From Marinibacterium anthonyi (lineage in GTDB: Bacteria; Pseudomonadota; Alphaproteobacteria; Rhodobacterales; Rhodobacteraceae), in the NCBI GenBank assembly GCA_003217735.2, contig CP031585.1, positions 4,203,501 through 4,267,500 on the forward strand: a DNA stretch of 64,000 bases, read 5' to 3'. Every line of letters begins with the position of its first letter. The stretch's first letter is position 1. This document shows, piece by piece, positions 1-64,000 of this stretch. Below the pieces are notes generated by a model, which saw only the letters and a list, made by a program, of their open reading frames with translations, was not told the DNA's origin and made no database searches. A program made the position numbers and the translations under genes.

Positions 1-1220
<1,220 letters not shown>

Positions 1221-1294
1221 GGGAATTCTCCTGACTGCAGGGCCGACATGACATCGGCCCGGTTGTCCATAAGATAGACATCACGGGGCTGGGT

Positions 1295-2551
1295 TCAATT
1301 GGATAATAGCGCAGCAAAGAAAGCCTCGCCACTCTCATGTAATTCCGCACGCCAGCCATTGGCCAGGCCGGCCAGCGGCGCGGCCTTCAGATCGTCGCCG
1401 CTCCACACCGCCGGGCTCGCCATGAGCGCCGCGTAGGGCCGCCCGGTTTCGCGCCATTCGGGCACCTGCGACAGGCCCTTGCGCCCCAGGGCGGCGATGC
1501 GGATGTCGTCCTGGTCCACCGGCCCCTGCAGCAGCCAGCGGCCATCCCAGACCTGGCCGGGTCCGGCCGTGCGGTCGCGCACGGCGGCATATTCCCGGCA
1601 GACCCGGATCGCGCGGTCCCCCACCAGCAACCGGCAGCCGCCCAACGTTGCACCGCGCCCGTGGCGCAGCGCGTCGATGGCCTCGGACACGGCGGCGCGG
1701 CGGGGCGGATAATCGCTGCGCGCGATCCAGGCCACCGCGCGCAGCAGCAGCCGGCGGGCGATTTCCTCGGGCAGCACGCGAAAGCCGCGCAGGTCGATCA
1801 CCACGTCGCCGGCATCCAGTTCGGCGATGTCGCGCGCGGCGACGAACGTGTACCAGTCCAGCGCCTCGCGCGCCGCCGCCATGTAGGTCGCCACGCTCGA
1901 CAACGCCTGCGCGGTGATCCCCAGCGGCGCCAGCTGATCAAGCGCCGCGCGCATCTGGATCCGTTCGTATTTCGGGTCTTCGTTGGACGGATCCTCGCGC
2001 CATGCGATGTCGTGCCCGCGCAGGTAATCGCGCAGCTGGGCCCGTGTCAGCCCCAGCATCGGCCGCACCAGCGACACGCCGTGCATGGTCCGGCGGACCG
2101 GCATCCCCGACAGCCCGTTCACCCCCGACGACCGCGCCAGCCGCATCAACACCGTCTCGGCCTGATCGTCCGCCGTGTGTCCCAGCGCCAGCAGCGCCAC
2201 CTGTTCCGACCGCGCCCAGTCACCCATCAGGCGATAGCGGGCCTCGCGCGCGGCGGCCTGCAGATTGCCGGTGCCGTCCCAGCCGCCCCAGGTCAGGATC
2301 GCATGCGGCACACCCAGGGTTTCAGCAAACCGACCGACAAAAGCCGCCTCATCGGCGGCTTCCGGGCGTAATCCATGATCGACGGTAACGGCCAGCAGGT
2401 CGACCGCACCGGGGGGAAAACATCGGGACAAGATGTGCAGGAGCGCCATGGAATCCCCGCCCCCCGACACCGCAACGGCCAGTTTCGACGGCGCGGACGC
2501 GTGAAACTGGCCCCGGACGACCGCCAGGATATCGGCGTCCGCCAAGGTCAC
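1295..2551 (-). CDS. tilS: tRNA(Ile)-lysidine synthase TilS
   Basis: Attaches lysine to C34 of the CAU anticodon of a minor tRNA-Ile, which changes its amino acid identity from Met to Ile and its codon reading from AUG to AUA. The 418-residue protein has the N-terminal ATP-pyrophosphatase fold with the PP-loop SGGGDS at residues 29-34 and the following DHGLRPEA segment typical of the family. The C-terminal part is weakly conserved, as usual. The ATG overlaps the stop of cpoB by 4 nt (2548-2551), so it is translationally coupled to the tol-pal operon. ftsH follows. The length fits the family. Confidence 0.95.
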   Translation of the reverse strand: MTLADADILAVVRGQFHASAPSKLAVAVSGGGDSMALLHILSRCFPPGAVDLLAVTVDHGLRPEAADEAAFVGRFAETLGVPHAILTWGGWDGTGNLQAAAREARYRLMGDWARSEQVALLALGHTADDQAETVLMRLARSSGVNGLSGMPVRRTMHGVSLVRPMLGLTRAQLRDYLRGHDIAWREDPSNEDPKYERIQMRAALDQLAPLGITAQALSSVATYMAAAREALDWYTFVAARDIAELDAGDVVIDLRGFRVLPEEIARRLLLRAVAWIARSDYPPRRAAVSEAIDALRHGRGATLGGCRLLVGDRAIRVCREYAAVRDRTAGPGQVWDGRWLLQGPVDQDDIRIAALGRKGLSQVPEWRETGRPYAALMASPAVWSGDDLKAAPLAGLANGWRAELHESGEAFFAALLSN

Positions 2552-3390
2552 TGGCAGCCCAGCGAAGCTCTCTCCGACTGGGCGACGGCAACCGCGTCGG
2601 ACATCGGGAAGCGCACTGGAACCTCGGCCAGTGTCAGGCAGGCCTGGTTGGTCTGCCCCAGCTTGCCAAGCGCCGCGCCCAGCAGCGTCAGCGACTCGGG
2701 CGCGTCCGCCCCCGTGGGATCGGCGCTGAAGGCCGCCAGGTAGGACCGCGCGGCTTCCCGCGTGTCTTCCAGCTGGGTCAGCGCCTTGCCCCGGCTCAGC
2801 TGCGCCTTGGCGGCCAGCGGGCTGCCGGGATAGTTCTGCACGAACCGCGCATAGCCGTCGGCGGCCTCGGTATACTTGCCGGCGTCCATCGCGGCATTGG
2901 CGGCGTCGTAATCCGCCTGTTCGCCGATCGCCAGTTCGGTGCCGGTGGTGTCGGGCGGGTCCTGGGCCTCGGGGGCAGGCGGCGCGGCATTGGCGCCGCC
3001 CAGCGTCGTCGTCTCGCCCAGCTTGGACACGTCGCCGCCTTCCAGCTCGACCAGGCGGAATTCCAGGTCGCCGATCCGGTTGGTGCCGTCGCGCACGACT
3101 TCCTCGACCTTGAACTCAAGCTCTTCGGTCTGGGCGGTCAGGTCCTGCAGCGCCGTCTCGATCGACCCGACCCGTTCCAGCACGCTGTCCCCGGTCACCT
3201 GAACCGTCGGCCCGCCGGTGGTCGATAACTCCTTCTTGAGCTTCTGGATCTCGACGTAAAGAACCGACAGCTCCTGGCGGATATCGGCGAGGGTCTGGTC
3301 CTTCTGGTCCTGGGCCGACACCAGCCGGGTCTGCACGGAAATCGCCGCGACCGCCAGGATCACGACCATGGACAGGGCGCGCATTCGCAT
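2548..3390 (-). CDS. cpoB: Cell division coordinator CpoB (YbgF), periplasmic TPR protein
   Basis: Periplasmic partner of TolA that coordinates outer-membrane constriction with peptidoglycan synthesis in the species where it has been studied. The 280-residue protein starts with a signal peptide (MRMRALSMVVILAVAAISVQ). A helical, coiled-coil trimerisation region follows at about residues 30-115, then a Pro/Ala-rich linker, then TPR repeats at about 155-275 (for example ADYDAANAAMDAGKYTEAAD). It lies 6 nt after pal and overlaps tilS by 4 nt, the standard end of a tol-pal operon. Confidence 0.93.
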   Translation of the reverse strand: MRMRALSMVVILAVAAISVQTRLVSAQDQKDQTLADIRQELSVLYVEIQKLKKELSTTGGPTVQVTGDSVLERVGSIETALQDLTAQTEELEFKVEEVVRDGTNRIGDLEFRLVELEGGDVSKLGETTTLGGANAAPPAPEAQDPPDTTGTELAIGEQADYDAANAAMDAGKYTEAADGYARFVQNYPGSPLAAKAQLSRGKALTQLEDTREAARSYLAAFSADPTGADAPESLTLLGAALGKLGQTNQACLTLAEVPVRFPMSDAVAVAQSERASLGCQ

Positions 3391-3396
3391 GCCCCC

Positions 3397-3915
3397 TTAC
3401 CCCGTCAATCCGATGGTCAGCACGGTGACCGCACGCCGGTTCTTGGAATAGCAGGCCTCGTCGCTGCAGATCTCGACCGGGCGTTCCTTGCCGTAGGACA
3501 CGGTTTTCAGCCGGCTGCCGGCCACGCCGCGCGACATCAGGTATTCGCGCACGTTGTTGGCCCGGCGTTCGCCCAGGGCGACGTTGTATTCCCGCGTGCC
3601 CTGTTCGTCCGCATGGCCTTCGATCGTCGCCACGAAGTCGGTGTTGGTGGTCAGCCATTTCGCCTGGGCGTCCAGGGTCTGTCGGGCGCTGTCGCTCAGC
3701 GTCGACTGATCGACGGCAAAGAACACCCGGTCCCCGATGGCCTGCTGGAAATAGACCGGCGATTTCGGATCGGCCGCCGATCCGGAGCCCACCCCGGCCC
3801 CTGCCCCACCTGCGCCCGAGCCGTAGTCGCCGCCGCGCAAAGCGTCCTTGTCGGTACAGGCGGTGGCCAGCAGCCCCACCATCACCAACGCCACGATCCT
3901 GCCCGCACCTGTCAT
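3397..3915 (-). CDS. pal: Peptidoglycan-associated lipoprotein Pal
   Basis: Outer-membrane lipoprotein that binds peptidoglycan and works with TolB during envelope constriction. The 172-residue sequence has a lipoprotein signal with lipobox LLATAC and the lipidated Cys at residue 20. A Gly/Ala-rich tether follows, then an OmpA-like domain whose peptidoglycan-binding core reads EGHADEQGTREYN and ERRANNVREYL. A cysteine pair near the C-terminus (CSDEAC) is also visible. A 91-nt gap separates it from tolB. That gap carries a TTAA-N7-TTAA box, so pal may have its own promoter in addition to read-through from tolB. Confidence 0.96.
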   Translation of the reverse strand: MTGAGRIVALVMVGLLATACTDKDALRGGDYGSGAGGAGAGVGSGSAADPKSPVYFQQAIGDRVFFAVDQSTLSDSARQTLDAQAKWLTTNTDFVATIEGHADEQGTREYNVALGERRANNVREYLMSRGVAGSRLKTVSYGKERPVEICSDEACYSKNRRAVTVLTIGLTG

Positions 3916-3946
3916 TCGAATTGCCTCGTCATATCTGCGATTTTCG

Positions 3947-3961
3947 TTAATCGGCCTTTAA
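3947..3961. promoter_or_regulatory. Candidate CtrA box (TTAA-N7-TTAA) upstream of pal
   Basis: A perfect TTAA, seven bases, TTAA element lies 32-46 nt upstream of the pal ATG in the tolB-pal gap. TTAA-N7-TTAA is the established CtrA recognition sequence in alphaproteobacteria. The same bases also form a weak 6-bp hairpin (CGGCCT/AGGCCG), so the dyad could be structural instead. CtrA control of pal here is inference. Confidence 0.5.
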
Positions 3962-4006
3962 CACAGGCCGCAAGCCTTGTGAACAAACCTGCCCCGATTC
4001 GGCAGC

Positions 4007-5335
4007 CTATTGCTGCAGCGGCGACCACGCCGGGTCGGATGCCCCGTCCGGTGTCGGAACCGGCTTCAGGTTGCGCCCCGAGATATCCACCGAATACAGC
4101 TTCGACGTGCCCCCCGACCCCTGGCTTTCCCGGCTGAACATGATCACCCGCCCGTTGGGCGACCATGTCGGGCCCTCGTCCAGGAACGACGCCGTCAGCA
4201 ACCGTTCCCCGGTGCCGTCGGTGCGCATCACCCCGATGTGGAACCGCCCCTTGTTCTGCTTGGTGAACGCGATCAGGTCGCCGCGCGGCGACCAGACCGG
4301 CGTGCCGTAGCGCCCCGTACCCGAGGAAATCCGGCGCGGCTCGCCACCGCTGGCGGGCATGATGTACAGCTGCTGTCCGCCCGAACGGTCGCTTTCGAAC
4401 ACGATCTGGCTGCCGTCCGGCGAATAGCTGGGCGAGGTTTCGATCGACGGCGCCGTGGTCAGCCGCTTGCGCTGCCCGGTGGCCAGGTTCAGCGCGTAGA
4501 TGTCGGTATTGCCGCCCGTCGCCTCGCTGAAGACCACCGTCCGCCCGTCCGGCGAAAACCGGGGCGCAAAGCTCATCGACCCCTGGCCCGATTCCAGCGC
4601 CACCTTGCTCACCCGGCCCACGTCCATCACGTAGACGCGCGGAAAGCCGGTCTCGTAGCTGGTGTACAGCACCCGGTCGCCCGATGGCGAGAACCGCGGC
4701 GCCAGCACCAGCGACGTGCTGTCGGTCAGGTACTGCACGTTGGCGCCGTCGTAATCCATGATCGCCAGCCGCTTGGCCCGGTCATTCTTGGGCCCGCTTT
4801 CGGACACGAACACCACGCGGCTGTCGAAATAGGGTTCCTCCCCGGTCAGCCGCGAATAGACCGTGTCGGCCACCTTGTGCGCCATGCGCCGCCAGCCGTC
4901 CGTGGTGCCCGCGAACTGCAGCCCGGATCCGATCTCGGCCCCCGAAAACACGTCGTAGACCCGGAACCGCACCGTCAGGCGATCACCCGAAAGTGACACC
5001 GCCCCGGTGATCAGCGCCTGCGCATTGATCGCCTTCCAGTCCGCGAACTGCACCGGCGCGCCGAAATCGGTCACCTGGGACACATGCGCCGATGCCGGAA
5101 TTTCCCGGAACAGTCCCGTGCCGCTCAGATCCGAGGCGATGACCCGCGACAACGAGGTTCCGTATTCCCCCGCCGCCTGGCTGTCCGGCACGAAGCCGGG
5201 CACCGCGAAGGGCAACGGTTCGATCACACCATCGGTGATCTCGATCCGCAGGGGCCCCTGCTGCGCCATGGCGCACACGGGAAGGATCAGCGCCAACAGC
5301 GCCGCAATAAGGTAACTCTGGACCGCTCGCATCAT
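4007..5335 (-). CDS. tolB: Tol-Pal system protein TolB
   Basis: Periplasmic protein that links TolA at the inner membrane to Pal at the outer membrane. The 442-residue sequence has a Sec signal peptide ending near residue 24 (CAMAQQ), an N-terminal alpha/beta domain to about residue 165, and a six-bladed beta-propeller built from PD40/WD40-like repeats ([55 protein letters not shown]). Its ATG overlaps the tolA stop by 4 nt. Length and blade count match the family. Confidence 0.97.
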
Positions 5336-6543
5336 CTGTACTGCATCTTCTCAGGGTTGAATGTCATTTCGATGTCGCGCCACTGCTCGTACTTCCCGGA
5401 CGGCAGGGGATAGCCCTGCTGACCGCAGCGGATGATCGCCCGACGCGCCGCGTCGAACGCCTGCTGAGCAGCGGACTGGTCCCCCCCACTCCACGACACC
5501 AGTCTAATCGAATTCGTCTGCGGGCGCCCGTCCGGCGTCATCGAGACCCCCACCACGACTGTGGTCGCAAGAGCCGCCGAAGACAAGGACCCGACACTCC
5601 AGCATTGCGAAACCGCCATGCGCAGCGCCTCCTGCTCGCCTCCGGTCAGCGGCGGGCCCGACGGCGTCGGCCTGGCGGCCCCGGCCTGGCCCAGGGCGGC
5701 GGCCACGGCATCGTCCACGGACTGGCTGCGCTCGGTATCCTGCGCGGGCGCCTGCGGCTTCGGATCGGGCTTGGCCGTCTGCGTCGGCGCGGGCGTTTCG
5801 GGCGCTTTCGGCGTCTCCGGCGCCTTCGGCGGCGTCGGCCGCGATGGCGGGCGCTTGGACACCGTCGGCGCCCCGGTCACCGGCGCGGCCACTTCGGGCT
5901 CCTCCACCGGCTCGGCCTCGGGTTCGGGCGGCGTGCTCACGGCCTCTTCCGGCGCGGCGGCGGTCTCGGCCTCCGGCGCCTCCTGCTGCTGGCCCTCGGG
6001 CTCGGCCGGCGCCTCGGTCACCGGATCGGGCCGCGCGTCGGGCGGCGGCGGCGGCGCCGGCGTCGATGCCTCGCGCTCCACCGGACGCGCCTGCGGGCGC
6101 GCCTCGGGCACCGGCGATTGCGGCACCAGCGCGGCGGTGTTCTCGGACGGCGGTTCGGGCGGCTGCGGCGCCTCGGGCAGCTCTTCGGCCACCTCCGGAG
6201 CAGGCGGCTGCGGCGGTTCCGGCGCGGGCGGCACCTCGGCCTCGGCCTGGGGCGGCGGCGGCGGTGTCGGATCCTGGCGTTCGGGCGGCGCGTCCTGGGG
6301 CGCCTCGGCGGCCGGCGGCGCCTCGGGCGCGGGCTCCTCCGGCGCGCTCAGCTCGGCGGGGGTCGGGGGCGTCTCGGGCGATTGCTGCGGCGCGGTCAGC
6401 GCCGCGTATTGCTCGGCGGTGACCAGCGCCACTTCGCTGACCTTCACCGGCGGCGTCTCCTCGACCGAGAACATGCCCCTGAGCAACACGAAGCCGATGA
6501 TGGCGACATGTGCGATCCCGGATATGGCGGTGCCTGTCTGCAC
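5332..6543 (-). CDS. tolA: TolA-like energy-transducing protein
   Basis: Inner-membrane protein that spans the periplasm and passes proton-motive energy from TolQR to Pal/TolB. A single N-terminal membrane helix ([17 protein letters not shown], residues about 9-25) is followed by roughly 235 residues dominated by Pro, Glu and Ala, and then a compact C-terminal domain ([18 protein letters not shown]) of the TonB/TolA C-terminal type. The E. coli stalk is an Ala/Lys/Glu helix; this one is a Pro/Glu-rich rod, as in other Rhodobacterales. It sits between tolR and tolB (10-nt gap and 4-nt overlap), which fixes the assignment despite low sequence complexity. Confidence 0.92.
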
Positions 6544-6553
6544 GGCCCGCGCC

Positions 6554-7024
6554 TTACTGTTCCGGCGCTTCGTCCAGCGTCGGCCCGCCGGTGTCCGTCA
6601 CCAGCCCGATGTTGGAGAAGCCGCCCGCGTTGAGTGCGCCCATGATCTCCATGACCACCGAATAGGGCACCCGCCCGTCGGCTCGCAGAAAGACCCGGTC
6701 CGAAGTCCGTTCGGTCATGATCGCGCGCAGCTTGGTCACAAGCTCGTCGCGCGGGGTATCCGTTGTCTGGATCTGCACCGCGCCCTCGGCGGTGACGGTC
6801 ACGGTCAGAGGCTCCTCGTCCTCGTCCGGCAGCGCATTGGCGGCCGATTTGGGCAATTCCACCGGAACGCCCACGGTCAGCATGGGGGCCGCCACCATGA
6901 AGACGATCAGCAGCACCAGCATGACGTCGACAAAGGGGGTGACGTTGATCTCGGCCATCGGCCGGGCGCGGCGGTGTCCCCGCTTGCGGGTCCGCCGTTC
7001 AGTGTTCTGGATCGCGGCGCCCAT
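6554..7024 (-). CDS. tolR: Biopolymer transport protein TolR
   Basis: Small ExbD/TolR-family protein of the TolQR proton channel. The 156-residue protein has a basic cytoplasmic N-terminus (RRTRKRGHRRARPMAEINV), then one membrane helix with the conserved proton-path Asp in the motif INVTPFVDVMLVLLIVFMV (Asp at residue 31), then a periplasmic domain (DRVFLRADGRVPY). It begins 3 nt after the tolQ stop and is followed by tolA after 10 nt. Confidence 0.96.
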   Translation of the reverse strand: MGAAIQNTERRTRKRGHRRARPMAEINVTPFVDVMLVLLIVFMVAAPMLTVGVPVELPKSAANALPDEDEEPLTVTVTAEGAVQIQTTDTPRDELVTKLRAIMTERTSDRVFLRADGRVPYSVVMEIMGALNAGGFSNIGLVTDTGGPTLDEAPEQ

Positions 7025-7027
7025 GGC

Positions 7028-7723
7028 TCAGCTGTCCAGCTGACGCGACAGGATCGTGGCGAATTCGTCGGCGAAGGTCTCGTATCCGGCGACGATCCGG
7101 TCGGCATCGGCCGACAGCTTGTTGTAGAAGATGACGGCCGGGATGGCCGCGACCAGGCCCAGGCCGGTGGCCATCAGCGCCTCGGCGATGCCCGGCGCAA
7201 CGACGGCCAGGTTGGTGTTCTGCTGTTCCGCGATCTCCATGAAAGCGTTCATGATCCCGAAAACCGTCCCGAAAAGCCCCACGAAAGGCGACGTCGACCC
7301 GATCGTCGCCAGCACCGAAAGCCCCGACGACTGCGCCTCGGCCTCCTTGGCGATGGCCACGTCCATCGACCGGTCGATCCGGTCCATGGCCCCGCCGATC
7401 AGCCGCCCGTCCTCGCGATGGGACCGCCGCCATTCGGTCATGCCGGACACAAAGATCCGGTCCATGGCGCTGCGCGGCGCGCTGGCGATCTGATCGAACA
7501 GCCCGTCCAGCGGTTCTCCCGACCAGAACTCCCGTTCGAACGCCTTGGCCCGCATCCGGGCCCTGGCAAAGGCCAGGTGCTTCTGGATGATGATCGACCA
7601 GGACCAGAACGACGCGAAAAGCAGCGCCAGCATGACCAGTTTGACGGTCAGCGTCGCACGCGCGAAAAGTCCCCAGATCGAAAAATCAATCGTCTGGGCT
7701 GCCGCCAGAATGTCCGTTTCCAT
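7028..7723 (-). CDS. tolQ: Biopolymer transport protein TolQ
   Basis: MotA/TolQ/ExbB-family inner-membrane channel subunit. The 231-residue protein has three expected membrane segments: about 16-38 (FARATLTVKLVMLALLFASF), about 135-157 (TIGSTSPFVGLFGTVFGIM) and about 172-195 (ATGLGLVAAIPAVIFYNKL). The family signature GLFGTVFGIMNAF is present. It is the first gene of the tolQRAB block, 113 nt downstream of ybgC. That gap is the most likely place for a tol promoter, although ybgC is normally co-transcribed. Confidence 0.97.
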   Translation of the reverse strand: METDILAAAQTIDFSIWGLFARATLTVKLVMLALLFASFWSWSIIIQKHLAFARARMRAKAFEREFWSGEPLDGLFDQIASAPRSAMDRIFVSGMTEWRRSHREDGRLIGGAMDRIDRSMDVAIAKEAEAQSSGLSVLATIGSTSPFVGLFGTVFGIMNAFMEIAEQQNTNLAVVAPGIAEALMATGLGLVAAIPAVIFYNKLSADADRIVAGYETFADEFATILSRQLDS

Positions 7724-7836
7724 CCGCCTGCTCGTTTTTCTCCGGGGCGTGCGTGGATCGCCGCCCCTCTGTTTGAGGGAAAGTTAATGCATGTCCCGGG
7801 GGAAATCCAACGGATCCCTGTAAAAAAAGGCGTTAT

Positions 7837-8223
7837 TCAGCCTGCAAGTGCGCGAATCTCTGCCGGAAGCCGGGTCGGGCGGCCCGAAAGGTCGATCGCG
7901 ACGATGACAACCTGCGCCGTGAACACCGCCCGCCCGTCCCTGAGCACCACCTGGTCCAGCGTCAGCCGCGCGCCGCTCACCTCGACGACCTGCGTCTCGA
8001 TCGTCAGCGCATCCTCGAACCGGGTGGGCGCCAGGTAATCGCTGTCGACCTTGCGCACGGCAAAGACCACGCCTTCGTCGCGCATCTTCATCTGGTCGAC
8101 CCCCAGTGCGCGCACCCAGTCGCTGCGCGCGCGTTCGATATAGCGCAGGTAATTGGCGTGATAGACGATCCCGCCCATGTCGGTGTCTTCGTAATTGACC
8201 AGCAGATCGAAGCTGTGCGTCAC
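7837..8223 (-). CDS. ybgC: Tol-Pal-associated acyl-CoA thioesterase YbgC
   Basis: Hot-dog fold thioesterase of the YbgC/4-hydroxybenzoyl-CoA thioesterase family. The 128-residue sequence carries the signature NYEDTDMGGIVYHANYLRY, with the catalytic Asp in DTDMGG, followed by FIERARS-like text (IERARSDWVRALG). It acts on short acyl-CoA or acyl-ACP in other bacteria; the physiological substrate in this lineage is unknown. It overlaps the preceding unknown gene by 4 nt and precedes tolQ, its conserved position. Confidence 0.94.
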   Translation of the reverse strand: MTHSFDLLVNYEDTDMGGIVYHANYLRYIERARSDWVRALGVDQMKMRDEGVVFAVRKVDSDYLAPTRFEDALTIETQVVEVSGARLTLDQVVLRDGRAVFTAQVVIVAIDLSGRPTRLPAEIRALAG

Positions 8224-8858
8224 GATCCCGCCTCCATGCGCGCGGACAATCTCAGCGCCAGCGACGGGTCCTGCCCCATGGCCGGCAACACCGGATCATA
8301 GGCCGCCCGGATCAGCGCGGCGATATCCGGCCTCAGGATCACTCTCTCCCCCGCCCGCGCCAGAACGGACCTGTCGCGAAACGCCGTATCCGACCAGGTC
8401 AGCATCACCTGCACCACCTGCGCCAGCGCCAGCTCCTCGGCCGGCACCTGGGCCAACTGGTCGTCCACCCGCAGGAACACGAAGACCGCCTTGATCGCGC
8501 CGGAGGCCTCGAACCGAAAGATCCGGTACTGGTTCGCGTCCGCCGCCTTCAACCGCCCCAGAAGATCGCCCAGATCCGGGATCAGCCGATCCAGGTCCGG
8601 CAACGCGGCCAGCTCGTCCCAGTCGCGAAAGAAGAAGACCATGCAATTGGCCCCCAGCTCGGGATCCGTCTCGGCCAGCATCGGCCGCCCGGTCAAGGTC
8701 GCCACGGCCTCGAACGCCCCCTTCACGGTGGCCAGCGTCGCATCATCGACCCCGATCACGACGGGCGCGATGGGCCGCCCCCAGCGGGCAAACAGAAAAC
8801 TGCCATCGGCGCGCGTGAACAGCGCCTCGATCTCGGACGGGTTGGGCATGTCACTCAT
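8220..8858 (-). CDS. Conserved hypothetical protein between ruvB and ybgC
   Basis: I do not recognise a named family. The chosen ATG at 8858 gives 212 residues starting MSDMPNPSEIEALF. A longer in-frame reading to 9062 would run through the 8919-8992 hairpin and into the end of ruvB, so it is unlikely. The protein has no signal peptide or membrane helix. It has mixed alpha/beta character (FARWGRPIAPVVIGVDD, ANCMVFFFRDWDEL, YRIFRFEASGAIKAVFVFL). Its stop overlaps the ybgC start by 4 nt, which places it in the ybgC-tol transcript and hints at an envelope-linked or acyl-related role; that is inference only. Confidence 0.85.
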   Translation of the reverse strand: MSDMPNPSEIEALFTRADGSFLFARWGRPIAPVVIGVDDATLATVKGAFEAVATLTGRPMLAETDPELGANCMVFFFRDWDELAALPDLDRLIPDLGDLLGRLKAADANQYRIFRFEASGAIKAVFVFLRVDDQLAQVPAEELALAQVVQVMLTWSDTAFRDRSVLARAGERVILRPDIAALIRAAYDPVLPAMGQDPSLALRLSARMEAGS

Positions 8859-8918
8859 GGCCGCAGGCTTTAGGCGGAGGCGCTCTTTTCTGCAAGCGCG
8901 CGCATGGGTCCATGGCGG

Positions 8919-8992
8919 GCCGGGGTATTTGAGAAGAGAAAGAAGCCCGAAGGCGCGTGCTGCTGCTTCTTTCTCTTTCCAAATACCCCGGC
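8919..8992. repeat. Large inverted repeat (GGTATTT...AGAAAGAAGC dyad) after ruvB
   Basis: Two 28-nt arms, 8919-8946 and 8965-8992, are inverted copies with 26 of 28 positions matching, separated by 18 nt. Each arm begins GCCGGGGTATTTG and ends AGAGAAAGAAGC. The element lies 27 nt beyond the ruvB stop and 61 nt before the start of the next gene on the same strand. An RNA hairpin here would be very stable and could end the ruv transcript or protect its 3' end. Related half-elements occur at 17261, 17358 and 23535. Confidence 0.85.
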
Positions 8993-9018
8993 GCAAGACC
9001 AGTCCAATGACCAGCCGA

Positions 9019-10038
9019 TCAAGAAAAGAGATCGCGGTCCGGTTTCGGCGGCGCCAGCCCAAGATGCGTCCAGGCTCTTTGCCCCAGCATCCGCCCCCTT
9101 GGAGTCCGCTGGATCAGCCCCTGCTGCAGCAGGTAGGGCTCGATCACCTCCTCCAGCGCATCCCGGCTTTCCGAAAGTGCGGCAGACAATGTCTCGATCC
9201 CCACCGGGCCGCCCTGGTAATGTTCGGCGATCAGCATCAGGTACCGCCGGTCCGCCCCGTCCAGTCCCAGCACGTCGACCCCCAGCCGGGTCAGCGCCCG
9301 GTCGGCCAGCGCCTGGTCGATGCGACCGTCGCCTTCGACCACCGCGAAATCCACCACCCGGCGCAGAAGACGCCCGGCGATGCGCGGCGTGCCGCGGGCG
9401 CGGCGGGCGATCTCGCGCGCGCCGGCGTCGTCGGCGGGCGCGCCCAGCATGCGGGCGTTGCGGGTGACGATCTCGTGCAGTTCCTCCACCGTGTAGAACT
9501 GCAGCCGCGTCGGAATGCCGAAGCGGTCGCGCAATGGCGTCGTCAGCAGGCCCATCCGGGTGGTCGCGCCCACCAGCGTGAAGGGCTGCAGCTCGATCCG
9601 CACCGTGCGCGCGGCCGGGCCCTCGCCGATCACCAGGTCCAGCTCGTAATCCTCCATCGCCGGGTACAGCACTTCTTCGACTACCGGGTTCAGCCGGTGG
9701 ATCTCGTCGATGAAAAGCACGTCGCGCGATTCCAGGTTGGTCAGGATCGCCGCCAGGTCCCCCGCCTTGGCCAGCACGGGCCCCGACGTCATGCGGAAAT
9801 TCACCCCCAGCTCCCGCGCCATGATCTGCGCCAGCGTCGTCTTTCCCAGCCCCGGAGGGCCATGAAACAGCGTATGGTCCATCGCCTCGCCCCGTTGACG
9901 GGCGGACTGGATGAAAACCGCGAGGTTGGCCCGCGCCTCGGCCTGGCCGATGAATTCGGTCAACTGGCGGGGGCGCAGGGCGCGGTCGTTGTCCTCGGGC
10001 AGGGGGTCGGGGCGCAGGGTCGGGTCGGATTCGGTCAT
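9019..10038 (-). CDS. ruvB: Holliday junction branch migration helicase RuvB
   Basis: AAA+ motor that drives branch migration with RuvA during recombinational repair. The 339-residue protein has Walker [12 protein letters not shown] at residues 60-70, Walker [11 protein letters not shown] near 108, sensor text [18 protein letters not shown], and a C-terminal winged helix ending with [16 protein letters not shown] and the usual A..HLGL tail. It starts 3 nt after the ruvA stop. Length and motifs are fully typical. Confidence 0.98.
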
Positions 10039-10041
10039 CGT

Positions 10042-10704
10042 TTACCCTTTCGGCGCCAGCAGCCGCAGCGCGGCGCGGATCAGGGCGGATGTCTCCAGGC
10101 CCGGGGTCATCCCCATCGCCTCGGCCACCGCCGCCGCCGCCTCGCTGGGTCCATAACCCAGGTTGGTCAGGGCCGACAGCGCCTCGGCCTGGGCATTGGA
10201 CGGTGCGGGCGCGGGCGGCGCCTTGGGCAAGGGCGTCTCGATCACCTCGTCGCCGTCGGGCGCCGGCGCAGGCGTGGACGTCGGCGCCGTCATCGCCATC
10301 AGCGCCGGCGCCTTGTCCTTCAGGTCCAGCACGATGCGCTGCGCGATCTTCGGCCCGATCCCCTTGGCGGCCTTCACCGCCGACCAGTCGCCAAGCGCGA
10401 TCGCCCGCGACACGCCGTCGGCGCCCAGGGCCCCGAGGATCGCCAGCGACGCCTTGGCCCCCACCCCCTGCACCGACATCAGCAGCCGGTGCCATTCCTT
10501 TTCCACCAGCGTCGGGAACCCGAACAGCTGCAGGATATCCTCGCGCACCAGCAGGTCGGTGTATAACGACACCGCCTCGCCCGGCCCCGGCAGCGCCGCC
10601 AGCGTTCGTTCCGAACAGAAGACGATGTAGCCGACCCCGCGCACGTCGATCAGCACGTGATCCAGCGCCTGGTAGTCCAGCCGCCCCGACAGCCGCCCGA
10701 TCAT
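10042..10704 (-). CDS. ruvA: Holliday junction DNA helicase subunit RuvA
   Basis: Tetrameric junction-binding subunit that loads RuvB. Starting at the ATG at 10704 gives 220 residues beginning [11 protein letters not shown], the canonical RuvA N-terminus. The open frame extends further upstream but only antisense across ruvC, so that extension is rejected. Domain I (OB fold), domain II with paired helix-hairpin-helix motifs ([30 protein letters not shown]), an Ala/Pro-rich linker and domain III ([16 protein letters not shown]) are all visible. The start overlaps the ruvC stop by 4 nt. Confidence 0.97.
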
Positions 10705-11198
10705 GCCCGGACCTCGCGCAGGGTCACGCCCTGCGATCCGCCATACCGCGCATGACATATCGCGATCGCCAAGGCGTCGGCGGCATCGGGGCCAACCGGG
10801 TTCGACCCGGGCAGCTGCAGTTTCACCATGTGCATCACCTGACGCTTGTCCGCATGGCCCACGCCCACCACCGTCTTCTTGACCGAGTTGGGCGAATATT
10901 CCCCCACCGGCAGCCCGGCCCGCGCCGGCACCAGCATGGCGATGCCCCGCGCCTGGCCCAGCTTCAGCGTGCCCGATCCGTCCTTGTTCACGAAGGTCTT
11001 TTCCACCGCCGCCTCGTCGGGCGCATGGATCCGCACCACCTCGGACAGCTGGTCGAACAGCGACAGCAACCGCAGGGCCAGGTCCGTGCCGGTCGTCGTG
11101 CAGATCCCGTTGGCCACGTGACTCAGCCGGCTGCCCTGCTGATCGATCACGCCCCAGCCCATGGTCTGCAGCCCCGGATCTATGCCCAGTACGCGCAT
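10701..11198 (-). CDS. ruvC: Crossover junction endodeoxyribonuclease RuvC
   Basis: Holliday junction resolvase. The preferred ATG at 11198 gives 165 residues starting [11 protein letters not shown], the family's standard N-terminus with the first catalytic Asp (GIDPG). A TTG seven codons upstream (11219) is possible but less likely. Further acidic catalytic residues are seen in AAVEKTFVN and in the C-terminal [14 protein letters not shown]. It is the first gene of ruvCAB. A near-consensus LexA box lies about 46 nt upstream. Confidence 0.96.
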
Positions 11199-11243
11199 CT
11201 CGTCGCCCCGCCCGCTCAATTGGAATTATTTTTTCCATCCGTA

Positions 11244-11258
11244 GCACGAAACGCGAAC
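11244..11258. promoter_or_regulatory. Candidate LexA (SOS) box upstream of ruvC
   Basis: Read towards ruvC the site is GTTC-N7-GTGC, one mismatch from GTTC-N7-GTTC, the direct-repeat SOS box known in alphaproteobacteria. It lies 46-60 nt before the ruvC ATG, where a repressor could block the promoter. ruvCAB is a common SOS target. The site is read directly; the control is inference. Confidence 0.4.
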
Positions 11259-11434
11259 ATCTGCCAAGCGCCCCGAGGATGACGGATCCGCGACACGAAC
11301 TGTTCCAGCGGCGACATCCGCGCACCGAAAGCGGCAGGAAACGACCCGGAAACGACACGCACATCGTTACGGAAATGACACTCTGTTACAGCTTCGTCAG
11401 CGCAAACACAGCCATTCATAAAACGCATATCAAA

Positions 11435-11473
11435 AATGCACAGAGGCCCCATTGCGCCATCATATTGTGCATT
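11435..11473. promoter_or_regulatory. Inverted repeat AATGCACA-N23-TGTGCATT upstream of a DUF1127 gene
   Basis: A perfect 8-bp inverted repeat (arms 11435-11442 and 11466-11473, spacer 23 nt) lies in the AT-richer 337-nt gap between ruvC and the DUF1127 gene, about 60 nt upstream of the latter. It could be an operator for a dimeric or looping regulator. Apart from this and the LexA-like site, I see nothing coding in 11199-11535; the small open frame at 11216-11452 on the minus strand looks random. Confidence 0.3.
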
Positions 11474-11535
11474 CTATGTGCGGCTCAGGCCCACACGGGG
11501 TCACCAACCTTCACACATGATAATGGATACGGAAC

Positions 11536-11745
11536 ATGTCCGCTTTTGATACCACTCGCCCGTCCTTCGGCCACACCGGCCGCTTCATGGGCGCCTTCAC
11601 CTCGCTCTTCGCTTCGTTCTCGAACTGGAACGACGCCCGCCAGACCCGCAATTCGCTGTCGCGCCTGACCGACCGTGAACTGGAAGACATCGGCCTGGCC
11701 CGTGGCGACATCGACGAAGTGGCCGTTGGCCGCTGGACTCGCTGA
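11536..11745 (+). CDS. DUF1127 small regulatory-type protein
   Basis: A 69-residue protein with a C-terminal DUF1127 domain (WNDARQTRNSLSRLTDRELEDIGLARGDI). The short Arg-rich helix and the L..L.DREL.DIGL.R signature define the family. DUF1127 proteins are abundant in alphaproteobacteria. Some bind RNA or other proteins and influence phosphate, stress or colonisation phenotypes, but no general function is agreed. The gene is monocistronic, preceded by a 337-nt non-coding stretch. A hairpin (stem ATGCCGCG/CGCGGCAT) lies 15-45 nt after the stop. Confidence 0.93.
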   Translation: MSAFDTTRPSFGHTGRFMGAFTSLFASFSNWNDARQTRNSLSRLTDRELEDIGLARGDIDEVAVGRWTR

Positions 11746-11850
11746 TGCGTTGCAAATGACATGCCGCGTGACCTGAAAACCGCGCGGCATCGTCACCCCG
11801 CCCCAGGGCGGACCGGGATCAGGGCCTGACGCCCGCTCCCAGATACTTCA

Positions 11851-11886
11851 GACCGGACGCGTTCTGCCGAAGGCAGAACGCCGGTC
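11851..11886 (-). terminator. Hairpin with C(UUCG)G loop, probable terminator of the 11983-12330 gene
   Basis: Read on the minus strand, GACCGGCGTTCTGC pairs with GCAGAACG...CCGGTC around a CTTCGG loop, with a 3-nt bulge on one side. C(UUCG)G is an exceptionally stable tetraloop and typical of terminator hairpins. There is no clear U-tract after it, so it may act with Rho or as a 3'-end stabiliser. It is 97 nt beyond the stop of the small membrane-protein gene. Confidence 0.6.
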
Positions 11887-11982
11887 TCCCCCCCAAAGAC
11901 ATCCCTTGATAACGCTGAACCTGTGATCCGGTCCCGTTGTCCGATCCTGTGGGCCGATCCCGTGGTCCGATCCTTGGGCAGG

Positions 11983-12330
11983 TCAATTCAGGTATGGCGC
12001 CAGGTAGGTCGCGGCCTTGCGCGAGATCGGGTCGATCCGCATGATCCACGCGCCGCCCTTTTCGAACCAGGATCCACCGGCCAGCGCGCCCACCCGTTCA
12101 GTGTAGGACAGGGTGCCCAGCGACGCGATCAGCACCGCCTTGAAGGCAAGGAACGCCACCACGAACAGGACCACCGATCGCGGCGATACCGGCAGCGACC
12201 GGGCGCGGCGCGGTCGGGCGACGATCAGCCCGTCGCGCTGCATGTGTATCTGGTAGCCATGCGCCATGGCGCGGTGGTTGCGATCTATGCGACGCAACCG
12301 CGCGTCGAAGCCCTTGAAATCGTCGGACAT
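11983..12330 (-). CDS. Small conserved hypothetical membrane protein
   Basis: The ATG at 12330 is preceded by GGAGAC at good spacing and gives 115 residues starting MSDDFKGFDAR. The longer in-frame start at 12393 lacks such a site. An Arg-rich cytoplasmic N-terminus (RLRRIDRNHRAMAHGY) is followed by one predicted membrane helix (SVVLFVVAFLAFKAVLIASLG) and a C-terminal segment with GGSWFEKGGAWIMRIDPIS. No named family is recognised. The protein looks like a one-pass inner-membrane protein with a short periplasmic domain. It is monocistronic, with a hairpin downstream. Confidence 0.85.
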   Translation of the reverse strand: MSDDFKGFDARLRRIDRNHRAMAHGYQIHMQRDGLIVARPRRARSLPVSPRSVVLFVVAFLAFKAVLIASLGTLSYTERVGALAGGSWFEKGGAWIMRIDPISRKAATYLAPYLN

Positions 12331-12447
12331 GACAGTCTCCGCATCCGTGGCCCCCACCGACGGATGGGAATCGATACGAACGGATTGTGTCAAAATCCGG
12401 GCAAGCCTGTAAAATCAGATTAAAACGCGCCCCGATACGGCGTCCGC

Positions 12448-13320
12448 TCAGCTGTCCTTGCGCAGGATCAGCGTGGACCAGTCACCAATGTCTTCGCGCC
12501 GCTCAAGATTGGTTCCGTGGCGTGCATATTCCGCGATGACGTCGTCTGCCTGCTCCACCAGGATCCCGGACAGAATCGCCTCGCCCCCGGGGGCCAAAGC
12601 GCCCGACAGCTCCGGCGCCAGCGCCAGCAACGGGCCTTTCAGGATGTTGGCGAAGATCAGGTCATAGGGCACGCCCTCGGCCAGCGCCGGGTGGTCAAAT
12701 CCCGCGGCCTCCACGCAATCGACCCGGCCTTCCAGGTCGTTGGCGCGCACGTTGGCCAGCGCCACGTCCACCGCCACGGGGTCGATATCGGACGCGATCG
12801 CGGTTTCCGGCCAGGTCCGCGCCGCGGCCATCGCCAGCACGGCGGTGCCGCAACCGATGTCGGCGACCCGGTGCTTGACCCGGCCCTGTTCGATCAGCCA
12901 GTCCAGCGCCTTCAGGCAGCCCAGCGTCGTCCCGTGATGCCCGGTGCCGAACGCCATCGCCGCGTCGATCAGCAGCGGTTCCACCCCTTCGGGCACCTTG
13001 TCCGCGTCATGGGAGCCATAGACAAAGAACCGCCCCGCCACCACCGGCGACAATTCGCGTTTCACCTTGGCCACCCAGTCGGTTTCCGGCAGCTCCGACA
13101 CCGCGAAGGGCCGCGCCCCGAAGGCCGCCGCCAGCAAGGCCAGCCCCGCCAGGTCCGGGGCCTCGGTGAAATAGCCGCCCACTTCCCACAGCCCCGATCC
13201 GTCCTCCAGTTCGAAGACGCCGACCCCGGTCGGTTCCGGATCCAGCCGCTCCATGGCCTCGCCAAGGGCATCGGCCTGCTTGCGGCCCGGCAGGGTGGTC
13301 AGCGCGGTAAAAGTCGGCAT
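12448..13320 (-). CDS. prmA: Ribosomal protein L11 methyltransferase PrmA
   Basis: SAM-dependent methyltransferase that trimethylates ribosomal protein L11. The 290-residue protein has an N-terminal L11-binding domain and a Rossmann catalytic domain with the family signatures MAFGTGHHGTT, VADIGCGTAVLAMAA (motif I) and FANILKGPL (the NPPY-equivalent). The start MPTFTAL is the only ATG near the expected length. It lies 37 nt after the MATE gene on the same strand. Confidence 0.94.
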   Translation of the reverse strand: MPTFTALTTLPGRKQADALGEAMERLDPEPTGVGVFELEDGSGLWEVGGYFTEAPDLAGLALLAAAFGARPFAVSELPETDWVAKVKRELSPVVAGRFFVYGSHDADKVPEGVEPLLIDAAMAFGTGHHGTTLGCLKALDWLIEQGRVKHRVADIGCGTAVLAMAAARTWPETAIASDIDPVAVDVALANVRANDLEGRVDCVEAAGFDHPALAEGVPYDLIFANILKGPLLALAPELSGALAPGGEAILSGILVEQADDVIAEYARHGTNLERREDIGDWSTLILRKDS

Positions 13321-13357
13321 TGGGAGTCTCCTGATCGTCGAATCTCGTCCCGGGATG

Positions 13358-14737
13358 TCAGTCCACGAAAGACGGCTCTGCCTGCGGCGGAACAGGCGCG
13401 TTGCCGGGGTGAAGGCTCTGGACGTACCGGAACCCGATGATGCCTGCCGTTGTACCGATGATCATGCTGACCACAAGCTGGGAATAGACGACGCCCACGG
13501 CCCCCATCGACCCCGCCATGAGGATCGCCGCGGGCCAGGCCAGCACCCCTTCGCGCAGCCAGTTGATCGCGGTGGCCCACGGCGCCCGCCCCAGCGCGTT
13601 GAAGGCCGCGTTCGTCACGAAAAGCCCGACCGAAAACAGGAAGGCCCCCGCCGCCACGTGGGTAAACGCCCGGATCACGTCGGCCCCCGCCCCGGTCAGG
13701 TGATAGGCGGCGATCACCGGTTCGGTCGCCAGGTACAGCACCGCCCAGATCACCGCCACGTAGACCCAGCCGAAGATCAGCGCATCGCGATAGGCGGTCA
13801 CCAGCCTGTCGAACCGCCGTGCGCCCAGGTTCTGCCCGAAGATCCCCCCGATCGCCGCCGCCAGCGCGAACAGCCCGCCGAAGGACACCATGATCAGCCG
13901 GCTCAGCACCGCCCAGCCGGCCATCGCCTCCTGCCCGAACGGCGCCATCACCATCACCAGCACCACCATCCCGGCGGGCCGCGCCATCTGGCTCAGCGCC
14001 GCCGGCGCCGCGATTGCCGCGAAGGGCCGCAGCACCGCCCGCACATCCCGCCAGCGCGGCCGCGCCACCAGGTCATGCCGTTTGCGCGCGATCCGGAACG
14101 CCAGCACCAGGATCACGATGCGCGAAACGTTGACCCCCACCGCCGCCCCGTCCAGACCCAGCCCAAGCCCGTAGATCATGATCGGATCCAGCAGCAGCGA
14201 CATCACCCCGCCGCCCATGGTCACCGCCACCGACCGGCGCGCGTCGCCGATCGCCCGGATCGCCCCGTTCATCACCATCGCCGCGCCCAGAAGCGTCAGC
14301 GAGGGCAGCGAAAACGCCAGGTAGCGCGCGGCGGCCGAGGCCACCTCGCCCTCGGCTCCCAGCGCCGCCAGGATCGGATGGCGGAACCCCACCAGCACCG
14401 CGGCCACCCCCATCTGCGTGACCGCCGCCCAGATCGCCGCCCCGGTCGCCTGCGCCTGTGCCGCCGCCCCGTCGCCCGCGCCAACGCTGCGCGACACCAA
14501 CGCGGTCGCGGCGATCATCATGCTGATCCCCGTCGCCATCCCCAGCACCTGAACGGAAAACGCGAACCCCGCCGCCGCGACCAGCGCCGATTGCCCGACC
14601 TTGGACAGCCAGAACAGGTTCATCGCATCGACGGCGAAAATGAACATGAACCCCACGGTCCCGGTCAGCGCCATCCGCGCGACGTGCCCCATGGTCGAAC
14701 CGGTCAGAAATCGGCCAGGCTCATTCAGAACGCTCAC
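13358..14737 (-). CDS. MATE family multidrug/sodium antiporter
   Basis: Inner-membrane exporter of the MATE (MatE) family, typically moving cationic drugs or metabolites against Na+ or H+. The 459-residue protein has twelve predicted hydrophobic segments arranged as two repeats: the first starts MGHVARMALTGTVGFMFIF and the second is seen in AAPAALSQMARPAGMVVLV. The family motif region NLFWLSKVGQSALVAAA is present. The substrate cannot be predicted. An MFS gene precedes it by 73 nt and prmA follows. Confidence 0.92.
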   Translation of the reverse strand: MSVLNEPGRFLTGSTMGHVARMALTGTVGFMFIFAVDAMNLFWLSKVGQSALVAAAGFAFSVQVLGMATGISMMIAATALVSRSVGAGDGAAAQAQATGAAIWAAVTQMGVAAVLVGFRHPILAALGAEGEVASAAARYLAFSLPSLTLLGAAMVMNGAIRAIGDARRSVAVTMGGGVMSLLLDPIMIYGLGLGLDGAAVGVNVSRIVILVLAFRIARKRHDLVARPRWRDVRAVLRPFAAIAAPAALSQMARPAGMVVLVMVMAPFGQEAMAGWAVLSRLIMVSFGGLFALAAAIGGIFGQNLGARRFDRLVTAYRDALIFGWVYVAVIWAVLYLATEPVIAAYHLTGAGADVIRAFTHVAAGAFLFSVGLFVTNAAFNALGRAPWATAINWLREGVLAWPAAILMAGSMGAVGVVYSQLVVSMIIGTTAGIIGFRYVQSLHPGNAPVPPQAEPSFVD

Positions 14738-14810
14738 ATCAAGAACTTTCGAAACAAATTAACAGTCAAAACAAGATCAGAAATCGGCGCGCCGGTCTAC
14801 TGCACAGCGT

Positions 14811-16043
14811 CTACTCCGCGGCCACCGGCAGGCCCCCCGACAGCACCGTCTCGTGCCCCGGTTCGGGATGGCGCGGCACCATCAGCGCCAGCATCAGCGA
14901 GATCAGCGCGAACCCCGACGCCAGCCCGAACACCGCCCCCGGCGACACCAGCCACAGGAACCCCAGCGGCAGCGGCAGCGCCACGGCGGCGATATGGTTG
15001 ATGGTAAACGCCACGGCGGCGGTCGGCGCGATATCCCCCGGATCGGCGATCTTCTGGAAATAGGTCTTCAGCGCCAGCGCCATGGCGAAGAACAGGTTGT
15101 CGATGACGTAAAGCGTCGCCGCCATCGCCACGCCCCAGCCAAAGTAATAGATGCCGCCGTACAACAGGAAGACCACGATCAGCCCGCTATATTCAAAGAT
15201 CAGCGCCCGCCGTTCCCCCCAGACCGCCACCGCCTTGCCCAGCAGCGGCGCGCAGATCATGTTCAGCACCAGGTTGATCATGTAAAGCGACGCGACCTCG
15301 TGCACGTCGAACCCGAAATGCTCGACCATCATGAAGGCCGCGAAGACCACGAAGATCTGCCGCCGCGCGCCCGACATGAACTGCAGCGCGTAATACAGCC
15401 AGTATCGCCGGCGCAGCACAAAGGACTTCTTCTGCGGATGCGGCGCCTCGTATTGCGGCCACATGAGGTAGGCCAGCAGGGCCATCACCACCGTCGTGCC
15501 GCCCGCCACCATGTAGACGATGTTATAGGTCAGCCCCAGCGGATCCCACAGCGCCACGATCAGCCCGTAGGACACCAGGGTCGCCCCGGATCCGGCCATC
15601 AGCAGCCAGCCCAGCACCTGCGGCGCGCGGCGTTTCTCGATCCATTGCAGCTGCAGCGACTGGTTCACCGCCTCGTAGTAATGAAACCCGATCGAGCTCA
15701 GCATCGTGATCGTCAGGATCCCCGCCATCGAAGGGAACCAAGCGGTCAGCGCCGTGGCGACCCCCAGCAGCGCCAGCGCCACGACCGCCAGCACCTGTTC
15801 GCGCATCACCAGCAGGACAAAGATCACCCCGAAGGACAGGAACCCCGGGATTTCGCGGATCATGTGCAGCAGGCCGATGTCCACCCCGTCGAACTGCGCC
15901 GCCTCCTTGACGAAATTGTTCAGCAGCACGGTCCAGGTCGCGAACGATATCGGCATCGCCAGCGCCATCAGGAACAACAACGCGATCGGCCGCCGCCACA
16001 GCGGCTGGTCGTCGGCATAAGAGAGGGGAACAATCCTTGGCAT
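14811..16043 (-). CDS. MFS transporter
   Basis: A 410-residue protein with about twelve hydrophobic helices (for example PIALLFLMALAMPISF, VLAVVALALLGVATALTAWF, NLFFAMALALKTYF) and a short cytoplasmic loop rich in basic residues between the halves (APHPQKKSFVLRRRYW). This is a major facilitator superfamily layout; I cannot assign a substrate. It is transcribed divergently from the sulfur transporter gene at 16170, leaving a 126-nt shared control region. It may be co-transcribed with the MATE gene downstream. Confidence 0.88.
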   Translation of the reverse strand: MPRIVPLSYADDQPLWRRPIALLFLMALAMPISFATWTVLLNNFVKEAAQFDGVDIGLLHMIREIPGFLSFGVIFVLLVMREQVLAVVALALLGVATALTAWFPSMAGILTITMLSSIGFHYYEAVNQSLQLQWIEKRRAPQVLGWLLMAGSGATLVSYGLIVALWDPLGLTYNIVYMVAGGTTVVMALLAYLMWPQYEAPHPQKKSFVLRRRYWLYYALQFMSGARRQIFVVFAAFMMVEHFGFDVHEVASLYMINLVLNMICAPLLGKAVAVWGERRALIFEYSGLIVVFLLYGGIYYFGWGVAMAATLYVIDNLFFAMALALKTYFQKIADPGDIAPTAAVAFTINHIAAVALPLPLGFLWLVSPGAVFGLASGFALISLMLALMVPRHPEPGHETVLSGGLPVAAE

Positions 16044-16169
16044 GTCCGCTCCTTACGCCCGGGAAATCGACTTGGCGAGAAATTTACGCATTCGGTCCTT
16101 CTGATCTGTATCAATGCGGGGCCCGCGCCTTTCCCCTATGCGGCCCGGATCTGCTCCGGAGGCCCCGCA

Positions 16170-17231
16170 ATGGACATCGTGCCCCTTCTCGACCGACTCG
16201 GCGAAGCGCCGACGGCCGCGCTTTTCGGCCTGCTGACCGGCGCGGTCTTCGGCGTCGCCGCCCAGAGATCCCGCTTCTGCCTGCGCGCGGCCACCGTGGA
16301 ATTCGCCCGCGGCCGGCTGGGCGACCGGATCGCGGTATGGCTGCTGACCTTCTCGACGGCGCTGGTCTGGGTGCAATCGGCGCAGCTGCTGGGTCTGATG
16401 AACGCGGCGGACGCGCGGATGATGGCGGTGCCGGGCAGCTGGTCGGGCGCGGTGATCGGCGGGCTGATGTTCGGCGCCGGCATGGTGCTGGCGCGCGGCT
16501 GCTCGGGCCGGCTGCTGGTGCTGGCGGCCACCGGCAACCTGCGCTCGGTGGTCTCGGGCCTGATCTTCGCGGTGGTGGCGCAGATGTCGCTCTCGGGCGT
16601 GCTCGCCCCCCTGCGCGACCGGCTGGCCGCGATCTGGATCACCCCGGGCGGGCGCAACATCGACCTCCTCGCCGTGCTCCACCTCCCCGGCTGGAGCGGC
16701 CTCGCCCTCGGCCTCGCCATCGCCGCCCTGGCCCTGGTCCTCGCCCGCCACAACCGCATCGGCGCATCCCGGCTGGTCTTCGCCTCGGGCGTGGGATTCG
16801 CGGTGGCGCTGGGATGGGTGCTGACCTACGCGCTGTCCCGCGCGGCCTTCGACCCGGTCCAGATCCAAAGCGCCACCTTCACCGGCCCCTCGGCGCGCAC
16901 GCTGATGTTCGTCCTCGACCGCGGCGCGACGGTCGACTTCGACGTGGGCCTGGTCCCCGGCGTCTTCCTCGGCGCCTTCGTGGCCGCCTGGGCCAGCGGA
17001 GACCTCAAGCTCCAGGCCTTCGACGGAGCCGCCACCATGCGCAAGGCGATGGTCGGCGCCGCGCTGATGGGCTTCGGCGGCATGCTCGCCGGCGGCTGCG
17101 CCATCGGCGCCGGCGTCACCGGCAGCTCGATCTTCGCCGCCACCGCCTGGACCGCGCTGTTCTCCATGTGGATCGGTGCGGTGGTCACCGACTACGTGGT
17201 CGACCAGCCGGGCGTGCATGCCCATGCCTGA
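16170..17231 (+). CDS. YeeE/YedE (TsuA-type) sulfur compound transporter
   Basis: Membrane protein of the YeeE/YedE family, whose characterised member takes up thiosulfate through a chain of cysteines. The ATG at 16170 gives 353 residues starting MDIVPLLDRLG. The open frame extends far upstream, but only antisense to the MFS gene. Nine or more hydrophobic segments are predicted. Three conserved Cys motifs typical of the family are visible: RSRFCLRAA, ARGCSGRLL and AGGCAIGAG. Family membership is firm; thiosulfate as substrate is inference. A GGTATTT...AAGAAGAAG element begins 29 nt after the stop. Confidence 0.93.
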   Translation: MDIVPLLDRLGEAPTAALFGLLTGAVFGVAAQRSRFCLRAATVEFARGRLGDRIAVWLLTFSTALVWVQSAQLLGLMNAADARMMAVPGSWSGAVIGGLMFGAGMVLARGCSGRLLVLAATGNLRSVVSGLIFAVVAQMSLSGVLAPLRDRLAAIWITPGGRNIDLLAVLHLPGWSGLALGLAIAALALVLARHNRIGASRLVFASGVGFAVALGWVLTYALSRAAFDPVQIQSATFTGPSARTLMFVLDRGATVDFDVGLVPGVFLGAFVAAWASGDLKLQAFDGAATMRKAMVGAALMGFGGMLAGGCAIGAGVTGSSIFAATAWTALFSMWIGAVVTDYVVDQPGVHAHA

Positions 17232-17260
17232 CGACGCGCCCAGGCGGCTGGTGTCGGGCA

Positions 17261-17380
17261 GAGGTATTTGAACCAAGAAGAAGCTGCAGACGCGCTTCTG
17301 ACATACGGTCCAAAACCGCCAAACCGCGTGGCGACTTTTGTACAAAACGGCCAATATCTTCTTCTTGGCAAAAATACCTC
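17261..17380. repeat. Inverted pair of GAGGTATTT...CCAAGAAGAAG elements between convergent genes
   Basis: A 23-nt element at 17261-17283 (plus) and another at 17358-17380 (minus) match at 20 of 23 positions and face each other across 74 nt. They sit between the convergent 3' ends of the sulfur transporter gene and priA. Each copy is oriented so that it follows its own gene, as expected for a 3'-end processing or termination element. The same element recurs at 8919-8992 and 23535-23557. Confidence 0.85.
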
Positions 17381-17405
17381 GGGGGAGGCCGCGCCCCGCG
17401 CGGAC

Positions 17406-17420
17406 GGGGGCAGCGCCCCC
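17406..17420 (-). terminator. GC-rich hairpin after priA
   Basis: On the minus strand GGGGGC-GCT-GCCCCC forms a tight hairpin 11 nt beyond the priA stop. It is followed 26 nt later by the GAGGTATTTTTGCC element with its T-run. The same hairpin plus T-run order follows ileS at 23535-23583. A bipartite terminator is the simplest reading. Confidence 0.6.
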
Positions 17421-17430
17421 GAAACCCCGC

Positions 17431-19626
17431 TCAGAAAAAGCTCTGCGGATCGATATCGACCGCCAGCCTCAGATCCCCCTTCAGCCGGAACGGCGCCAGC
17501 CAGCGCCCGATCGCCTCCTGCAGCATCACCCCTTTCGGCGCCTTCACCAGCAACCGCACCCGATGCCGCCCCCGGATCCTTGCTATCGGCGCCGGCGCGG
17601 GCCCGTAAAGCTGCGCCCCCACGGCCCTGAGCGGCCCATCGTTGCGTGCCAGCGCATTGCCCAGGTCGAACACCTGCGCCACGTCCGACCCCGACAGGAT
17701 GATCCCCGCCATCCGCCCGTAAGGCGGCACGCCCGCCGCCTGGCGCTCTCCGGCCTCGGCCCGCCAGAAGCCGTCCTCGTCGCCTGCCAGGATCGACCGG
17801 ATCACCGGATGCTCGGGTTGATAGGTCTGCAACAGCGCCAACCCCGGCTTCTCGGCACGCCCCGCGCGGCCTGCCACCTGACGCATGAGCTGGAACGTTC
17901 GTTCGGCCGCGCGCAGGTCCGATCCTTGCAGCCCAAGATCCGCATCGATCACCCCTACCAGCGTCAGCAGCGGGAAATTGTGACCCTTTGCCACAAGTTG
18001 CGTGCCGATGATGATATCCGCCGCGCCCTCGGCGATGCGCTCTATCTCGGCCTTCAGCGCCCTTGCCGATCCGAAGAGGTCCGAGCTCAGCACGGCCAGC
18101 CGGGCCTCGGGGAAGAGGCTTGCCGCTTCCTCCGCCAGCCGTTCCACGCCCGGCCCCACCGGCGCCAGCCTGTCCTCGGCCCCGCAGGACGGACAGGTCT
18201 GCGGGATCGGCATCGTCTCGCCGCATTGGTGGCACATGAGCCGCTTGAGAAACCGGTGTTCGACCATCCGCGCGTCGCAATGGGGGCAGGCGATCTGTTG
18301 TCCGCAGGCCCGGCACAGCGTTACCGGCGCATAGCCGCGCCGGTTCAGGAACAGCAACGCCTGTTCGCCCTTCTCGATCCTGGCGTTGACTTCGTCGGCC
18401 AGTGCCGGAGAGATCCACCGCCCCGCCGGCAGTTTTGCCGGGCGCATGTCCAGCGCCCTCATCTCGGGCAGGACGGATGCACCGAAGCGCGACGTCAGCT
18501 CGATCCGCGTGTATTTCCCGGCCTCGGCATTGGCCCAGCTTTCCAGCGACGGCGTGGCCGAAGCCAGCACCACATGCGCCCCGCAGATCGACGCCCGCAG
18601 CACCGCCATGTCGCGCGCATTGTACAGCACGCCCTCTTCCTGCTTGTAGGCATTGTCGTGTTCCTCGTCGACGACGATCAGGCCAAGGTTCTGAAAAGGA
18701 AGAAACAATGCCGACCTTGCGCCGACGACAAGCTGCGCGCCGCCTTCGCCCACCATGCGCCAGATCCGCCGTCGTTCTGTCATCGTCGCGCCGGAATGCC
18801 ATTCGGCGGGCCGCGCTCCGAAACGCGCCTCGACCCGGGCCAGGAACTCGGCCGTCAGGGCGATTTCGGGCAGCAGAACCAGCGCCTGGCGGCCACGCGA
18901 CAGGCAGGCGGCCACGGCTTCCAGGTAGACTTCGGTCTTGCCGGACCCCGTGATTCCCCGCAGCAGCGTCGTGCCGTAGCGTTCCGATTGCACGGCCGTC
19001 GCCAGTGTTCCGGCCGCCGCCGCCTGGTCCCCGGTCAGCGCCTTGCCCGGCAGACCGGGATCCAGCCGCGGGAAGGGCAGATCGCGCGGCGTATCTTCCT
19101 CGCGCACGGCGCCGTGCTTGACCAACCCCTTGACCACCGAAGTCGTCACCGCCGCGGTCTCGGCGAGCTCGGCCAGGGTGAAGGACAGGCCACCGTAGTC
19201 CCGCAGCGTCTCCAGCACCCGGGTGCGCGCGTCGGTCATGCGGGAGGGTTCGGTATCGCCCAGCCGGTAGACCTTGCGCATCGACGGCGGATCGCCAAGG
19301 CCCGGCGCCCGGGTCGCCAGGCGCAACATGGCGGGCATGGGCGTCAGGGTGTAAGCGGATGTCTTTTCAAGGAAAACCCGCATCTCGTCGCGCATCGGCG
19401 CGGCTTCGAGAACGCGGTTGACGGCCCGCAATTTCGCGCGGTCGAAATCCCCCTGCCCCGGCCCCCAGACCACGCCCAGCACCTTGCGCGGCCCAAGCGG
19501 GACCTCGACAAAGGACCCCGTCTGGCAACCGGTATCGGGTGCCGCGTAATCCAGAAGCCGGTCGAGCGGCTGCGTGGTCAGGACGGCCACCGGCGTGCCG
19601 GGCGCGAATTCCTGGCTCCCGTCCAT
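17431..19626 (-). CDS. priA: Primosomal replication restart helicase PriA
   Basis: 3'-5' superfamily 2 helicase that reloads the replisome at stalled forks. The ATG at 19626 gives 731 residues starting MDGSQEFAPG. The frame is open for another 463 codons upstream, but that part is antisense to the aldolase and DUF484 genes and is rejected. Features are the N-terminal DNA-binding domain (VAVLTTQPLDRLLDYAAP), Walker A GITGSGKTEVY near residue 224, the DEEHD box, and zinc-binding Cys pairs (CRACGQQIACPHC, CHQCGET, CPSCGAE) near residues 440-490. It is divergent from the aldolase gene. Confidence 0.96.
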   Translation of the reverse strand: MDGSQEFAPGTPVAVLTTQPLDRLLDYAAPDTGCQTGSFVEVPLGPRKVLGVVWGPGQGDFDRAKLRAVNRVLEAAPMRDEMRVFLEKTSAYTLTPMPAMLRLATRAPGLGDPPSMRKVYRLGDTEPSRMTDARTRVLETLRDYGGLSFTLAELAETAAVTTSVVKGLVKHGAVREEDTPRDLPFPRLDPGLPGKALTGDQAAAAGTLATAVQSERYGTTLLRGITGSGKTEVYLEAVAACLSRGRQALVLLPEIALTAEFLARVEARFGARPAEWHSGATMTERRRIWRMVGEGGAQLVVGARSALFLPFQNLGLIVVDEEHDNAYKQEEGVLYNARDMAVLRASICGAHVVLASATPSLESWANAEAGKYTRIELTSRFGASVLPEMRALDMRPAKLPAGRWISPALADEVNARIEKGEQALLFLNRRGYAPVTLCRACGQQIACPHCDARMVEHRFLKRLMCHQCGETMPIPQTCPSCGAEDRLAPVGPGVERLAEEAASLFPEARLAVLSSDLFGSARALKAEIERIAEGAADIIIGTQLVAKGHNFPLLTLVGVIDADLGLQGSDLRAAERTFQLMRQVAGRAGRAEKPGLALLQTYQPEHPVIRSILAGDEDGFWRAEAGERQAAGVPPYGRMAGIILSGSDVAQVFDLGNALARNDGPLRAVGAQLYGPAPAPIARIRGRHRVRLLVKAPKGVMLQEAIGRWLAPFRLKGDLRLAVDIDPQSFF

Positions 19627-19824
19627 CTGGGCCTGCCTCGGTTGCGTTGCACATTCCCGGCAGGGCCTGGCCCGGCCGGGGTTGTCAGGAGGTAACGCAG
19701 ATCGCCGGGACAGGGCAAGGTGGCGGATGCGCCCGCCCCCCGCACGCCGCTCCGGGCTTTCCGAGGACGTCCGTTTGCGGTACCAGAGCGGCGAGTGAGG
19801 TCTGGAGCCATATAGGGGGCAGAG

Positions 19825-20478
19825 ATGAAATTCTTCGTGGATACGGCTGAAATCGACGCGATTGCTGAACTGAACGAACTGGGCATGGTCGACGGGGTCA
19901 CGACGAACCCGTCGCTGATCATGAAATCCGGGCGCGACATCCTGGAAGTCACCAAGGAGATCTGCGAGTTGATCGACGGACCGGTCAGCGCCGAGGTCGT
20001 CGCCACCGAAGCCGACGCGATGATCGCCGAGGGCCGCAAGCTGGCCGAGATCGCCGGGAACATCACCGTGAAGGTGCCGCTGACCTGGGACGGGCTGAAG
20101 GCCTGCAAGGTGCTGTCGGGCGAAGGCAAGATGGTCAACGTGACGCTGTGCTTCTCGGGCAACCAGGCGCTGCTGGCGGCCAAGGCGGGGGCGACGTTCA
20201 TTTCTCCGTTCATCGGGCGGCTGGATGACATGGCGCTCGACGGGCTCGAGCTGATCGAGGATATCCGCACGATCTACGACAATTACGGCTTCGAGACCGA
20301 GATCCTCGCCGCGTCGATCCGCAGCGTGAACCACGTACTGGATTGCGCGCGCATCGGGGCCGACGTGATCACCGCGCCGCCCAATGTGATCAAGGCGCTG
20401 GCCAGCCACCCGCTGACCGACAAGGGCCTGGCCGCGTTCATGGCGGACTGGGCGAAGACCGGTCAGAAGATCCTCTGA
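19825..20478 (+). CDS. Transaldolase / fructose-6-phosphate aldolase (short TalC type)
   Basis: A 217-residue member of the short transaldolase family, which includes MipB/TalC and fructose-6-phosphate aldolase. The TIM-barrel starts with [16 protein letters not shown]. The Schiff-base Lys lies in [11 protein letters not shown] at residue 86. GVTTNPSLI and [11 protein letters not shown] are further signatures. It probably transfers dihydroxyacetone units in the pentose phosphate pathway; which of the two activities dominates cannot be settled from sequence alone. AGGGGGCAGAG directly before the ATG supports the start. A dense cluster of hairpins follows. Confidence 0.93.
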
Positions 20479-20516
20479 TTCCAGTTGTTTGATCGCGGGG
20501 CTCCCGCGCCCCGAAC

Positions 20517-20650
20517 CCGCCCGGCTTGCGCCGGGCGGCCCCGGGCCTTGGGCCGGGCCGCGCGGCCTCTGCGAGGCCGCGCGGCCGTCGCTCACGGGAC
20601 CGACCGTTCGACATCCCACGCAACCGCCCTGCGCCGGCACGGCGCAGGGC
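20517..20650. repeat. Cluster of GC-rich palindromes downstream of the aldolase gene
   Basis: At least three strong hairpins lie in 134 nt: a 9-bp stem at 20517-20538 (CCGCCCGGC), a 14-bp perfect stem with 3-nt loop at 20556-20586, and an 11-bp perfect stem with 3-nt loop at 20626-20650 (GCCCTGCGCCG). A short one, CGCGGG-GCT-CCCGCG, precedes them. No coding sequence is seen in the 328-nt gap 20479-20806. The first hairpins probably end the aldolase transcript; the density suggests a palindromic repeat mosaic. Confidence 0.75.
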
Positions 20651-20806
20651 CCGGCCCAACGCCCGGCGGGGCGCGGCGCCCGCCGCGATCCGCACGGGGG
20701 GCGGGAGCGCAACGGTTGTCCGCCGATCCACCCCGCAAGCGGAGTTTTCCGTCGAAAATGCGCTTGCGCCCATGTTATACCCGGGGCCAAATCAATTGAG
20801 GCAGAC

Positions 20807-21514
20807 ATGAGCAGCAGCCCCAAACTTGACGCCGATACCCGCGCCGCGATCATCGCCGCGCCCGATTCCATCCTGGACGACAAGGACCTGATGCAGGCCC
20901 TGATCACCGCCAACGAACGCAGCATGGGCGGCAATATCGTCGATCTGCGCGGCATTGCGATGGAACGGCTCGAAGCCAGGCTGGACCGTCTGGAAGACAC
21001 CCACCGTTCGGTCATCGCCGCCGCCTATGAAAACCTCGCCGGGACCAACCAGGTGCATCGCGCCATCCTGCGCATGCTCGACCCGACCGAATTCGAGATC
21101 TTCCTGAACGACCTTGGCGGCGAAGTGGCCGAGATCCTGCGCGTCGATTCCGTCACGCTGATCCTCGAATCCACGCAGGCCGACGAAGATCCCGCCGTGC
21201 ACCGTCTGGGCCAGGTCCTGCGCGTCGCCGAACCCGGCTTTGTCGAGGCCTACCTCGGCCAGCATGGCGATCCGCGCCCGCGCCAGGTCACCCTGCGCCA
21301 GATGCGCGACGGCATGGCCTCGGTCCACGGGTCCACCGCCGGCTGGATCAGGTCCGAAGCCTGCCTGCGGCTGGACTTCGGCACCGGCCGCCTGCCCGGC
21401 CTGCTGGCGCTTGGCGCCGAGGATCCTCACCAGTTCAGCCCGCAACAGGGAACGGACCTGCTGAGTTTCTTCGCCGGCGTGTTCGAACGCTCCATGCGCC
21501 ACTGGCTGTCATGA
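20807..21514 (+). CDS. DUF484 family protein
   Basis: A 235-residue protein of the DUF484 family (GAF-like fold), starting MSSSPKLDADTRAAII with a helical N-terminus that reads IDLRGIAMERLEARLDRLED-like. The ATG at 20807 follows GAGGCAGAC; the longer open frame through the hairpin cluster is unlikely. The function is unknown. In many gamma- and alphaproteobacteria the gene lies directly upstream of xerC, as here, where the stop overlaps the xerC start by 4 nt, so a link to chromosome dimer resolution or cell division is plausible but unproven. Confidence 0.92.
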   Translation: MSSSPKLDADTRAAIIAAPDSILDDKDLMQALITANERSMGGNIVDLRGIAMERLEARLDRLEDTHRSVIAAAYENLAGTNQVHRAILRMLDPTEFEIFLNDLGGEVAEILRVDSVTLILESTQADEDPAVHRLGQVLRVAEPGFVEAYLGQHGDPRPRQVTLRQMRDGMASVHGSTAGWIRSEACLRLDFGTGRLPGLLALGAEDPHQFSPQQGTDLLSFFAGVFERSMRHWLS

Positions 21515-22461
21515 ATGCGGGCGACCGGGCCGCGCTGATCGCGCCGGCCTGCCGCGATGCGATGCAGGCCTGGCTCGCCGCCGAGAAATCGCTGAACGGT
21601 GCCGCGGACGCCACGGTGCGCGCCTATGCCATTGATATTGCCGGGTTCCTGGCCTTCCTGGCTGTCCACCAGGGCGGCAGCGGCGGCCTTGGCCCCCTGT
21701 CACGCATCACCGTATCGGACATGCGCGCCTGGATGGCGTCGGAACGGGCTGCCGGAATTTCCGCGCGCTCGCTGGCGCGCAAGCTGTCCGCGGTGAAGGG
21801 GTTCATCGGCTGGCTGGCGGAACGCGACGGGTTCGACGCCACCGCCGTGCTCTCTACCCGATCGCCCAAGTTCCAGAAGAAACTGCCCCGCCCCCTGGCC
21901 GAAGACGCCGCCCGCGCCATGATCGACACGGTCGAACTGCAATCCGAACTGAAATGGGTCGCCGCGCGGGACGCCGCCGTGCTGACCTTGCTCTACGGCT
22001 GCGGGCTGCGGATCTCGGAAGCGCTCGGGCTCAAGGCCAGGCACGCGCCCCTGCCCGAGGTGCTGCGCATCCACGGCAAGGGCGGCAAGGAACGCATCGT
22101 GCCGGTCCTTCCGGCGGCCCGCGACGCGGTAGAGGCCTATCGCCGGATCTGCCCCCACCCGATGACCCCCGACGCCCCGCTGTTCCGCGGCGTCCGCGGC
22201 GGCGCGCTGAACGCCCGCGCGATCAGCGGCGTCATGGCCCGCGCGCGCCAGCAGCTGGGCCTGCCCTCCACGGCGACGCCCCACGCCATGCGCCACAGCT
22301 TCGCCACGCACCTGCTGGCGGCCGGCGGCGACCTGCGCGCGATCCAGGACTTGCTGGGCCACGCATCGCTGTCCACGACCCAGGCCTACACGGCCGTCGA
22401 CACGGCGCGGCTGATGGAGGTCTACGACCGCGCCCATCCCCGCGCCCATCACACCGACTGA
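21511..22461 (+). CDS. xerC: Tyrosine recombinase XerC
   Basis: Site-specific recombinase that, with XerD, resolves chromosome dimers at dif during division. The 316-residue protein has an N-terminal SAM-like core-binding domain (WLAAEKSLNGAADATVRAY) and the catalytic domain with the expected residues: Arg in GCGLRISEAL, the conserved Lys in KGGKERIVPV, His-x-x-Arg in HAMRHSFATHLL, His in LLGHASLSTTQ and the nucleophilic Tyr in TQAYTAVD. It overlaps DUF484 and converges with the next gene after 6 nt. Confidence 0.94.
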   Translation: MNAGDRAALIAPACRDAMQAWLAAEKSLNGAADATVRAYAIDIAGFLAFLAVHQGGSGGLGPLSRITVSDMRAWMASERAAGISARSLARKLSAVKGFIGWLAERDGFDATAVLSTRSPKFQKKLPRPLAEDAARAMIDTVELQSELKWVAARDAAVLTLLYGCGLRISEALGLKARHAPLPEVLRIHGKGGKERIVPVLPAARDAVEAYRRICPHPMTPDAPLFRGVRGGALNARAISGVMARARQQLGLPSTATPHAMRHSFATHLLAAGGDLRAIQDLLGHASLSTTQAYTAVDTARLMEVYDRAHPRAHHTD

Positions 22462-22467
22462 ACGCCC

Positions 22468-22929
22468 TCAGAACACCTCGTCGATCGTCATCTCGCGACC
22501 GCCCATCTGAAACGTCTCGCCCGCGGCAAGTCCGTCCATCGCCATGTAGATCGGGCTCTGGGTGGAAATCCCCATCCAGGTCTCGCCCTCGCACTCGAAC
22601 CGGGCGGTGGCGACGCTGATCACGAAATGCCTGCCATCGACCACCACGGCAGCCCCTGGCCGAACCACCTCGGCGGCGGAAAAATCCATCTCCGCGATCG
22701 CCTCGACCTTGGCCCGGTGCTCCTCGACCGGATGCTCGAAACCCTGGGCCAGGTTCACCTCGGCCGCGCTGTCGGAAATGTCGTCATTGTCGTGCTGTTC
22801 CCGGTCGTCCAGCCGGGATTCGGCCATATGCGCCCTGTAATGTTCAAGCGCGGCGGCAAGTTCCGCCTCTTCCAGGGCCTTCATCCGCTCGTGAAGCTTG
22901 GCCTTCAGGCCTGCCCGATCCTGGGTCAT
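22468..22929 (-). CDS. GreA/GreB C-terminal-like protein
   Basis: The ATG at 22929 gives 153 residues starting MTQDRAGLKAKL. The N-terminal half is helical and charged (ERMKALEEAELAAALEHYRA). The C-terminal half resembles the FKBP-like C-terminal domain of GreA/GreB/Rnk transcript-cleavage factors, ending SPIYMAMDGLAAGETFQMGG and a TIDEV tail. The long Gre coiled coil with its acidic tip is not evident, so cleavage-factor activity is doubtful; binding to RNA polymerase near the secondary channel is a possibility. It is downstream of the alkyltransferase gene on the same strand (74-nt gap). Confidence 0.8.
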   Translation of the reverse strand: MTQDRAGLKAKLHERMKALEEAELAAALEHYRAHMAESRLDDREQHDNDDISDSAAEVNLAQGFEHPVEEHRAKVEAIAEMDFSAAEVVRPGAAVVVDGRHFVISVATARFECEGETWMGISTQSPIYMAMDGLAAGETFQMGGREMTIDEVF

Positions 22930-23003
22930 TGCCGCGTCCTCCTGTCTTGTGCTGGCAGATACGTTGGACCGGCGCCCCAACGAATGCAATCGGCAGCGCG
23001 CGA

Positions 23004-23459
23004 TCAGATCAACAGGCCCGCCGCGCCCTCGTGCCGCAGCAGGGCCACCTTGGTCTCGACCCCGCCCTTGCCGGAATACCCGGTCAGCCCCTTGGCTCCC
23101 ATGACCCGATGGCAGGGGATCACGATCGCCATAGGGTTCGCCCCGCACAGCTGTCCAACGGCCTGCGCCGACAACCCGGTGTCCTTCGCGATCTCGCCAT
23201 ACGTGCGCGTATACCCGAACGGAATCGCCAGCATCGCGGCACAGACCGCCTGCAACGCCTCCGACCCGCGCACCTCCATCGGCAGATCGAACACCTCCAG
23301 TTCGCCGGCATCATAGGCCCGCAACTGCCGCGCCGCCTCCGCCAGCACCGGTGTCTCTTCACCATCGGCGTCGCGATCCCAGGTCGCGCGCACCAATGCC
23401 CCGTCCTCCTCGGTCAGGGAAAACGCGCCAAATCGGGTCTCGACGACAATCGTAGCCAT
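23004..23459 (-). CDS. Methylated-DNA-[protein]-cysteine S-methyltransferase
   Basis: Suicide repair enzyme that removes O6-alkyl groups from guanine. The 151-residue protein carries the active-site signature IPCHRV (nucleophilic Cys), the helix-turn-helix Arg-finger region GQLCGANP, and the preceding IPFGYTRTYGEIA segment. It corresponds to Ogt or the C-terminal half of Ada; no Ada N-terminal domain is present. The final residues (SGKGGVETKVALLRHEGA) are the usual end of the domain. It lies 131 nt downstream of ileS, separated by a terminator-like element. Confidence 0.95.
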   Translation of the reverse strand: MATIVVETRFGAFSLTEEDGALVRATWDRDADGEETPVLAEAARQLRAYDAGELEVFDLPMEVRGSEALQAVCAAMLAIPFGYTRTYGEIAKDTGLSAQAVGQLCGANPMAIVIPCHRVMGAKGLTGYSGKGGVETKVALLRHEGAAGLLI

Positions 23460-23534
23460 GCCATCAGCCTAATCCGCCCCCTGCCCCCTGTCACCCATGC
23501 AAAAGGGCGGCCCCCCAATGGAAAACCGCCCCCG

Positions 23535-23583
23535 CTTCATCTTTGCAAAAATACTCCCGGGGGCGTGGGGGCAGCGCCCCCAC
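23535..23583 (-). terminator. Hairpin plus GGAGTATTTTTGC element after ileS
   Basis: On the minus strand an 8-bp hairpin (GTGGGGGC-GCT-GCCCCCAC, 23565-23583) begins 7 nt after the ileS stop. A GGAGTATTTTTGCAAAGATG element with a five-T run follows at 23535-23557. The layout matches that after priA. It is probably an intrinsic terminator of ileS. Confidence 0.75.
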
Positions 23584-23590
23584 GATCCTC

Positions 23591-26515
23591 TCAGCCCAGG
23601 GCGTCGTTACACCGATCACAAACCCCGGGATGCTGATGCCGCCCCACATCGGGCAGGATCTTCCAGCACCGCTGGCACTTCTCGCCCTCGGCCGCCTCAA
23701 AGATCACGGCCACGCCTTCGATCTCGGGCAGACGGAACGCTTCGGACGGCGCCGGGTCGGCCGACATGCGCACACCAGAGGTGATGAACAGGTCGTCCAT
23801 GTCGATCATCTGCAGGAATGCGCGGGTCTCTGCGTCCTCCACATGCACGACCGGAGAGGCCTCGAGGCTCGATCCGATGACCTTGTTCTGCCGCTCGATC
23901 TCCAGCGCCGAGGTCACGACGCGACGCACACGGCGCACCTTGGCAACGGCCTTCTCGACATTCAGGTTGCGCCAGCTTGCCGGCGTGTCCGGGAAATCGG
24001 TCAGGTGGACCGAGCTTTTCTCGCCCGGGTACCGCTCCAGCCAGACCTCTTCCATGGTGAACACCAGGATCGGCGCCAGCCAGGTGGTCAGCCGGTGGAA
24101 CAGGTGCGTCAGCACCGTCCGCGCGGCGCGACGGCGCGCCGTATCGCCGTCGCAATACAGCACGTCCTTGCGGATATCGAAGTAGAAGGCCGACAGGTCC
24201 ACCGTCGCGAAGTTGAACAACGTCGAAAGCACGCCCTGGAAATCGTACTTGGCATAGCCTTCACGCACGACCTCATCCAGCTCGACCAGGCGGCTCATCA
24301 CCCAGCGTTCCAGCGGCGGCATGTCCATCGGATCCTCGATCAGGTCCGCATCCGTCACGTCGTTCAGCGATCCCAGCATGAACCGCATCGTGTTGCGCAA
24401 CCGGCGATAGCTGTCGGCGACGCCTTTCAGGATCTCCGGCCCGATCCGCTGGTCGGCGGTGTAATCGGTCTGCGACACCCATAGCCGCAGGATATCCGCG
24501 CCGTACTGCTTGATCACCTCTTCCGGCACGATGGTATTGCCCAGCGATTTGGACATTTTCATGCCCTTCTCGTCCAGCGTGAACCCGTGCGTCAGAACAC
24601 CCCGGTACGGCGCCCGCCCCTTGGTGCCGCAGGCCTGCAGCATCGAGGAATGGAACCAGCCGCGGTGCTGGTCGGTGCCTTCCAGGTACAGATCCGCGAT
24701 CCCGTCCTTCACCCCGTCCGGCCGGTCGCGCAGCACGAAGGCATGGGTGGACCCGCTGTCGAACCACACGTCGAGGATGTCAAAGACCTGCTCCCACTCC
24801 TCGGCATTGTAATCATTGCCCAGGAACCGCTCCTTGGCGCCTTCGACATACCAGGCATCCGCCCCTTCGGCCTCGAACGCCTCAAGGATGCGCGCGTTCA
24901 CCTTGGGATCCTTCAGCAGGAAGTCCGCGTCGGTCGGCAGCGCGCCCTTCTTCACGAAACAGGTCAGCGGAACACCCCAGGCGCGCTGGCGGCTCAGAAC
25001 CCAGTCGGGCCGCGCCTCGATCATCGAGTAAAGCCGGTTGCGGCCCGTTTTCGGCGTCCAGGTCACCAGTTCGTCGATGGATCGCAGCGCGCGTTCACGG
25101 ATCGTCTTGCCATAGGTGTCCTGCCCGTCGCCGACCGCGCGGTCGATGGCGGCGAACCATTGCGGCGTGTTGCGATAGATCACCGGGGCCTTGGACCGCC
25201 AGGAATGCGGGTAGCTGTGCTTGATCTTGCCGCGCGCCAGAAGCCCGCCGACCTCGATCAGCTTGTCGATGACGGCCTTGTTGGCGTCGCCTTCCTTGCC
25301 GTTCGATTTCAGGATCTTCTTGCCGCCGAAGAACGGCAGATCCGCGCGGAACGACCCATCCTCCATCACGTTGTAGGTGATCACCTGCTCCAGCATGCCC
25401 AGATCGCGATAAAGCTCGAATTCCTCCATCCCGTGGCTGGGCGCGCAATGCACGAACCCGGTGCCCTCGGTGTCGGTCACGAAATCGGCCGCGCGGAAAT
25501 CGCGGATGTCGTCCCATTCGCCATTGCCGCCCTCGGCCCCCTTCAGCGGGTGGGTCAATTTGATCTTCTGCAGATCGTCGGCGGTGACATCGCACAGCCG
25601 CCGGTACATCCCGTCATCCAGCCGCGCGCGCGCCATCACGTCGGCGGCGCGGGTGTCGGCCAGGATGTAGCGGTCGCCGATATTGGCCCAGCATTCCTCG
25701 GGCCGGCCGGTGATCTCGTACAGCCCGTACGCGATGTCCTCGCCCCACACGACCGCCTTGTTCGACGGCATGGTCCAGGGCGTTGTCGTCCAGATCACCA
25801 CCTGCGCGCTGTCCAGCGTCGCATCCCCGGTGCCCACCACCTTGAACTTCACCCAGACGGTAAAGCTTTCCTTGTCGTGGTATTCCACCTCGGCCTCGGC
25901 CAGCGCGGTCTGCTCGACGGGCGACCACATGACGGGCTTGGACCCCTGGTACAGGGTGCCGGTCATCAGGAACTTCTGGAATTCCTCGGCAATCACCCGT
26001 TCGGCGTGGAAATCCATCGTCAGGTAGGGATCGGCCCAGTTGCCGGTGACGCCCAGGCGCTTGAACTCCTCGCGCTGGATGTCGATCCAGCCGGCGGCGA
26101 AATCCCGGCATTCCTTGCGGAATTCGTTGACCGGCACCTGGTCCTTGTCGCGGCCCTTGGCGCGGTACTTCTCCTCGATCTTCCATTCGATCGGCAGGCC
26201 GTGGCAATCCCAGCCCGGCACATACCGCGCATCGCGGCCCATCATCTGCTGGGACCGCACGATCATGTCCTTCAGGATCTTGTTCAGCGCATGCCCGATG
26301 TGCAGGTGCCCGTTCGCATAGGGCGGGCCGTCATGCAGGATGAAGGGCTGGCGCCCCTCCTTTTCCCGCAGTCGGTCGTAGATGCCGATCTCGGCCCAGC
26401 GGGCAAGCCATTCGGGCTCGCGCTTCGGCAGGCCGGCCCGCATCGGAAAATCGGTCTTGGGCAGGTTCAGCGTGGATTTGTAGTCCGGCGTTTCACTTGT
26501 CGTCTCGGCGCACAT
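23591..26515 (-). CDS. ileS: Isoleucyl-tRNA synthetase IleS
   Basis: Class I aminoacyl-tRNA synthetase charging tRNA-Ile. The 974-residue protein has the HIGH motif in [14 protein letters not shown] at residues 70-75, the KMSKS loop near residue 653 ([13 protein letters not shown]), the editing (CP1) domain between them, an anticodon-binding domain, and a C-terminal zinc finger ([10 protein letters not shown] and CDRCNDAL near residue 945-970). The C-terminal zinc site marks the bacterial IleS type. Length and order are typical. It is probably monocistronic. Confidence 0.98.
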
Positions 26516-26708
26516 CTCTTGGCGTCCTCGCAGGTCTTGGCGTTCGGTAACGTGTCTGGGAAATGTCTGGTCGGTGCGTCGGTCTCAGCACCTTTGCCCG
26601 GCACCTCGTCGGATCAGAGGGCCGGGACGGTAATTCGAATGATGATGGCGCTCATGAAGAACATGGGCAGGCTTATAGGCCCCCCTGCGGCCGGGGTAAA
26701 GCCGCCGC

Positions 26709-27419
26709 TCAGGCGTGAAAGAACAGCCCCACCACATAGGCAAGCCCCGCCGCGACGCCACCGATGGCCAGTGTTTCGGCCCCCGATTTCCACCAGGGCG
26801 CCAGCGACCAGCGGCTCTTGACCGCGCCGATGCCGAAAAAGACCGCCATGGTCATCAGCGCAGAGGTGCGGAACGCCTCCGGCAGGTTCAGCAGAAAGGG
26901 CAGAAGCGGGATCATCCCCGCCGCCAGGAAGGCCACGAAGGTGGCGACGGCGGCCCGCATCGGGTGGGGATCGGCGGCGCTGAGCCCGTATTCGCCCTCC
27001 AGCATCAATGCGATCCAGGCATCCCTGTTGGCGCAGATCGCATCGGTCGCCTCTTCCAGCACAGGCCCGCTCAGCCCCTTCAAAGCCAGGATCTCGCGCA
27101 CTTCCAGCCGCTCGCCCGCGGGGTTGCGGGCGATGTGGCGTTCCTCGACCGCGCGGATGCGGCTGATGTTGTCGACCTCGGCCTTGGTGCCTGAAAAGTT
27201 GCCCGCCGCCATCGAAAACCCGTCGGCCAGGACATTGGCCAGACCCAGCGCAACGACCACCAAAGGCGACAACCCTGCCCCGCCGACACCCGCCACGATG
27301 GCAAAGGTGGTGACGGATCCGTCAATCGCGCCATAGACCACGTCACGCAGGATTCCCCGGCCCGGCGGGCTGGCGATCCGGTCGTGCACCTCTCGCTGGC
27401 TATGGCCGTGGTCTCGCAT
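26709..27419 (-). CDS. VIT1/CCC1 family (iron/manganese) transporter
   Basis: A 236-residue membrane protein of the VIT1/CCC1 family. The first helix has the signature DVVYGAIDGSVTTFAIVAG. The second (VVVALGLANVLADGFSMAAG) is followed by a cytoplasmic insertion of about 70 residues rich in Glu (EERHIARNPAGERLEVREI), which corresponds to the metal-binding domain in characterised members. Three further helices complete the fold. Family members move Fe(II) or Mn(II) out of the cytoplasm; the direction and metal here are inferred from the family. A 193-nt gap to ileS holds nothing recognisable. Confidence 0.9.
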   Translation of the reverse strand: MRDHGHSQREVHDRIASPPGRGILRDVVYGAIDGSVTTFAIVAGVGGAGLSPLVVVALGLANVLADGFSMAAGNFSGTKAEVDNISRIRAVEERHIARNPAGERLEVREILALKGLSGPVLEEATDAICANRDAWIALMLEGEYGLSAADPHPMRAAVATFVAFLAAGMIPLLPFLLNLPEAFRTSALMTMAVFFGIGAVKSRWSLAPWWKSGAETLAIGGVAAGLAYVVGLFFHA

Positions 27420-27560
27420 GACCGCCCCTCTCGCTGGCCTCCCGTGCTGGCTGAAAGGCAGTCTATCGGGCGCCGGCGTCAGTGCAATGCGACAGGCTCG
27501 ATCCGGGCAGTTCTTTCGGGGGCCGACGCCGGGCGTTCGGGGCGCTTTATTTGGGCAGGC

Positions 27561-28385
27561 TTATTTGGGCAGGCCGGCGATCATGACAAAGGGCGCGATG
27601 CAGCCAGCGCGAATGTTCTCGACCAGATTGGCGACCTTGCGATCCGCATTTGCCCCCAGGATCAGCTGCAGTCCCAGCGGGTCGGCCACATCTTTCCCGT
27701 CGGTCATGATGTTGCGGTAATATTGAAGCGCATGTTCCGACAATCTGGATTCGGCCAATATGTCGAACCCCGCATCCTCCAGCGCGAACCGGTAGCGTTC
27801 CGGCGACACGACCGAGCTGTTGTTGGGCGACGACGCCCAGGGAACCGGATAGGTGATATCCTCTTCCGACAGGCGCATGATGTCGAAGATCCCGAACCGC
27901 GCGCCGGGCTTCAACACGCGCGCGGCCTCGTGCGCGATGCGGTTCTTGTCGGCGATGTTCATGCCCACCTGGATCAGGTAGGCCGCATCGAACAGCCCGT
28001 CCCCGAACGGCAGATCCAGGATCGAGGCCCGCAGATGCTTCACCCGTCCCGCCAGGCCCGACATCTCGGTCAGGTACTGACCCGCGGCGACGAATTCCGA
28101 CGTGATGTCGACACCGACCACCGCGGCGCTTGTCTGTCGCGTCACATATCGCCCGATCCCCCCCAGCCCGCAGCCCAGGTCAACCGCGCAATGTTCGGGC
28201 TTCAGCTTCATCTGATCGACGAAGGCGGCCAGCGCCTTGGGACCGCCCGCATAGAATTCGTCGCAGGTGGCCAGAAGACCAGGGGCAAGCGGCGCCTTCG
28301 CCCCCCTGTCTTCCAGCCCCTTCTGGAGACGCGACAGAAGGTTACCGCTGGAATAATGGCGGGCGACATCGGATTCTTCGGTCAT
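27561..28385 (-). CDS. Class I SAM-dependent methyltransferase
   Basis: A 274-residue soluble methyltransferase. Motif I is AVDLGCGLGGIGRYV, followed by an acidic residue at the end of beta 2 (VVGVDI). LPFGDGLFDAAYLIQVGMNI matches motif II and LKPGARFGIFDIM matches motif III. It resembles the Methyltransf_11 group that includes small-molecule N- and C-methyltransferases (sarcosine/dimethylglycine-type), but the substrate cannot be assigned. It lies 51 nt downstream of the ycjX-GNAT-ycjF operon on the same strand and may be co-transcribed with it. Confidence 0.85.
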   Translation of the reverse strand: MTEESDVARHYSSGNLLSRLQKGLEDRGAKAPLAPGLLATCDEFYAGGPKALAAFVDQMKLKPEHCAVDLGCGLGGIGRYVTRQTSAAVVGVDITSEFVAAGQYLTEMSGLAGRVKHLRASILDLPFGDGLFDAAYLIQVGMNIADKNRIAHEAARVLKPGARFGIFDIMRLSEEDITYPVPWASSPNNSSVVSPERYRFALEDAGFDILAESRLSEHALQYYRNIMTDGKDVADPLGLQLILGANADRKVANLVENIRAGCIAPFVMIAGLPK

Positions 28386-28436
28386 GCGGTCCTCGTCAAT
28401 TTCGGGGACACTAGCATGCAGTTCCTGAGCCGAAGG

Positions 28437-29459
28437 TTAACTCCACCGCCCGATCAGCCCGGTCAGAGCATTTTTTATGATCCCCCGCACGGACGGCCGA
28501 TGCGTCCGGGAAAACGGCAGCGGACGGCAGACTTCCATCGCCGCGACACCGACCCGCGCGCTCAGCGCCCCGTTGACCAGCCCTTCGCCGAACCGGCGCG
28601 ACAGTTTCGACAGGACCGATCCGCCCAGGACCGGTTCCAGCAGATCCTCGCCGGCCGCCACCGCGCCTGTCGCCACCAGGTGGGAAAACACCGCCCGCGT
28701 CAGCCGCCAGCCGCCGAAGAACCCCGACCGACCGCCATAGATCTCGGCCACCCGGCGGATCATCCGCAGGCTTGACGCGAAGGCCGTCGCCACATCGGCC
28801 AGCGCCAGCGGCACCAGCGCCGTCACCGTGGCCACCTGGCGCGCCGCGGCCTCGACTTCCCGCCGGGCGGCGGCGTCCAGAGGCGCCAGGAGCGTGTCCT
28901 CGGCCAGTTCCAGAAGCGCCGCAGCATCAAATTGTTCGCCCGCCCGCTCGGCCAGCCGTTCCCGCCCCCAGCGCGTGTCCTCGCGCCCGGCATACAGCGC
29001 TTCAAGCTGGCGGACGACCGACCGCGCGGCTTCCAGGTCGGCATCGGCCAGGGCCGCGTCGGCCTCGTGCTTGATGCTGTCGATCCGCCCCAGCCGGCCA
29101 AACGCCGCCATCTCGCGCAGGCCAAGCAGCAGCGCCACCAGGACGAAGGCCCCCAGCAGGACCGTCACGATCCAGCCCAGAATCGGCACGCTGTGCAGCA
29201 GCGACATGGTGAATTGCCACGCCGCGACCGAAATCACGATGCCCAGGATCGTGCTGAGCAACGCCCAGAACCACCTGGCCAGCCGCGACGCAGGACGGGC
29301 CGCAGCCCGCACGGCCGTCTCCATCGCGGTGCCGTCCGATCCAAAGCCCGGCCCGTCGGGGTCCGGCACCGGCGGCGCGTCGGCGACGTTCGGCGTCGGG
29401 CCGGGCTCGGGCCCCTGGGGATCGGGTTCCAGGTCGAAAAGGATGGGTCCCTTGGTCAT
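28437..29459 (-). CDS. ycjF: YcjF family inner-membrane protein (TIGR01620/DUF697)
   Basis: A 340-residue inner-membrane protein. A Pro/Asp-rich N-terminus is followed by two membrane helices near residues 63-85 and 94-112 (ALLSTILGIVISVAAW, ILGWIVTVLLGAFVLVALLL) and a long helical C-terminal domain with a hydrophobic stretch (ALVPLALADVATAFASSLRM) typical of the family. YcjF pairs with the GTPase-like YcjX in many proteobacteria, often under envelope stress control; the molecular function is unknown. The start overlaps the GNAT stop by 4 nt. Confidence 0.9.
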   Translation of the reverse strand: MTKGPILFDLEPDPQGPEPGPTPNVADAPPVPDPDGPGFGSDGTAMETAVRAAARPASRLARWFWALLSTILGIVISVAAWQFTMSLLHSVPILGWIVTVLLGAFVLVALLLGLREMAAFGRLGRIDSIKHEADAALADADLEAARSVVRQLEALYAGREDTRWGRERLAERAGEQFDAAALLELAEDTLLAPLDAAARREVEAAARQVATVTALVPLALADVATAFASSLRMIRRVAEIYGGRSGFFGGWRLTRAVFSHLVATGAVAAGEDLLEPVLGGSVLSKLSRRFGEGLVNGALSARVGVAAMEVCRPLPFSRTHRPSVRGIIKNALTGLIGRWS

Positions 29460-30022
29460 GCCGCCTCCGCTGGCCAGAGGTACTGGATGTCGGGCAGGCC
29501 CTCGTCATTGCCGTCGCCGTCGGTGCGGCACAGCTCACCAAAGCCTTCCCGAAGATAGAAACGCTGCGCGCCGGTGTTGGCCTGGAAGGTCCAGAGCCGC
29601 AGCCTGGGGCTTTCCGACTTGGCCAGCCCCAAAAGCGCCGCGCCGATGCCCTGTCCGGTACAATCGGGCCGGATATAAAGCGCATGCACCGCCTCCCCCT
29701 CCCGCGCGAGGAACCCCGCGATCACCTGCTCCCCGTCCCGCGACCCGGTTGCGGAGCTGAGCGCAGGCAGCGGCCGTGGGGCGCCGGGTGCGGCCGCGCC
29801 CGGCGCCCCACGGCCGCTGCCCCACCCCTGTCCGGGCGATGCCACCGGGGTGATGACGGCCACGCTCACCCAGCCCCGGTCGATCATCGTGGCGCAGAAC
29901 GCCACCGCCTCGGCGCCGCTGTGCTGCTTGGGCATCCAGGGTGTCTCGGTCTCGAACCGGTGCAGGATCTCTCCGACCGCGCCCGCGTCAAGCGGTCGGG
30001 CCGGGCGCAGGGCAAGGCTCAC
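29456..30022 (-). CDS. GNAT family N-acetyltransferase with an in-frame palindromic insertion
   Basis: A 188-residue GNAT enzyme. The acetyl-CoA-binding motif A is LYIRPDCTGQGIGAALL and motif B ends RLWTFQANTGAQRFYLREGF. Between the strands VSVAVIT and EQVIAGFLAREG lies an unusual segment of about 38 residues, rich in Gly, Ala and Pro (GQGWGSGRGAPGAAAPGAPR), encoded by a near-perfect 56-bp palindrome at 29766-29821. In the family this site is a short beta-hairpin loop, so the insertion is probably tolerated. The gene overlaps ycjX and ycjF by 4 nt each. The substrate is unknown. Confidence 0.88.
   Translation of the reverse strand: MSLALRPARPLDAGAVGEILHRFETETPWMPKQHSGAEAVAFCATMIDRGWVSVAVITPVASPGQGWGSGRGAPGAAAPGAPRPLPALSSATGSRDGEQVIAGFLAREGEAVHALYIRPDCTGQGIGAALLGLAKSESPRLRLWTFQANTGAQRFYLREGFGELCRTDGDGNDEGLPDIQYLWPAEAA
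29766..29821. repeat. 56-bp near-perfect palindrome inside the GNAT coding sequence
   Basis: Arms 29766-29788 and 29799-29821 (23 nt each) are exact reverse complements. The 10-nt centre carries the palindrome GCGGCCGC flanked by one T/G mismatch, so the whole 56 bp is symmetric but for one pair. It keeps the frame open through codons about 68-86. Its GC content is higher than that of the flanking gene. Confidence 0.95.
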
Positions 30023-31434
30023 AACCGGTCTCCGATCAGGAACTGGGCCGCCCGGTCCAGGCGGATATGGGGCGGACCCTCGCCCGGCTTCAGGGTCAAC
30101 GGCGCCGGCGCAAAGGCCATCATCCCGTAATCCGCGCCCAGCCAGCTTTTCGCCCCCTCCCGCGCCGGGCCCAGCAAGGCCGACGGATCGACCGGCAGTT
30201 CGCCGGGATAGAACGCCGCCTGCTTGCCGGTCTCCTTCAGCCGTCCGCGCACGCAGGCCAGGTCGGCCCCCGCATGCGGCCGCATCTCCTCCGTCGTGGC
30301 CCTGAGCGCGGCGATTGCCATCGCCTGCGTCTGTGCCCCCGCGAACCGCGCCCGCTCTCGGGCATCGCGGGTCAACGCCTCCATGATGCCGGTGAAGGCC
30401 GCGTGCTGGGTGTGGTGCAGATGGTCCGCCTTGGTCGCAGCGAAAAGGATGCGTTCGACCCGCTTGCCCCGCAGCATCTGCGTCAGGACGGCATTGCGCC
30501 CCGGCCGGAAGGTCGAGAGGATATCGGCCATCGCGCGACGCATGTCCTCGACCGCGCGCGGACCCTGGTGGATGGCATCCAGCACGTCGACCAGCACCAC
30601 CTGCCGATCGATGCGCGAGAAATGGTCGCGGAAGAACGGGCGCACCACGCGCGCCTTGTAGGCCTCGAACCGCCGCTCCATCTCGCGCAGGAGCGACCGG
30701 CGCCCCGCCGAGGGATCCGCCGGCAGCGGCGCGAAGGTCAGTACCGGCGAGCCGGCCAGATCGCCGGGCAGCAGGAACCGGCCCGGCGTGCAGTCATGGT
30801 ATCCCGCCGCGCGGGCGGTGGTCAGGTAAGTGGTGAAGGTGTCGGCCAGGCGCTTGGCCACGGGTTCGTCCCGCGCCGCCGACACATCCGTTTCGCGCAC
30901 CAGCGACAGGTACGCCGCGCCTTCGACACGCCCCTCCAGCCGGTCGAGCGTCTCGGCCGACCATTCGCCAAAGTTCTTGTCCATCAATCCAAGATCCAGC
31001 AGCCATTCGCCGGGATAGTCGATGATATCCAGATGCACCGCCCGCGGCCCCTTCAGCCCGCCCAGCAGACCCGACGGCCGCACCCGCATCGACAGGCGCA
31101 GCTCGCTGACGGCGCGTGTGCTGTCGGGCCAATGCGGATCGGGGCCGGTCAGCGCCTTGAGGTGATCCTCGAACTCGAAGCGGGGCACGGTATCGTCGGG
31201 CTGCGGCTGCAGGAAGGCGGCGGAGATCCGGCCTTCGGCCTCGGCCACCAGCCCGGGCATGCGACCGCGATCCAGCAGGTTGGCGACCAGCGAGGTGATG
31301 AACACCGTCTTGCCCGCCCGCGCCAGGCCCGTCACGCCCAGACGTATCACGGGCTCGAACAGCGCCTCGTTGATCGTGTCGCCGACCGCCTCGACCCTGC
31401 GGGTCAGCGTATCGGCCAGTGTCGTGATGACCAT
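30019..31434 (-). CDS. ycjX: YcjX family P-loop (GTPase-like) protein
   Basis: A 471-residue DUF463/YcjX protein with a P-loop in RLGVTGLARAGKTVFITSLV (GLARAGKT at residues 36-43) and a downstream DIIDYPGEWLLDL segment typical of a G3-like region. DVLDAIHQGP and FAATKADH (an NKxD-like base-specificity motif) support a nucleotide-binding role. YcjX-type proteins are stress-induced GTPases of unknown target. It is the first gene of the ycjX-GNAT-ycjF operon, divergent from truA across 143 nt. Confidence 0.92.
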   Translation of the reverse strand: MVITTLADTLTRRVEAVGDTINEALFEPVIRLGVTGLARAGKTVFITSLVANLLDRGRMPGLVAEAEGRISAAFLQPQPDDTVPRFEFEDHLKALTGPDPHWPDSTRAVSELRLSMRVRPSGLLGGLKGPRAVHLDIIDYPGEWLLDLGLMDKNFGEWSAETLDRLEGRVEGAAYLSLVRETDVSAARDEPVAKRLADTFTTYLTTARAAGYHDCTPGRFLLPGDLAGSPVLTFAPLPADPSAGRRSLLREMERRFEAYKARVVRPFFRDHFSRIDRQVVLVDVLDAIHQGPRAVEDMRRAMADILSTFRPGRNAVLTQMLRGKRVERILFAATKADHLHHTQHAAFTGIMEALTRDARERARFAGAQTQAMAIAALRATTEEMRPHAGADLACVRGRLKETGKQAAFYPGELPVDPSALLGPAREGAKSWLGADYGMMAFAPAPLTLKPGEGPPHIRLDRAAQFLIGDRL

Positions 31435-31577
31435 CCTGCCCCCGGGGTTCCGCCTGTTGGGCGCAAGATAGGCAGCCTGCCGCCCGGATGCCAGCCTTCC
31501 CCGGTTTTCGGCTGACCCCGTGACTGCCGCAATGGCCCCTCTACCCGCCCGTTCCCGCCCGTGCTAAGGCACCCGCC

Positions 31578-32369
31578 ATGCCGCGTTTTGCCCTGAAAGT
31601 CGAATACCACGGCGCGCCCTTCGCCGGATGGCAGCGCCAGAAGGACCAGCCTTCGGTCCAGGCCGCCATCGAGGCGGCGCTGGCCAAGCTTGAGCCGCGC
31701 GCCCACACGATCGCGGCGGCGGGGCGGACGGATGCCGGGGTGCACGGGCTGGCCCAGGTGGCCCATTGCGACATGGCGCGCGACTGGGACCCGTTCCGCC
31801 TGTCCGAGGCGCTGAACCACCACCTGAAGCCCCTGCCCGTGGCGATCATCGATTGCGCCCCGGTGGGCGACGACTGGCACGCGCGGTTCTCGGCGATCGA
31901 ACGGCGTTATGTCTTCCGTCTGCTGATGCGCCGGGCCCCGGCGACGCATCTTTCGGGGCTGGTGTGGCAGGTGAAGAACGCCCTGGACCCGGTGGCGATG
32001 CAGGCCGGGGCGGACCGGTTGATCGGGCGGCATGATTTCACGACGTTCAGGTCGTCGATCTGCCAGGCCGACAGCCCGGTGAAGACCCTGGACCGTCTCG
32101 ACGTGTCCCTGGTCGACGGTTTTGGCGGCCCCGAGATCCGTTTTGACGTGCGCGCCCGGTCCTTCCTGCACAACCAGGTCCGCAGCTTTGTCGGCACCCT
32201 CGAACGGGTCGGCGCCGGCGCCTGGAGCCCGGACGACGTGACCGCCGCCCTGAACGCCCGCGACCGCGCCGCCTGCGGCCCGGTCTGCCCGCCACAGGGG
32301 CTGTACCTGGCCGGCGTCGGGTATCCGGAGGATCCTTTCGCTCTTGGGGACGGCGACGCGTCGTCATAG
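31578..32369 (+). CDS. truA: tRNA pseudouridine synthase A (TruA)
   Basis: Converts U38-U40 in the anticodon stem-loop of many tRNAs to pseudouridine. The 263-residue protein has the catalytic Asp in GRTDAGVHG, the [20 protein letters not shown]-terminal signature and [16 protein letters not shown] near the C-terminus. Length and order match the family. It converges with cheB across a 336-nt gap. Confidence 0.97.
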
Positions 32370-32705
32370 CTGGACTGAGGGTTCAAACCATCTGGCCATG
32401 CCCGTCGCTTTGACAGACGCATTGCCGGCCCGGCGCGATCACCTGGAATTTCGGGCCAAGGCGGCGTCTTCCGCGGTGCGCCGACAAGGGTGCATGCAAG
32501 AACAGGCAGACTGAACAGCCCCGTGTATCGTGGACGCCCAATCCCAACCGTTCGGAAATTGCTCCACCAAAGAATAACCACCTGGTTTGCCATTCCCCTC
32601 ACGGAATTCCTCCCAAGGCTGCGTTCCTCTAATCGTACCTTTCGAAGCGCAGCGTCCTTGCGGATTTCCGGCCCTTTGCCGACGGGGTACATCCGGCCAC
32701 CGCCT
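32370..32705. other. 336-nt intergenic region between truA and cheB
   Basis: This convergent gap has lower GC than its surroundings. I find no convincing gene, strong hairpin or repeat in it. Short open frames on both strands lack ribosome binding sites and family-like composition. It could hold the decayed remnant of a small gene, but nothing recognisable supports that. Confidence 0.4.
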
Positions 32706-33791
32706 TTAGCCCAAAGTCAGCTTGACGGCCGCCGCCGCGATCTGGTCCAGCGGGATCTCCTTTTCGACTCCGCCGGCCTTCATCGCCTCTTTCGGCATCC
32801 CGTAGACCACGCAGGTCGCCTCGTTCTGGCCCAACGTGCGCGCCCCGGCATCCCGCATCTCGCGCAGGCCGCGCGCACCATCGTCCCCCATACCCGTCAT
32901 GATCACGCCCACGGCATTTCGCCCCGCAACACGCGCCACGGATCTGAACAGCACGTCCACCGACGGCTTGTGACGCGACACCAGCGGGCCATCCCGCACT
33001 TCGACCCCGTAATGCGCGCCCGACCGCGTCAGCAAAGTGTGCAAGTTCCCCGGCGCGATCAACGCGTGGCCCCGCAACATCCGATCGCCGCTTTGCGCCT
33101 CGGTCACGGTGATCTCGCAGATACTGTCGAGCCGCTTCGCGAAGGCGCCCGTGAACGTACCCGGCATGTGCTGAACGACGACGATGGGTGGGCAGTCGAG
33201 CGGCATCGCCTGCAATACCGCGCGTAAAGCTTCCGTTCCGCCGGTCGACGCGCCGATGGCCAGGATCTTTTCGGTCGTGCGCGCCATTGCGGCGGTGGCG
33301 CTTGGCGGGGCAAGCATCGCATCGGCGGTCAGTTTCTTTTCGACCTTCATGGCGCTGCGTGGCCTCAGCCGGGCCTGCGCCGCGCCCTTCACCGCTGTCC
33401 GGATGCGCTCACAACTCTCCTCAAAAAACTCCCGGACGCCCAGTTCCGGCTTGCAGACGATATCGACCGCGCCGGCCTCAAGCGCCAGCATCATCGTCTC
33501 GGACTGATCGGTTACCAGGGACGAACACATCACCACCGGAATCGGCTTCTGCGCCATAAGCTTGCGCAGGAAGGTGATGCCATCCATCCGCGGCATTTCC
33601 ACATCCAGCGTGATCACATCCGGCAGCATGCGCTTGATCCGATCCGCCGCGGCCAACGGATCCGGGGCTGTGCCGATGACCTGCAGGTCGGGGTCGTCGT
33701 CCAGGATGGACTGCATCGTTTGGCGAACGACAGCGCTGTCATCGACGATCAGGACCTTGTATGGTTTCGATGGCGGCCGGTCGAATGGCAT
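32706..33791 (-). CDS. cheB: Chemotaxis protein-glutamate methylesterase CheB
   Basis: Response regulator that demethylates or deamidates receptors to reset adaptation. The 361-residue protein has a receiver domain ([14 protein letters not shown]; phospho-acceptor Asp 63 in [11 protein letters not shown]), a linker, and a methylesterase domain with the Ser-His-Asp triad in [21 protein letters not shown] and [12 protein letters not shown]. It is the last gene of the che operon, 3 nt after cheR. Confidence 0.97.
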
Positions 33792-33794
33792 GTC

Positions 33795-34655
33795 TCACAC
33801 CTTCCGGTAGATGGTCGGGCGCACAGGCTCAAGCGACGGGTGGGATCCCAGCGCCTCGGCATGACCGGTGAACAGGATTCCGCCGGGACGCAGGCGGCTG
33901 ACGACATTGGACACCACGCGCTCTCTCCCCTCGACATCGAAGTAGATCAGCACGTTGCGCAGGAACGCCACATCTGCGGTGAAGGCCTTCAACCCCTGAA
34001 GGTCCTGCAAGTTCACCTTGCTGAACCTGGCCCGGGCGCGAAGGTCCGGAGAGATGCGATAGATGGGCCGCCCCCCGTGATCACGCAGGTTGCGGGACCT
34101 CAGCAGAAACCGTTCGGCCCGCTCCGTCGAGATGCCCGAAATCTCCTCCTCGGAATAGGTTGCCGTCGCGGCGCGGGTCAGTATCCGTTCAGAGATATCG
34201 GTGCCGATGAGCTGCCAATCCGATGGCGCCCGTCCCTGTGCGTTGCGTTCCGCCATGATCATCCCTGCCGACCACAGCTCCGCCCCGGTCGATGCCGCCG
34301 CGCTCCAGATCACGAACGGGCTTCTGTCACGCCCGGCCAGCAGCCCGTCGATCCCCTCGCGGACGAGCCAGTCGTAGTGGTGCATTTCGCGGAAGAAACT
34401 GGTGGTATGGGTGGTCAGCGCCTCGACGAGGTGACGCACCTCGTCCCCCGCATCCCCGGCGAGGAACTGATTGTACCCCTCGAACGTGTCGAGCCCCAGA
34501 GCCGCCAGGCGCCGGCCGACCCGAAGTCGAACGAATTCCAGCTTGGCGGCATCGATGCGAATACCCGATATCTGCTCGGCGCGCGCAAGAATGGCTCTGG
34601 CGAGGTCGGGCGTCAGTTCGGAATGCGTTGGCAATTGCCCGGTCATCAAGGTCAT
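33795..34655 (-). CDS. cheR: Chemotaxis protein methyltransferase CheR
   Basis: SAM-dependent enzyme that methylates Glu residues on chemoreceptors. The 286-residue protein has the N-terminal helical domain, then TTHTTSFFREMHHYDWL, the SAM-binding region IWSAAASTGAELWSAGMI, ATDIS-like text (IGTDISERIL) and FLRNVLIYFD. The usual SAM motif reads CSTGEE in many homologues and is ASTGAE here, a mild deviation. It is 3 nt upstream of cheB and 10 nt downstream of cheW. Confidence 0.95.
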   Translation of the reverse strand: MTLMTGQLPTHSELTPDLARAILARAEQISGIRIDAAKLEFVRLRVGRRLAALGLDTFEGYNQFLAGDAGDEVRHLVEALTTHTTSFFREMHHYDWLVREGIDGLLAGRDRSPFVIWSAAASTGAELWSAGMIMAERNAQGRAPSDWQLIGTDISERILTRAATATYSEEEISGISTERAERFLLRSRNLRDHGGRPIYRISPDLRARARFSKVNLQDLQGLKAFTADVAFLRNVLIYFDVEGRERVVSNVVSRLRPGGILFTGHAEALGSHPSLEPVRPTIYRKV

Positions 34656-34665
34656 GGCCTTGCCA

Positions 34666-35205
34666 TCAATCGAAATCGAAAGCGCCCGGACGGCCCGCGT
34701 TCCACAGGATCCGGTCGATATCTAGGATCATCGCAATTCCATCCTCGGTCCTTAACATTCCCGCCGCCACATCGCAGTTCCAGTCCGACAGAGTCTCGGG
34801 CACGGGCTCGATCTCCTTGTCGGCCATTTCGCGGACACGCAGCACGCGTTCTGCGAGCACGCCAACCGACGTGAAAGTGTCGCCGCTTGGGAATTCGAAA
34901 ACAATGATCCGGGCATCCTGATTGCGTGCGGCCACGGCACCGATCCGGCTGGCAAGATCGACGATGGCAATTCCCTTGCCGCGCAGATCGATCATTCCCA
35001 GGACGTCGTGCGGCGCATTGGGCAGTGGGCTGATCGCTGTGCGGTCCAGGATTTCCTGAACCCGATGGACGTCGACGGCAAAAATCTGCTCTCCCAGCGT
35101 GAAGGTCAGAACCGTGGGCGGCTGGGTTTCCTCGTGGGTGCCATCTTCGCCGTCGCCGGCGTCGAACCCGAACGGATCCAGAAGGGCTTCGCTTGAAGTA
35201 GTCAT
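34666..35205 (-). CDS. cheW: Chemotaxis adaptor CheW (first paralogue)
   Basis: SH3-like adaptor linking receptors to CheA. The ATG at 35205 gives 179 residues starting MTTSSEALLDPF. It lies 20 nt after the receptor stop, and the longer reading would overlap the receptor gene. The CheW fold is seen in LTFTLGEQIFAVDVHRVQEIL, LGMIDLRGKGIAIVDL and VGVLAERVLRVREM. An acidic N-terminal extension of about 35 residues precedes the domain. A second cheW lies on the other side of the receptor gene. Confidence 0.93.
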   Translation of the reverse strand: MTTSSEALLDPFGFDAGDGEDGTHEETQPPTVLTFTLGEQIFAVDVHRVQEILDRTAISPLPNAPHDVLGMIDLRGKGIAIVDLASRIGAVAARNQDARIIVFEFPSGDTFTSVGVLAERVLRVREMADKEIEPVPETLSDWNCDVAAGMLRTEDGIAMILDIDRILWNAGRPGAFDFD

Positions 35206-35224
35206 GTCTTGGACCACGCTTTCG

Positions 35225-37132
35225 TCAGGACGCACGAGGCATCGGTTCGAATTCACTGTCGGGGATATCGCCGCTGAACAGATCCAGCTCATAACCCTTT
35301 TCGGTCGCCCCGTGGCTCGGCTTGGCCTCAAGCTTCACAACGGCTTCGGCCGCCCCAGACGCACCAAGCGGCTTGCGCTTTTGATCCTTCGGCTTGGATA
35401 GGTCCTTCGGTCCGGGACGCCCATTTTCCTTCTTCGAGGCGGACCGGATGGTCTTCTTCGGTGCAGTCTTGGCGTGGCTGCCTTTCGCGGCGGGTGGGTT
35501 GGACGTGCCGATCCTGTAATGCGCAATGGACGTACGCAGGTCCGATGACTGGTCCGCGAGGCTGCGGCTGACTTCCGCGGCCTGCGTTGCCGAGATCGCA
35601 TTTTGCTGGATCACAGCGTCAAGATCCTGGATCGCCGTGTTGATCTGCTCGGCGCCGATGCTCTGTTCGCGGGTCGACGCGGAAATCTCGCGAACCAGAT
35701 CGGACGTGCGGCGGATGGACGGCAGCAGATCCTTCAGCTTCTGTCCGGCAGCCTCGCTCACGCGGAGGGTTTCCGAGGACAGATTGCCGATCTCGGATGC
35801 CGCCAATTGGCTGCGCTCGGCAAGCTTGCGCACTTCGGAAGCGACGACCGCAAAGCCCTTGCCATGGCTTCCGGCACGTGCGGCTTCCACGGCCGCATTC
35901 AGGGCAAGAAGGTCGGTTTGCCTGGCAATCTCTTGCACGATCGTGATCTTTTCGGCGATGGTCTTCATCGCGTCGACAGCCTTCGCGACCGCTTCCCCGC
36001 TGTCTCGCGCCTCTTCGCTGGCCTGGCCCGCGATCTTTTCGGTCTGCTCGGCGTTTGCCGTTGAATGGCGGATGTTGGAGGTCATCTCCTCCATTGCGGC
36101 GCTGGCCTGTTCGGCCGCCGCAGCCTGCTGGGTCGACCCCGCATTCAACCGTTCCGACGTATCACTGACCGATTGCGCGCTCTTCGCGACGTTCTCGGCA
36201 TTGGACGACACTTCGCCCAATACGTCGCGCAGCTTCACCACCATGCGCTGCAACGATTGGCCAAGCTGGTCTTCCGGCGATCGCAGTTTCACATCGACCA
36301 TAAGATCGCCCGAGGCGATGTTGTCCGCGGCCCGTGCCATTGCCGAGAGTTGGGTGTTCATTTCGCCCATCGTCGCGAGAAGATCCCCGAACTCGTCTTG
36401 CCCCGACGGAGAGCAGTCGACACGTGGGTTGCCTGCCGCGACCGCCTCCGCAATGCGCATGGCCCGCTGGAATCCGCCCGCAATCGTCCGAGCCAGCCAG
36501 ATTGCGGCACCCGCACCAAGGACAAGCGCGATTGCCGAAGCACCCAGCACCGTGACCCGGGCACGCTTATAGATCGCCTCGGTGCGCTGCTGCTCGGCTC
36601 GCATTTCCATCAGGTGGCGCCCGGCAATGCGCGCCAGAACCGCTTGCCCCGTCTCCAGCGCATCGGACACGGGGCCCAGCAACAACGACGTCGCGCGCGC
36701 CTTGGAGGCACCGCCAGTGGAGGGTGATGTCACGGCCTGTGTCATCAGATCACGGATTTTTCCACCGTTCTCGGGCAGTGTTGCCAAGGCCGCGTCGAAT
36801 GCGGTCAGATCCTCCCGATCCTCGACATTCGCAAGCGCCCCGAGCCGGTTGCGCAAGTCTTCAAGATTGGTCAAGTGCCGTTCAAACCGGGTATATTGTC
36901 GTTCGACAGCCCCCACCTCGAACACCATAACCATTTGGGACTGGGCGGCGGACACGGCTTCGATCTCGGCCTCCATCGCGACGGGAATTCGCGCGCCCTC
37001 GGCGGAAACCTCCACCACCTGGCGGAACGCATTGTCGAATTGCGCCAGCCTGGCTATGGCCACGCCGGCCAATGCGACCAGCAACAACAAGATCCCACCG
37101 AACCCCGCCAACAATTTAGCCTTGATGGTCAT
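35225..37132 (-). CDS. Methyl-accepting chemotaxis protein (transmembrane)
   Basis: The ATG at 37132 gives 635 residues starting [13 protein letters not shown]. The first membrane helix ([17 protein letters not shown]) is followed by a periplasmic helical sensor of about 180 residues, a second helix ([20 protein letters not shown]), HAMP, and the signalling domain with the conserved tip [20 protein letters not shown] and the [18 protein letters not shown] segment. The C-terminus is a Lys/Pro-rich tail of about 90 residues ending EFEPMPRAS; it lacks an NWETF-type CheR tether. The ligand is unknown. The gene sits between two cheW genes. Confidence 0.94.
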
Positions 37133-37151
37133 ATGATTGCCTCCATTCGAT

Positions 37152-37628
37152 CTAGGCTGCCTGAGGCGACGGCGCGGGTGCGAACAACGCGTCGGTGTCG
37201 AGCAGTACCAGAAGTTCGCCATCCCTTCGGACCGCACCTCTGAGGTAGACTTGCGGCCAGCTGGCCCCCAGATCGGGAACACGTTCCAATGCGGACAGAT
37301 CCGCTTCGATCACCGTTTCCACCGCGTCGGCGGAAAAGGCGATTTTCGTGGCGGCTCCGTCAATCAAGTGTTCCAGCACGATCATGCGCGCCGTCTCGAG
37401 ATCTGCCGCCTGCCCCATACGCAAACGGCGCCGGACGTCGATCACTGGCACGACCACGCCTCGAACGTTGATCAGCCCCGGCGCGAAAGGGTCGGCATTG
37501 GGGACAGGCGTGGGATCCTGGGGATCGAGGATCTCATGAACCGATTGCACGCTGACCCCAAAGAATTCGCCTTCAAGCTTGAAGATCAGCAGCATGGACG
37601 AGGCATCGTCGGAATGTTCTGCATTCAT
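37152..37628 (-). CDS. cheW: Chemotaxis adaptor CheW (second paralogue)
   Basis: A 158-residue CheW-domain protein ([55 protein letters not shown]). It differs clearly from the other adaptor in this operon, so the two are not a recent duplication. It starts 3 nt after the cheA stop and ends 19 nt before the receptor start. Two CheW copies in one operon may serve different receptors or alternative array positions. Confidence 0.94.
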
Positions 37629-37631
37629 CGC

Positions 37632-39620
37632 TCAGGCCACCTTTCCCAGGGCATCGCTGTGGCGCGCCTCGGCCCAGCGGACCAGGGTTCCCACATCGAT
37701 GATGATCGCGACCCGGCCATCGCCGAGGATGGTCGCGCCGCCAAGCCCGGGCAGATCGCGATGATAGGGGCTGAGGCTTTTGATGACGGTCTGCCCCTGT
37801 CCGAGGATGTCGTCCACGACAAGGCCGATCCGCTGCCCGCCAACGCAGACGACAACCACGCGGCGCCTGCCTTCGGCGCTTGGCGGTAGGCCAAAGATCC
37901 GGTCCAATGCGAGATAGGGCACGACGTGTTCCCTGATCTGCAGCACCGACCGGCCGCTCTTGCGGCTGGTCTCGGCCCGGTCCATTTCGACGCATTCCTC
38001 GACCGCCGCCAACGGTATCACGTAGATGGACCCGCCCAGCCGCACACGCAGCCCGTCGATGATCGCCATGGTGACCGGCAGGCGAAGCGTGATCCGCGTC
38101 CCCTGCCCCGATCGCGACAGGACATCGATGCTGCCGCCCAGCCCATCGATCGTATTTCGCACTGCATCCATGCCCACACCCCGGCCCGAAACGGACGACA
38201 CGGTTTCGGCGGTGGAAAAACCCGGCTCGAAGATCAGCAGGTGCAGGTCCCGCTCACTCAGCTCGGCATCCGGTTCGATCAGCCCGCGGGCGATCGCCTT
38301 GCGCCGAATGCCTTCAACGTCCAGCCCACCCCCATTGTCTTCGATGGAGATCAGGATTTCGCCCCCCTCCTGCCGGGCTGCCAGACGTACGGTGCCCTGG
38401 CGTGGCTTTCCCGCGGCGATGCGCACGTCGTCCGCCTCGATTCCATGATCGATCGAATTGCGGATCATGTGCACCAGCGGGTCGCCGATGCGGTCGATGA
38501 CATTCTTGTCCACCTCGGTTTCACCGCCGCAGGTGATCAGCCGCACATCCTTGCCAAGCGCCGTCGACAGGTCCCGCACCACACGCCGGAACTTTCCAAA
38601 TACCGTCTCTATCGGCAGCATCCGAATCGACAGGGTCGCATCCCGCAGTCCAAGCACGAGGCGCCCGACCTCTTCCACGACGGCATCAAGGGTCGAATCG
38701 CCAAGGCGTTCCGACACCGCATCTAGCCGCGCCTGAGCGATCACCAACTCGCCGATGCTGTCCATCATGTCGTCCAGCCGCGACGATGCCACGCGGATGT
38801 TTTCGGTCTTGGCGTCGATTTTTGCAGGCGCCGTCCTGGCCTCCGGGGCGGACGCCACGGCAGGCGTGCCCTGTTCGGGCACGGTCCGGTCGGCGACCGC
38901 TTCCATGGGCATGCTTTCGATGGAAAGGTCGGCATCGTCGGCAAAGATGAAGACATCCTCGACCGCGGCCGCCCCATTGCAGGTCTCGACCGTGATCACC
39001 CATGTCAGACAGGCCAATGTCGGATCAAGCGCATCGAAGGATGGCATGTCCTGCAAATCAAAGCGTACATCCACCGGACCGAGTTCTGCCAGTTCGCGTA
39101 TCAACAGATCCGGCCGCATGCCGTTGCGCAGCGCGTCCGGCAAGGGACGGAAGCGGATGGAATATCTTTCCAGGCCCCCTGATGTCTTCCCGGGTGTCTT
39201 GGAAGTCGGCGCCGCCGTCGCGGCCGGGTCGACCGCCAGGGTCAGCGATTGGATCCGGTCGATCAGGGCTGTCGTTTCCTGCGCTTCAAGCAGGGCATCC
39301 GTTTCGGCTCCGTCGCCCCCAAGAGCCAGGAAACGCTCCATCAGATCGCGCGCCGCAAGCGACAGGTCGATCAGTTGCTTGCCAACGGTCAGATCCCCGG
39401 CACGAACCAGCTCGAATGCGTTTTCGAAATGGTGCGTGAAGCGCGCCAGCCCGGTATACCCGAACATCGCCCCGGATCCCTTGACCGTATGCAGGCCGCG
39501 GAAAATCGCGTCGACTGTCCGCGGATCCTGCGCTTCTTCCAGCCCCAGGATCAGGTCTTCGAGCTCGCTCAGGATCTCGCGTGCTTCCTGCACGAAGGCG
39601 GCAACGGCTTGTTCGATCAT
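37632..39620 (-). CDS. cheA: Chemotaxis histidine kinase CheA
   Basis: Receptor-controlled kinase for CheY and CheB. The ATG at 39620 gives 662 residues starting MIEQAVAAFVQEAR. P1 has the phosphorylated His 44 in RGLHTVKGSGAMFG. A middle domain (about residues 145-235) holds SIRFRPLPDALRNGMRPDLL and does not look like the classical CheY-binding P2. P3 is dimerisation. The P4 ATPase has the N box HMIRNSIDHGIE, G1 DNGGGLD and G2 GRGVGMDAV. P5 is CheW-like. It is 4 nt after cheY and 3 nt before cheW. The catalytic motifs are intact. Confidence 0.96.
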   Translation of the reverse strand: MIEQAVAAFVQEAREILSELEDLILGLEEAQDPRTVDAIFRGLHTVKGSGAMFGYTGLARFTHHFENAFELVRAGDLTVGKQLIDLSLAARDLMERFLALGGDGAETDALLEAQETTALIDRIQSLTLAVDPAATAAPTSKTPGKTSGGLERYSIRFRPLPDALRNGMRPDLLIRELAELGPVDVRFDLQDMPSFDALDPTLACLTWVITVETCNGAAAVEDVFIFADDADLSIESMPMEAVADRTVPEQGTPAVASAPEARTAPAKIDAKTENIRVASSRLDDMMDSIGELVIAQARLDAVSERLGDSTLDAVVEEVGRLVLGLRDATLSIRMLPIETVFGKFRRVVRDLSTALGKDVRLITCGGETEVDKNVIDRIGDPLVHMIRNSIDHGIEADDVRIAAGKPRQGTVRLAARQEGGEILISIEDNGGGLDVEGIRRKAIARGLIEPDAELSERDLHLLIFEPGFSTAETVSSVSGRGVGMDAVRNTIDGLGGSIDVLSRSGQGTRITLRLPVTMAIIDGLRVRLGGSIYVIPLAAVEECVEMDRAETSRKSGRSVLQIREHVVPYLALDRIFGLPPSAEGRRRVVVVCVGGQRIGLVVDDILGQGQTVIKSLSPYHRDLPGLGGATILGDGRVAIIIDVGTLVRWAEARHSDALGKVA

Positions 39621-39624
39621 CGGC

Positions 39625-39990
39625 TTACCCCAGCAACTTTCTGGTGACGGCAATCAGCTTGTCGGCATCGAATGGCTTGTTGATCCACCCGGTCGCGCCC
39701 GCGGCCTTGCCTTTCGCCTTCATGTCGGGGGACGATTCCGTCGTGAGCATCACGATCGGAATACCGCTGCCCGCCGCGTCGCTGCGCGCCCGCGTGATGA
39801 AGTCCAGCCCGTTCATCACCGGCATGTTCAGATCGGTGATCACAAGCGCAGGCCGCGTAGCGCGCAGTTTTTCCAGCCCATCGGCACCGTTTTCGGCCCC
39901 GACCACCCGGTACCCCTGAGGCTCGAGCGTGAAACTCACCATGTCGCGCACGGCCTTGCTGTCGTCGATCGTCAGAATCGTCTTGCTCAT
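39625..39990 (-). CDS. cheY: Chemotaxis response regulator CheY
   Basis: A single-domain receiver of 121 residues. The acidic pocket is in LTIDDSKAVRDM, the phospho-acceptor is Asp 53 in VITDLNMPVMNG, the switch Thr is in VMLTTESS, and the conserved Lys is in INKPFDADK. It matches motor-binding CheY proteins in size. No flagellar gene lies in the window, so its output target must be elsewhere. It follows the STAS gene by 14 nt and is followed by cheA after 4 nt. Confidence 0.95.
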   Translation of the reverse strand: MSKTILTIDDSKAVRDMVSFTLEPQGYRVVGAENGADGLEKLRATRPALVITDLNMPVMNGLDFITRARSDAAGSGIPIVMLTTESSPDMKAKGKAAGATGWINKPFDADKLIAVTRKLLG

Positions 39991-40004
39991 TGAGTGCTCC
40001 GGTC

Positions 40005-40247
40005 TCAGGCGCTGGTTTTGGAGATCAGGTCCGTCGCGTTCGGTCCAAAGCTGACCTCGTCCCGGCCCTCGACAGCCCGCGCCGCAGCAAAAAGCAACTG
40101 CAACGCGACCTGGGTTGGTGCGGCTTCGCTCACTTCCAATGTCGCGGCCTCGTCATCCTCAAGACCCGCGAGCCAGTCGGATATGGCCTGAGCAGCATCT
40201 TTAGCACCGGCGACATCAAGATCGCCTTCAAGGACCATGTCCGTCAT
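40005..40247 (-). CDS. Small STAS-like protein heading the che operon
   Basis: An 80-residue protein whose pattern VAGAKDAAQAISDWL and VALQLLFAAARAVEG resembles a minimal STAS (anti-sigma factor antagonist) domain; the segment aligns with the usual D-S/T-x-x-LQLL helix start. The residue normally phosphorylated (Ser/Thr after Asp) reads APTQVALQLL, so a Thr is near but the Asp is missing. Genes of this kind often lead alphaproteobacterial che operons. The start could be the ATG at 40247 or the one three codons on. Its function in signalling is unknown. Confidence 0.8.
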   Translation of the reverse strand: MTDMVLEGDLDVAGAKDAAQAISDWLAGLEDDEAATLEVSEAAPTQVALQLLFAAARAVEGRDEVSFGPNATDLISKTSA

Positions 40248-40427
40248 TTCAGCCCTCGTCCGGTTTGCGGCGTTGTCATCTGTTCGGTCGTTGGCGGTAG
40301 TTTTCGGCCAAAAACCTTAATGCACCGTTCCCCTGAAATTAGAATTCTCCCTAAACCGGACATGTCATTTTACGGCTTGTTCATCCCCTGCCTGCAGGTT
40401 GCGCTAAGTGGAGCGGGAAGATGAATC
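40248..40427. promoter_or_regulatory. Divergent control region of the che operon
   Basis: The 180 nt between the divergent STAS and receptor-like genes must hold both promoters. The region is AT-richer than average (GAAATTAGAATTCTCCC and TAGTTTTCGGCC segments). I see no perfect CtrA, LexA or sigma-54 site. No gene is present. Confidence 0.45.
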
Positions 40428-42101
40428 ATGACAGCATTTGACACTGGCCAGATGGCTGACACGACACCGATTTCCGGCCAGTCCCCCGATGTCGGGGGAT
40501 TGTCCCGCTCACTTGCCGGGGCGGCGGTGACAGCCTTTGCTTCGGTCGTCGACCAGATGGGCCGTATTCGCGACCTCCATGGCGAGATCTGTCGAAACCT
40601 GGACCACTTCGCCGACCTGATCGGCAGCCGCGATGGCGACCATGCCGTGATCGACACGCTGGAGGCCGATGTTCAGCGCCTCGGCGCGGCCCTGACCCAC
40701 TTTTGCGACCTGGCCGTAAGCCCCGCGGCACGGGGCCAGGCGCGCGCCGCCCGTGTCGAGCTTGAAGCGATCGAGAAATGCAGTCACATCCTGACCGCGA
40801 TCGCTTCCCTGATGGGCACGACAATCGCCTCGCTCGGGCTTGATAACCTTGACGGTTTCATCGCGGAACTGCGCCGGACGGCAGCCTCGATCAAGGAATC
40901 CGCCGACAAGGTGACTGGGCATCTGGGCCATCTTGATGATCGCGGTGATGAGCTTGTGGAAAGCTGCGAAAGGGCACGCGCCATTCTGGCCGACCTGCCC
41001 GTCCGGTTCGCCTCCCCCCGCGAACGGCTTGATCAGCTCGCCCTGGACGAAGCCGGCGTCGCGGCGGAACTGTCCGACCGGGCCCGGCGGTTGACCAGTG
41101 ACGGGCACTCTCATCTCAAGTCCTTCATCACCGCCATGCAGTTTTCGGACAGGCTGGCACAGCGGCTGGATCACCTTGCCACGATGCTGGGCACCCCGGG
41201 TGGCGCGGTGGAACGGCTGGCCGCCGCGCAGGCGCGGCGTTGTGTCGGCGACATCAGGGACGTATCGCAAGAAGTCCGGGGAACCATCAAACTGCTTGCC
41301 GGGCTGGGCCACGAGGGCGCGCGCGTCTTTTCCGAAGGCCGGCTGGCGACCACGATCGCCGAGGCGCTTGCCGCGCGGGCGCAGATGACAGGGCTGGTCA
41401 CCGAGGAACTCAGCTCGGTGCAGAACGTGGTCGAAACGGCCCGGTCGGCCGCCGCCTGCACCACCGAAATGGCGACCGCAACAGCGGACAGTTTCAACGG
41501 ATTGAAGGATGCGTCGAAGAACCTTGCCCTGGCGTCCTACAACTCGCTGCTGGTTTCGAACCGCTACAGCCAGGCATGCGGGCCGATGAAGGTTCTCTCC
41601 AAGGAAGTGCGCCAGATCGCCACCGATTGCCTGGACGCTGTCGACCGGGCTCAGGCGGTGATAGAACATATCACGCATGGCAGCGAACAGGCCCAGACGG
41701 ACATGGCGCAATCCACCATCGGTCTGAAGACCCGGATCGAGGCGTTCAGGGATCAAACGGAAACCGGTGCCGAACGGCTTGAGACCATCAACCAGATGCG
41801 CGAGACGTCAAGCACCTGTGCGCAATCGCTGCTTTTTATGGTCGACGCGGTGACCGAAAGCATGGACCGCGTCGAAGCCGTTGCCAACCAGCTCGATCAG
41901 CTGGCCGGCACGCTGGAAGCATCGCCCCAAAGCGGCGCCAATCCGGATCCGGCCCGGATCAACGCGATCTGGGCCAGCTACACGATGGAAGAAGAACGTC
42001 AGGTCCACGCCCAGGTCTTCGCGAGCATGCCGGGTATCGAGATCAACGTCGCAGCCAAAGCCGACGCGTCGGATGACGATATAGACGACATGCTTTTCTG
42101 A
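40428..42101 (+). CDS. Soluble receptor-like protein with a degenerate MCP signalling domain
   Basis: A 557-residue, almost entirely helical protein without membrane segments or a signal peptide. Around residues 355-395 it reads SKNLALASYNSLLVSNRYSQ followed by MKVLSKEVRQIA, which aligns with the MCP hairpin tip (TNLLALNAAIEAARAGE then GFAVVADEVRKLA). The Asn-Ala-Ala-x-Glu-Ala-Ala-Arg-Ala core is replaced. The rest is predicted coiled coil (RLGAALTHFCDL, DRLAQRLDHLATMLG). The C-terminus is acidic (DDDIDDMLF). It is divergent from the che operon. It may be a structural member of the array or a decoy; I know no precise family name. Confidence 0.85.
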   Translation: MTAFDTGQMADTTPISGQSPDVGGLSRSLAGAAVTAFASVVDQMGRIRDLHGEICRNLDHFADLIGSRDGDHAVIDTLEADVQRLGAALTHFCDLAVSPAARGQARAARVELEAIEKCSHILTAIASLMGTTIASLGLDNLDGFIAELRRTAASIKESADKVTGHLGHLDDRGDELVESCERARAILADLPVRFASPRERLDQLALDEAGVAAELSDRARRLTSDGHSHLKSFITAMQFSDRLAQRLDHLATMLGTPGGAVERLAAAQARRCVGDIRDVSQEVRGTIKLLAGLGHEGARVFSEGRLATTIAEALAARAQMTGLVTEELSSVQNVVETARSAAACTTEMATATADSFNGLKDASKNLALASYNSLLVSNRYSQACGPMKVLSKEVRQIATDCLDAVDRAQAVIEHITHGSEQAQTDMAQSTIGLKTRIEAFRDQTETGAERLETINQMRETSSTCAQSLLFMVDAVTESMDRVEAVANQLDQLAGTLEASPQSGANPDPARINAIWASYTMEEERQVHAQVFASMPGIEINVAAKADASDDDIDDMLF

Positions 42102-42120
42102 CGGCACTTCCACCAGGACC

Positions 42121-42166
42121 GCAACAAGAAAGGCCGGATCCCGCAGGACCCGGCCTTTCTTGTTGC
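42121..42166. terminator. Bidirectional hairpin terminator
   Basis: A perfect 17-bp stem (42121-42137 with 42150-42166; GCAACAAGAAAGGCCGG) with a 12-nt loop lies between two convergent genes. A T-rich arm (CCTTTCTTGTTGC) follows the GC core on both strands, so it can end transcription from either side. Confidence 0.9.
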
Positions 42167-42182
42167 ACGGGGACCTTCGCCG

Positions 42183-43364
42183 TCAGGCGGCGCGGGCCTC
42201 CGACGGATCCGTGGTGCGTACCAGATTGCCGTCCTCGTCGCGGAATCCGTCGATCAGATCGCGCAGCGCTTCGGCGCTTTCCGTCAGCATCGAGGTGGTG
42301 CCCGCGGCCTTCTGGGCCGCCGCCGCGTTGGCCTGGATCACGCGGTCCAACTCGCTGATGGCCGAGTTAATCTGTTCCGAGCCGATCCGCTGTTCCTGGG
42401 TCGCCGCCGAAATCTCCTGCACCAGGTCGGCGGTGCGCTGGATCTCGGGCACCAGCGAGGTCAACTCTTCGCCGGCCTTGCCCGATGTCTCGGCCGTGGA
42501 CCGCGACAGCGCGACGATCTCGTCGGCCGCCACCTGGCTGCGTTCGGCAAGGCGGCGCACCTCGGCCGCGACGATGGCAAAGCCGCGCCCGTGCGACCCC
42601 GCGCGCGCGGCCTCGACCGCCGCGTTCAGCGCCAGAAGGTCGGTCTGGCGCGCGATCTCCTGGATGATGTTGATCTTCTCGGCGATGGTCTTCATCGCTT
42701 CGACCGCCTCCTGCACGATATCGGCCGAGGCGCGCGCCTGTTGCAGCGACCGTGTCGCGATCTTCTCGGTCTGCGAGGCGTTCTCGGCATTCTGGCGGAT
42801 ATTGGCGGTCATCTGCTCCATCGAGGAGCTGGCTTCCTGGGCGGCGGAGGCCTGTTCTGTGGCGCCTTCGCTGACGCGGGTCACGGCGGCCGACAGATCG
42901 GTACAGCCGCTCAGCACGTTGTCGGCGCTGAAACTGACCTGGCCCAGCAGGCTTTCAAGCGCCGCGTATTCCTGGCTGATGTTGCGCACGAAAGCCGCGT
43001 AGGCCCAGGACCCGCCCACCTTCATCTTGGACAGGGCCAGCGACACCGACACCTCGGTCCCGTCCTTGCGGTAAAGCTGCAGATCGCGGCTGGAACCGAC
43101 GATCTTGTCGTTGCCGGTGCGGCGGTTGGTTTCGACGTAATTGTCATGCGGTGGCTGGTGTTCGCGCGGCACCAGCATCTTGACGTTGTGGCCCATAACT
43201 TCCTCGCGCCGGTAGCCCCACAGCTCCTCTGCGGCGGCATTGAAAAAGATGACCCGGTTGGACGTGTCGATCACCACGACTGCGTCGATCGCACTTTCCA
43301 GCGTCGCAAGGGCCATGGACCCCGGCAGCGTGTCCTTCTTGGTGGTCCGGTTGGAGAAACGCAT
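42183..43364 (-). CDS. Cytoplasmic PAS-domain methyl-accepting chemotaxis protein
   Basis: A 393-residue soluble receptor. The PAS domain covers residues about 17-135 ([49 protein letters not shown]). The MCP signalling domain follows, with the tip [20 protein letters not shown]. Its tip is nearly identical to that of the transmembrane receptor at 35225, consistent with a shared array. No membrane helix is present. The PAS ligand is unknown; there is no clear haem or flavin signature. GGGAAGATCAG precedes the ATG. Confidence 0.93.
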
Positions 43365-43811
43365 CTGATCTTCCCTTGCTCGACTCCATTCGGGCCGAGG
43401 TTAGTCAAAGCATCTTTTCGAAACCCTAATGCGACAGGCCCGAATGGGTAAAATCCTGCCTTTTCGACGCGTCCATCCACGCCATCGAACAGATTTTCCT
43501 CCGGCGACCCGCCATGGATCATTCCTCCCCCCCCGATTCTGGCCGAAACGGCGTCATTTTCCACCGGCAAGCCGGATTAATCGTCTTTTGACCGAGTTTC
43601 GAATCTTCATCGGTCGCCCCATTGATGCCCCCCGGTCAAGGATTGGCGTCGATCGCCCGGAACCGCAGCCCAAGTTTCTAGCGTTAAAGGAAAAATCACC
43701 GGTTTCACGCGGGCGTGAGCCACTTCGTCGCTTCCCACACGGGAATCGCGTCACAAAAGTGTAGTTCAGGGCCGCTACGCCCCAAGACAAACGACACCAA
43801 TGGGGGAAACC
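43365..43811. other. 447-nt intergenic region between the PAS receptor and the ABC operon
   Basis: This is a divergent promoter region serving both neighbours. A short open frame on the minus strand (43554-43823) has no ribosome binding site and overlaps the transporter start, so it is not called. Hyphenated dyads such as TTTCACGCGGGCGTGAGCC near 43702 could be operators, but none is strong. A ribosome binding site (TGGGGGAAACC) immediately precedes the ABC transporter ATG. Confidence 0.4.
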
Positions 43812-45854
43812 ATGACACGTCACTTTCTGACCACGACCGCGATCCTGCTCATCGCGGGCGCGGCCCGGGCGAATTGCCCGGCCGTCACGCTAGCCGACGA
43901 CATGGGCGTCGCGCCCGGTGCCTTTCCGCAGCAATACGATCTGGCCGAATTCGAAACGGCCGCCGGCTGCGAAATGGAATTTTCGGAAAACCCCGAGATG
44001 GCCGACCTGAACCGCACGATCCAGGGCAATCCCGACCTGCCCCCCCTGGCCGATCGCCTGCCGGAAGAACCACTTGTGATTGTGCCCTATGATGCCATCG
44101 GCACATACGGCGGCACGTTCGATGCGCTGTCCAATGCCACCGAGGCCGGCACCTCGGACTTCCTGTCGGTGCGCCACGTGAACCTGGTGCGCTATTCCGA
44201 CGACCTGGAAACCATCGTTCCGAACGTGGCCAAGTCCTGGGAATGGAACGACGATTTCACCGAACTGACGATCACGCTCCGCAAGGGTCACAAATGGTCG
44301 GACGGCGAACCGTTCACTTCGGAAGACGTGCGGTTCTACTTCGAGAACCTGGCGCTGGATCCCAATATCATCGAAAAGCCCAAGGATTACGTCCTGGCCG
44401 GGGGCGAGCCGATCCAGGTCGAGGTCATCGACGACCAGATCTTCAAGCTGAAGCTCGCAGCGCCCAAACCGGGCCTTCTGGCGCATTTCGCCACCTCCTA
44501 CGCCCAGCCCTTCCAGCCCGCGCATTACCTGGGCCAGTTCCACCCGGCGCTGACCCCGGATGCGGACGCCAAGGCCAAGGAATACGGCTATGAAAGCGGC
44601 TATGACCTGATCAACGCGTACTACGGTGCCTCCGACTGGACCGACACGCCGACGCCGATGCTGCGCGATCCGGAAAAGGCCGCTCAGCTGCCCTTCGGCA
44701 CCCAGCCCACGCTGGAAAGCCACATCTACGTCAGCGACACGACCGAAGGCCGCAAGCTGGTCGCCAACCCCTATTTCTTCCAGGTGGACACCACCGGCCA
44801 GCAGCTGCCCTACATTTCCCGCCAGGACGAATTGTTCAAGAACGACAACGAGGTCCGCGTGCTGGCCCTGGTCAACGGCGAGGTCGATTACAAGGCGCAG
44901 TCGCTGCAATTGCCCTCGGCGCCCATCCTGCTGGAGAACCAGGAAAAGGGCGGTTACACGATCCAGCTCAAGCCCACCATCGCGCTGCCGGCGTTTTCCT
45001 TCAACGTGACGTCCACGGACGAAACCAAGCGCGCGGTCTTCAACACCATCGACTTCCGCAAGGCGATGTCGCTGGCGATCAACCGTGACGAACTGAACGA
45101 GATCGCCTTTTTCGGCCTCGGCACGCCCCAGACCTACCTGGGCTTCTCGCCGATCCCCGATTTCGCGGCCGAATTCACCGATGCCGGCACCGCCTTCGAC
45201 GCCGACCAGGCCAAGGCCATGCTGGACGAGATCGGTGTCGTGGACGCAGATGGCGACGGGTTCCGCGACCTGCCGGACGGACAGAAGATCACGCTGAACC
45301 TGCAGTTCTCGACCCAGGGCATCGGCGGCGAAGTGGTTGAACTGGTGGCGCAATACTGGGCCGACGTGGGCATGAACACCACCGTCAAGGAAGTCACGCC
45401 CGACGAATACCGCGCCGCGCAATCGGCCAATGAACTCGACGTGCAGATCTGGCAGCAGGGCACGCCCGTGGCCATCGCGCTGGGGTCGTCGGAACGGTTC
45501 GTGCCGCCTTACGGGTCCTATTTCGACCACCGCGTCGGCATGGGCTGGGCGGAATGGATCGACAGCGACGGCGCGTCGGGTATCGAGCCGCCGCAATATG
45601 CCAAGGACATGATCGACGACATCGACGCCTTCCAGCAGGCCATCCCCGGATCGCCCGAAGCCGCCGGGATCGGCAAGCGGATCGCGAAGAACTTCGCCGA
45701 CAACATGCTCTTCATCGGCACCGTCAACGCGCCCGCGCCGATCTATGTCCGCAACGGCCTGAAGAACGTGCCCGAGTTCAAGACCTGGAGCTACGAGTAC
45801 TACCGCACCTATCCCTATCGCCCGACGCAGTGGTTCCTCGCCGAGGACAACTGA
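43812..45854 (+). CDS. Oligopeptide-type ABC transporter substrate-binding protein
   Basis: A large SBP_bac_5 family periplasmic binding protein of 680 residues. The ATG at 43812 follows TGGGGGAAACC and is chosen over one four codons upstream. The signal peptide is MTRHFLTTTAILLIAGAARA. Family text includes VPNVAKSWEWNDDFTELTIT, LRKGHKWSDGEPFTSEDVRF and FRKAMSLAINRDELNEI. At 680 residues it is longer than OppA-type proteins (about 540) and resembles a subgroup common in rhizobia and Rhodobacterales; the ligand is unpredictable. It heads the operon. Confidence 0.93.
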   Translation: MTRHFLTTTAILLIAGAARANCPAVTLADDMGVAPGAFPQQYDLAEFETAAGCEMEFSENPEMADLNRTIQGNPDLPPLADRLPEEPLVIVPYDAIGTYGGTFDALSNATEAGTSDFLSVRHVNLVRYSDDLETIVPNVAKSWEWNDDFTELTITLRKGHKWSDGEPFTSEDVRFYFENLALDPNIIEKPKDYVLAGGEPIQVEVIDDQIFKLKLAAPKPGLLAHFATSYAQPFQPAHYLGQFHPALTPDADAKAKEYGYESGYDLINAYYGASDWTDTPTPMLRDPEKAAQLPFGTQPTLESHIYVSDTTEGRKLVANPYFFQVDTTGQQLPYISRQDELFKNDNEVRVLALVNGEVDYKAQSLQLPSAPILLENQEKGGYTIQLKPTIALPAFSFNVTSTDETKRAVFNTIDFRKAMSLAINRDELNEIAFFGLGTPQTYLGFSPIPDFAAEFTDAGTAFDADQAKAMLDEIGVVDADGDGFRDLPDGQKITLNLQFSTQGIGGEVVELVAQYWADVGMNTTVKEVTPDEYRAAQSANELDVQIWQQGTPVAIALGSSERFVPPYGSYFDHRVGMGWAEWIDSDGASGIEPPQYAKDMIDDIDAFQQAIPGSPEAAGIGKRIAKNFADNMLFIGTVNAPAPIYVRNGLKNVPEFKTWSYEYYRTYPYRPTQWFLAEDN

Positions 45855-45879
45855 GCCGCCGAATTGGGCAAATGACCGG

Positions 45880-45907
45880 GGACCGGGGGTCGAAAGGCAC
45901 CCGGTCC
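45880..45907 (+). terminator. Intercistronic hairpin between the binding protein and permease genes
   Basis: An 8-bp stem GGACCGGG / CCCGGTCC with a 12-nt loop begins 26 nt after the binding-protein stop and lies 63 nt before the permease start. Such hairpins often protect the 3' end of the binding-protein mRNA and reduce read-through, giving more binding protein than permease. Confidence 0.65.
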
Positions 45908-45969
45908 TTGCAGAATGGCACGGGGGTCCGAGACGCTCGGTCTCATAAGAAACGCATAAGGCGGACGCC

Positions 45970-46974
45970 ATGGCCAATTTCATACGGTTCGTCATCATTC
46001 GGGCGGCGCTTGCACTCACGACCCTGTTGCTGGTGTCGCTGATCGTCTTCTCGCTGATGGAACTGGTGCCGGGCGATTGCGCCGAACGCTACCTGGCGTA
46101 CAAGAACACCCAAGGTCAGAACCTGACCCGCGACGACATCGATGCCGAACGCGCGCGGCTGGGGCTGGACCGGCCGTTCCTGGTGCGCTGGGGCGGCTGG
46201 GTCGCAGGCGCCTTCGTGGGCGAATTCGGCGACAGCTGCATCCTGCGCGTCTCGATCAGCCAGCTGCTGGGCAACAAGTTCCTGATCTCGGCCGCGATCT
46301 GCTTTGCCTCGCTGTTCCTGGCCTATCTCATCGCCATACCGGTGGGGATCTACGCGGCGTCCGCGCGAAATCCGTGGGTCAACAACATCCTGCGCTTCGT
46401 GTCCTACCTGGGCCTTGCCATGCCGAACTTCCTGCTGGCGCTGATCGTCATGCTGATCTCGACGGTCTATTTCGGCGACAGCATGTCCGGCCTCTTTTCC
46501 AAGGAATACCGCGATGCCGCCTGGTCGATGGCCAAGCTGTGGGATTTCCTGTCGCGCGCCTGGTTGCCGGTCTTCATCCTGGGCTGGTCGGCCACCGCAT
46601 TCGCGCTGCAGACCGTGCGCGCGCTGATGCTGGACGAGAACGACAAGCTTTACGTCACCGCCGCGCGCGCGCGCGGGCTGTACGGACGGCAGTTGCGATG
46701 GCGCTATCCTGCGCGGCACGCGCTGGGGCCGATCGTCAATTCGCTGGGGTTCGACCTGAACCGCATCTTCAACGAATTGCCCATCGTCGCGGTGATCCTG
46801 ACCCTGACCGAAGCCGGATCCCTCCTGCTGGAAGCGCTGGCGCGATCCAATGACCAGCAACTGGCGGGCGCGATCATCTTCCTGCTGACCGCGACCATCG
46901 TGGCGCTGAATTTCGTCACCGACATCGCGCTGGCCTTCATCGACCCTCGGGTCCGCAAATCGGTGATGGGGTAA
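45970..46974 (+). CDS. Peptide ABC transporter permease (DppB-like)
   Basis: A 334-residue inner-membrane permease of the BPD_transp_1 family. The N-terminal helix IIRAALALTTLLLVSLIVFS is followed by about six helices. The cytoplasmic EAA-type loop reads LYVTAARARGLYGRQL. The periplasmic segment after helix 1 contains a Cys (APGDCAERYLAYKN-like), as in the closest peptide permeases. It pairs with the permease 5 nt downstream. Confidence 0.93.
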   Translation: MANFIRFVIIRAALALTTLLLVSLIVFSLMELVPGDCAERYLAYKNTQGQNLTRDDIDAERARLGLDRPFLVRWGGWVAGAFVGEFGDSCILRVSISQLLGNKFLISAAICFASLFLAYLIAIPVGIYAASARNPWVNNILRFVSYLGLAMPNFLLALIVMLISTVYFGDSMSGLFSKEYRDAAWSMAKLWDFLSRAWLPVFILGWSATAFALQTVRALMLDENDKLYVTAARARGLYGRQLRWRYPARHALGPIVNSLGFDLNRIFNELPIVAVILTLTEAGSLLLEALARSNDQQLAGAIIFLLTATIVALNFVTDIALAFIDPRVRKSVMG

Positions 46975-46979
46975 CACAC

Positions 46980-48110
46980 ATGGCCAAGACGACACCCATC
47001 ACCCAGAAGCGCAAGGAGGCCTATTACACGGCCTCCCAGCGTCAGTTGATCTGGGCCCGTTTTCGGCGCAACACCTCGGCCATGATCGCCGCCTCGGTGC
47101 TGCTGACGCTGATCCTGACCGGCCTCTTCGCCGACGTGCTGGCGCCCTACAACCCGACCGTGGCCGGCGCCGACAAGGACTATACCAACGGCGCGCCGCA
47201 GATCCCGAAGTTCTGTGATCACAACGGCTGTTCCGCCCGGCCGTTCATCTACGGGGTCAAACGCGAACGGTCGATGGCGACGAATTTCCGCTGGGTGACC
47301 ACCGTCGATCCCGATGACCGCAAATACATCCGGTTCTTCATCCGGGGCGACGCATACCGCATGTTCGGCATCAAGGGCGACATCCACCTGTTCGGGGTTC
47401 AGGACGGCTTTGTGCACCTGTTCGGCACCGACGACCTGGGCAAGGACATCTTCAGCCGCACGCTGCACGCCATCAACACGTCCATGGCGGTCGGGACAAT
47501 GGGGGTCCTGATTTCCTTCGTGATGGCGCTGATCGTCGGGGGGGTGGCGGGCTATTTCGGGGGGATCACCGACGGCATCCTGCAAATGATCACGGATGCC
47601 ATCCGCACCGTGCCGGCGATCCCGCTGTTCATGGCGCTCGCGGCCTTCGTGCCCGACACATGGTCGGCGGAACAAAGGTTCTTCTTCATATCCATCATCC
47701 TGGGCTTCATCGGCTGGCCGACGCTGGCGCGCCGTGTTCGCACCCACCTGTTGGTCGAACGCAACCAGGAATACGTGCTGGCCGCCCAGCTGTGCGGCGC
47801 CAGCGCGGGCCACATCATCGCCCGCCACCTGCTGCCCAGCTTCACCAGCTACATCATCGTCGATCTGGTAATTTCCTTCCCCTACATGGTGCTGTCGGAA
47901 ACGGCGCTGTCGTTCATCGGGCTGGGCCTCAAGGACCCGGTGACGTCGCTTGGCGTGCTGCTGCAGAACACCACCAGCGCCGACGTGCTGCTGAACTACC
48001 AATGGTATTTCATCCCCGTGCTGTTCTTCATCGCGCTGGTCATGGCCTTCGTCTTTGTCGGCGACGGGCTGCGCGATGCCGCCGACCCCTATTCGGAGGC
48101 CCGCAAATGA
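46980..48110 (+). CDS. Peptide ABC transporter permease (DppC-like)
   Basis: A 376-residue permease. A DppC/OppC N-terminal motif (RQLIWARFRRNTSAMIAASV) precedes helix 1. An unusually long periplasmic loop of about 110 residues follows, with a Cys pair (CDHNGCS) and the conserved FGTDDLGKDIFSR. The EAA loop reads EYVLAAQLCGASAGHIIARH. The long loop is typical of a particular subgroup whose binding protein is also large. The stop overlaps the first ATPase start by 4 nt. Confidence 0.93.
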   Translation: MAKTTPITQKRKEAYYTASQRQLIWARFRRNTSAMIAASVLLTLILTGLFADVLAPYNPTVAGADKDYTNGAPQIPKFCDHNGCSARPFIYGVKRERSMATNFRWVTTVDPDDRKYIRFFIRGDAYRMFGIKGDIHLFGVQDGFVHLFGTDDLGKDIFSRTLHAINTSMAVGTMGVLISFVMALIVGGVAGYFGGITDGILQMITDAIRTVPAIPLFMALAAFVPDTWSAEQRFFFISIILGFIGWPTLARRVRTHLLVERNQEYVLAAQLCGASAGHIIARHLLPSFTSYIIVDLVISFPYMVLSETALSFIGLGLKDPVTSLGVLLQNTTSADVLLNYQWYFIPVLFFIALVMAFVFVGDGLRDAADPYSEARK

Positions 48111-49135
48111 CGCTGCTTTCTGTCCAGGACCTCGACATCAGGTTCCGCACCGACGAAGGGCTGGTCACGGCCGTCGACGGCATCTCCTTCGACATCGCGC
48201 CCGGAGAGGTGCTGGGGCTGGTCGGCGAAAGCGGGTCGGGCAAATCGGTGACGGCCAAGGCGCTGATGCAGCTGAACGGGCGCAACACGGTCTATGGGCC
48301 AGGCAGCCGGATCACGCTGGACACCGGCTATGGCGATCCGCTGGAGGTCCTGTCGCTGAAGCGCGAGAAGGACATGCGCCCCATTCGCGGCGGCGCGATT
48401 TCCATGATCTTCCAGGAACCGATGGCCAGCTTTGCGCCGGCCATCACCGTCGGCGACCAGATGGTCGAACAGCTGCTGATCCATACCGACATGGGCAAGA
48501 AGGAAGCACGGGACTATTCCATCCACATGCTGGACCGCGTGGGCATCACCGAACCGGCCCGGCGCATCGACCAGTACGTGTTCGAATATTCCGGCGGGAT
48601 GCGGCAACGGGCGATGATCGCCATGGCGCTGTCGACAAAACCCAAGCTGCTGATCGCCGACGAACCCACCACCGCGCTGGACGTGACGATCCAGGCGCAG
48701 GTGCTGGACCTGATGTCGGAACTGGTCGCCGAATTCGGCATGGGGATCCTGTTCATCACCCATGACCTGGGCGTCATCGCCCAGGTGGCCGACCGCGTGG
48801 CGGTGATGTACCTCGGGAGGATCATGGAGATGGGCCCGGTCCGCGACGTCATCCGCCACCCGGCCCATGCCTATACGCAGGGATTGCTGCGCGCCCTGCC
48901 CCAGCTTGACGACCTGGATGCACCGCTGGTGCCGATCCCGGGCGACATCCCATCGCCTTTGGAACGCCCGTCGGGCTGCGTTTTTCATCCGCGCAACGCG
49001 ACGTTGAAACCGGGATCGCGCTATGAAACCGAAATGCCGCCGCTGACCCAGGTGACCCCCGGCCACTACGCCGCCCTCTTCCCCGAAGACATCCCGGAAA
49101 TCAGGCCCGAAACAACGCCGGAGCGCGCCACATGA
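48107..49135 (+). CDS. Peptide ABC transporter ATPase (DppD-like)
   Basis: A 342-residue ATPase. The ATG at 48107 is confirmed by overlap with the previous stop; the longer open frame is antisense noise. Walker A is GESGSGKSVTAK, the signature is EYSGGMRQRAMIAMA, and Walker B is LLIADEPTTALDV. The C-terminal oligopeptide-transporter extension with GCVFHPRN indicates the Opp/Dpp family. It overlaps the second ATPase by 4 nt. Confidence 0.95.
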   Translation: MTLLSVQDLDIRFRTDEGLVTAVDGISFDIAPGEVLGLVGESGSGKSVTAKALMQLNGRNTVYGPGSRITLDTGYGDPLEVLSLKREKDMRPIRGGAISMIFQEPMASFAPAITVGDQMVEQLLIHTDMGKKEARDYSIHMLDRVGITEPARRIDQYVFEYSGGMRQRAMIAMALSTKPKLLIADEPTTALDVTIQAQVLDLMSELVAEFGMGILFITHDLGVIAQVADRVAVMYLGRIMEMGPVRDVIRHPAHAYTQGLLRALPQLDDLDAPLVPIPGDIPSPLERPSGCVFHPRNATLKPGSRYETEMPPLTQVTPGHYAALFPEDIPEIRPETTPERAT

Positions 49136-49995
49136 CCCGCCCCCTTGTCAGCATCGAGAACCTGACCGTCTCGTACCCGCTGGGCCGTCGTTTCCTGGGG
49201 GACGCGCCGGTGCTGAAGGCGGTGAACGGCGTGTCGCTGGACATTCCCAAGGGCGGTTTCGTGGGACTGGTGGGGGAAAGCGGGTCCGGCAAGACGACGC
49301 TGGGCCGCGCGATCCTGAAGGCCGCGCCGATCACCGGCGGGCAGATCATCTATGACGACGGGATCAACCAGTACGACATCGCCGCCATGTCCAAGCGACA
49401 GGAGAAATCCTATCGCCGCCATGCCCAGCTGATCTTTCAGGACCCCTACGCGGCGCTGTCCCCCCGCATGACCGTGCGCGACATCATCGCCGAACCGATC
49501 GAGCTGCTGGGCCTGACGAAATCACGCGCCGAGACCGACGAGATGGTGCGCGACATCGCCGCCAAGTGCCGGCTGAACCTGGAACACCTGCGTCGCTACC
49601 CGCATGCCTTTTCCGGCGGCCAGCGCCAGCGGATTTCCATCGCGCGCACGCTGGCGGCGCGGCCGAACTTCGTGGTGGCCGACGAATGCGTCGCCGCGCT
49701 CGACGTGTCGATCCAGGCCGATATCCTGAACCTGCTGAAATCGCTGCAGCGCGATCTGGACCTGACAATCCTCTTCATCAGCCACGACCTGTCGGTGGTG
49801 GCCCATGTCTGCGATCATGTGGCTGTCATATACCTGGGCGAGATTGTCGAGGCGGGGCCGACCCGGCAGCTTTTCGCGAACCCGCAGCATGATTACACCA
49901 GGACCCTGCTTGCCGCGATCCCCTCGCTGGATCCCGACCGGAAATCGCGGATCCCGGCCTTTGAACGCGGCAGGCTGGACATAACGAAAGACTGA
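49132..49995 (+). CDS. Peptide ABC transporter ATPase (DppF-like)
   Basis: A 287-residue ATPase. Walker A is GESGSGKTTLGRAIL, the signature is AFSGGQRQRISIART, and Walker B reads FVVADECVAALDVS, where the usual Glu-Pro-Thr is replaced by Glu-Cys-Val. The Asp-Glu catalytic pair is kept, so activity is expected. It is slightly shorter than DppF because the C-terminal oligopeptide extension is minimal. A methyltransferase starts 2 nt after the stop. Confidence 0.94.
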   Translation: MTRPLVSIENLTVSYPLGRRFLGDAPVLKAVNGVSLDIPKGGFVGLVGESGSGKTTLGRAILKAAPITGGQIIYDDGINQYDIAAMSKRQEKSYRRHAQLIFQDPYAALSPRMTVRDIIAEPIELLGLTKSRAETDEMVRDIAAKCRLNLEHLRRYPHAFSGGQRQRISIARTLAARPNFVVADECVAALDVSIQADILNLLKSLQRDLDLTILFISHDLSVVAHVCDHVAVIYLGEIVEAGPTRQLFANPQHDYTRTLLAAIPSLDPDRKSRIPAFERGRLDITKD

Positions 49996-49997
49996 CC

Positions 49998-50618
49998 ATG
50001 CCTGATTACGACCTCGACCGCGCCTACGAGATCAAGGGCCCCGAAAGCGCCCGCGAACTTTATGGCAAGTGGGCCGCCACCTACGAAGACAGCTTTGCCG
50101 ACGACTGGGGCTTTGTCGCGCCGCAGCGGATTGCCGAATTGTACCTGGCCAATACCCAGGGCGACACGCCGATCCTGGACATCGGGGCCGGCACCGGTCT
50201 GGTCGCCGAACACCTCAACGGCGAAACCGTCGATGCCTTCGACATCACGCCCCAGATGCTGGACGTCGCCCGCCCCAAGGGGATCTACCGCGACCTGATC
50301 CTGGGCAACCTGCTGGCGCCGATCAAGCTGGCCGATGCGACCTATGGCGGCGTGATTTCCTGCGGGACGTTCACCCATGGGCACGTGGGGCCAGCCTGTT
50401 TCCCCGAACTGCTGCGCGTCGTCAAACCCGGCGGTCTGTTCGTCTGCGGCACCATTCCGCCGGTGATGGACGGCATGGGGTTCGGATCCGCTTTGGCGAC
50501 GATGCAGGCGCGCGGCCAGATCACGCCGCTGCGCTTTGCGGAAATCGAGATCTATGCCAACAAGGACCACCCCCATGCGGACGACCGCGGGCTGGTCATG
50601 ATCTTTCGCAAGATCTGA
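49998..50618 (+). CDS. SAM-dependent methyltransferase linked to the peptide transporter
   Basis: A 206-residue class I methyltransferase. It begins MPDYDLDRAYEIKGPESARE and reads YGKWAATYEDSFADDWGFVA; motif I is ILDIGAGTGLVAEHL and motif III VKPGGLFVCGTI. The N-terminal ARELYGKWAATYE text matches the Williams-Beuren-type methyltransferase group found in bacteria. It is 2 nt after the transporter ATPase and overlaps the following GNAT gene by one nucleotide, so all are likely one transcript. A role in processing an imported compound is inference. Confidence 0.87.
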   Translation: MPDYDLDRAYEIKGPESARELYGKWAATYEDSFADDWGFVAPQRIAELYLANTQGDTPILDIGAGTGLVAEHLNGETVDAFDITPQMLDVARPKGIYRDLILGNLLAPIKLADATYGGVISCGTFTHGHVGPACFPELLRVVKPGGLFVCGTIPPVMDGMGFGSALATMQARGQITPLRFAEIEIYANKDHPHADDRGLVMIFRKI

Positions 50619-51061
50619 TGCTGGTCTCCGCCCGGCCCGACGAGGCCCGCCCCTTTGCCGACCTCCTGGCCGAGGCCTTCACCGACTACGCCCTGGGACT
50701 TGGTCGTCCCGCGCCCGGACCCTACGACTGGGTCCCGGCGCGGCTGGAGGCGGGCGAAGGGTTCTGGATTGGCGACCGGCAAGGCGCCACGGTGCTGAAG
50801 ATCGCCGGGCAGCGTGCGAAAATCGACGTGCTGGGGATCCGGCCCGGGGCGCAGGGCGGCGGCATCGGCGCCCGGGCCATCGCCGCGATCGAGGCGCATG
50901 TGACGGCGCAAGGTGCACGCGCCCTGCACCTGCAGACGGCGCAGCGCTACACGCGGCTGGTGGCCTTCTATTCGCGCCAGGGGTTCCGGGTGAACGGGGT
51001 AGGCCCGCACGAGGACGGGATCGACGACATGCTGCGGGTCTTCATGGTCAAGCGGCTCTGA
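50618..51061 (+). CDS. GNAT family N-acetyltransferase
   Basis: A 147-residue acetyltransferase. The ATG at 50618 uses the last A of the methyltransferase TGA. Motif A reads VLGIRPGAQGGGIGARAIAA, and motif B YTRLVAFYSRQGFRVNGVG. The substrate is unknown. It ends the transporter operon and converges with the RTX gene across only 6 nt, so overlap of terminators is unavoidable. The position suggests chemical modification of the imported compound or of a toxic relative. Confidence 0.85.
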   Translation: MLVSARPDEARPFADLLAEAFTDYALGLGRPAPGPYDWVPARLEAGEGFWIGDRQGATVLKIAGQRAKIDVLGIRPGAQGGGIGARAIAAIEAHVTAQGARALHLQTAQRYTRLVAFYSRQGFRVNGVGPHEDGIDDMLRVFMVKRL

Positions 51062-51067
51062 GCGGCG

Positions 51068-54000
51068 TCAGACAAAGACGAAATTCGCCGCCGCCGAGAT
51101 CTGGCGGTAGGTGAAGACGCCCTTGACGTAGATCGTCCCGTGACCGGCGACGGTAATGTACACCCCGTCGGCCTCGCGGTCGAACTTGAAGGTCAGGTCG
51201 TCGACCGAACTCACATCGTCGAATTCCAGCTGGATGACATCCTCGCCCAGGGTGAAATCCTCGATCGTGTCGCCGGTCTGGATCTCGTCGGTGGTGTAGG
51301 CGAAGGTATCCATCCCGGTCCAGCCGGTGGCCTGGTCGGCCCCGGCCCCGCCGCGGATCGTGTCGTGCCCGGTGCCCCCGTTCATCACATCGTCGCCATC
51401 CGCGCCGATCAGGATGTCCGACCCTTTCTGCCCCTTCATCAGGTCATCGCCCTGGTTGCCCGACAGCTTGTCGTTGCCCTCGCCGCCCTCCAAAACGTCA
51501 TCCCCGCCCCAGCCATAGATCCGGTCGTCGCCGTCGTCTCCGTAAAGCGCGTCGTCGCCCAGGTCGCCGGTCAGCTTGTCGTTGCCACCGGCCCCTTGGA
51601 TCGTGTCGTTGCCCTGCCCGCCCGCAAGGTCGTCGTCCTGCGAGGTGCCAAAGATCTCGCGGTCGTCGTTGGGTTCGCCGACCCCGGTGTCGCCTTCGCC
51701 CAGGTGAAAGGTGATCTGCGCCATCTCGTAGGGTTTCAGCGAGAAACTCGGCGTGTTCGTCGTCAGCTCGTAATCGGTCAGCTTGGCGCGCAGGTCGTGT
51801 TCGCCGTAATAGAACCGTTCGCCGTCGATGACGTCGTACTCGGCCTCGACCTTGCCCTGGCCCTGTTGGAAATGCACCCCGTCGGAACTGTTGTCCGACA
51901 GGTCGATCGAAATCCGCACCGCCTCGGCGCTTTCGAAATCGGGCACGATGGCGGACAGGTCCAGGTCGATCCGCGACAGATGCGGCACGCGGGACGCCAC
52001 GTAAAAGACCACCTTGTCGTCGGAATAATACCCGTTGATCTCGATCTCGCCGTCCGAGCCGGAATAATCCAGCTCAAGGTTCTCCATCCCCGGCAAGGTG
52101 TCACGCATCAGGTCATAGGTCGCGCCCCGGATGGTGGACACCAGCCGGCCTTCGTCATCGACCAGCGGCGGATCCTCGGCCGAACCGGCAAGGTCGGTGA
52201 TCGTGTTGTGCTGGACCGCCCAGATATAGGCCTGATCGGTGCCCAGGCGGACGGCATATTCCAGCTGTTCGGAAAACGCCCCGGTATAGCGCAGGCCGGA
52301 CTGGTAGATATTGGACGTCTTGATGTTCCATTCGGTCAGGTACAGGTCCAGGTCCTTTTCAAAGGCCGCGTCCCAGACCGCGTAATCGGTGTTGATGTTG
52401 TTCACCTCGGCATTGGTGTCGCCGAAGACATCGTCCTTTTCGGTGTAATAATAATGCTCGATCACCCCGTCGATGGCGTCTTTCGAGGTGTCGGAAAGGG
52501 TGTCGATGATCTGCTGGTTGGCCGCCTTGACCCGGGTCTCGTAGCCGCGGTCGTCGACGGAATAATGGAACTCGGACCCGGCGTTCGGTGTGGCCATCTG
52601 GACGATGATCTTCGGCTCGTCGCCGGTGTCCAGCCCCGCGTCCGAAAAGCCCTTGAGCAGCCCTTGGATGGCGATATTGGCCTTGGTCGCATAGGCGGTC
52701 TCGCCCATCTCCCAGTATTCATTGCCTATTTCGAACGTGTCGACCACATTGCCGTAGTCCTCCATCACCTTGGCGGTGAATCGGCGGATCTCGGGTTTGA
52801 AATCCTCGTACTCCTCGGTGGACAGGAACTTGGTCGGGATCACCAGCGTGACCTTCTTGGCATCCGAATGATCGCCGTCGCCGTCCGGGTCCTGCGCCCA
52901 GTCAAGGAAGCTCTTCAGCTCGGGGCGCAGGTCCCATTCGCCGCCGTCGTTCACCATCTTGACGACGTTCAGCCATTCGACGCCGTCGTCCTCGGCGTTC
53001 AGACCATCGCCCTGGCCGGCGGGAAAGCGGATGATCTCGCTGTCCAGGATGTCGACGGACTCCCTGTAGGTCTCCAGCGGATCGCCGCTGTCGGTGTTGA
53101 CCTTGTAGACCGCGTTCACCCCGAACAGCGCATCGGACACGACGTTCCCCGTCGATACCGCATCGGTCAGCGTGATGTCGTAGCTCAGCGCCGAGGTCAC
53201 GCCGTATTGCGGCAACGACACCTCCAGCCCGGTCGCCCGGGCCGCCGCCCCGGCGGCAAGCTCGATCACGTCGCCCGCCGGCGCGGACAGCGATCCGTCC
53301 GAAAACTCCTCCTCGGCCGCGGCAAAGATCTGGGGCGCGTCGAAGACCACGGCGACCAGCACGCCATCGCAAAGATAACCGACCCCGCCGTAATCCTCGA
53401 CCTCAACCGTTTCCAGGTTCTCGGCCAGCTCGGCATCGGTGACCGGCGTGCCGTCCGACATCGAAAAGAACAGCCGGTCCCCGACCTCGGGCCGGCCATT
53501 GGTGTAATCGTCCAGGATGACGACCGGCGCCGCATCGGGATCGTCCGAAAGGACGACCTCGTAGGTATCGGCGCCATCGGCGTCAAAGCCATATCCCTGG
53601 TCGTCATCGGTCAGGTAGGTGTCGGAAACGATGTCGCCCTGGTCGACCACCAGGTAATCGTCGCCCAGCCCGCCCGACACCAGGTCGAAATCCTCTGTCG
53701 ACCCATCGGGATCCCGGGCGTTGATCCTGTCGTCCCCGGCCCCGCCGGCCAGGTAATCCGACCCGTTGCCGCCGATCAGCACGTCGTCGCCGTCGCCGCC
53801 TTCAAAGAAGTCGTCCTTGTTCTGGTAGACGTCGCCGATGAAGATGTCGTCGCCATCCAGCCGCGACACCACCCCGGGCGAGAAGTTGGCGACCCAAAGC
53901 GATTCCGCGTTCAATTCATCCGCGTCGCCGCCCAGCACCGTGGCCACCACCTGGCCATCATAGATCAGGTCCGCCCCGGTGCCGTCGTCGTTTTCCTGCG

Positions 54001-54424
54001 CGATCAGCCCGGCCTCCAGCACGCCACGATAGGGCACGACCTGCCCGTCGGGCTGGATGAACAGCACGCGGTCGGGTTGGTCATCCAGATCGGTCAACGC
54101 GAAATCCAGGTCCTCGATGATCACCGGATCGGCGCCCCTGTCGCCGACCACGATCTCGAAGAAATCGTTGCCCTCGCCCCCCGACAGGCTGTCGCCGTCG
54201 TCGCCGGCAAGAACGTCGTCCCCCGCCCCTCCGATGATCCGGACCGGATCGGTCTCTTCTGCGTCCGCGCCGATCCCGCTGAGGACGTCGCTGCCGTCGG
54301 TTCCGGTGATCACCTGCGGTTCGGTCGGGGTGTCTTCGGCATCGGATTGTTCGTCGTCATCGTCCAGGATGGCGAAGGTCGCGACGCCGAAGGCCGCCAG
54401 AAACAGAAATGCCAATGCGCCCAT
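51068..54424 (-). CDS. RTX-repeat protein with a glycosidase-like core
   Basis: A 1118-residue acidic protein. An N-terminal membrane helix (ALAFLFLAAFGVATFAIL) is followed by an Asp/Glu-rich linker. RTX-type nonapeptides lie near residues 60-90 and 205-250 (GGAGDDVLA, GGDGDDVLI, GGAGDDRIN) and, more densely, at about 935-1035 (GAGGNDKLT, GGEGNDKLS). The central part (about 390-870) looks like a clan GH-A TIM barrel: EIGNEYWEMG near residue 565 (acid/base Glu) and YLTEWNIKTS near 697 (nucleophile Glu). The C-terminus (SAAANFVFV) could be a type I secretion signal. It may be a calcium-dependent surface or secreted polysaccharide hydrolase; exact family not known. Confidence 0.85.
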   Translation of the reverse strand: MGALAFLFLAAFGVATFAILDDDDEQSDAEDTPTEPQVITGTDGSDVLSGIGADAEETDPVRIIGGAGDDVLAGDDGDSLSGGEGNDFFEIVVGDRGADPVIIEDLDFALTDLDDQPDRVLFIQPDGQVVPYRGVLEAGLIAQENDDGTGADLIYDGQVVATVLGGDADELNAESLWVANFSPGVVSRLDGDDIFIGDVYQNKDDFFEGGDGDDVLIGGNGSDYLAGGAGDDRINARDPDGSTEDFDLVSGGLGDDYLVVDQGDIVSDTYLTDDDQGYGFDADGADTYEVVLSDDPDAAPVVILDDYTNGRPEVGDRLFFSMSDGTPVTDAELAENLETVEVEDYGGVGYLCDGVLVAVVFDAPQIFAAAEEEFSDGSLSAPAGDVIELAAGAAARATGLEVSLPQYGVTSALSYDITLTDAVSTGNVVSDALFGVNAVYKVNTDSGDPLETYRESVDILDSEIIRFPAGQGDGLNAEDDGVEWLNVVKMVNDGGEWDLRPELKSFLDWAQDPDGDGDHSDAKKVTLVIPTKFLSTEEYEDFKPEIRRFTAKVMEDYGNVVDTFEIGNEYWEMGETAYATKANIAIQGLLKGFSDAGLDTGDEPKIIVQMATPNAGSEFHYSVDDRGYETRVKAANQQIIDTLSDTSKDAIDGVIEHYYYTEKDDVFGDTNAEVNNINTDYAVWDAAFEKDLDLYLTEWNIKTSNIYQSGLRYTGAFSEQLEYAVRLGTDQAYIWAVQHNTITDLAGSAEDPPLVDDEGRLVSTIRGATYDLMRDTLPGMENLELDYSGSDGEIEINGYYSDDKVVFYVASRVPHLSRIDLDLSAIVPDFESAEAVRISIDLSDNSSDGVHFQQGQGKVEAEYDVIDGERFYYGEHDLRAKLTDYELTTNTPSFSLKPYEMAQITFHLGEGDTGVGEPNDDREIFGTSQDDDLAGGQGNDTIQGAGGNDKLTGDLGDDALYGDDGDDRIYGWGGDDVLEGGEGNDKLSGNQGDDLMKGQKGSDILIGADGDDVMNGGTGHDTIRGGAGADQATGWTGMDTFAYTTDEIQTGDTIEDFTLGEDVIQLEFDDVSSVDDLTFKFDREADGVYITVAGHGTIYVKGVFTYRQISAAANFVFV

Positions 54425-54490
54425 CGGCTTGATCCCCCCGAACGGCCCCCGATGACCCGGTTGCCAGGCCCGCCATCACCCCGTCGGGGG

Positions 54491-54498
54491 ATGGTTAA
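54491..54498 (-). promoter_or_regulatory. Candidate CtrA half-site (TTAACCAT) upstream of the RTX gene
   Basis: Read towards the RTX gene, TTAACCAT lies 67 nt before the ATG, preceded by CTAA eight bases upstream. TTAACCAT is the known CtrA half-site in Caulobacter relatives. Spacing to the second half is off by one. Control by CtrA is inference. Confidence 0.3.
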
Positions 54499-54643
54499 CA
54501 GTCAGGTTAGACCGGGGATCGGGGTCCGGGAAAGCAAAACCACGCTTTTGCCGCAATTCAGACGCGAGTTCATGGACGCCGTCAGGAATATCACCCCTGA
54601 CGCGATACAAAGCCGGGCGATAACACCCATTGTTGCAAGCGCC

Positions 54644-55045
54644 TCACTCGCCCGCCTGATCGGCGGCATGGTTTTCAAGCCCGTCCAGCAGCGCCACCTG
54701 GACCACGTCCAGCAGGTGATCGATGGCCAGGCGCGTGGCCTCCATCTTCCCGGCGGTGGCATCGCGGTCGAACGGCAGGGTCGTGCCCTGTTTCATCGCG
54801 TCGATCCGTGCGGTCAGGACCGCGCGCAACGCCGGGGCGATCTCGGCCTTGTGGGCGACCAGCGCGTCGGACAGCGCATGGCGCACCTCCGGCGACTGGA
54901 TCGAGGAATACGCCTGCGCGCCCAGCAGGTTCACCCGCAGCCGGTGCAGCCGCAGCCCGGCGCCGATGGCCAGCGCATTGCCCAGCAACGACAGCGCCAG
55001 CACGAGGATCAGGATGGTCCGTCCCGAGGGTCTGAACCTGGCCAT
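54644..55045 (-). CDS. Periplasmic heavy-metal-sensor-like membrane protein
   Basis: The ATG at 55045 shares bases with the previous TGA (ATGTGATGG) and gives 133 residues. An N-terminal membrane helix (TILILVLALSLLGNALAIGA) anchors a helical periplasmic domain (VRHALSDALVAHKAEIAPAL, ATRLAIDHLLDVVQVALLDG). The layout resembles the CnrX/Spy-type sensors that accompany ECF sigma factors. Metal-binding residues are not obvious: few His or Cys. It is the third gene of the sigma-factor operon. Confidence 0.8.
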   Translation of the reverse strand: MARFRPSGRTILILVLALSLLGNALAIGAGLRLHRLRVNLLGAQAYSSIQSPEVRHALSDALVAHKAEIAPALRAVLTARIDAMKQGTTLPFDRDATAGKMEATRLAIDHLLDVVQVALLDGLENHAADQAGE

Positions 55046-55416
55046 CACATGCCCCCCAGCAACGACATCAGGCCCGACAGGTCCGACACCAGTCGGACCG
55101 TGCCGCCGTCGAACAGCGGCACCGCCGCGTAACCGATCCCGGCAAACACCAGCATCAGGCCGACGAACCCGGCGCCCCAGGTCAGCGGTTCGGACAGAAC
55201 CTCTCCCTCCGGCGCGTCGCGCGGCGCGGTGTCTTCGGCCAATGCGCTGAGCACGGCGCGCGACATCAGCGCCACGTCATCGTCACCGGGGCGCGACAGG
55301 TCGGCGGAAAGGGCCCGGTCGAAGGCGTCGTCGTCAAGCACGGGATGGGGCACGGGGTCACGCAGGTGATCGCGGCCCGGTTTCGGGACCATCTTGTCAT
55401 CATCCTTTTCGGTCAT
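55045..55416 (-). CDS. Single-pass membrane protein, candidate anti-sigma factor
   Basis: A 123-residue protein with an acidic cytoplasmic region of about 80 residues (DDDAFDRALSADLSRPGDDD), one membrane helix near residues 80-100 (WGAGFVGLMLVFAGIGYAAV) and a short periplasmic tail. It overlaps the sigma factor stop by 4 nt. Position, size and topology match anti-sigma factors such as CnrY, although no zinc-binding HXXXCXXC motif is present. Assignment is by context. Confidence 0.75.
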   Translation of the reverse strand: MTEKDDDKMVPKPGRDHLRDPVPHPVLDDDAFDRALSADLSRPGDDDVALMSRAVLSALAEDTAPRDAPEGEVLSEPLTWGAGFVGLMLVFAGIGYAAVPLFDGGTVRLVSDLSGLMSLLGGM

Positions 55417-55976
55417 GGCAGCTGAACCTCGCGGTCGATGGCGGCCCTCAGCGCAGTGCGCGCCCGGACCAGCAGTTGTTCCACCGCCCCCTCGCTGGTG
55501 CCCAGCGTGGCGGCGATCTCGGCGGTACTCAGGTCACCGGTCACTTTCAACAGGATCGCCCGCCTCTGCCGGTCCGGCAGCGCGGCGATCGCCTTGCGGG
55601 TCCGGGCCAGCCTTTGGCGGGCGTCCAGCCCGTCTTCGGCCCCCGGCGTATCGTCTTCCGGCTCGGGCGCGGCGTCCAGCCCGACAAACCGGCGGAACCC
55701 GCCGCGCCGGTTGCGGTCGATGCACAGGTTGACCGCGATCCGGTACAGCCAGGTGGACACGGCCCCCTTGTCCGGATCGTAGCTCCCCGCCTTGCGCCAG
55801 GCCCGCAGAAAGACCTCCTGCGCCACGTCCTCGGCCTCGGACGCCACGGTCAGCGCCTGGGCGGCATAGCGCCGGATGCCGGGCCCGTAGGCCTGGATGA
55901 GAGACGCCAGCGCGCGGCGGTCGCCCGCCACCAGCGCCGCCATCAGGTCCTTGGCCTCGGTCGGGGTCGTCGTCAT
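55413..55976 (-). CDS. ECF-type RNA polymerase sigma factor
   Basis: A 187-residue group 4 sigma factor. The sigma-2 domain is seen in YAAQALTVASEAEDVAQEVF and LRAWRKAGSY; the sigma-4 helix-turn-helix is in LSTAEIAATLGTSEGAVEQL. A linker rich in Asp/Glu (EPEDDTPGAEDGLD) separates them. The ATG at 55976 gives MTTTPTEAKDL; another ATG seven codons upstream is possible. It is the first gene of a three-gene operon with overlapping stops and starts, an arrangement that implies control of the sigma factor by the two membrane proteins downstream. Confidence 0.93.
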   Translation of the reverse strand: MTTTPTEAKDLMAALVAGDRRALASLIQAYGPGIRRYAAQALTVASEAEDVAQEVFLRAWRKAGSYDPDKGAVSTWLYRIAVNLCIDRNRRGGFRRFVGLDAAPEPEDDTPGAEDGLDARQRLARTRKAIAALPDRQRRAILLKVTGDLSTAEIAATLGTSEGAVEQLLVRARTALRAAIDREVQLP

Positions 55977-56103
55977 GCGAAGAACGGATCCGTGCATCGG
56001 GTCTTGAGCGGTGCCTTCCGCGGTTCTGGCCTGCCCGCCGCGATGCGGCAAGGGCCAGGTGCGCGCACGGGCCGGCCCAAGGTCCGGCCCGACAGGACAT
56101 GCC

Positions 56104-56409
56104 TCAGTTCGAGACGGTGATCTTGCGGGTCTTCGACCCGGTCTGACCGTTCGCGCCCACGCCCGAGACCGTCGTCGTGGTGCCACCGGCATCGGTGGTG
56201 CGCAGCCGGTTCTTGCTGGCGGTCTGGCCGTTGGCCGTGGTCGCCGTGGTGGTGGTCTGGCAGTTCGATGCGCCATTGCCACGGATGCAGTCGCGGTTCT
56301 TGGACATGGTGCCGCCGTTGCCGGTGGTCACGGTCATGGTCTGCGCGGCAGCCGGAAGGGCAAGGCCAAGGGGCAGGATCAGGGCAAGGGCGAGTTTGAC
56401 GGTTTTCAT
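56104..56409 (-). CDS. Small secreted repeat protein (NGQTxSKxR motif)
   Basis: A 101-residue protein with a Sec signal peptide cleaved near residue 22 (LPAAAQ). The mature part is Thr/Gly/Asn-rich and carries three imperfect repeats at residues 30-39 (GNGGTMSKNR), 59-68 (ANGQTASKNR) and 86-95 (ANGQTGSKTR), with spacings of 29 and 27 residues. A Cys pair at 41 and 50 could form a disulfide. No family name is recognised. It lies between the EF-hand gene and the sigma factor on the same strand. Confidence 0.82.
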   Translation of the reverse strand: MKTVKLALALILPLGLALPAAAQTMTVTTGNGGTMSKNRDCIRGNGASNCQTTTTATTANGQTASKNRLRTTDAGGTTTTVSGVGANGQTGSKTRKITVSN

Positions 56410-56496
56410 GGTGGGGGTCCTTTCGGAAGGTTGGGGATGGATGGTTGGGGGCTCCGGCGGCCGGGACCGCCGCCGGAGTGTCAGGCTGTGCGAAGA

Positions 56497-56874
56497 TCAG
56501 CCCCGGGACCGGGCGAGCATCTGCTCAAGCCGGACCAGTTCCTGTGCCCCGAGCACGCCGTCGTTGTTGCGATCGGCGCGGGAAAAGCCCGGGGACTGGG
56601 ACAGGAATTCGGATTGCGTGAGGACGCCGTCGCCATTGCTGTCGCGCTGCATCATGCGGCCGGCCTTGGCGTTGCGGGCGTCCAGTTCGGCCTGGGTGAT
56701 ACCACCGTCGCCGTTGCCGTCCAGCGTGACGAAGGTATCAACCTGCGCGGCCTGGAATTCGTCGAACGACAGCACGCCGTCGCCGTTGGTGTCATAGGTT
56801 GCAAGCAGGCTCTGCTGGGCCAGGGCGGGGGCCGCCAGGGCGATCAGGCAGGCTGCGGTGAAAAGGGGGCGCAT
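56497..56874 (-). CDS. Secreted EF-hand calcium-binding protein
   Basis: The ATG at 56874, preceded by GGAG at 6-nt spacing, gives 125 residues with a signal peptide ending near residue 20 (ALAAPALAQ). Four EF-hand loops are seen at 28-39 (DTNGDGVLSFDE), 52-63 (DGNGDGGITQAE), 78-89 (DSNGDGVLTQSE) and 101-112 (DRNNDGVLGAQE), all with canonical Asp/Glu ligands. It is probably periplasmic and binds calcium. The genes around it suggest a calcium- or envelope-related regulon. Confidence 0.92.
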   Translation of the reverse strand: MRPLFTAACLIALAAPALAQQSLLATYDTNGDGVLSFDEFQAAQVDTFVTLDGNGDGGITQAELDARNAKAGRMMQRDSNGDGVLTQSEFLSQSPGFSRADRNNDGVLGAQELVRLEQMLARSRG

Positions 56875-56993
56875 CGGGCTCTCCTTCAAGGGTGCGATAC
56901 CTTGAATACGCAGGCCCCAAGGGTCCCCTACGCCGCGCCGTCACTTTTTTCCGATGTTTGTGAAACCGCCCTGCCCGTGCGGTCCCGCCGCCG

Positions 56994-57578
56994 TCAGCCC
57001 AGCAGGCAGCGCGCCACTTCAAGCTGTTCTTCCCAGACGATGTCCAGCGCGGTTTCCAGGTCATCGGCCTTGTCCTGCGCCCAAAGACCGATGGCCAGGT
57101 GCGAAGACCGCATCGTCCAGTCCGCAAGCCCGTGGCGCAGCCCCGGCGCCATGTCCGGTTGGCGCCGCTGGATGCAGTCGGCGACCACGTCGATCAGCTT
57201 CTCGATTTCCAGTTCCAGCATCCAGCGCACCCTGGCGTTTTCCTTCCAGAGCTCGCCAATGCCGCGGATGATGTCCGGCCGGGTTTCCATCTGTTGGAGG
57301 TTCGACATCAGCAGGATGCGCAGATCGTCGCGCAGGTTGCCCTGCCCCGACACGAAGGCCTCGCGGGCGCAGTCGGGAAAGTCGGGCGGATGGCCGACAA
57401 CAGCTGCTTCCTTGTTCGGATAATAGTTGAAGAACGTCCGCGGCGAAATACCTGCACGGTCGGCGATCGCTTCGGTGGTGACGTGGTCAAGCCCCTGTTC
57501 GAGCGCCAGGGAGATGGTCGCCCGCTGAATGTCCAGCTCAGTTTGTTGCCGACGCCGTTCCCGAAGTGAAGCTGCCAT
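56994..57578 (-). CDS. TetR family transcriptional regulator
   Basis: A 194-residue repressor with an N-terminal helix-turn-helix (HVTTEAIADRAGISPRTFFN then YYPNKEAAV) and a variable helical ligand domain. It is divergent from the RND operon across 72 nt that contain tandem GCAA-N3-TTGC dyads. By analogy to AcrR/MexR-type systems it is likely to repress both its own gene and the efflux operon until an inducing compound binds. Confidence 0.93.
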   Translation of the reverse strand: MAASLRERRRQQTELDIQRATISLALEQGLDHVTTEAIADRAGISPRTFFNYYPNKEAAVVGHPPDFPDCAREAFVSGQGNLRDDLRILLMSNLQQMETRPDIIRGIGELWKENARVRWMLELEIEKLIDVVADCIQRRQPDMAPGLRHGLADWTMRSSHLAIGLWAQDKADDLETALDIVWEEQLEVARCLLG

Positions 57579-57582
57579 GAAC

Positions 57583-57611
57583 GCAAGCCTTGCATAATCC
57601 GCAATGTTTGC
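57583..57611. promoter_or_regulatory. Tandem operator-like dyads GCAA-N3-TTGC
   Basis: Two copies of GCAA-N3-TTGC (57583-57593 and 57601-57611) lie 18 bp apart, start to start, directly before the tetR start and upstream of the efflux operon. Such twin short palindromes fit binding by one or two TetR dimers over the divergent promoters. The sites are read directly; binding is inference. Confidence 0.6.
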
Positions 57612-57650
57612 GTAAATGGCATATTAATGGGGGTGAGGTCAACTGCGTGA

Positions 57651-58859
57651 ATGAGCATGAAAACAAATCCACACCACCTCTTCCGAAGGCATCTCGGGCT
57701 GGCCTTCCTGGCTTGCCTGGCTTCGGCAACGCCCGGTTTTTCCCAGCAATCCGCCCCCCCCATGCAGGTCGGCACGATCGAGATGGCGCGCGAAGCGGTG
57801 CCAAGAATCGTCACCTTGCCCGGCCGCGCCGTCGCCTATCAGGAAGTTGACATTCGTCCCCGTGTCGGCGGCGTGATCCAGGAAATACTTTATACGCCCG
57901 GCGCCGACCTTTCCGTCGGCGATCCGCTGTTTCGCATCGACGATGCCGCCTACCGCGCCGACGTGGCTTCGGCCCAGTCCGACCTGGCCAAGGCCGAAGC
58001 GAACCTGCCGGTGGCCGAAGCCGCCTACAAGCGGGCCCAGCAGCTGGCTGGCCGGGGCTATACCGAAGCCGAGGTCGAAAGCGCCCGCGCCGACCAGGCC
58101 GAGGCCGAAGCGACGCTGGATGCCGCCCGCGCCGCGCTGGATTATGCCCAGACGGAATTGTCCTGGACGACGATCACCAGCCCGATCGAAGGCGTGGCCG
58201 AAGTTGCCTCGGTCTCGGTCGGCGATCTGGTGACATCGGGCCAGACGGACGCGCTGACCACCGTGACCCGGATGGATCCGGTCGATGTCGAAATGCTCGA
58301 AGCCTCGGCCCGGATGCTTGAACTGCGTCAGCAGATCGCATCGGGCACCCTGTCGATCAACACCGACCTGGAAGCGCGTCTGCTGCTGGAGACCGGGCAG
58401 GTCTACGAGGGGTCGGGGCGGCTTGTGTCACCCGGTACCGCCGTATCGACCACGACGGGCACCTTCACCCTGCGGTTCCGTTTCGATAACCCGAACCGGA
58501 TGATCCTGCCCGGCATGTTCCTGCGGGGCGAAATCAACGTCGGCACGATGCAGGCGTTCCTGGTGCCCCAGCGGGCGGCGGAACGGAACAATTCCGGTGT
58601 GCTGACCGCCTATATCGTCGGCGACGACGACACCGCCAAACAGGTCACCCTGACCGAGGACGGCACCCACGAGAACAACTGGATCGTGACCGACGGGCTT
58701 CAGGACGGCGACCTGCTGATCGTGGACGGGCTGAAATCCCTGGCCGCCGGACAGGCTGTCAAATCCGTGCCGGTGGCGCTGGACGAAAACGGGCTGGCCG
58801 TCGACACCCCGGACGCGGGCGACAGCGCTGCGCAGACCTCCACGAACAGCGGCGACTGA
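57651..58859 (+). CDS. RND efflux periplasmic adaptor (membrane fusion protein)
   Basis: A 402-residue HlyD/AcrA family adaptor. A signal sequence (LGLAFLACLASATPGFSQQ) precedes the mature protein. Features are the barrel-sandwich hybrid (EVDIRPRVGGVIQEILYTPG), a helical hairpin (ADVASAQSDLAKAEANLPVA; VESARADQAEAEATLDAA) and the beta-barrel and membrane-proximal domains. The inner-membrane pump starts 3 nt after the stop. The family uses proton-driven export of drugs or toxic compounds. Confidence 0.95.
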   Translation: MSMKTNPHHLFRRHLGLAFLACLASATPGFSQQSAPPMQVGTIEMAREAVPRIVTLPGRAVAYQEVDIRPRVGGVIQEILYTPGADLSVGDPLFRIDDAAYRADVASAQSDLAKAEANLPVAEAAYKRAQQLAGRGYTEAEVESARADQAEAEATLDAARAALDYAQTELSWTTITSPIEGVAEVASVSVGDLVTSGQTDALTTVTRMDPVDVEMLEASARMLELRQQIASGTLSINTDLEARLLLETGQVYEGSGRLVSPGTAVSTTTGTFTLRFRFDNPNRMILPGMFLRGEINVGTMQAFLVPQRAAERNNSGVLTAYIVGDDDTAKQVTLTEDGTHENNWIVTDGLQDGDLLIVDGLKSLAAGQAVKSVPVALDENGLAVDTPDAGDSAAQTSTNSGD

Positions 58860-58862
58860 CCC

Positions 58863-61800
58863 ATGGCGACTTTCTTCATTCACCGCCCGGTCTTTGCCTG
58901 GGTGCTGGCCATCGTTGTCATGCTGGGCGGCGTCTTTGCCGTGATCAGCCTGCCGATCTCGCAATATCCGGACATCGCGCCGACCACGGTGCGGATCTCG
59001 GCCACCTACACCGGCGCCTCGGCCGAAACCGTCGAAAATTCGGTGACCACCGTCATCGAGGACGGCATGACCGGGCTCGACGGGCTGATCTACATGACCT
59101 CGTCGTCCACGGAAGGGTCGGCCAGCGTGTCGCTGACCTTCGACGACACGGTCGATCCGGACATGGCCCAGGTCCAAGTGCAGAACAAGCTGCAGCTGGT
59201 GCAATCCTCGCTGCCGACCTCGGTCACCCAGAACGGGGTGCGGGTGAACCGCTCGACCTCGTCGATCCTGATGGTCGGCGCGCTGGTGTCGGAGGATGAA
59301 AGCTTTTCCTCCGTCCAACTGGGCGATATCCTTGGATCCACCATCGAGGACGCGGTGCAGCGGACCGAAGGCGTCGGATCCATCAACATCTTCGGCACGC
59401 AATACGCGATGCGGATCTGGCTGAATCCCCTCCGGCTGTACCAGTACCAGCTGACGCCGGACGACGTGACCTCGGCCGTGTCGGAACAGAACACCAACGT
59501 CACCGTCGGATCGCTGGGCGATCAGCCGGTGGTGAAGGGGCAGCAATTCACCGTCTCGCTCTCGGCCCAGTCGCAACTGACCTCGATCGAGGATTTCGAA
59601 CGCATCCTGCTGAAAACCAATTCGGACGGATCGGCGGTCTATCTGGCCGATGTCGCCCGGGTCGAGCTGGCCGAGGAGGATTACGGATCGTCTTCGCGGT
59701 TCGACGGCCATCCGGCGGCGGGCTTCGGCGTGAACCTGGCCACCGGCGCCAACGCGGTGGAAACCGCGGCGCGGGTGCGCGACGTGATCGACGGGCTGAA
59801 AGCCTCCCTGCCCGAAGGCGTTACGGTCGAATATCCCTATGACACCTCGCCCTTCGTCGAGAAATCCATCGAACAGGTCTATCACACCCTGATCGAAGCC
59901 ATCGTGCTGGTCTTCCTGGTGATCCTGCTGTTCCTGCAAAGCTGGCGGGCGACGCTGATCCCCACCATCGCCGTGCCGGTCGTCCTGTTGGGCACCTTCG
60001 GGATCCTGTCCCTGTTCGGGATGTCGATCAACACGCTGTCGATGTTCGCCCTGGTGCTGGCCATCGGCCTGCTGGTCGACGACGCCATCGTCGTGGTGGA
60101 AAACGTCGAACGGGTGATGGAGGAAGAAGGCCTGGATCCGGTCGCCGCGACCGAGAAGTCGATGGGCGAGATCTCGTCCGCGCTGGTCGGCATCGTGCTG
60201 GTGCTGTCGGCGGTGTTCCTGCCGATGGCCTTCATGTCCGGCTCCACCGGCGTGATCTACCGGCAGTTCTCGGTCACCATCATCTCGGCCATGGTGCTGT
60301 CGCTGTTCGTGGCGCTGATCCTGACGCCCGCCATGTGCGCCTCGCTTCTGAAACCCTCGCACGGGCCCACCCGCATCGCGCCGCTGCGCTGGTTCAACGG
60401 CGGGCTCGACCGTCTGATCAACGGCTACGGCGGCGCGGTCGGCCGGCTGGGGCGCCGCCCCTTCCGCATGCTGATCGTGCTGGTCGCCGTCGGGTTCGGC
60501 GCCTACTGGGTCTATGAACGCCTGCCGTCGTCGTTCCTGCCGACCGAGGACCAGGGCGTGTTGATGGCGATGATCGAACTGCCGCAAAGCGCCACGGTCG
60601 CCCAGACCACGGAAGCCGTGTCCAAGATCGAAGACTACCTGCTGACGCAGGAGACCGACATGGTGGATTCCGTCTTTGCCGCCGTCGGCTTCAGCTTCAG
60701 CGGGTCGGGCCAGAACACCGCCATGATGTTCGTCAAGCTCAAGGATTACGAAGACCGCGAGGGCATGGATGCCGGCGATCTGATGGCGCGCGCCAACGGG
60801 GTCTTCTGGAACAACCGGATGGGCCAGGTCTTCTTCCTGCAGCCCCCCGCCATTCCGGGCATGGGGACGTCTTCGGGCTTCTCGATGTACCTGGTCGACC
60901 AGGGCGGCAACGGGCAGGCGGCGCTGAAGGACGCCGCCGACGAACTGGTCGCCAAGGCCCAGGAAAACGGCAGCGTCACCAACCTGCGCGGTAATGACGA
61001 CGCCACCAAGCCGTCGCTGCGGCTGGACATCGACCAGCAGAAGGCCGAGGCGCTTGGCGTGTCGCTGTCGGATGTCAATTCGCTGCTGGCCACGGTCTTT
61101 GCCGGGTCCTACGTGAACGACTTCCCGCTGGGCAACGACCTGCGCGAGGTCATCGTACAGGGCGAAGCCGCCTTCCGCATGCAGCCCGACGACATCGACG
61201 CCTGGTACGTGCGCAATTCCGACAGTGAAATGGTGCCGCTTTCGGCCTTCGTCACCCAGGTCTGGGACACCGTGACCCCCAAGCTCGCCCGCTACGGCGG
61301 CACCCGCGCGATGGAGATCTCGGGCGCGGCCAATGGCGTCAGTTCGGGCGTGGCCATGGACGTCATGGAACAGCTCACCTCCGAGCTTGACGGCGGCTAT
61401 GGCGCGGCCTGGACCGGGCTTTCCTACCAGGAACGGCTGTCGGGCAACCAGGAACCGCTGCTTTACTCGCTGTCGGCGCTGGTGGTCTTCCTGTGTCTTG
61501 CCGCGCTTTACGAAAGCTGGTCGGTGCCGCTGGCCGTCATGCTTTCGGTCCCTGTCGGGATCCTGGGCGCGATGGTGACGACCTTGTATTTCGGCCAGTC
61601 CAACGACGTCTACTTCAAGGTGGGCCTGCTGACGACCATCGGCCTGGCGGCCAGAAACGCCATCCTGATCGTCGAATTCGCCGAAAGCCTGCGCGCCGAA
61701 GGCAAGTCGGTGATGGAGGCCACGATCACCGCCTCGCGCCAGCGACTGCGTCCGATCCTGATGACCTCGCTGGCCTTCGGCTTCGGCATCCTGCCCCTGG

Positions 61801-61970
61801 CGCTGGCCTCCGGCGCCGGCGCCAATGCCCAGCACTCGATCGGCATCGGCATGCTGGGGGGGATCGCGTTCTCGGCCCTCTTCGGCATCGTCATGGTCCC
61901 GATCTTCTACCTTGCGGTCCTCAAGGCCGTATCCCTGTTCCGCCGCCGTCCGAAGGAAACACCCCAGTGA
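58863..61970 (+). CDS. RND efflux pump, hydrophobe/amphiphile (HAE1/AcrB) type
   Basis: Trimeric inner-membrane pump of 1035 residues with the expected 12 membrane segments and two large periplasmic loops. It starts MATFFIHRPVFAWVLAIVVM. Proton-relay Asp residues are in AIGLLVDDAIVVVENVERVM, and the second TM-half contains FKVGLLTTIGLAARNAILIV. The C-terminal part follows the pattern MEATITASRQRLRPILMTSL. Its stop overlaps the GTG start of the outer-membrane gene by 4 nt. The substrate range is unknown. Confidence 0.97.
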   Translation: MATFFIHRPVFAWVLAIVVMLGGVFAVISLPISQYPDIAPTTVRISATYTGASAETVENSVTTVIEDGMTGLDGLIYMTSSSTEGSASVSLTFDDTVDPDMAQVQVQNKLQLVQSSLPTSVTQNGVRVNRSTSSILMVGALVSEDESFSSVQLGDILGSTIEDAVQRTEGVGSINIFGTQYAMRIWLNPLRLYQYQLTPDDVTSAVSEQNTNVTVGSLGDQPVVKGQQFTVSLSAQSQLTSIEDFERILLKTNSDGSAVYLADVARVELAEEDYGSSSRFDGHPAAGFGVNLATGANAVETAARVRDVIDGLKASLPEGVTVEYPYDTSPFVEKSIEQVYHTLIEAIVLVFLVILLFLQSWRATLIPTIAVPVVLLGTFGILSLFGMSINTLSMFALVLAIGLLVDDAIVVVENVERVMEEEGLDPVAATEKSMGEISSALVGIVLVLSAVFLPMAFMSGSTGVIYRQFSVTIISAMVLSLFVALILTPAMCASLLKPSHGPTRIAPLRWFNGGLDRLINGYGGAVGRLGRRPFRMLIVLVAVGFGAYWVYERLPSSFLPTEDQGVLMAMIELPQSATVAQTTEAVSKIEDYLLTQETDMVDSVFAAVGFSFSGSGQNTAMMFVKLKDYEDREGMDAGDLMARANGVFWNNRMGQVFFLQPPAIPGMGTSSGFSMYLVDQGGNGQAALKDAADELVAKAQENGSVTNLRGNDDATKPSLRLDIDQQKAEALGVSLSDVNSLLATVFAGSYVNDFPLGNDLREVIVQGEAAFRMQPDDIDAWYVRNSDSEMVPLSAFVTQVWDTVTPKLARYGGTRAMEISGAANGVSSGVAMDVMEQLTSELDGGYGAAWTGLSYQERLSGNQEPLLYSLSALVVFLCLAALYESWSVPLAVMLSVPVGILGAMVTTLYFGQSNDVYFKVGLLTTIGLAARNAILIVEFAESLRAEGKSVMEATITASRQRLRPILMTSLAFGFGILPLALASGAGANAQHSIGIGMLGGIAFSALFGIVMVPIFYLAVLKAVSLFRRRPKETPQ

Positions 61971-63322
61971 GACCGATTTCCATCCTCGCCCTGCTGGCCG
62001 TGGCCGGCTGTACCGTGGGCCCCGATTACCAGCGCCCGCAAGCCGACCTGCAGGCCCGCTTCCTGGACGGTGCGGCAGACAGCGTGGGACGGGTTGCCGC
62101 GGATCAATGGTGGCTGGACTACCGTGACAGCACCCTGACCAACCTGGTCAACCGCGGGCTGGCGCAGAACCTTGACGTCATGGCCGCGACCGAGGCGATC
62201 CGCCAGGCCCAGGCCGAATTGCGCGCCACCGGGTTCAACGCCCAGGCCAGCGGCAGCGCCGATGCCACCGGCACGGCGTCCGGCGGCACGTCCATGAACG
62301 GCACGGCCGACAGTTCCAGCGCACAGCTGGGCGCGGCCTATGTCATCGACCTGTTCGGTGGCTACCGGCGCCAACAGGAGGCGGCGCAGGCCAACGTCGT
62401 CGCCGCCCAGGCCGACGTGGAAACCGTGCGCCTGGCCTGGCTGGCCGAGCTGATCGCGGCCTATTCCGACGCGCGTTACTACCAGCAGGCACTGGCGCTG
62501 ACGCGCCAGACCATCCAGACCCGCGAAGAGACGGTCAGCATCACCCAGGGCCAGTACGACGCCGGCGCCGCGACCGAATTCGAACTGGCCCAGGCCGAGG
62601 CCCTGCTGGCCACCGCCCGGGCCGGCCTGCCCCGTTATGCGGCGCTGTTCGATGCCAATGTCTATGCCATCGCGACGCTGCTGAACGAACCGGCGGGCCC
62701 GATCATGTCGGCGATGCAATCCGGCGCGCCGCAGCTGCGCACCCCGTCGGGCGGCCAGACCGGCGTGCCCGCCGACCTGCTGCGCAACCGCCCCGATGTC
62801 CGCAGCTCCGAAGCCGACCTGGTCGCCGCCGTCGCCAATGTCGGCGTGGCCGAGGCCGAACTTTACCCGTCGCTGACACTTTCGGGCACCGTCGCGCGCG
62901 CCTCCGGCGCATCCACCTGGTCGTTTGGCCCGGCCCTGTCGCTGCCGGTCTTCAACCAGGGCGCCCTGCAGGCAAACCGCGACGCGGCCGCCTCGCAGGC
63001 CCGCCAGGCCGAGATCGCGTGGCGCTCGTCGGTGCTGAGCGCGGTCGAGGACGTGCAGGTCGCCTCGTCGAACCTGTCCCGCTACCGGCAACGGTCGTCG
63101 GCCCTGCAGGCCGCGGCGTCGGAATACGACCGCGCGCTGAGCCTGGCGCAGGAGAATTACCGCAACGGCGCGATCACCCTTCTCGACATGCTGGACACCG
63201 ACCGGTCCACGGCCGAGGCGCGGATTTCGGCCGCATCGGCGGTGAACGACGCGGCCCAGGCCTGGGCCACGCTGAAGATCGCGACCGGCGCGGGCGCCGC
63301 TGCCGCGGCGGGCGGCAGCTGA
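61967..63322 (+). CDS. RND outer-membrane channel lipoprotein (NodT/OprM type)
   Basis: A 451-residue outer-membrane factor. The start is GTG at 61967, overlapping the pump stop (GTGA). The lipobox LLAVAGC (Cys 15) is followed by the TVGPDYQRP signature of the family. OEP repeats with coiled-coil helices are seen (NLDVMAATEAIRQAQAELRA, ATEFELAQAEALLATARAGL, GAITLLDMLDTDRSTAEARI). It completes a three-gene tripartite efflux operon. Confidence 0.95.
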   Translation: MRPISILALLAVAGCTVGPDYQRPQADLQARFLDGAADSVGRVAADQWWLDYRDSTLTNLVNRGLAQNLDVMAATEAIRQAQAELRATGFNAQASGSADATGTASGGTSMNGTADSSSAQLGAAYVIDLFGGYRRQQEAAQANVVAAQADVETVRLAWLAELIAAYSDARYYQQALALTRQTIQTREETVSITQGQYDAGAATEFELAQAEALLATARAGLPRYAALFDANVYAIATLLNEPAGPIMSAMQSGAPQLRTPSGGQTGVPADLLRNRPDVRSSEADLVAAVANVGVAEAELYPSLTLSGTVARASGASTWSFGPALSLPVFNQGALQANRDAAASQARQAEIAWRSSVLSAVEDVQVASSNLSRYRQRSSALQAAASEYDRALSLAQENYRNGAITLLDMLDTDRSTAEARISAASAVNDAAQAWATLKIATGAGAAAAAGGS

Positions 63323-63335
63323 TCCGCGACGCCGG

Positions 63336-64000
63336 TCAGCCCGGCCGGCGGATGATGGCGTAAATCACGTCGCCGGTATTGCCCTGGACAAGCTGGATCC
63401 GGGCCTGCGTTCCTTCGGTCGCGGCCCGGGCCAGCCCGGCCAGCGCATCGGCGTCGCGCAAGATGGGCGTCCAGGCCGCAAAGACTTCCATGAAGGCGGC
63501 GGGCATGAAGGCGGCGGGAACGCCGCCCGTGCCAAAGGCCGACAGCACCAGATCTCCGCCCGGCCGCACCAGGTCGAACAGGCGCCGCGCCAGGTCCGCC
63601 GCCTGCTCTGCCGGCAGGTCATCCAGCGCCCCGGCGGCGCAGACCAGATCATACGCCCCAAGGTCCCGGCCGTGGGCCAGCAGGCTCCCGGTGCTGGAGA
63701 ACTTCGGCTCCACCACGGATCCGGCCGTCCAGCGGGCGACCTCGGCCAGGTTGGCCTCGTCCCCGTCCAGCGCTGTCCATCGGGTCAGCCGGCCGGCACG
63801 GAACGCCTCGGACAGCCCGGCCTCGCGCAGGTGGGCGCAACCGACCGTCAGCACCTTGGCCCCGGGCCGGCGCGCGGCCGTCGCATCGACCATTCCGGCC
63901 AGGCGCGCGCCCCGATCCCGCAGACCCCACCCGAAGGCGCAGCCCCGGGTGTAGCCGCAAATCTCCCTCCCCGACCGATTGGCCCGGTCAAGCAGACCCC
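63336..64000 (-). CDS. SAM-dependent methyltransferase (5' end outside window)
   Basis: The frame is open from the right edge to the stop at 63336, so the gene is partial; the visible part is about 221 residues. The text before the first internal ATG (63893) reads GYTRGCAFGWGLRDRGARLA and fits a real protein. VLTVGCAHLREAGLSEAF is a motif I-like region, LTRWTALDGDEAN the acidic loop, and YDLVCAAGALDDLP and LVRPGGDLVLSAFG motifs II and III. A methyltransferase fold is clear; the substrate is not. It converges with the efflux channel gene after 13 nt. Confidence 0.82.
   Translation of the reverse strand, partial: GLLDRANRSGREICGYTRGCAFGWGLRDRGARLAGMVDATAARRPGAKVLTVGCAHLREAGLSEAFRAGRLTRWTALDGDEANLAEVARWTAGSVVEPKFSSTGSLLAHGRDLGAYDLVCAAGALDDLPAEQAADLARRLFDLVRPGGDLVLSAFGTGGVPAAFMPAAFMEVFAAWTPILRDADALAGLARAATEGTQARIQLVQGNTGDVIYAIIRRPG

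Follow-up and report, generated by a model that had tools for sequence, protein, structure and literature searches.

The window, which is the whole 64,000-nucleotide stretch of Marinibacterium anthonyi DNA analysed here, contains on its minus strand a gene for a GNAT acetyltransferase of 188 residues (29456..30022), in which the Pfam domains PF13508, PF00583, and PF13673 score above their cut-offs. The gene is flanked by two neighbours that were assigned from open reading frames (ORFs) and Pfam matches, and all three genes point in the same direction. The start of the GNAT gene overlaps by four nucleotides with the upstream gene of a YcjX-like protein (PF04317, 30019..31434, minus strand), and its end overlaps by four nucleotides with the downstream gene of a DUF697 protein (PF05128, 28437..29459, minus strand).

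The GNAT gene contains a 56-bp near-perfect palindrome (29766..29821, minus strand). The palindrome is composed of two 28-nt arms (29766-29793 and 29794-29821) that abut with a spacer of 0 nt, and 27 of the 28 pairs (96%) are complementary. Counted from the outermost pair inward, 23 exact pairs are followed by one mismatch at the 24th pair, which is C/A on the coding strand and T/G on the plus strand, and by the 8-nt self-complementary centre GCGGCCGC, the NotI site. A preliminary description of the locus had reported two exact 23-nt arms, a NotI-like centre, and a single mismatch in 56 bp within an intact coding frame. The coordinates, arms, and centre were all confirmed, and the 188-codon ORF (30022-29456, minus strand) runs through the palindrome uninterrupted. 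The palindrome encodes residues 68-86 of the protein (GSGRGAPGAAAPGAPRPLP), the final codon borrowing one base from outside. Since 56 is not divisible by three, the frame would be lost if only the exact unit were inserted. Direct repeats at the two ends of the palindrome did not exceed 2 nt at symmetric offsets of -3 to +3, a test that would miss an old or imperfect duplication. The target-site duplication that stands beside the terminal inverted repeats of a MITE was thus not detected, the longest end repeat being 2 nt.

The structure of the protein predicted by AlphaFold2 from 27 sequences has a confident GNAT fold with a mean pLDDT of 86.5. The best PDB matches to the model are GNAT-type acetyltransferases: YjaB (2kcw) ranks first with an E-value of 9.6e-10, followed by YncA (3dr6) and PA2271 (9cr5). 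YjaB and YncA are both GNATs. The palindrome lies within the loop of residues 59-99 (29726..29848, minus strand) that joins the predicted strands 52-58 and 100-108. The pLDDT is below 50 at residues 71-91, which include most of the insert, while the remaining protein forms the confident fold. The insert is therefore placed by the model in a low-confidence β2-β3 loop, which is probably disordered, and the earlier claim of a Gly/Ala/Pro-rich loop between two β-strands agrees with the predicted structure. Nineteen alignment columns are invariant among 27 relatives, and all nineteen are outside the insert.

The genus is represented by three genomes: that of the window (G000), M. profundimaris (G001), and the metagenome-assembled genome SP126 (G002). 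Both genus mates possess the GNAT gene without the palindrome at the orthologous place. The loop, measured between the RGW-like and GFLA-like motifs, has 51 residues in the window, 30 and 19 in the genus mates, and 8-16 in the 32 other relatives that could be measured cleanly; no usable length could be obtained for 27 of the 62 distinct homologues. All three genomes of the genus thus have the longer loop. In nucleotides, its length is 153 in the window versus 90 and 57 in the genus mates, which corresponds to net excesses of 63 and 96 nt. The alignment with homologues that had been proposed as a check of the insertion therefore gave a divided answer: the palindrome is absent from both genus mates, but their loops are also expanded. 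The relatives compared are all too distant to reveal what the locus looked like directly before the event.

The palindrome is far beyond what is expected by chance. With matches scored +1 and mismatches -2, it reaches 25, the highest score in a first genome sample of 864 kb comprising the window and 40 stretches of 20 kb, in which the runner-up scores 20. The maximum score in ten order-2 Markov simulations of this sample was 13. Twelve real palindromes score at least 14 in the 864 kb, versus no simulated ones, and many of the twelve are outside coding-like frames. Real genomes thus exceed the simulation in palindromes generally, so that the simulation is a low bar. The top score in a second sample of a further 400 kb was 17, and the GNAT palindrome is the longest found in the 1.26 Mb sampled of the 6.8-Mb genome.

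In the combined 1.264 Mb, 15 palindromes (12 + 3) score at least 14, and three of the 15 lie wholly within a coding-like frame as called by a rough heuristic based on ORFs and GC content by codon position. These are the GNAT palindrome, one at 20556-20586 of the window, and one at L141:7225-7261. The one at 20556-20586 is a GC-rich inverted repeat that spans 31 bp, has 14-nt arms, and lies close to where a DUF484 ORF begins. The DUF484 ORF overlaps there with a long opposite-strand PriA ORF, the first domain of which begins at residue 478, and the repeat may belong to the intergenic region between the DUF484 and PriA genes. The palindrome at L141:7225-7261 lies within the opening codons of a 739-residue histidine-kinase ORF whose first domain begins at residue 362. 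Both palindromes may be located upstream of the true gene starts. A borderline fourth palindrome (L106:15439-15469), within a 619-residue ORF in which no Pfam match was found, falls narrowly under the cut-off for the 864-kb set and would pass that applied to the 400-kb set. The GNAT palindrome is the only one of the 15 shown to have conserved sequence of its gene on both flanks, and a class of long coding palindromes was not seen among the 15, as far as the rough frame calls allow. Samples of 200 kb from each genus mate contained palindromes scoring up to 18 and 19, and one of them in G002 (L150, score 15) has a coding-like frame around it. Within the window, the palindrome second in length (42121-42166; 21-nt arms, spacer of 4 nt, GCAACAAGAAAGGCCGG...) is located outside any ORF of at least 60 residues according to the ORF check applied and may be a transcription terminator.

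Exact copies of an unrelated 18-bp palindrome, TGTCCCACGCGTGGGACA, number 72 in the genome of the window and 76 and 44 in those of the genus mates, and its backwards control has none. Example copies are at L112:6189-6206 and L120:8286-8303 in G000 and at L144:3097-3114 in M. profundimaris; the window itself contains no copy within two mismatches. Only one of 60 other family genomes has the sequence, in a single copy. According to heuristic gene calls, 23 of 26 copies examined (22 in G000 and 4 in the genus mates) are outside ORFs, and 17 of these 23 are at most 60 nt from the 3' end of a gene. A conserved block like GGGTTRCAGMGGCGGATTTACC starts 23-24 nt past the palindrome in 17 of 25 copies, often with GTTAGG further on, so that the repeat resembles an oriented element about 70 bp in length. 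Five loci gave no Rfam match at gathering scores, and the 18-mer as a single string was not found in the literature searched. TGTCCCACGCGTGGGACA could be a putative genus-specific REP-like, MITE-like, or terminator-like element, and it may merit separate study.

For the GNAT palindrome, no second copy was found. The 23-nt arm with up to three mismatches was not found at a second place in the whole 6.81-Mb genome, in which the backwards control pattern had one match. A DNA search of the genome with a 76-nt query returned 47 matches at E <= 10; the palindrome itself accounts for two, and the others are short. This search found no other copy, and the best other match covered 24 nt at 92% among the 40 of 48 first-look candidates that were scored. 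Matches at E <= 0.001 were obtained in 22 of 394 family genomes, own genome included, in a shallow search with two candidates scored per genome. No comparable palindrome was found at the match in the inspected loci of seven of the 21 other matching genomes (L097-L103). Both-strand matches in G042, G132, and G103 had resembled related palindromes, but nothing comparable stands at the matches in loci L097-L103, where G042 and G132 are represented by one place each; the second G042 contig, G103, and other places lie outside this inspection. Among plasmids, 46 records match at E <= 1, and among phages 12 records match, in neither case with any covering 80% of the query. The exact 20-nt arm was not found in viral contigs, and a literature search naming Rhodobacteraceae found nothing related.

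The preliminary description had proposed a counterpart of the Rickettsia palindromic elements (RPEs). The palindrome resembles them in being in frame within a gene and absent from the two genus mates, and the loop tolerates an insert, so that a protein-coding mobile element of this kind, present as the sole remaining copy or the sole arrival in the genome, was considered. Multiple dispersed copies were not seen, however: the search for the 56-bp unit that had been suggested found no second copy in 6.8 Mb and no palindromic relative among the 394 family genomes at the shallow depth of two candidates each and seven other genomes' loci inspected, and no plasmid or phage match extended across 80% of the query. 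In addition, RPEs are about 150 bp long and fall into ten families, and R. conorii has 44 copies (PMC10969869), whereas the palindrome has 56 bp. The RPE-like family was therefore rejected for want of further copies in the genome, family genomes, plasmids, phages, and viral contigs, and we regard even a solitary RPE-like element as very unlikely. An artefact of assembly or sequencing is likewise very unlikely. The palindrome is seen in one assembly only, but its frame is intact, which an artefact would presumably seldom preserve, one pair differs between its arms, and the contig that carries it measures 5.56 Mb.

The palindrome may alternatively have been selected as an RNA hairpin. A stable stem in a ycjX-GNAT-DUF697 transcript could slow ribosomes or be cut by RNase III and so set the ratio of upstream to downstream products. 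Over 96 nt, the predicted hairpin has an energy of -78.7 kcal/mol (z -7.1), and the three co-directional genes with 4-nt overlaps are compatible with a shared transcript, which is itself deduced from the gene arrangement. The absence of the palindrome from both genus mates speaks against a conserved role. An ordinary terminator was ruled out, since no run of U (T) follows the stem. We consider the selected hairpin unlikely. The broader proposition takes two forms: the palindrome would be the founder, or the last copy, of a coding palindromic element that is otherwise unseen among marine Rhodobacteraceae, or it would be an intragenic RNA hairpin under selection that tunes the ycjX-GNAT-DUF697 operon. 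It appears to us quite improbable.

Based on the anatomy of the palindrome, its single copy, and its position in a variable loop, a mechanism of its origin can be proposed. A single local mutation, a fold-back template switch in the GNAT loop, probably produced the palindrome. During replication, the nascent strand would stall where the loop sequence carries a short GC-rich inverted repeat, fold back, and copy its own just-made arm. The strand would then go back to the template, and the quasi-palindrome would thereby be extended to a palindrome with 28-nt arms. The product would be in frame and in a loop that is already length-variable within the genus, and would thus be tolerated and presumably neutral. 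The abutting arms without a spacer and the end repeats of at most 2 nt are consistent with a template switch, as is the single copy. The local duplication-inversion that kept the frame, which the preliminary description had offered as its alternative, thus explains the palindrome better than an RPE, given that no second copy was found. The proposal does not account for the in-frame return of the strand to the template.

A template switch also calls for a less perfect ancestor, to which a weak match in M. profundimaris may point. On the exact in-frame diagonal, 13 of 14 nt are identical between the loop of M. profundimaris and the inner part of the 5' half of the palindrome; the match is weak and was found after the fact. 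It was equalled by 6 of 5000 codon shuffles on the same diagonal, by 49 of 5000 with in-frame shifts of up to 6 nt, and by 81 of 1000 on any diagonal. With gaps allowed, this loop scored 27, a value reached in 95 of 2000 codon shuffles and in 60 of 2000 base shuffles; when reverse-complemented, the loop scored 22. The other genus mate has no match at the 5' half; its best gapped match (score 26, equalled by 30 of 2000 codon shuffles) falls in the sequence that directly follows the palindrome and is uninformative as to which half is older. The in-frame match of 13 of 14 nt weakly suggests an ancestral 5' half, of which the 3' half would be the inverted copy.

The GNAT palindrome shares with RPEs palindromic DNA that is read in frame inside a gene, but RPEs occur in families with dozens of copies (PMC10969869), whereas here there is one. 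It gives no evidence of a new element family. Rather, as a single event, it illustrates nicely how a protein loop could gain about 20 residues in nature, with the frame unbroken, when replication errs by folding back. In E. coli, template switching makes quasipalindromes more perfect (PMC7202029), and the likeness lies in a more perfect inverted repeat arising at one site, possibly within a gene. The lacZ reporters described there differ in scale, with an 18-bp quasipalindrome and 4-bp changes, whereas the GNAT palindrome has 28-nt arms and would require about 20 nt of new arm. Template switching has also been inferred in 39 yeast coding genes (PMC8604942). For the coding palindromes of Nematomorpha mitochondria, template switching is among the mechanisms that the authors propose (PMC6649704). 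The mitochondrial repeats, too, lie within protein genes, and they are perfect inverted repeats; they number 110 of at least 15 bp in four genomes and extend over conserved residues, whereas the GNAT palindrome is a single one, placed in a variable loop.
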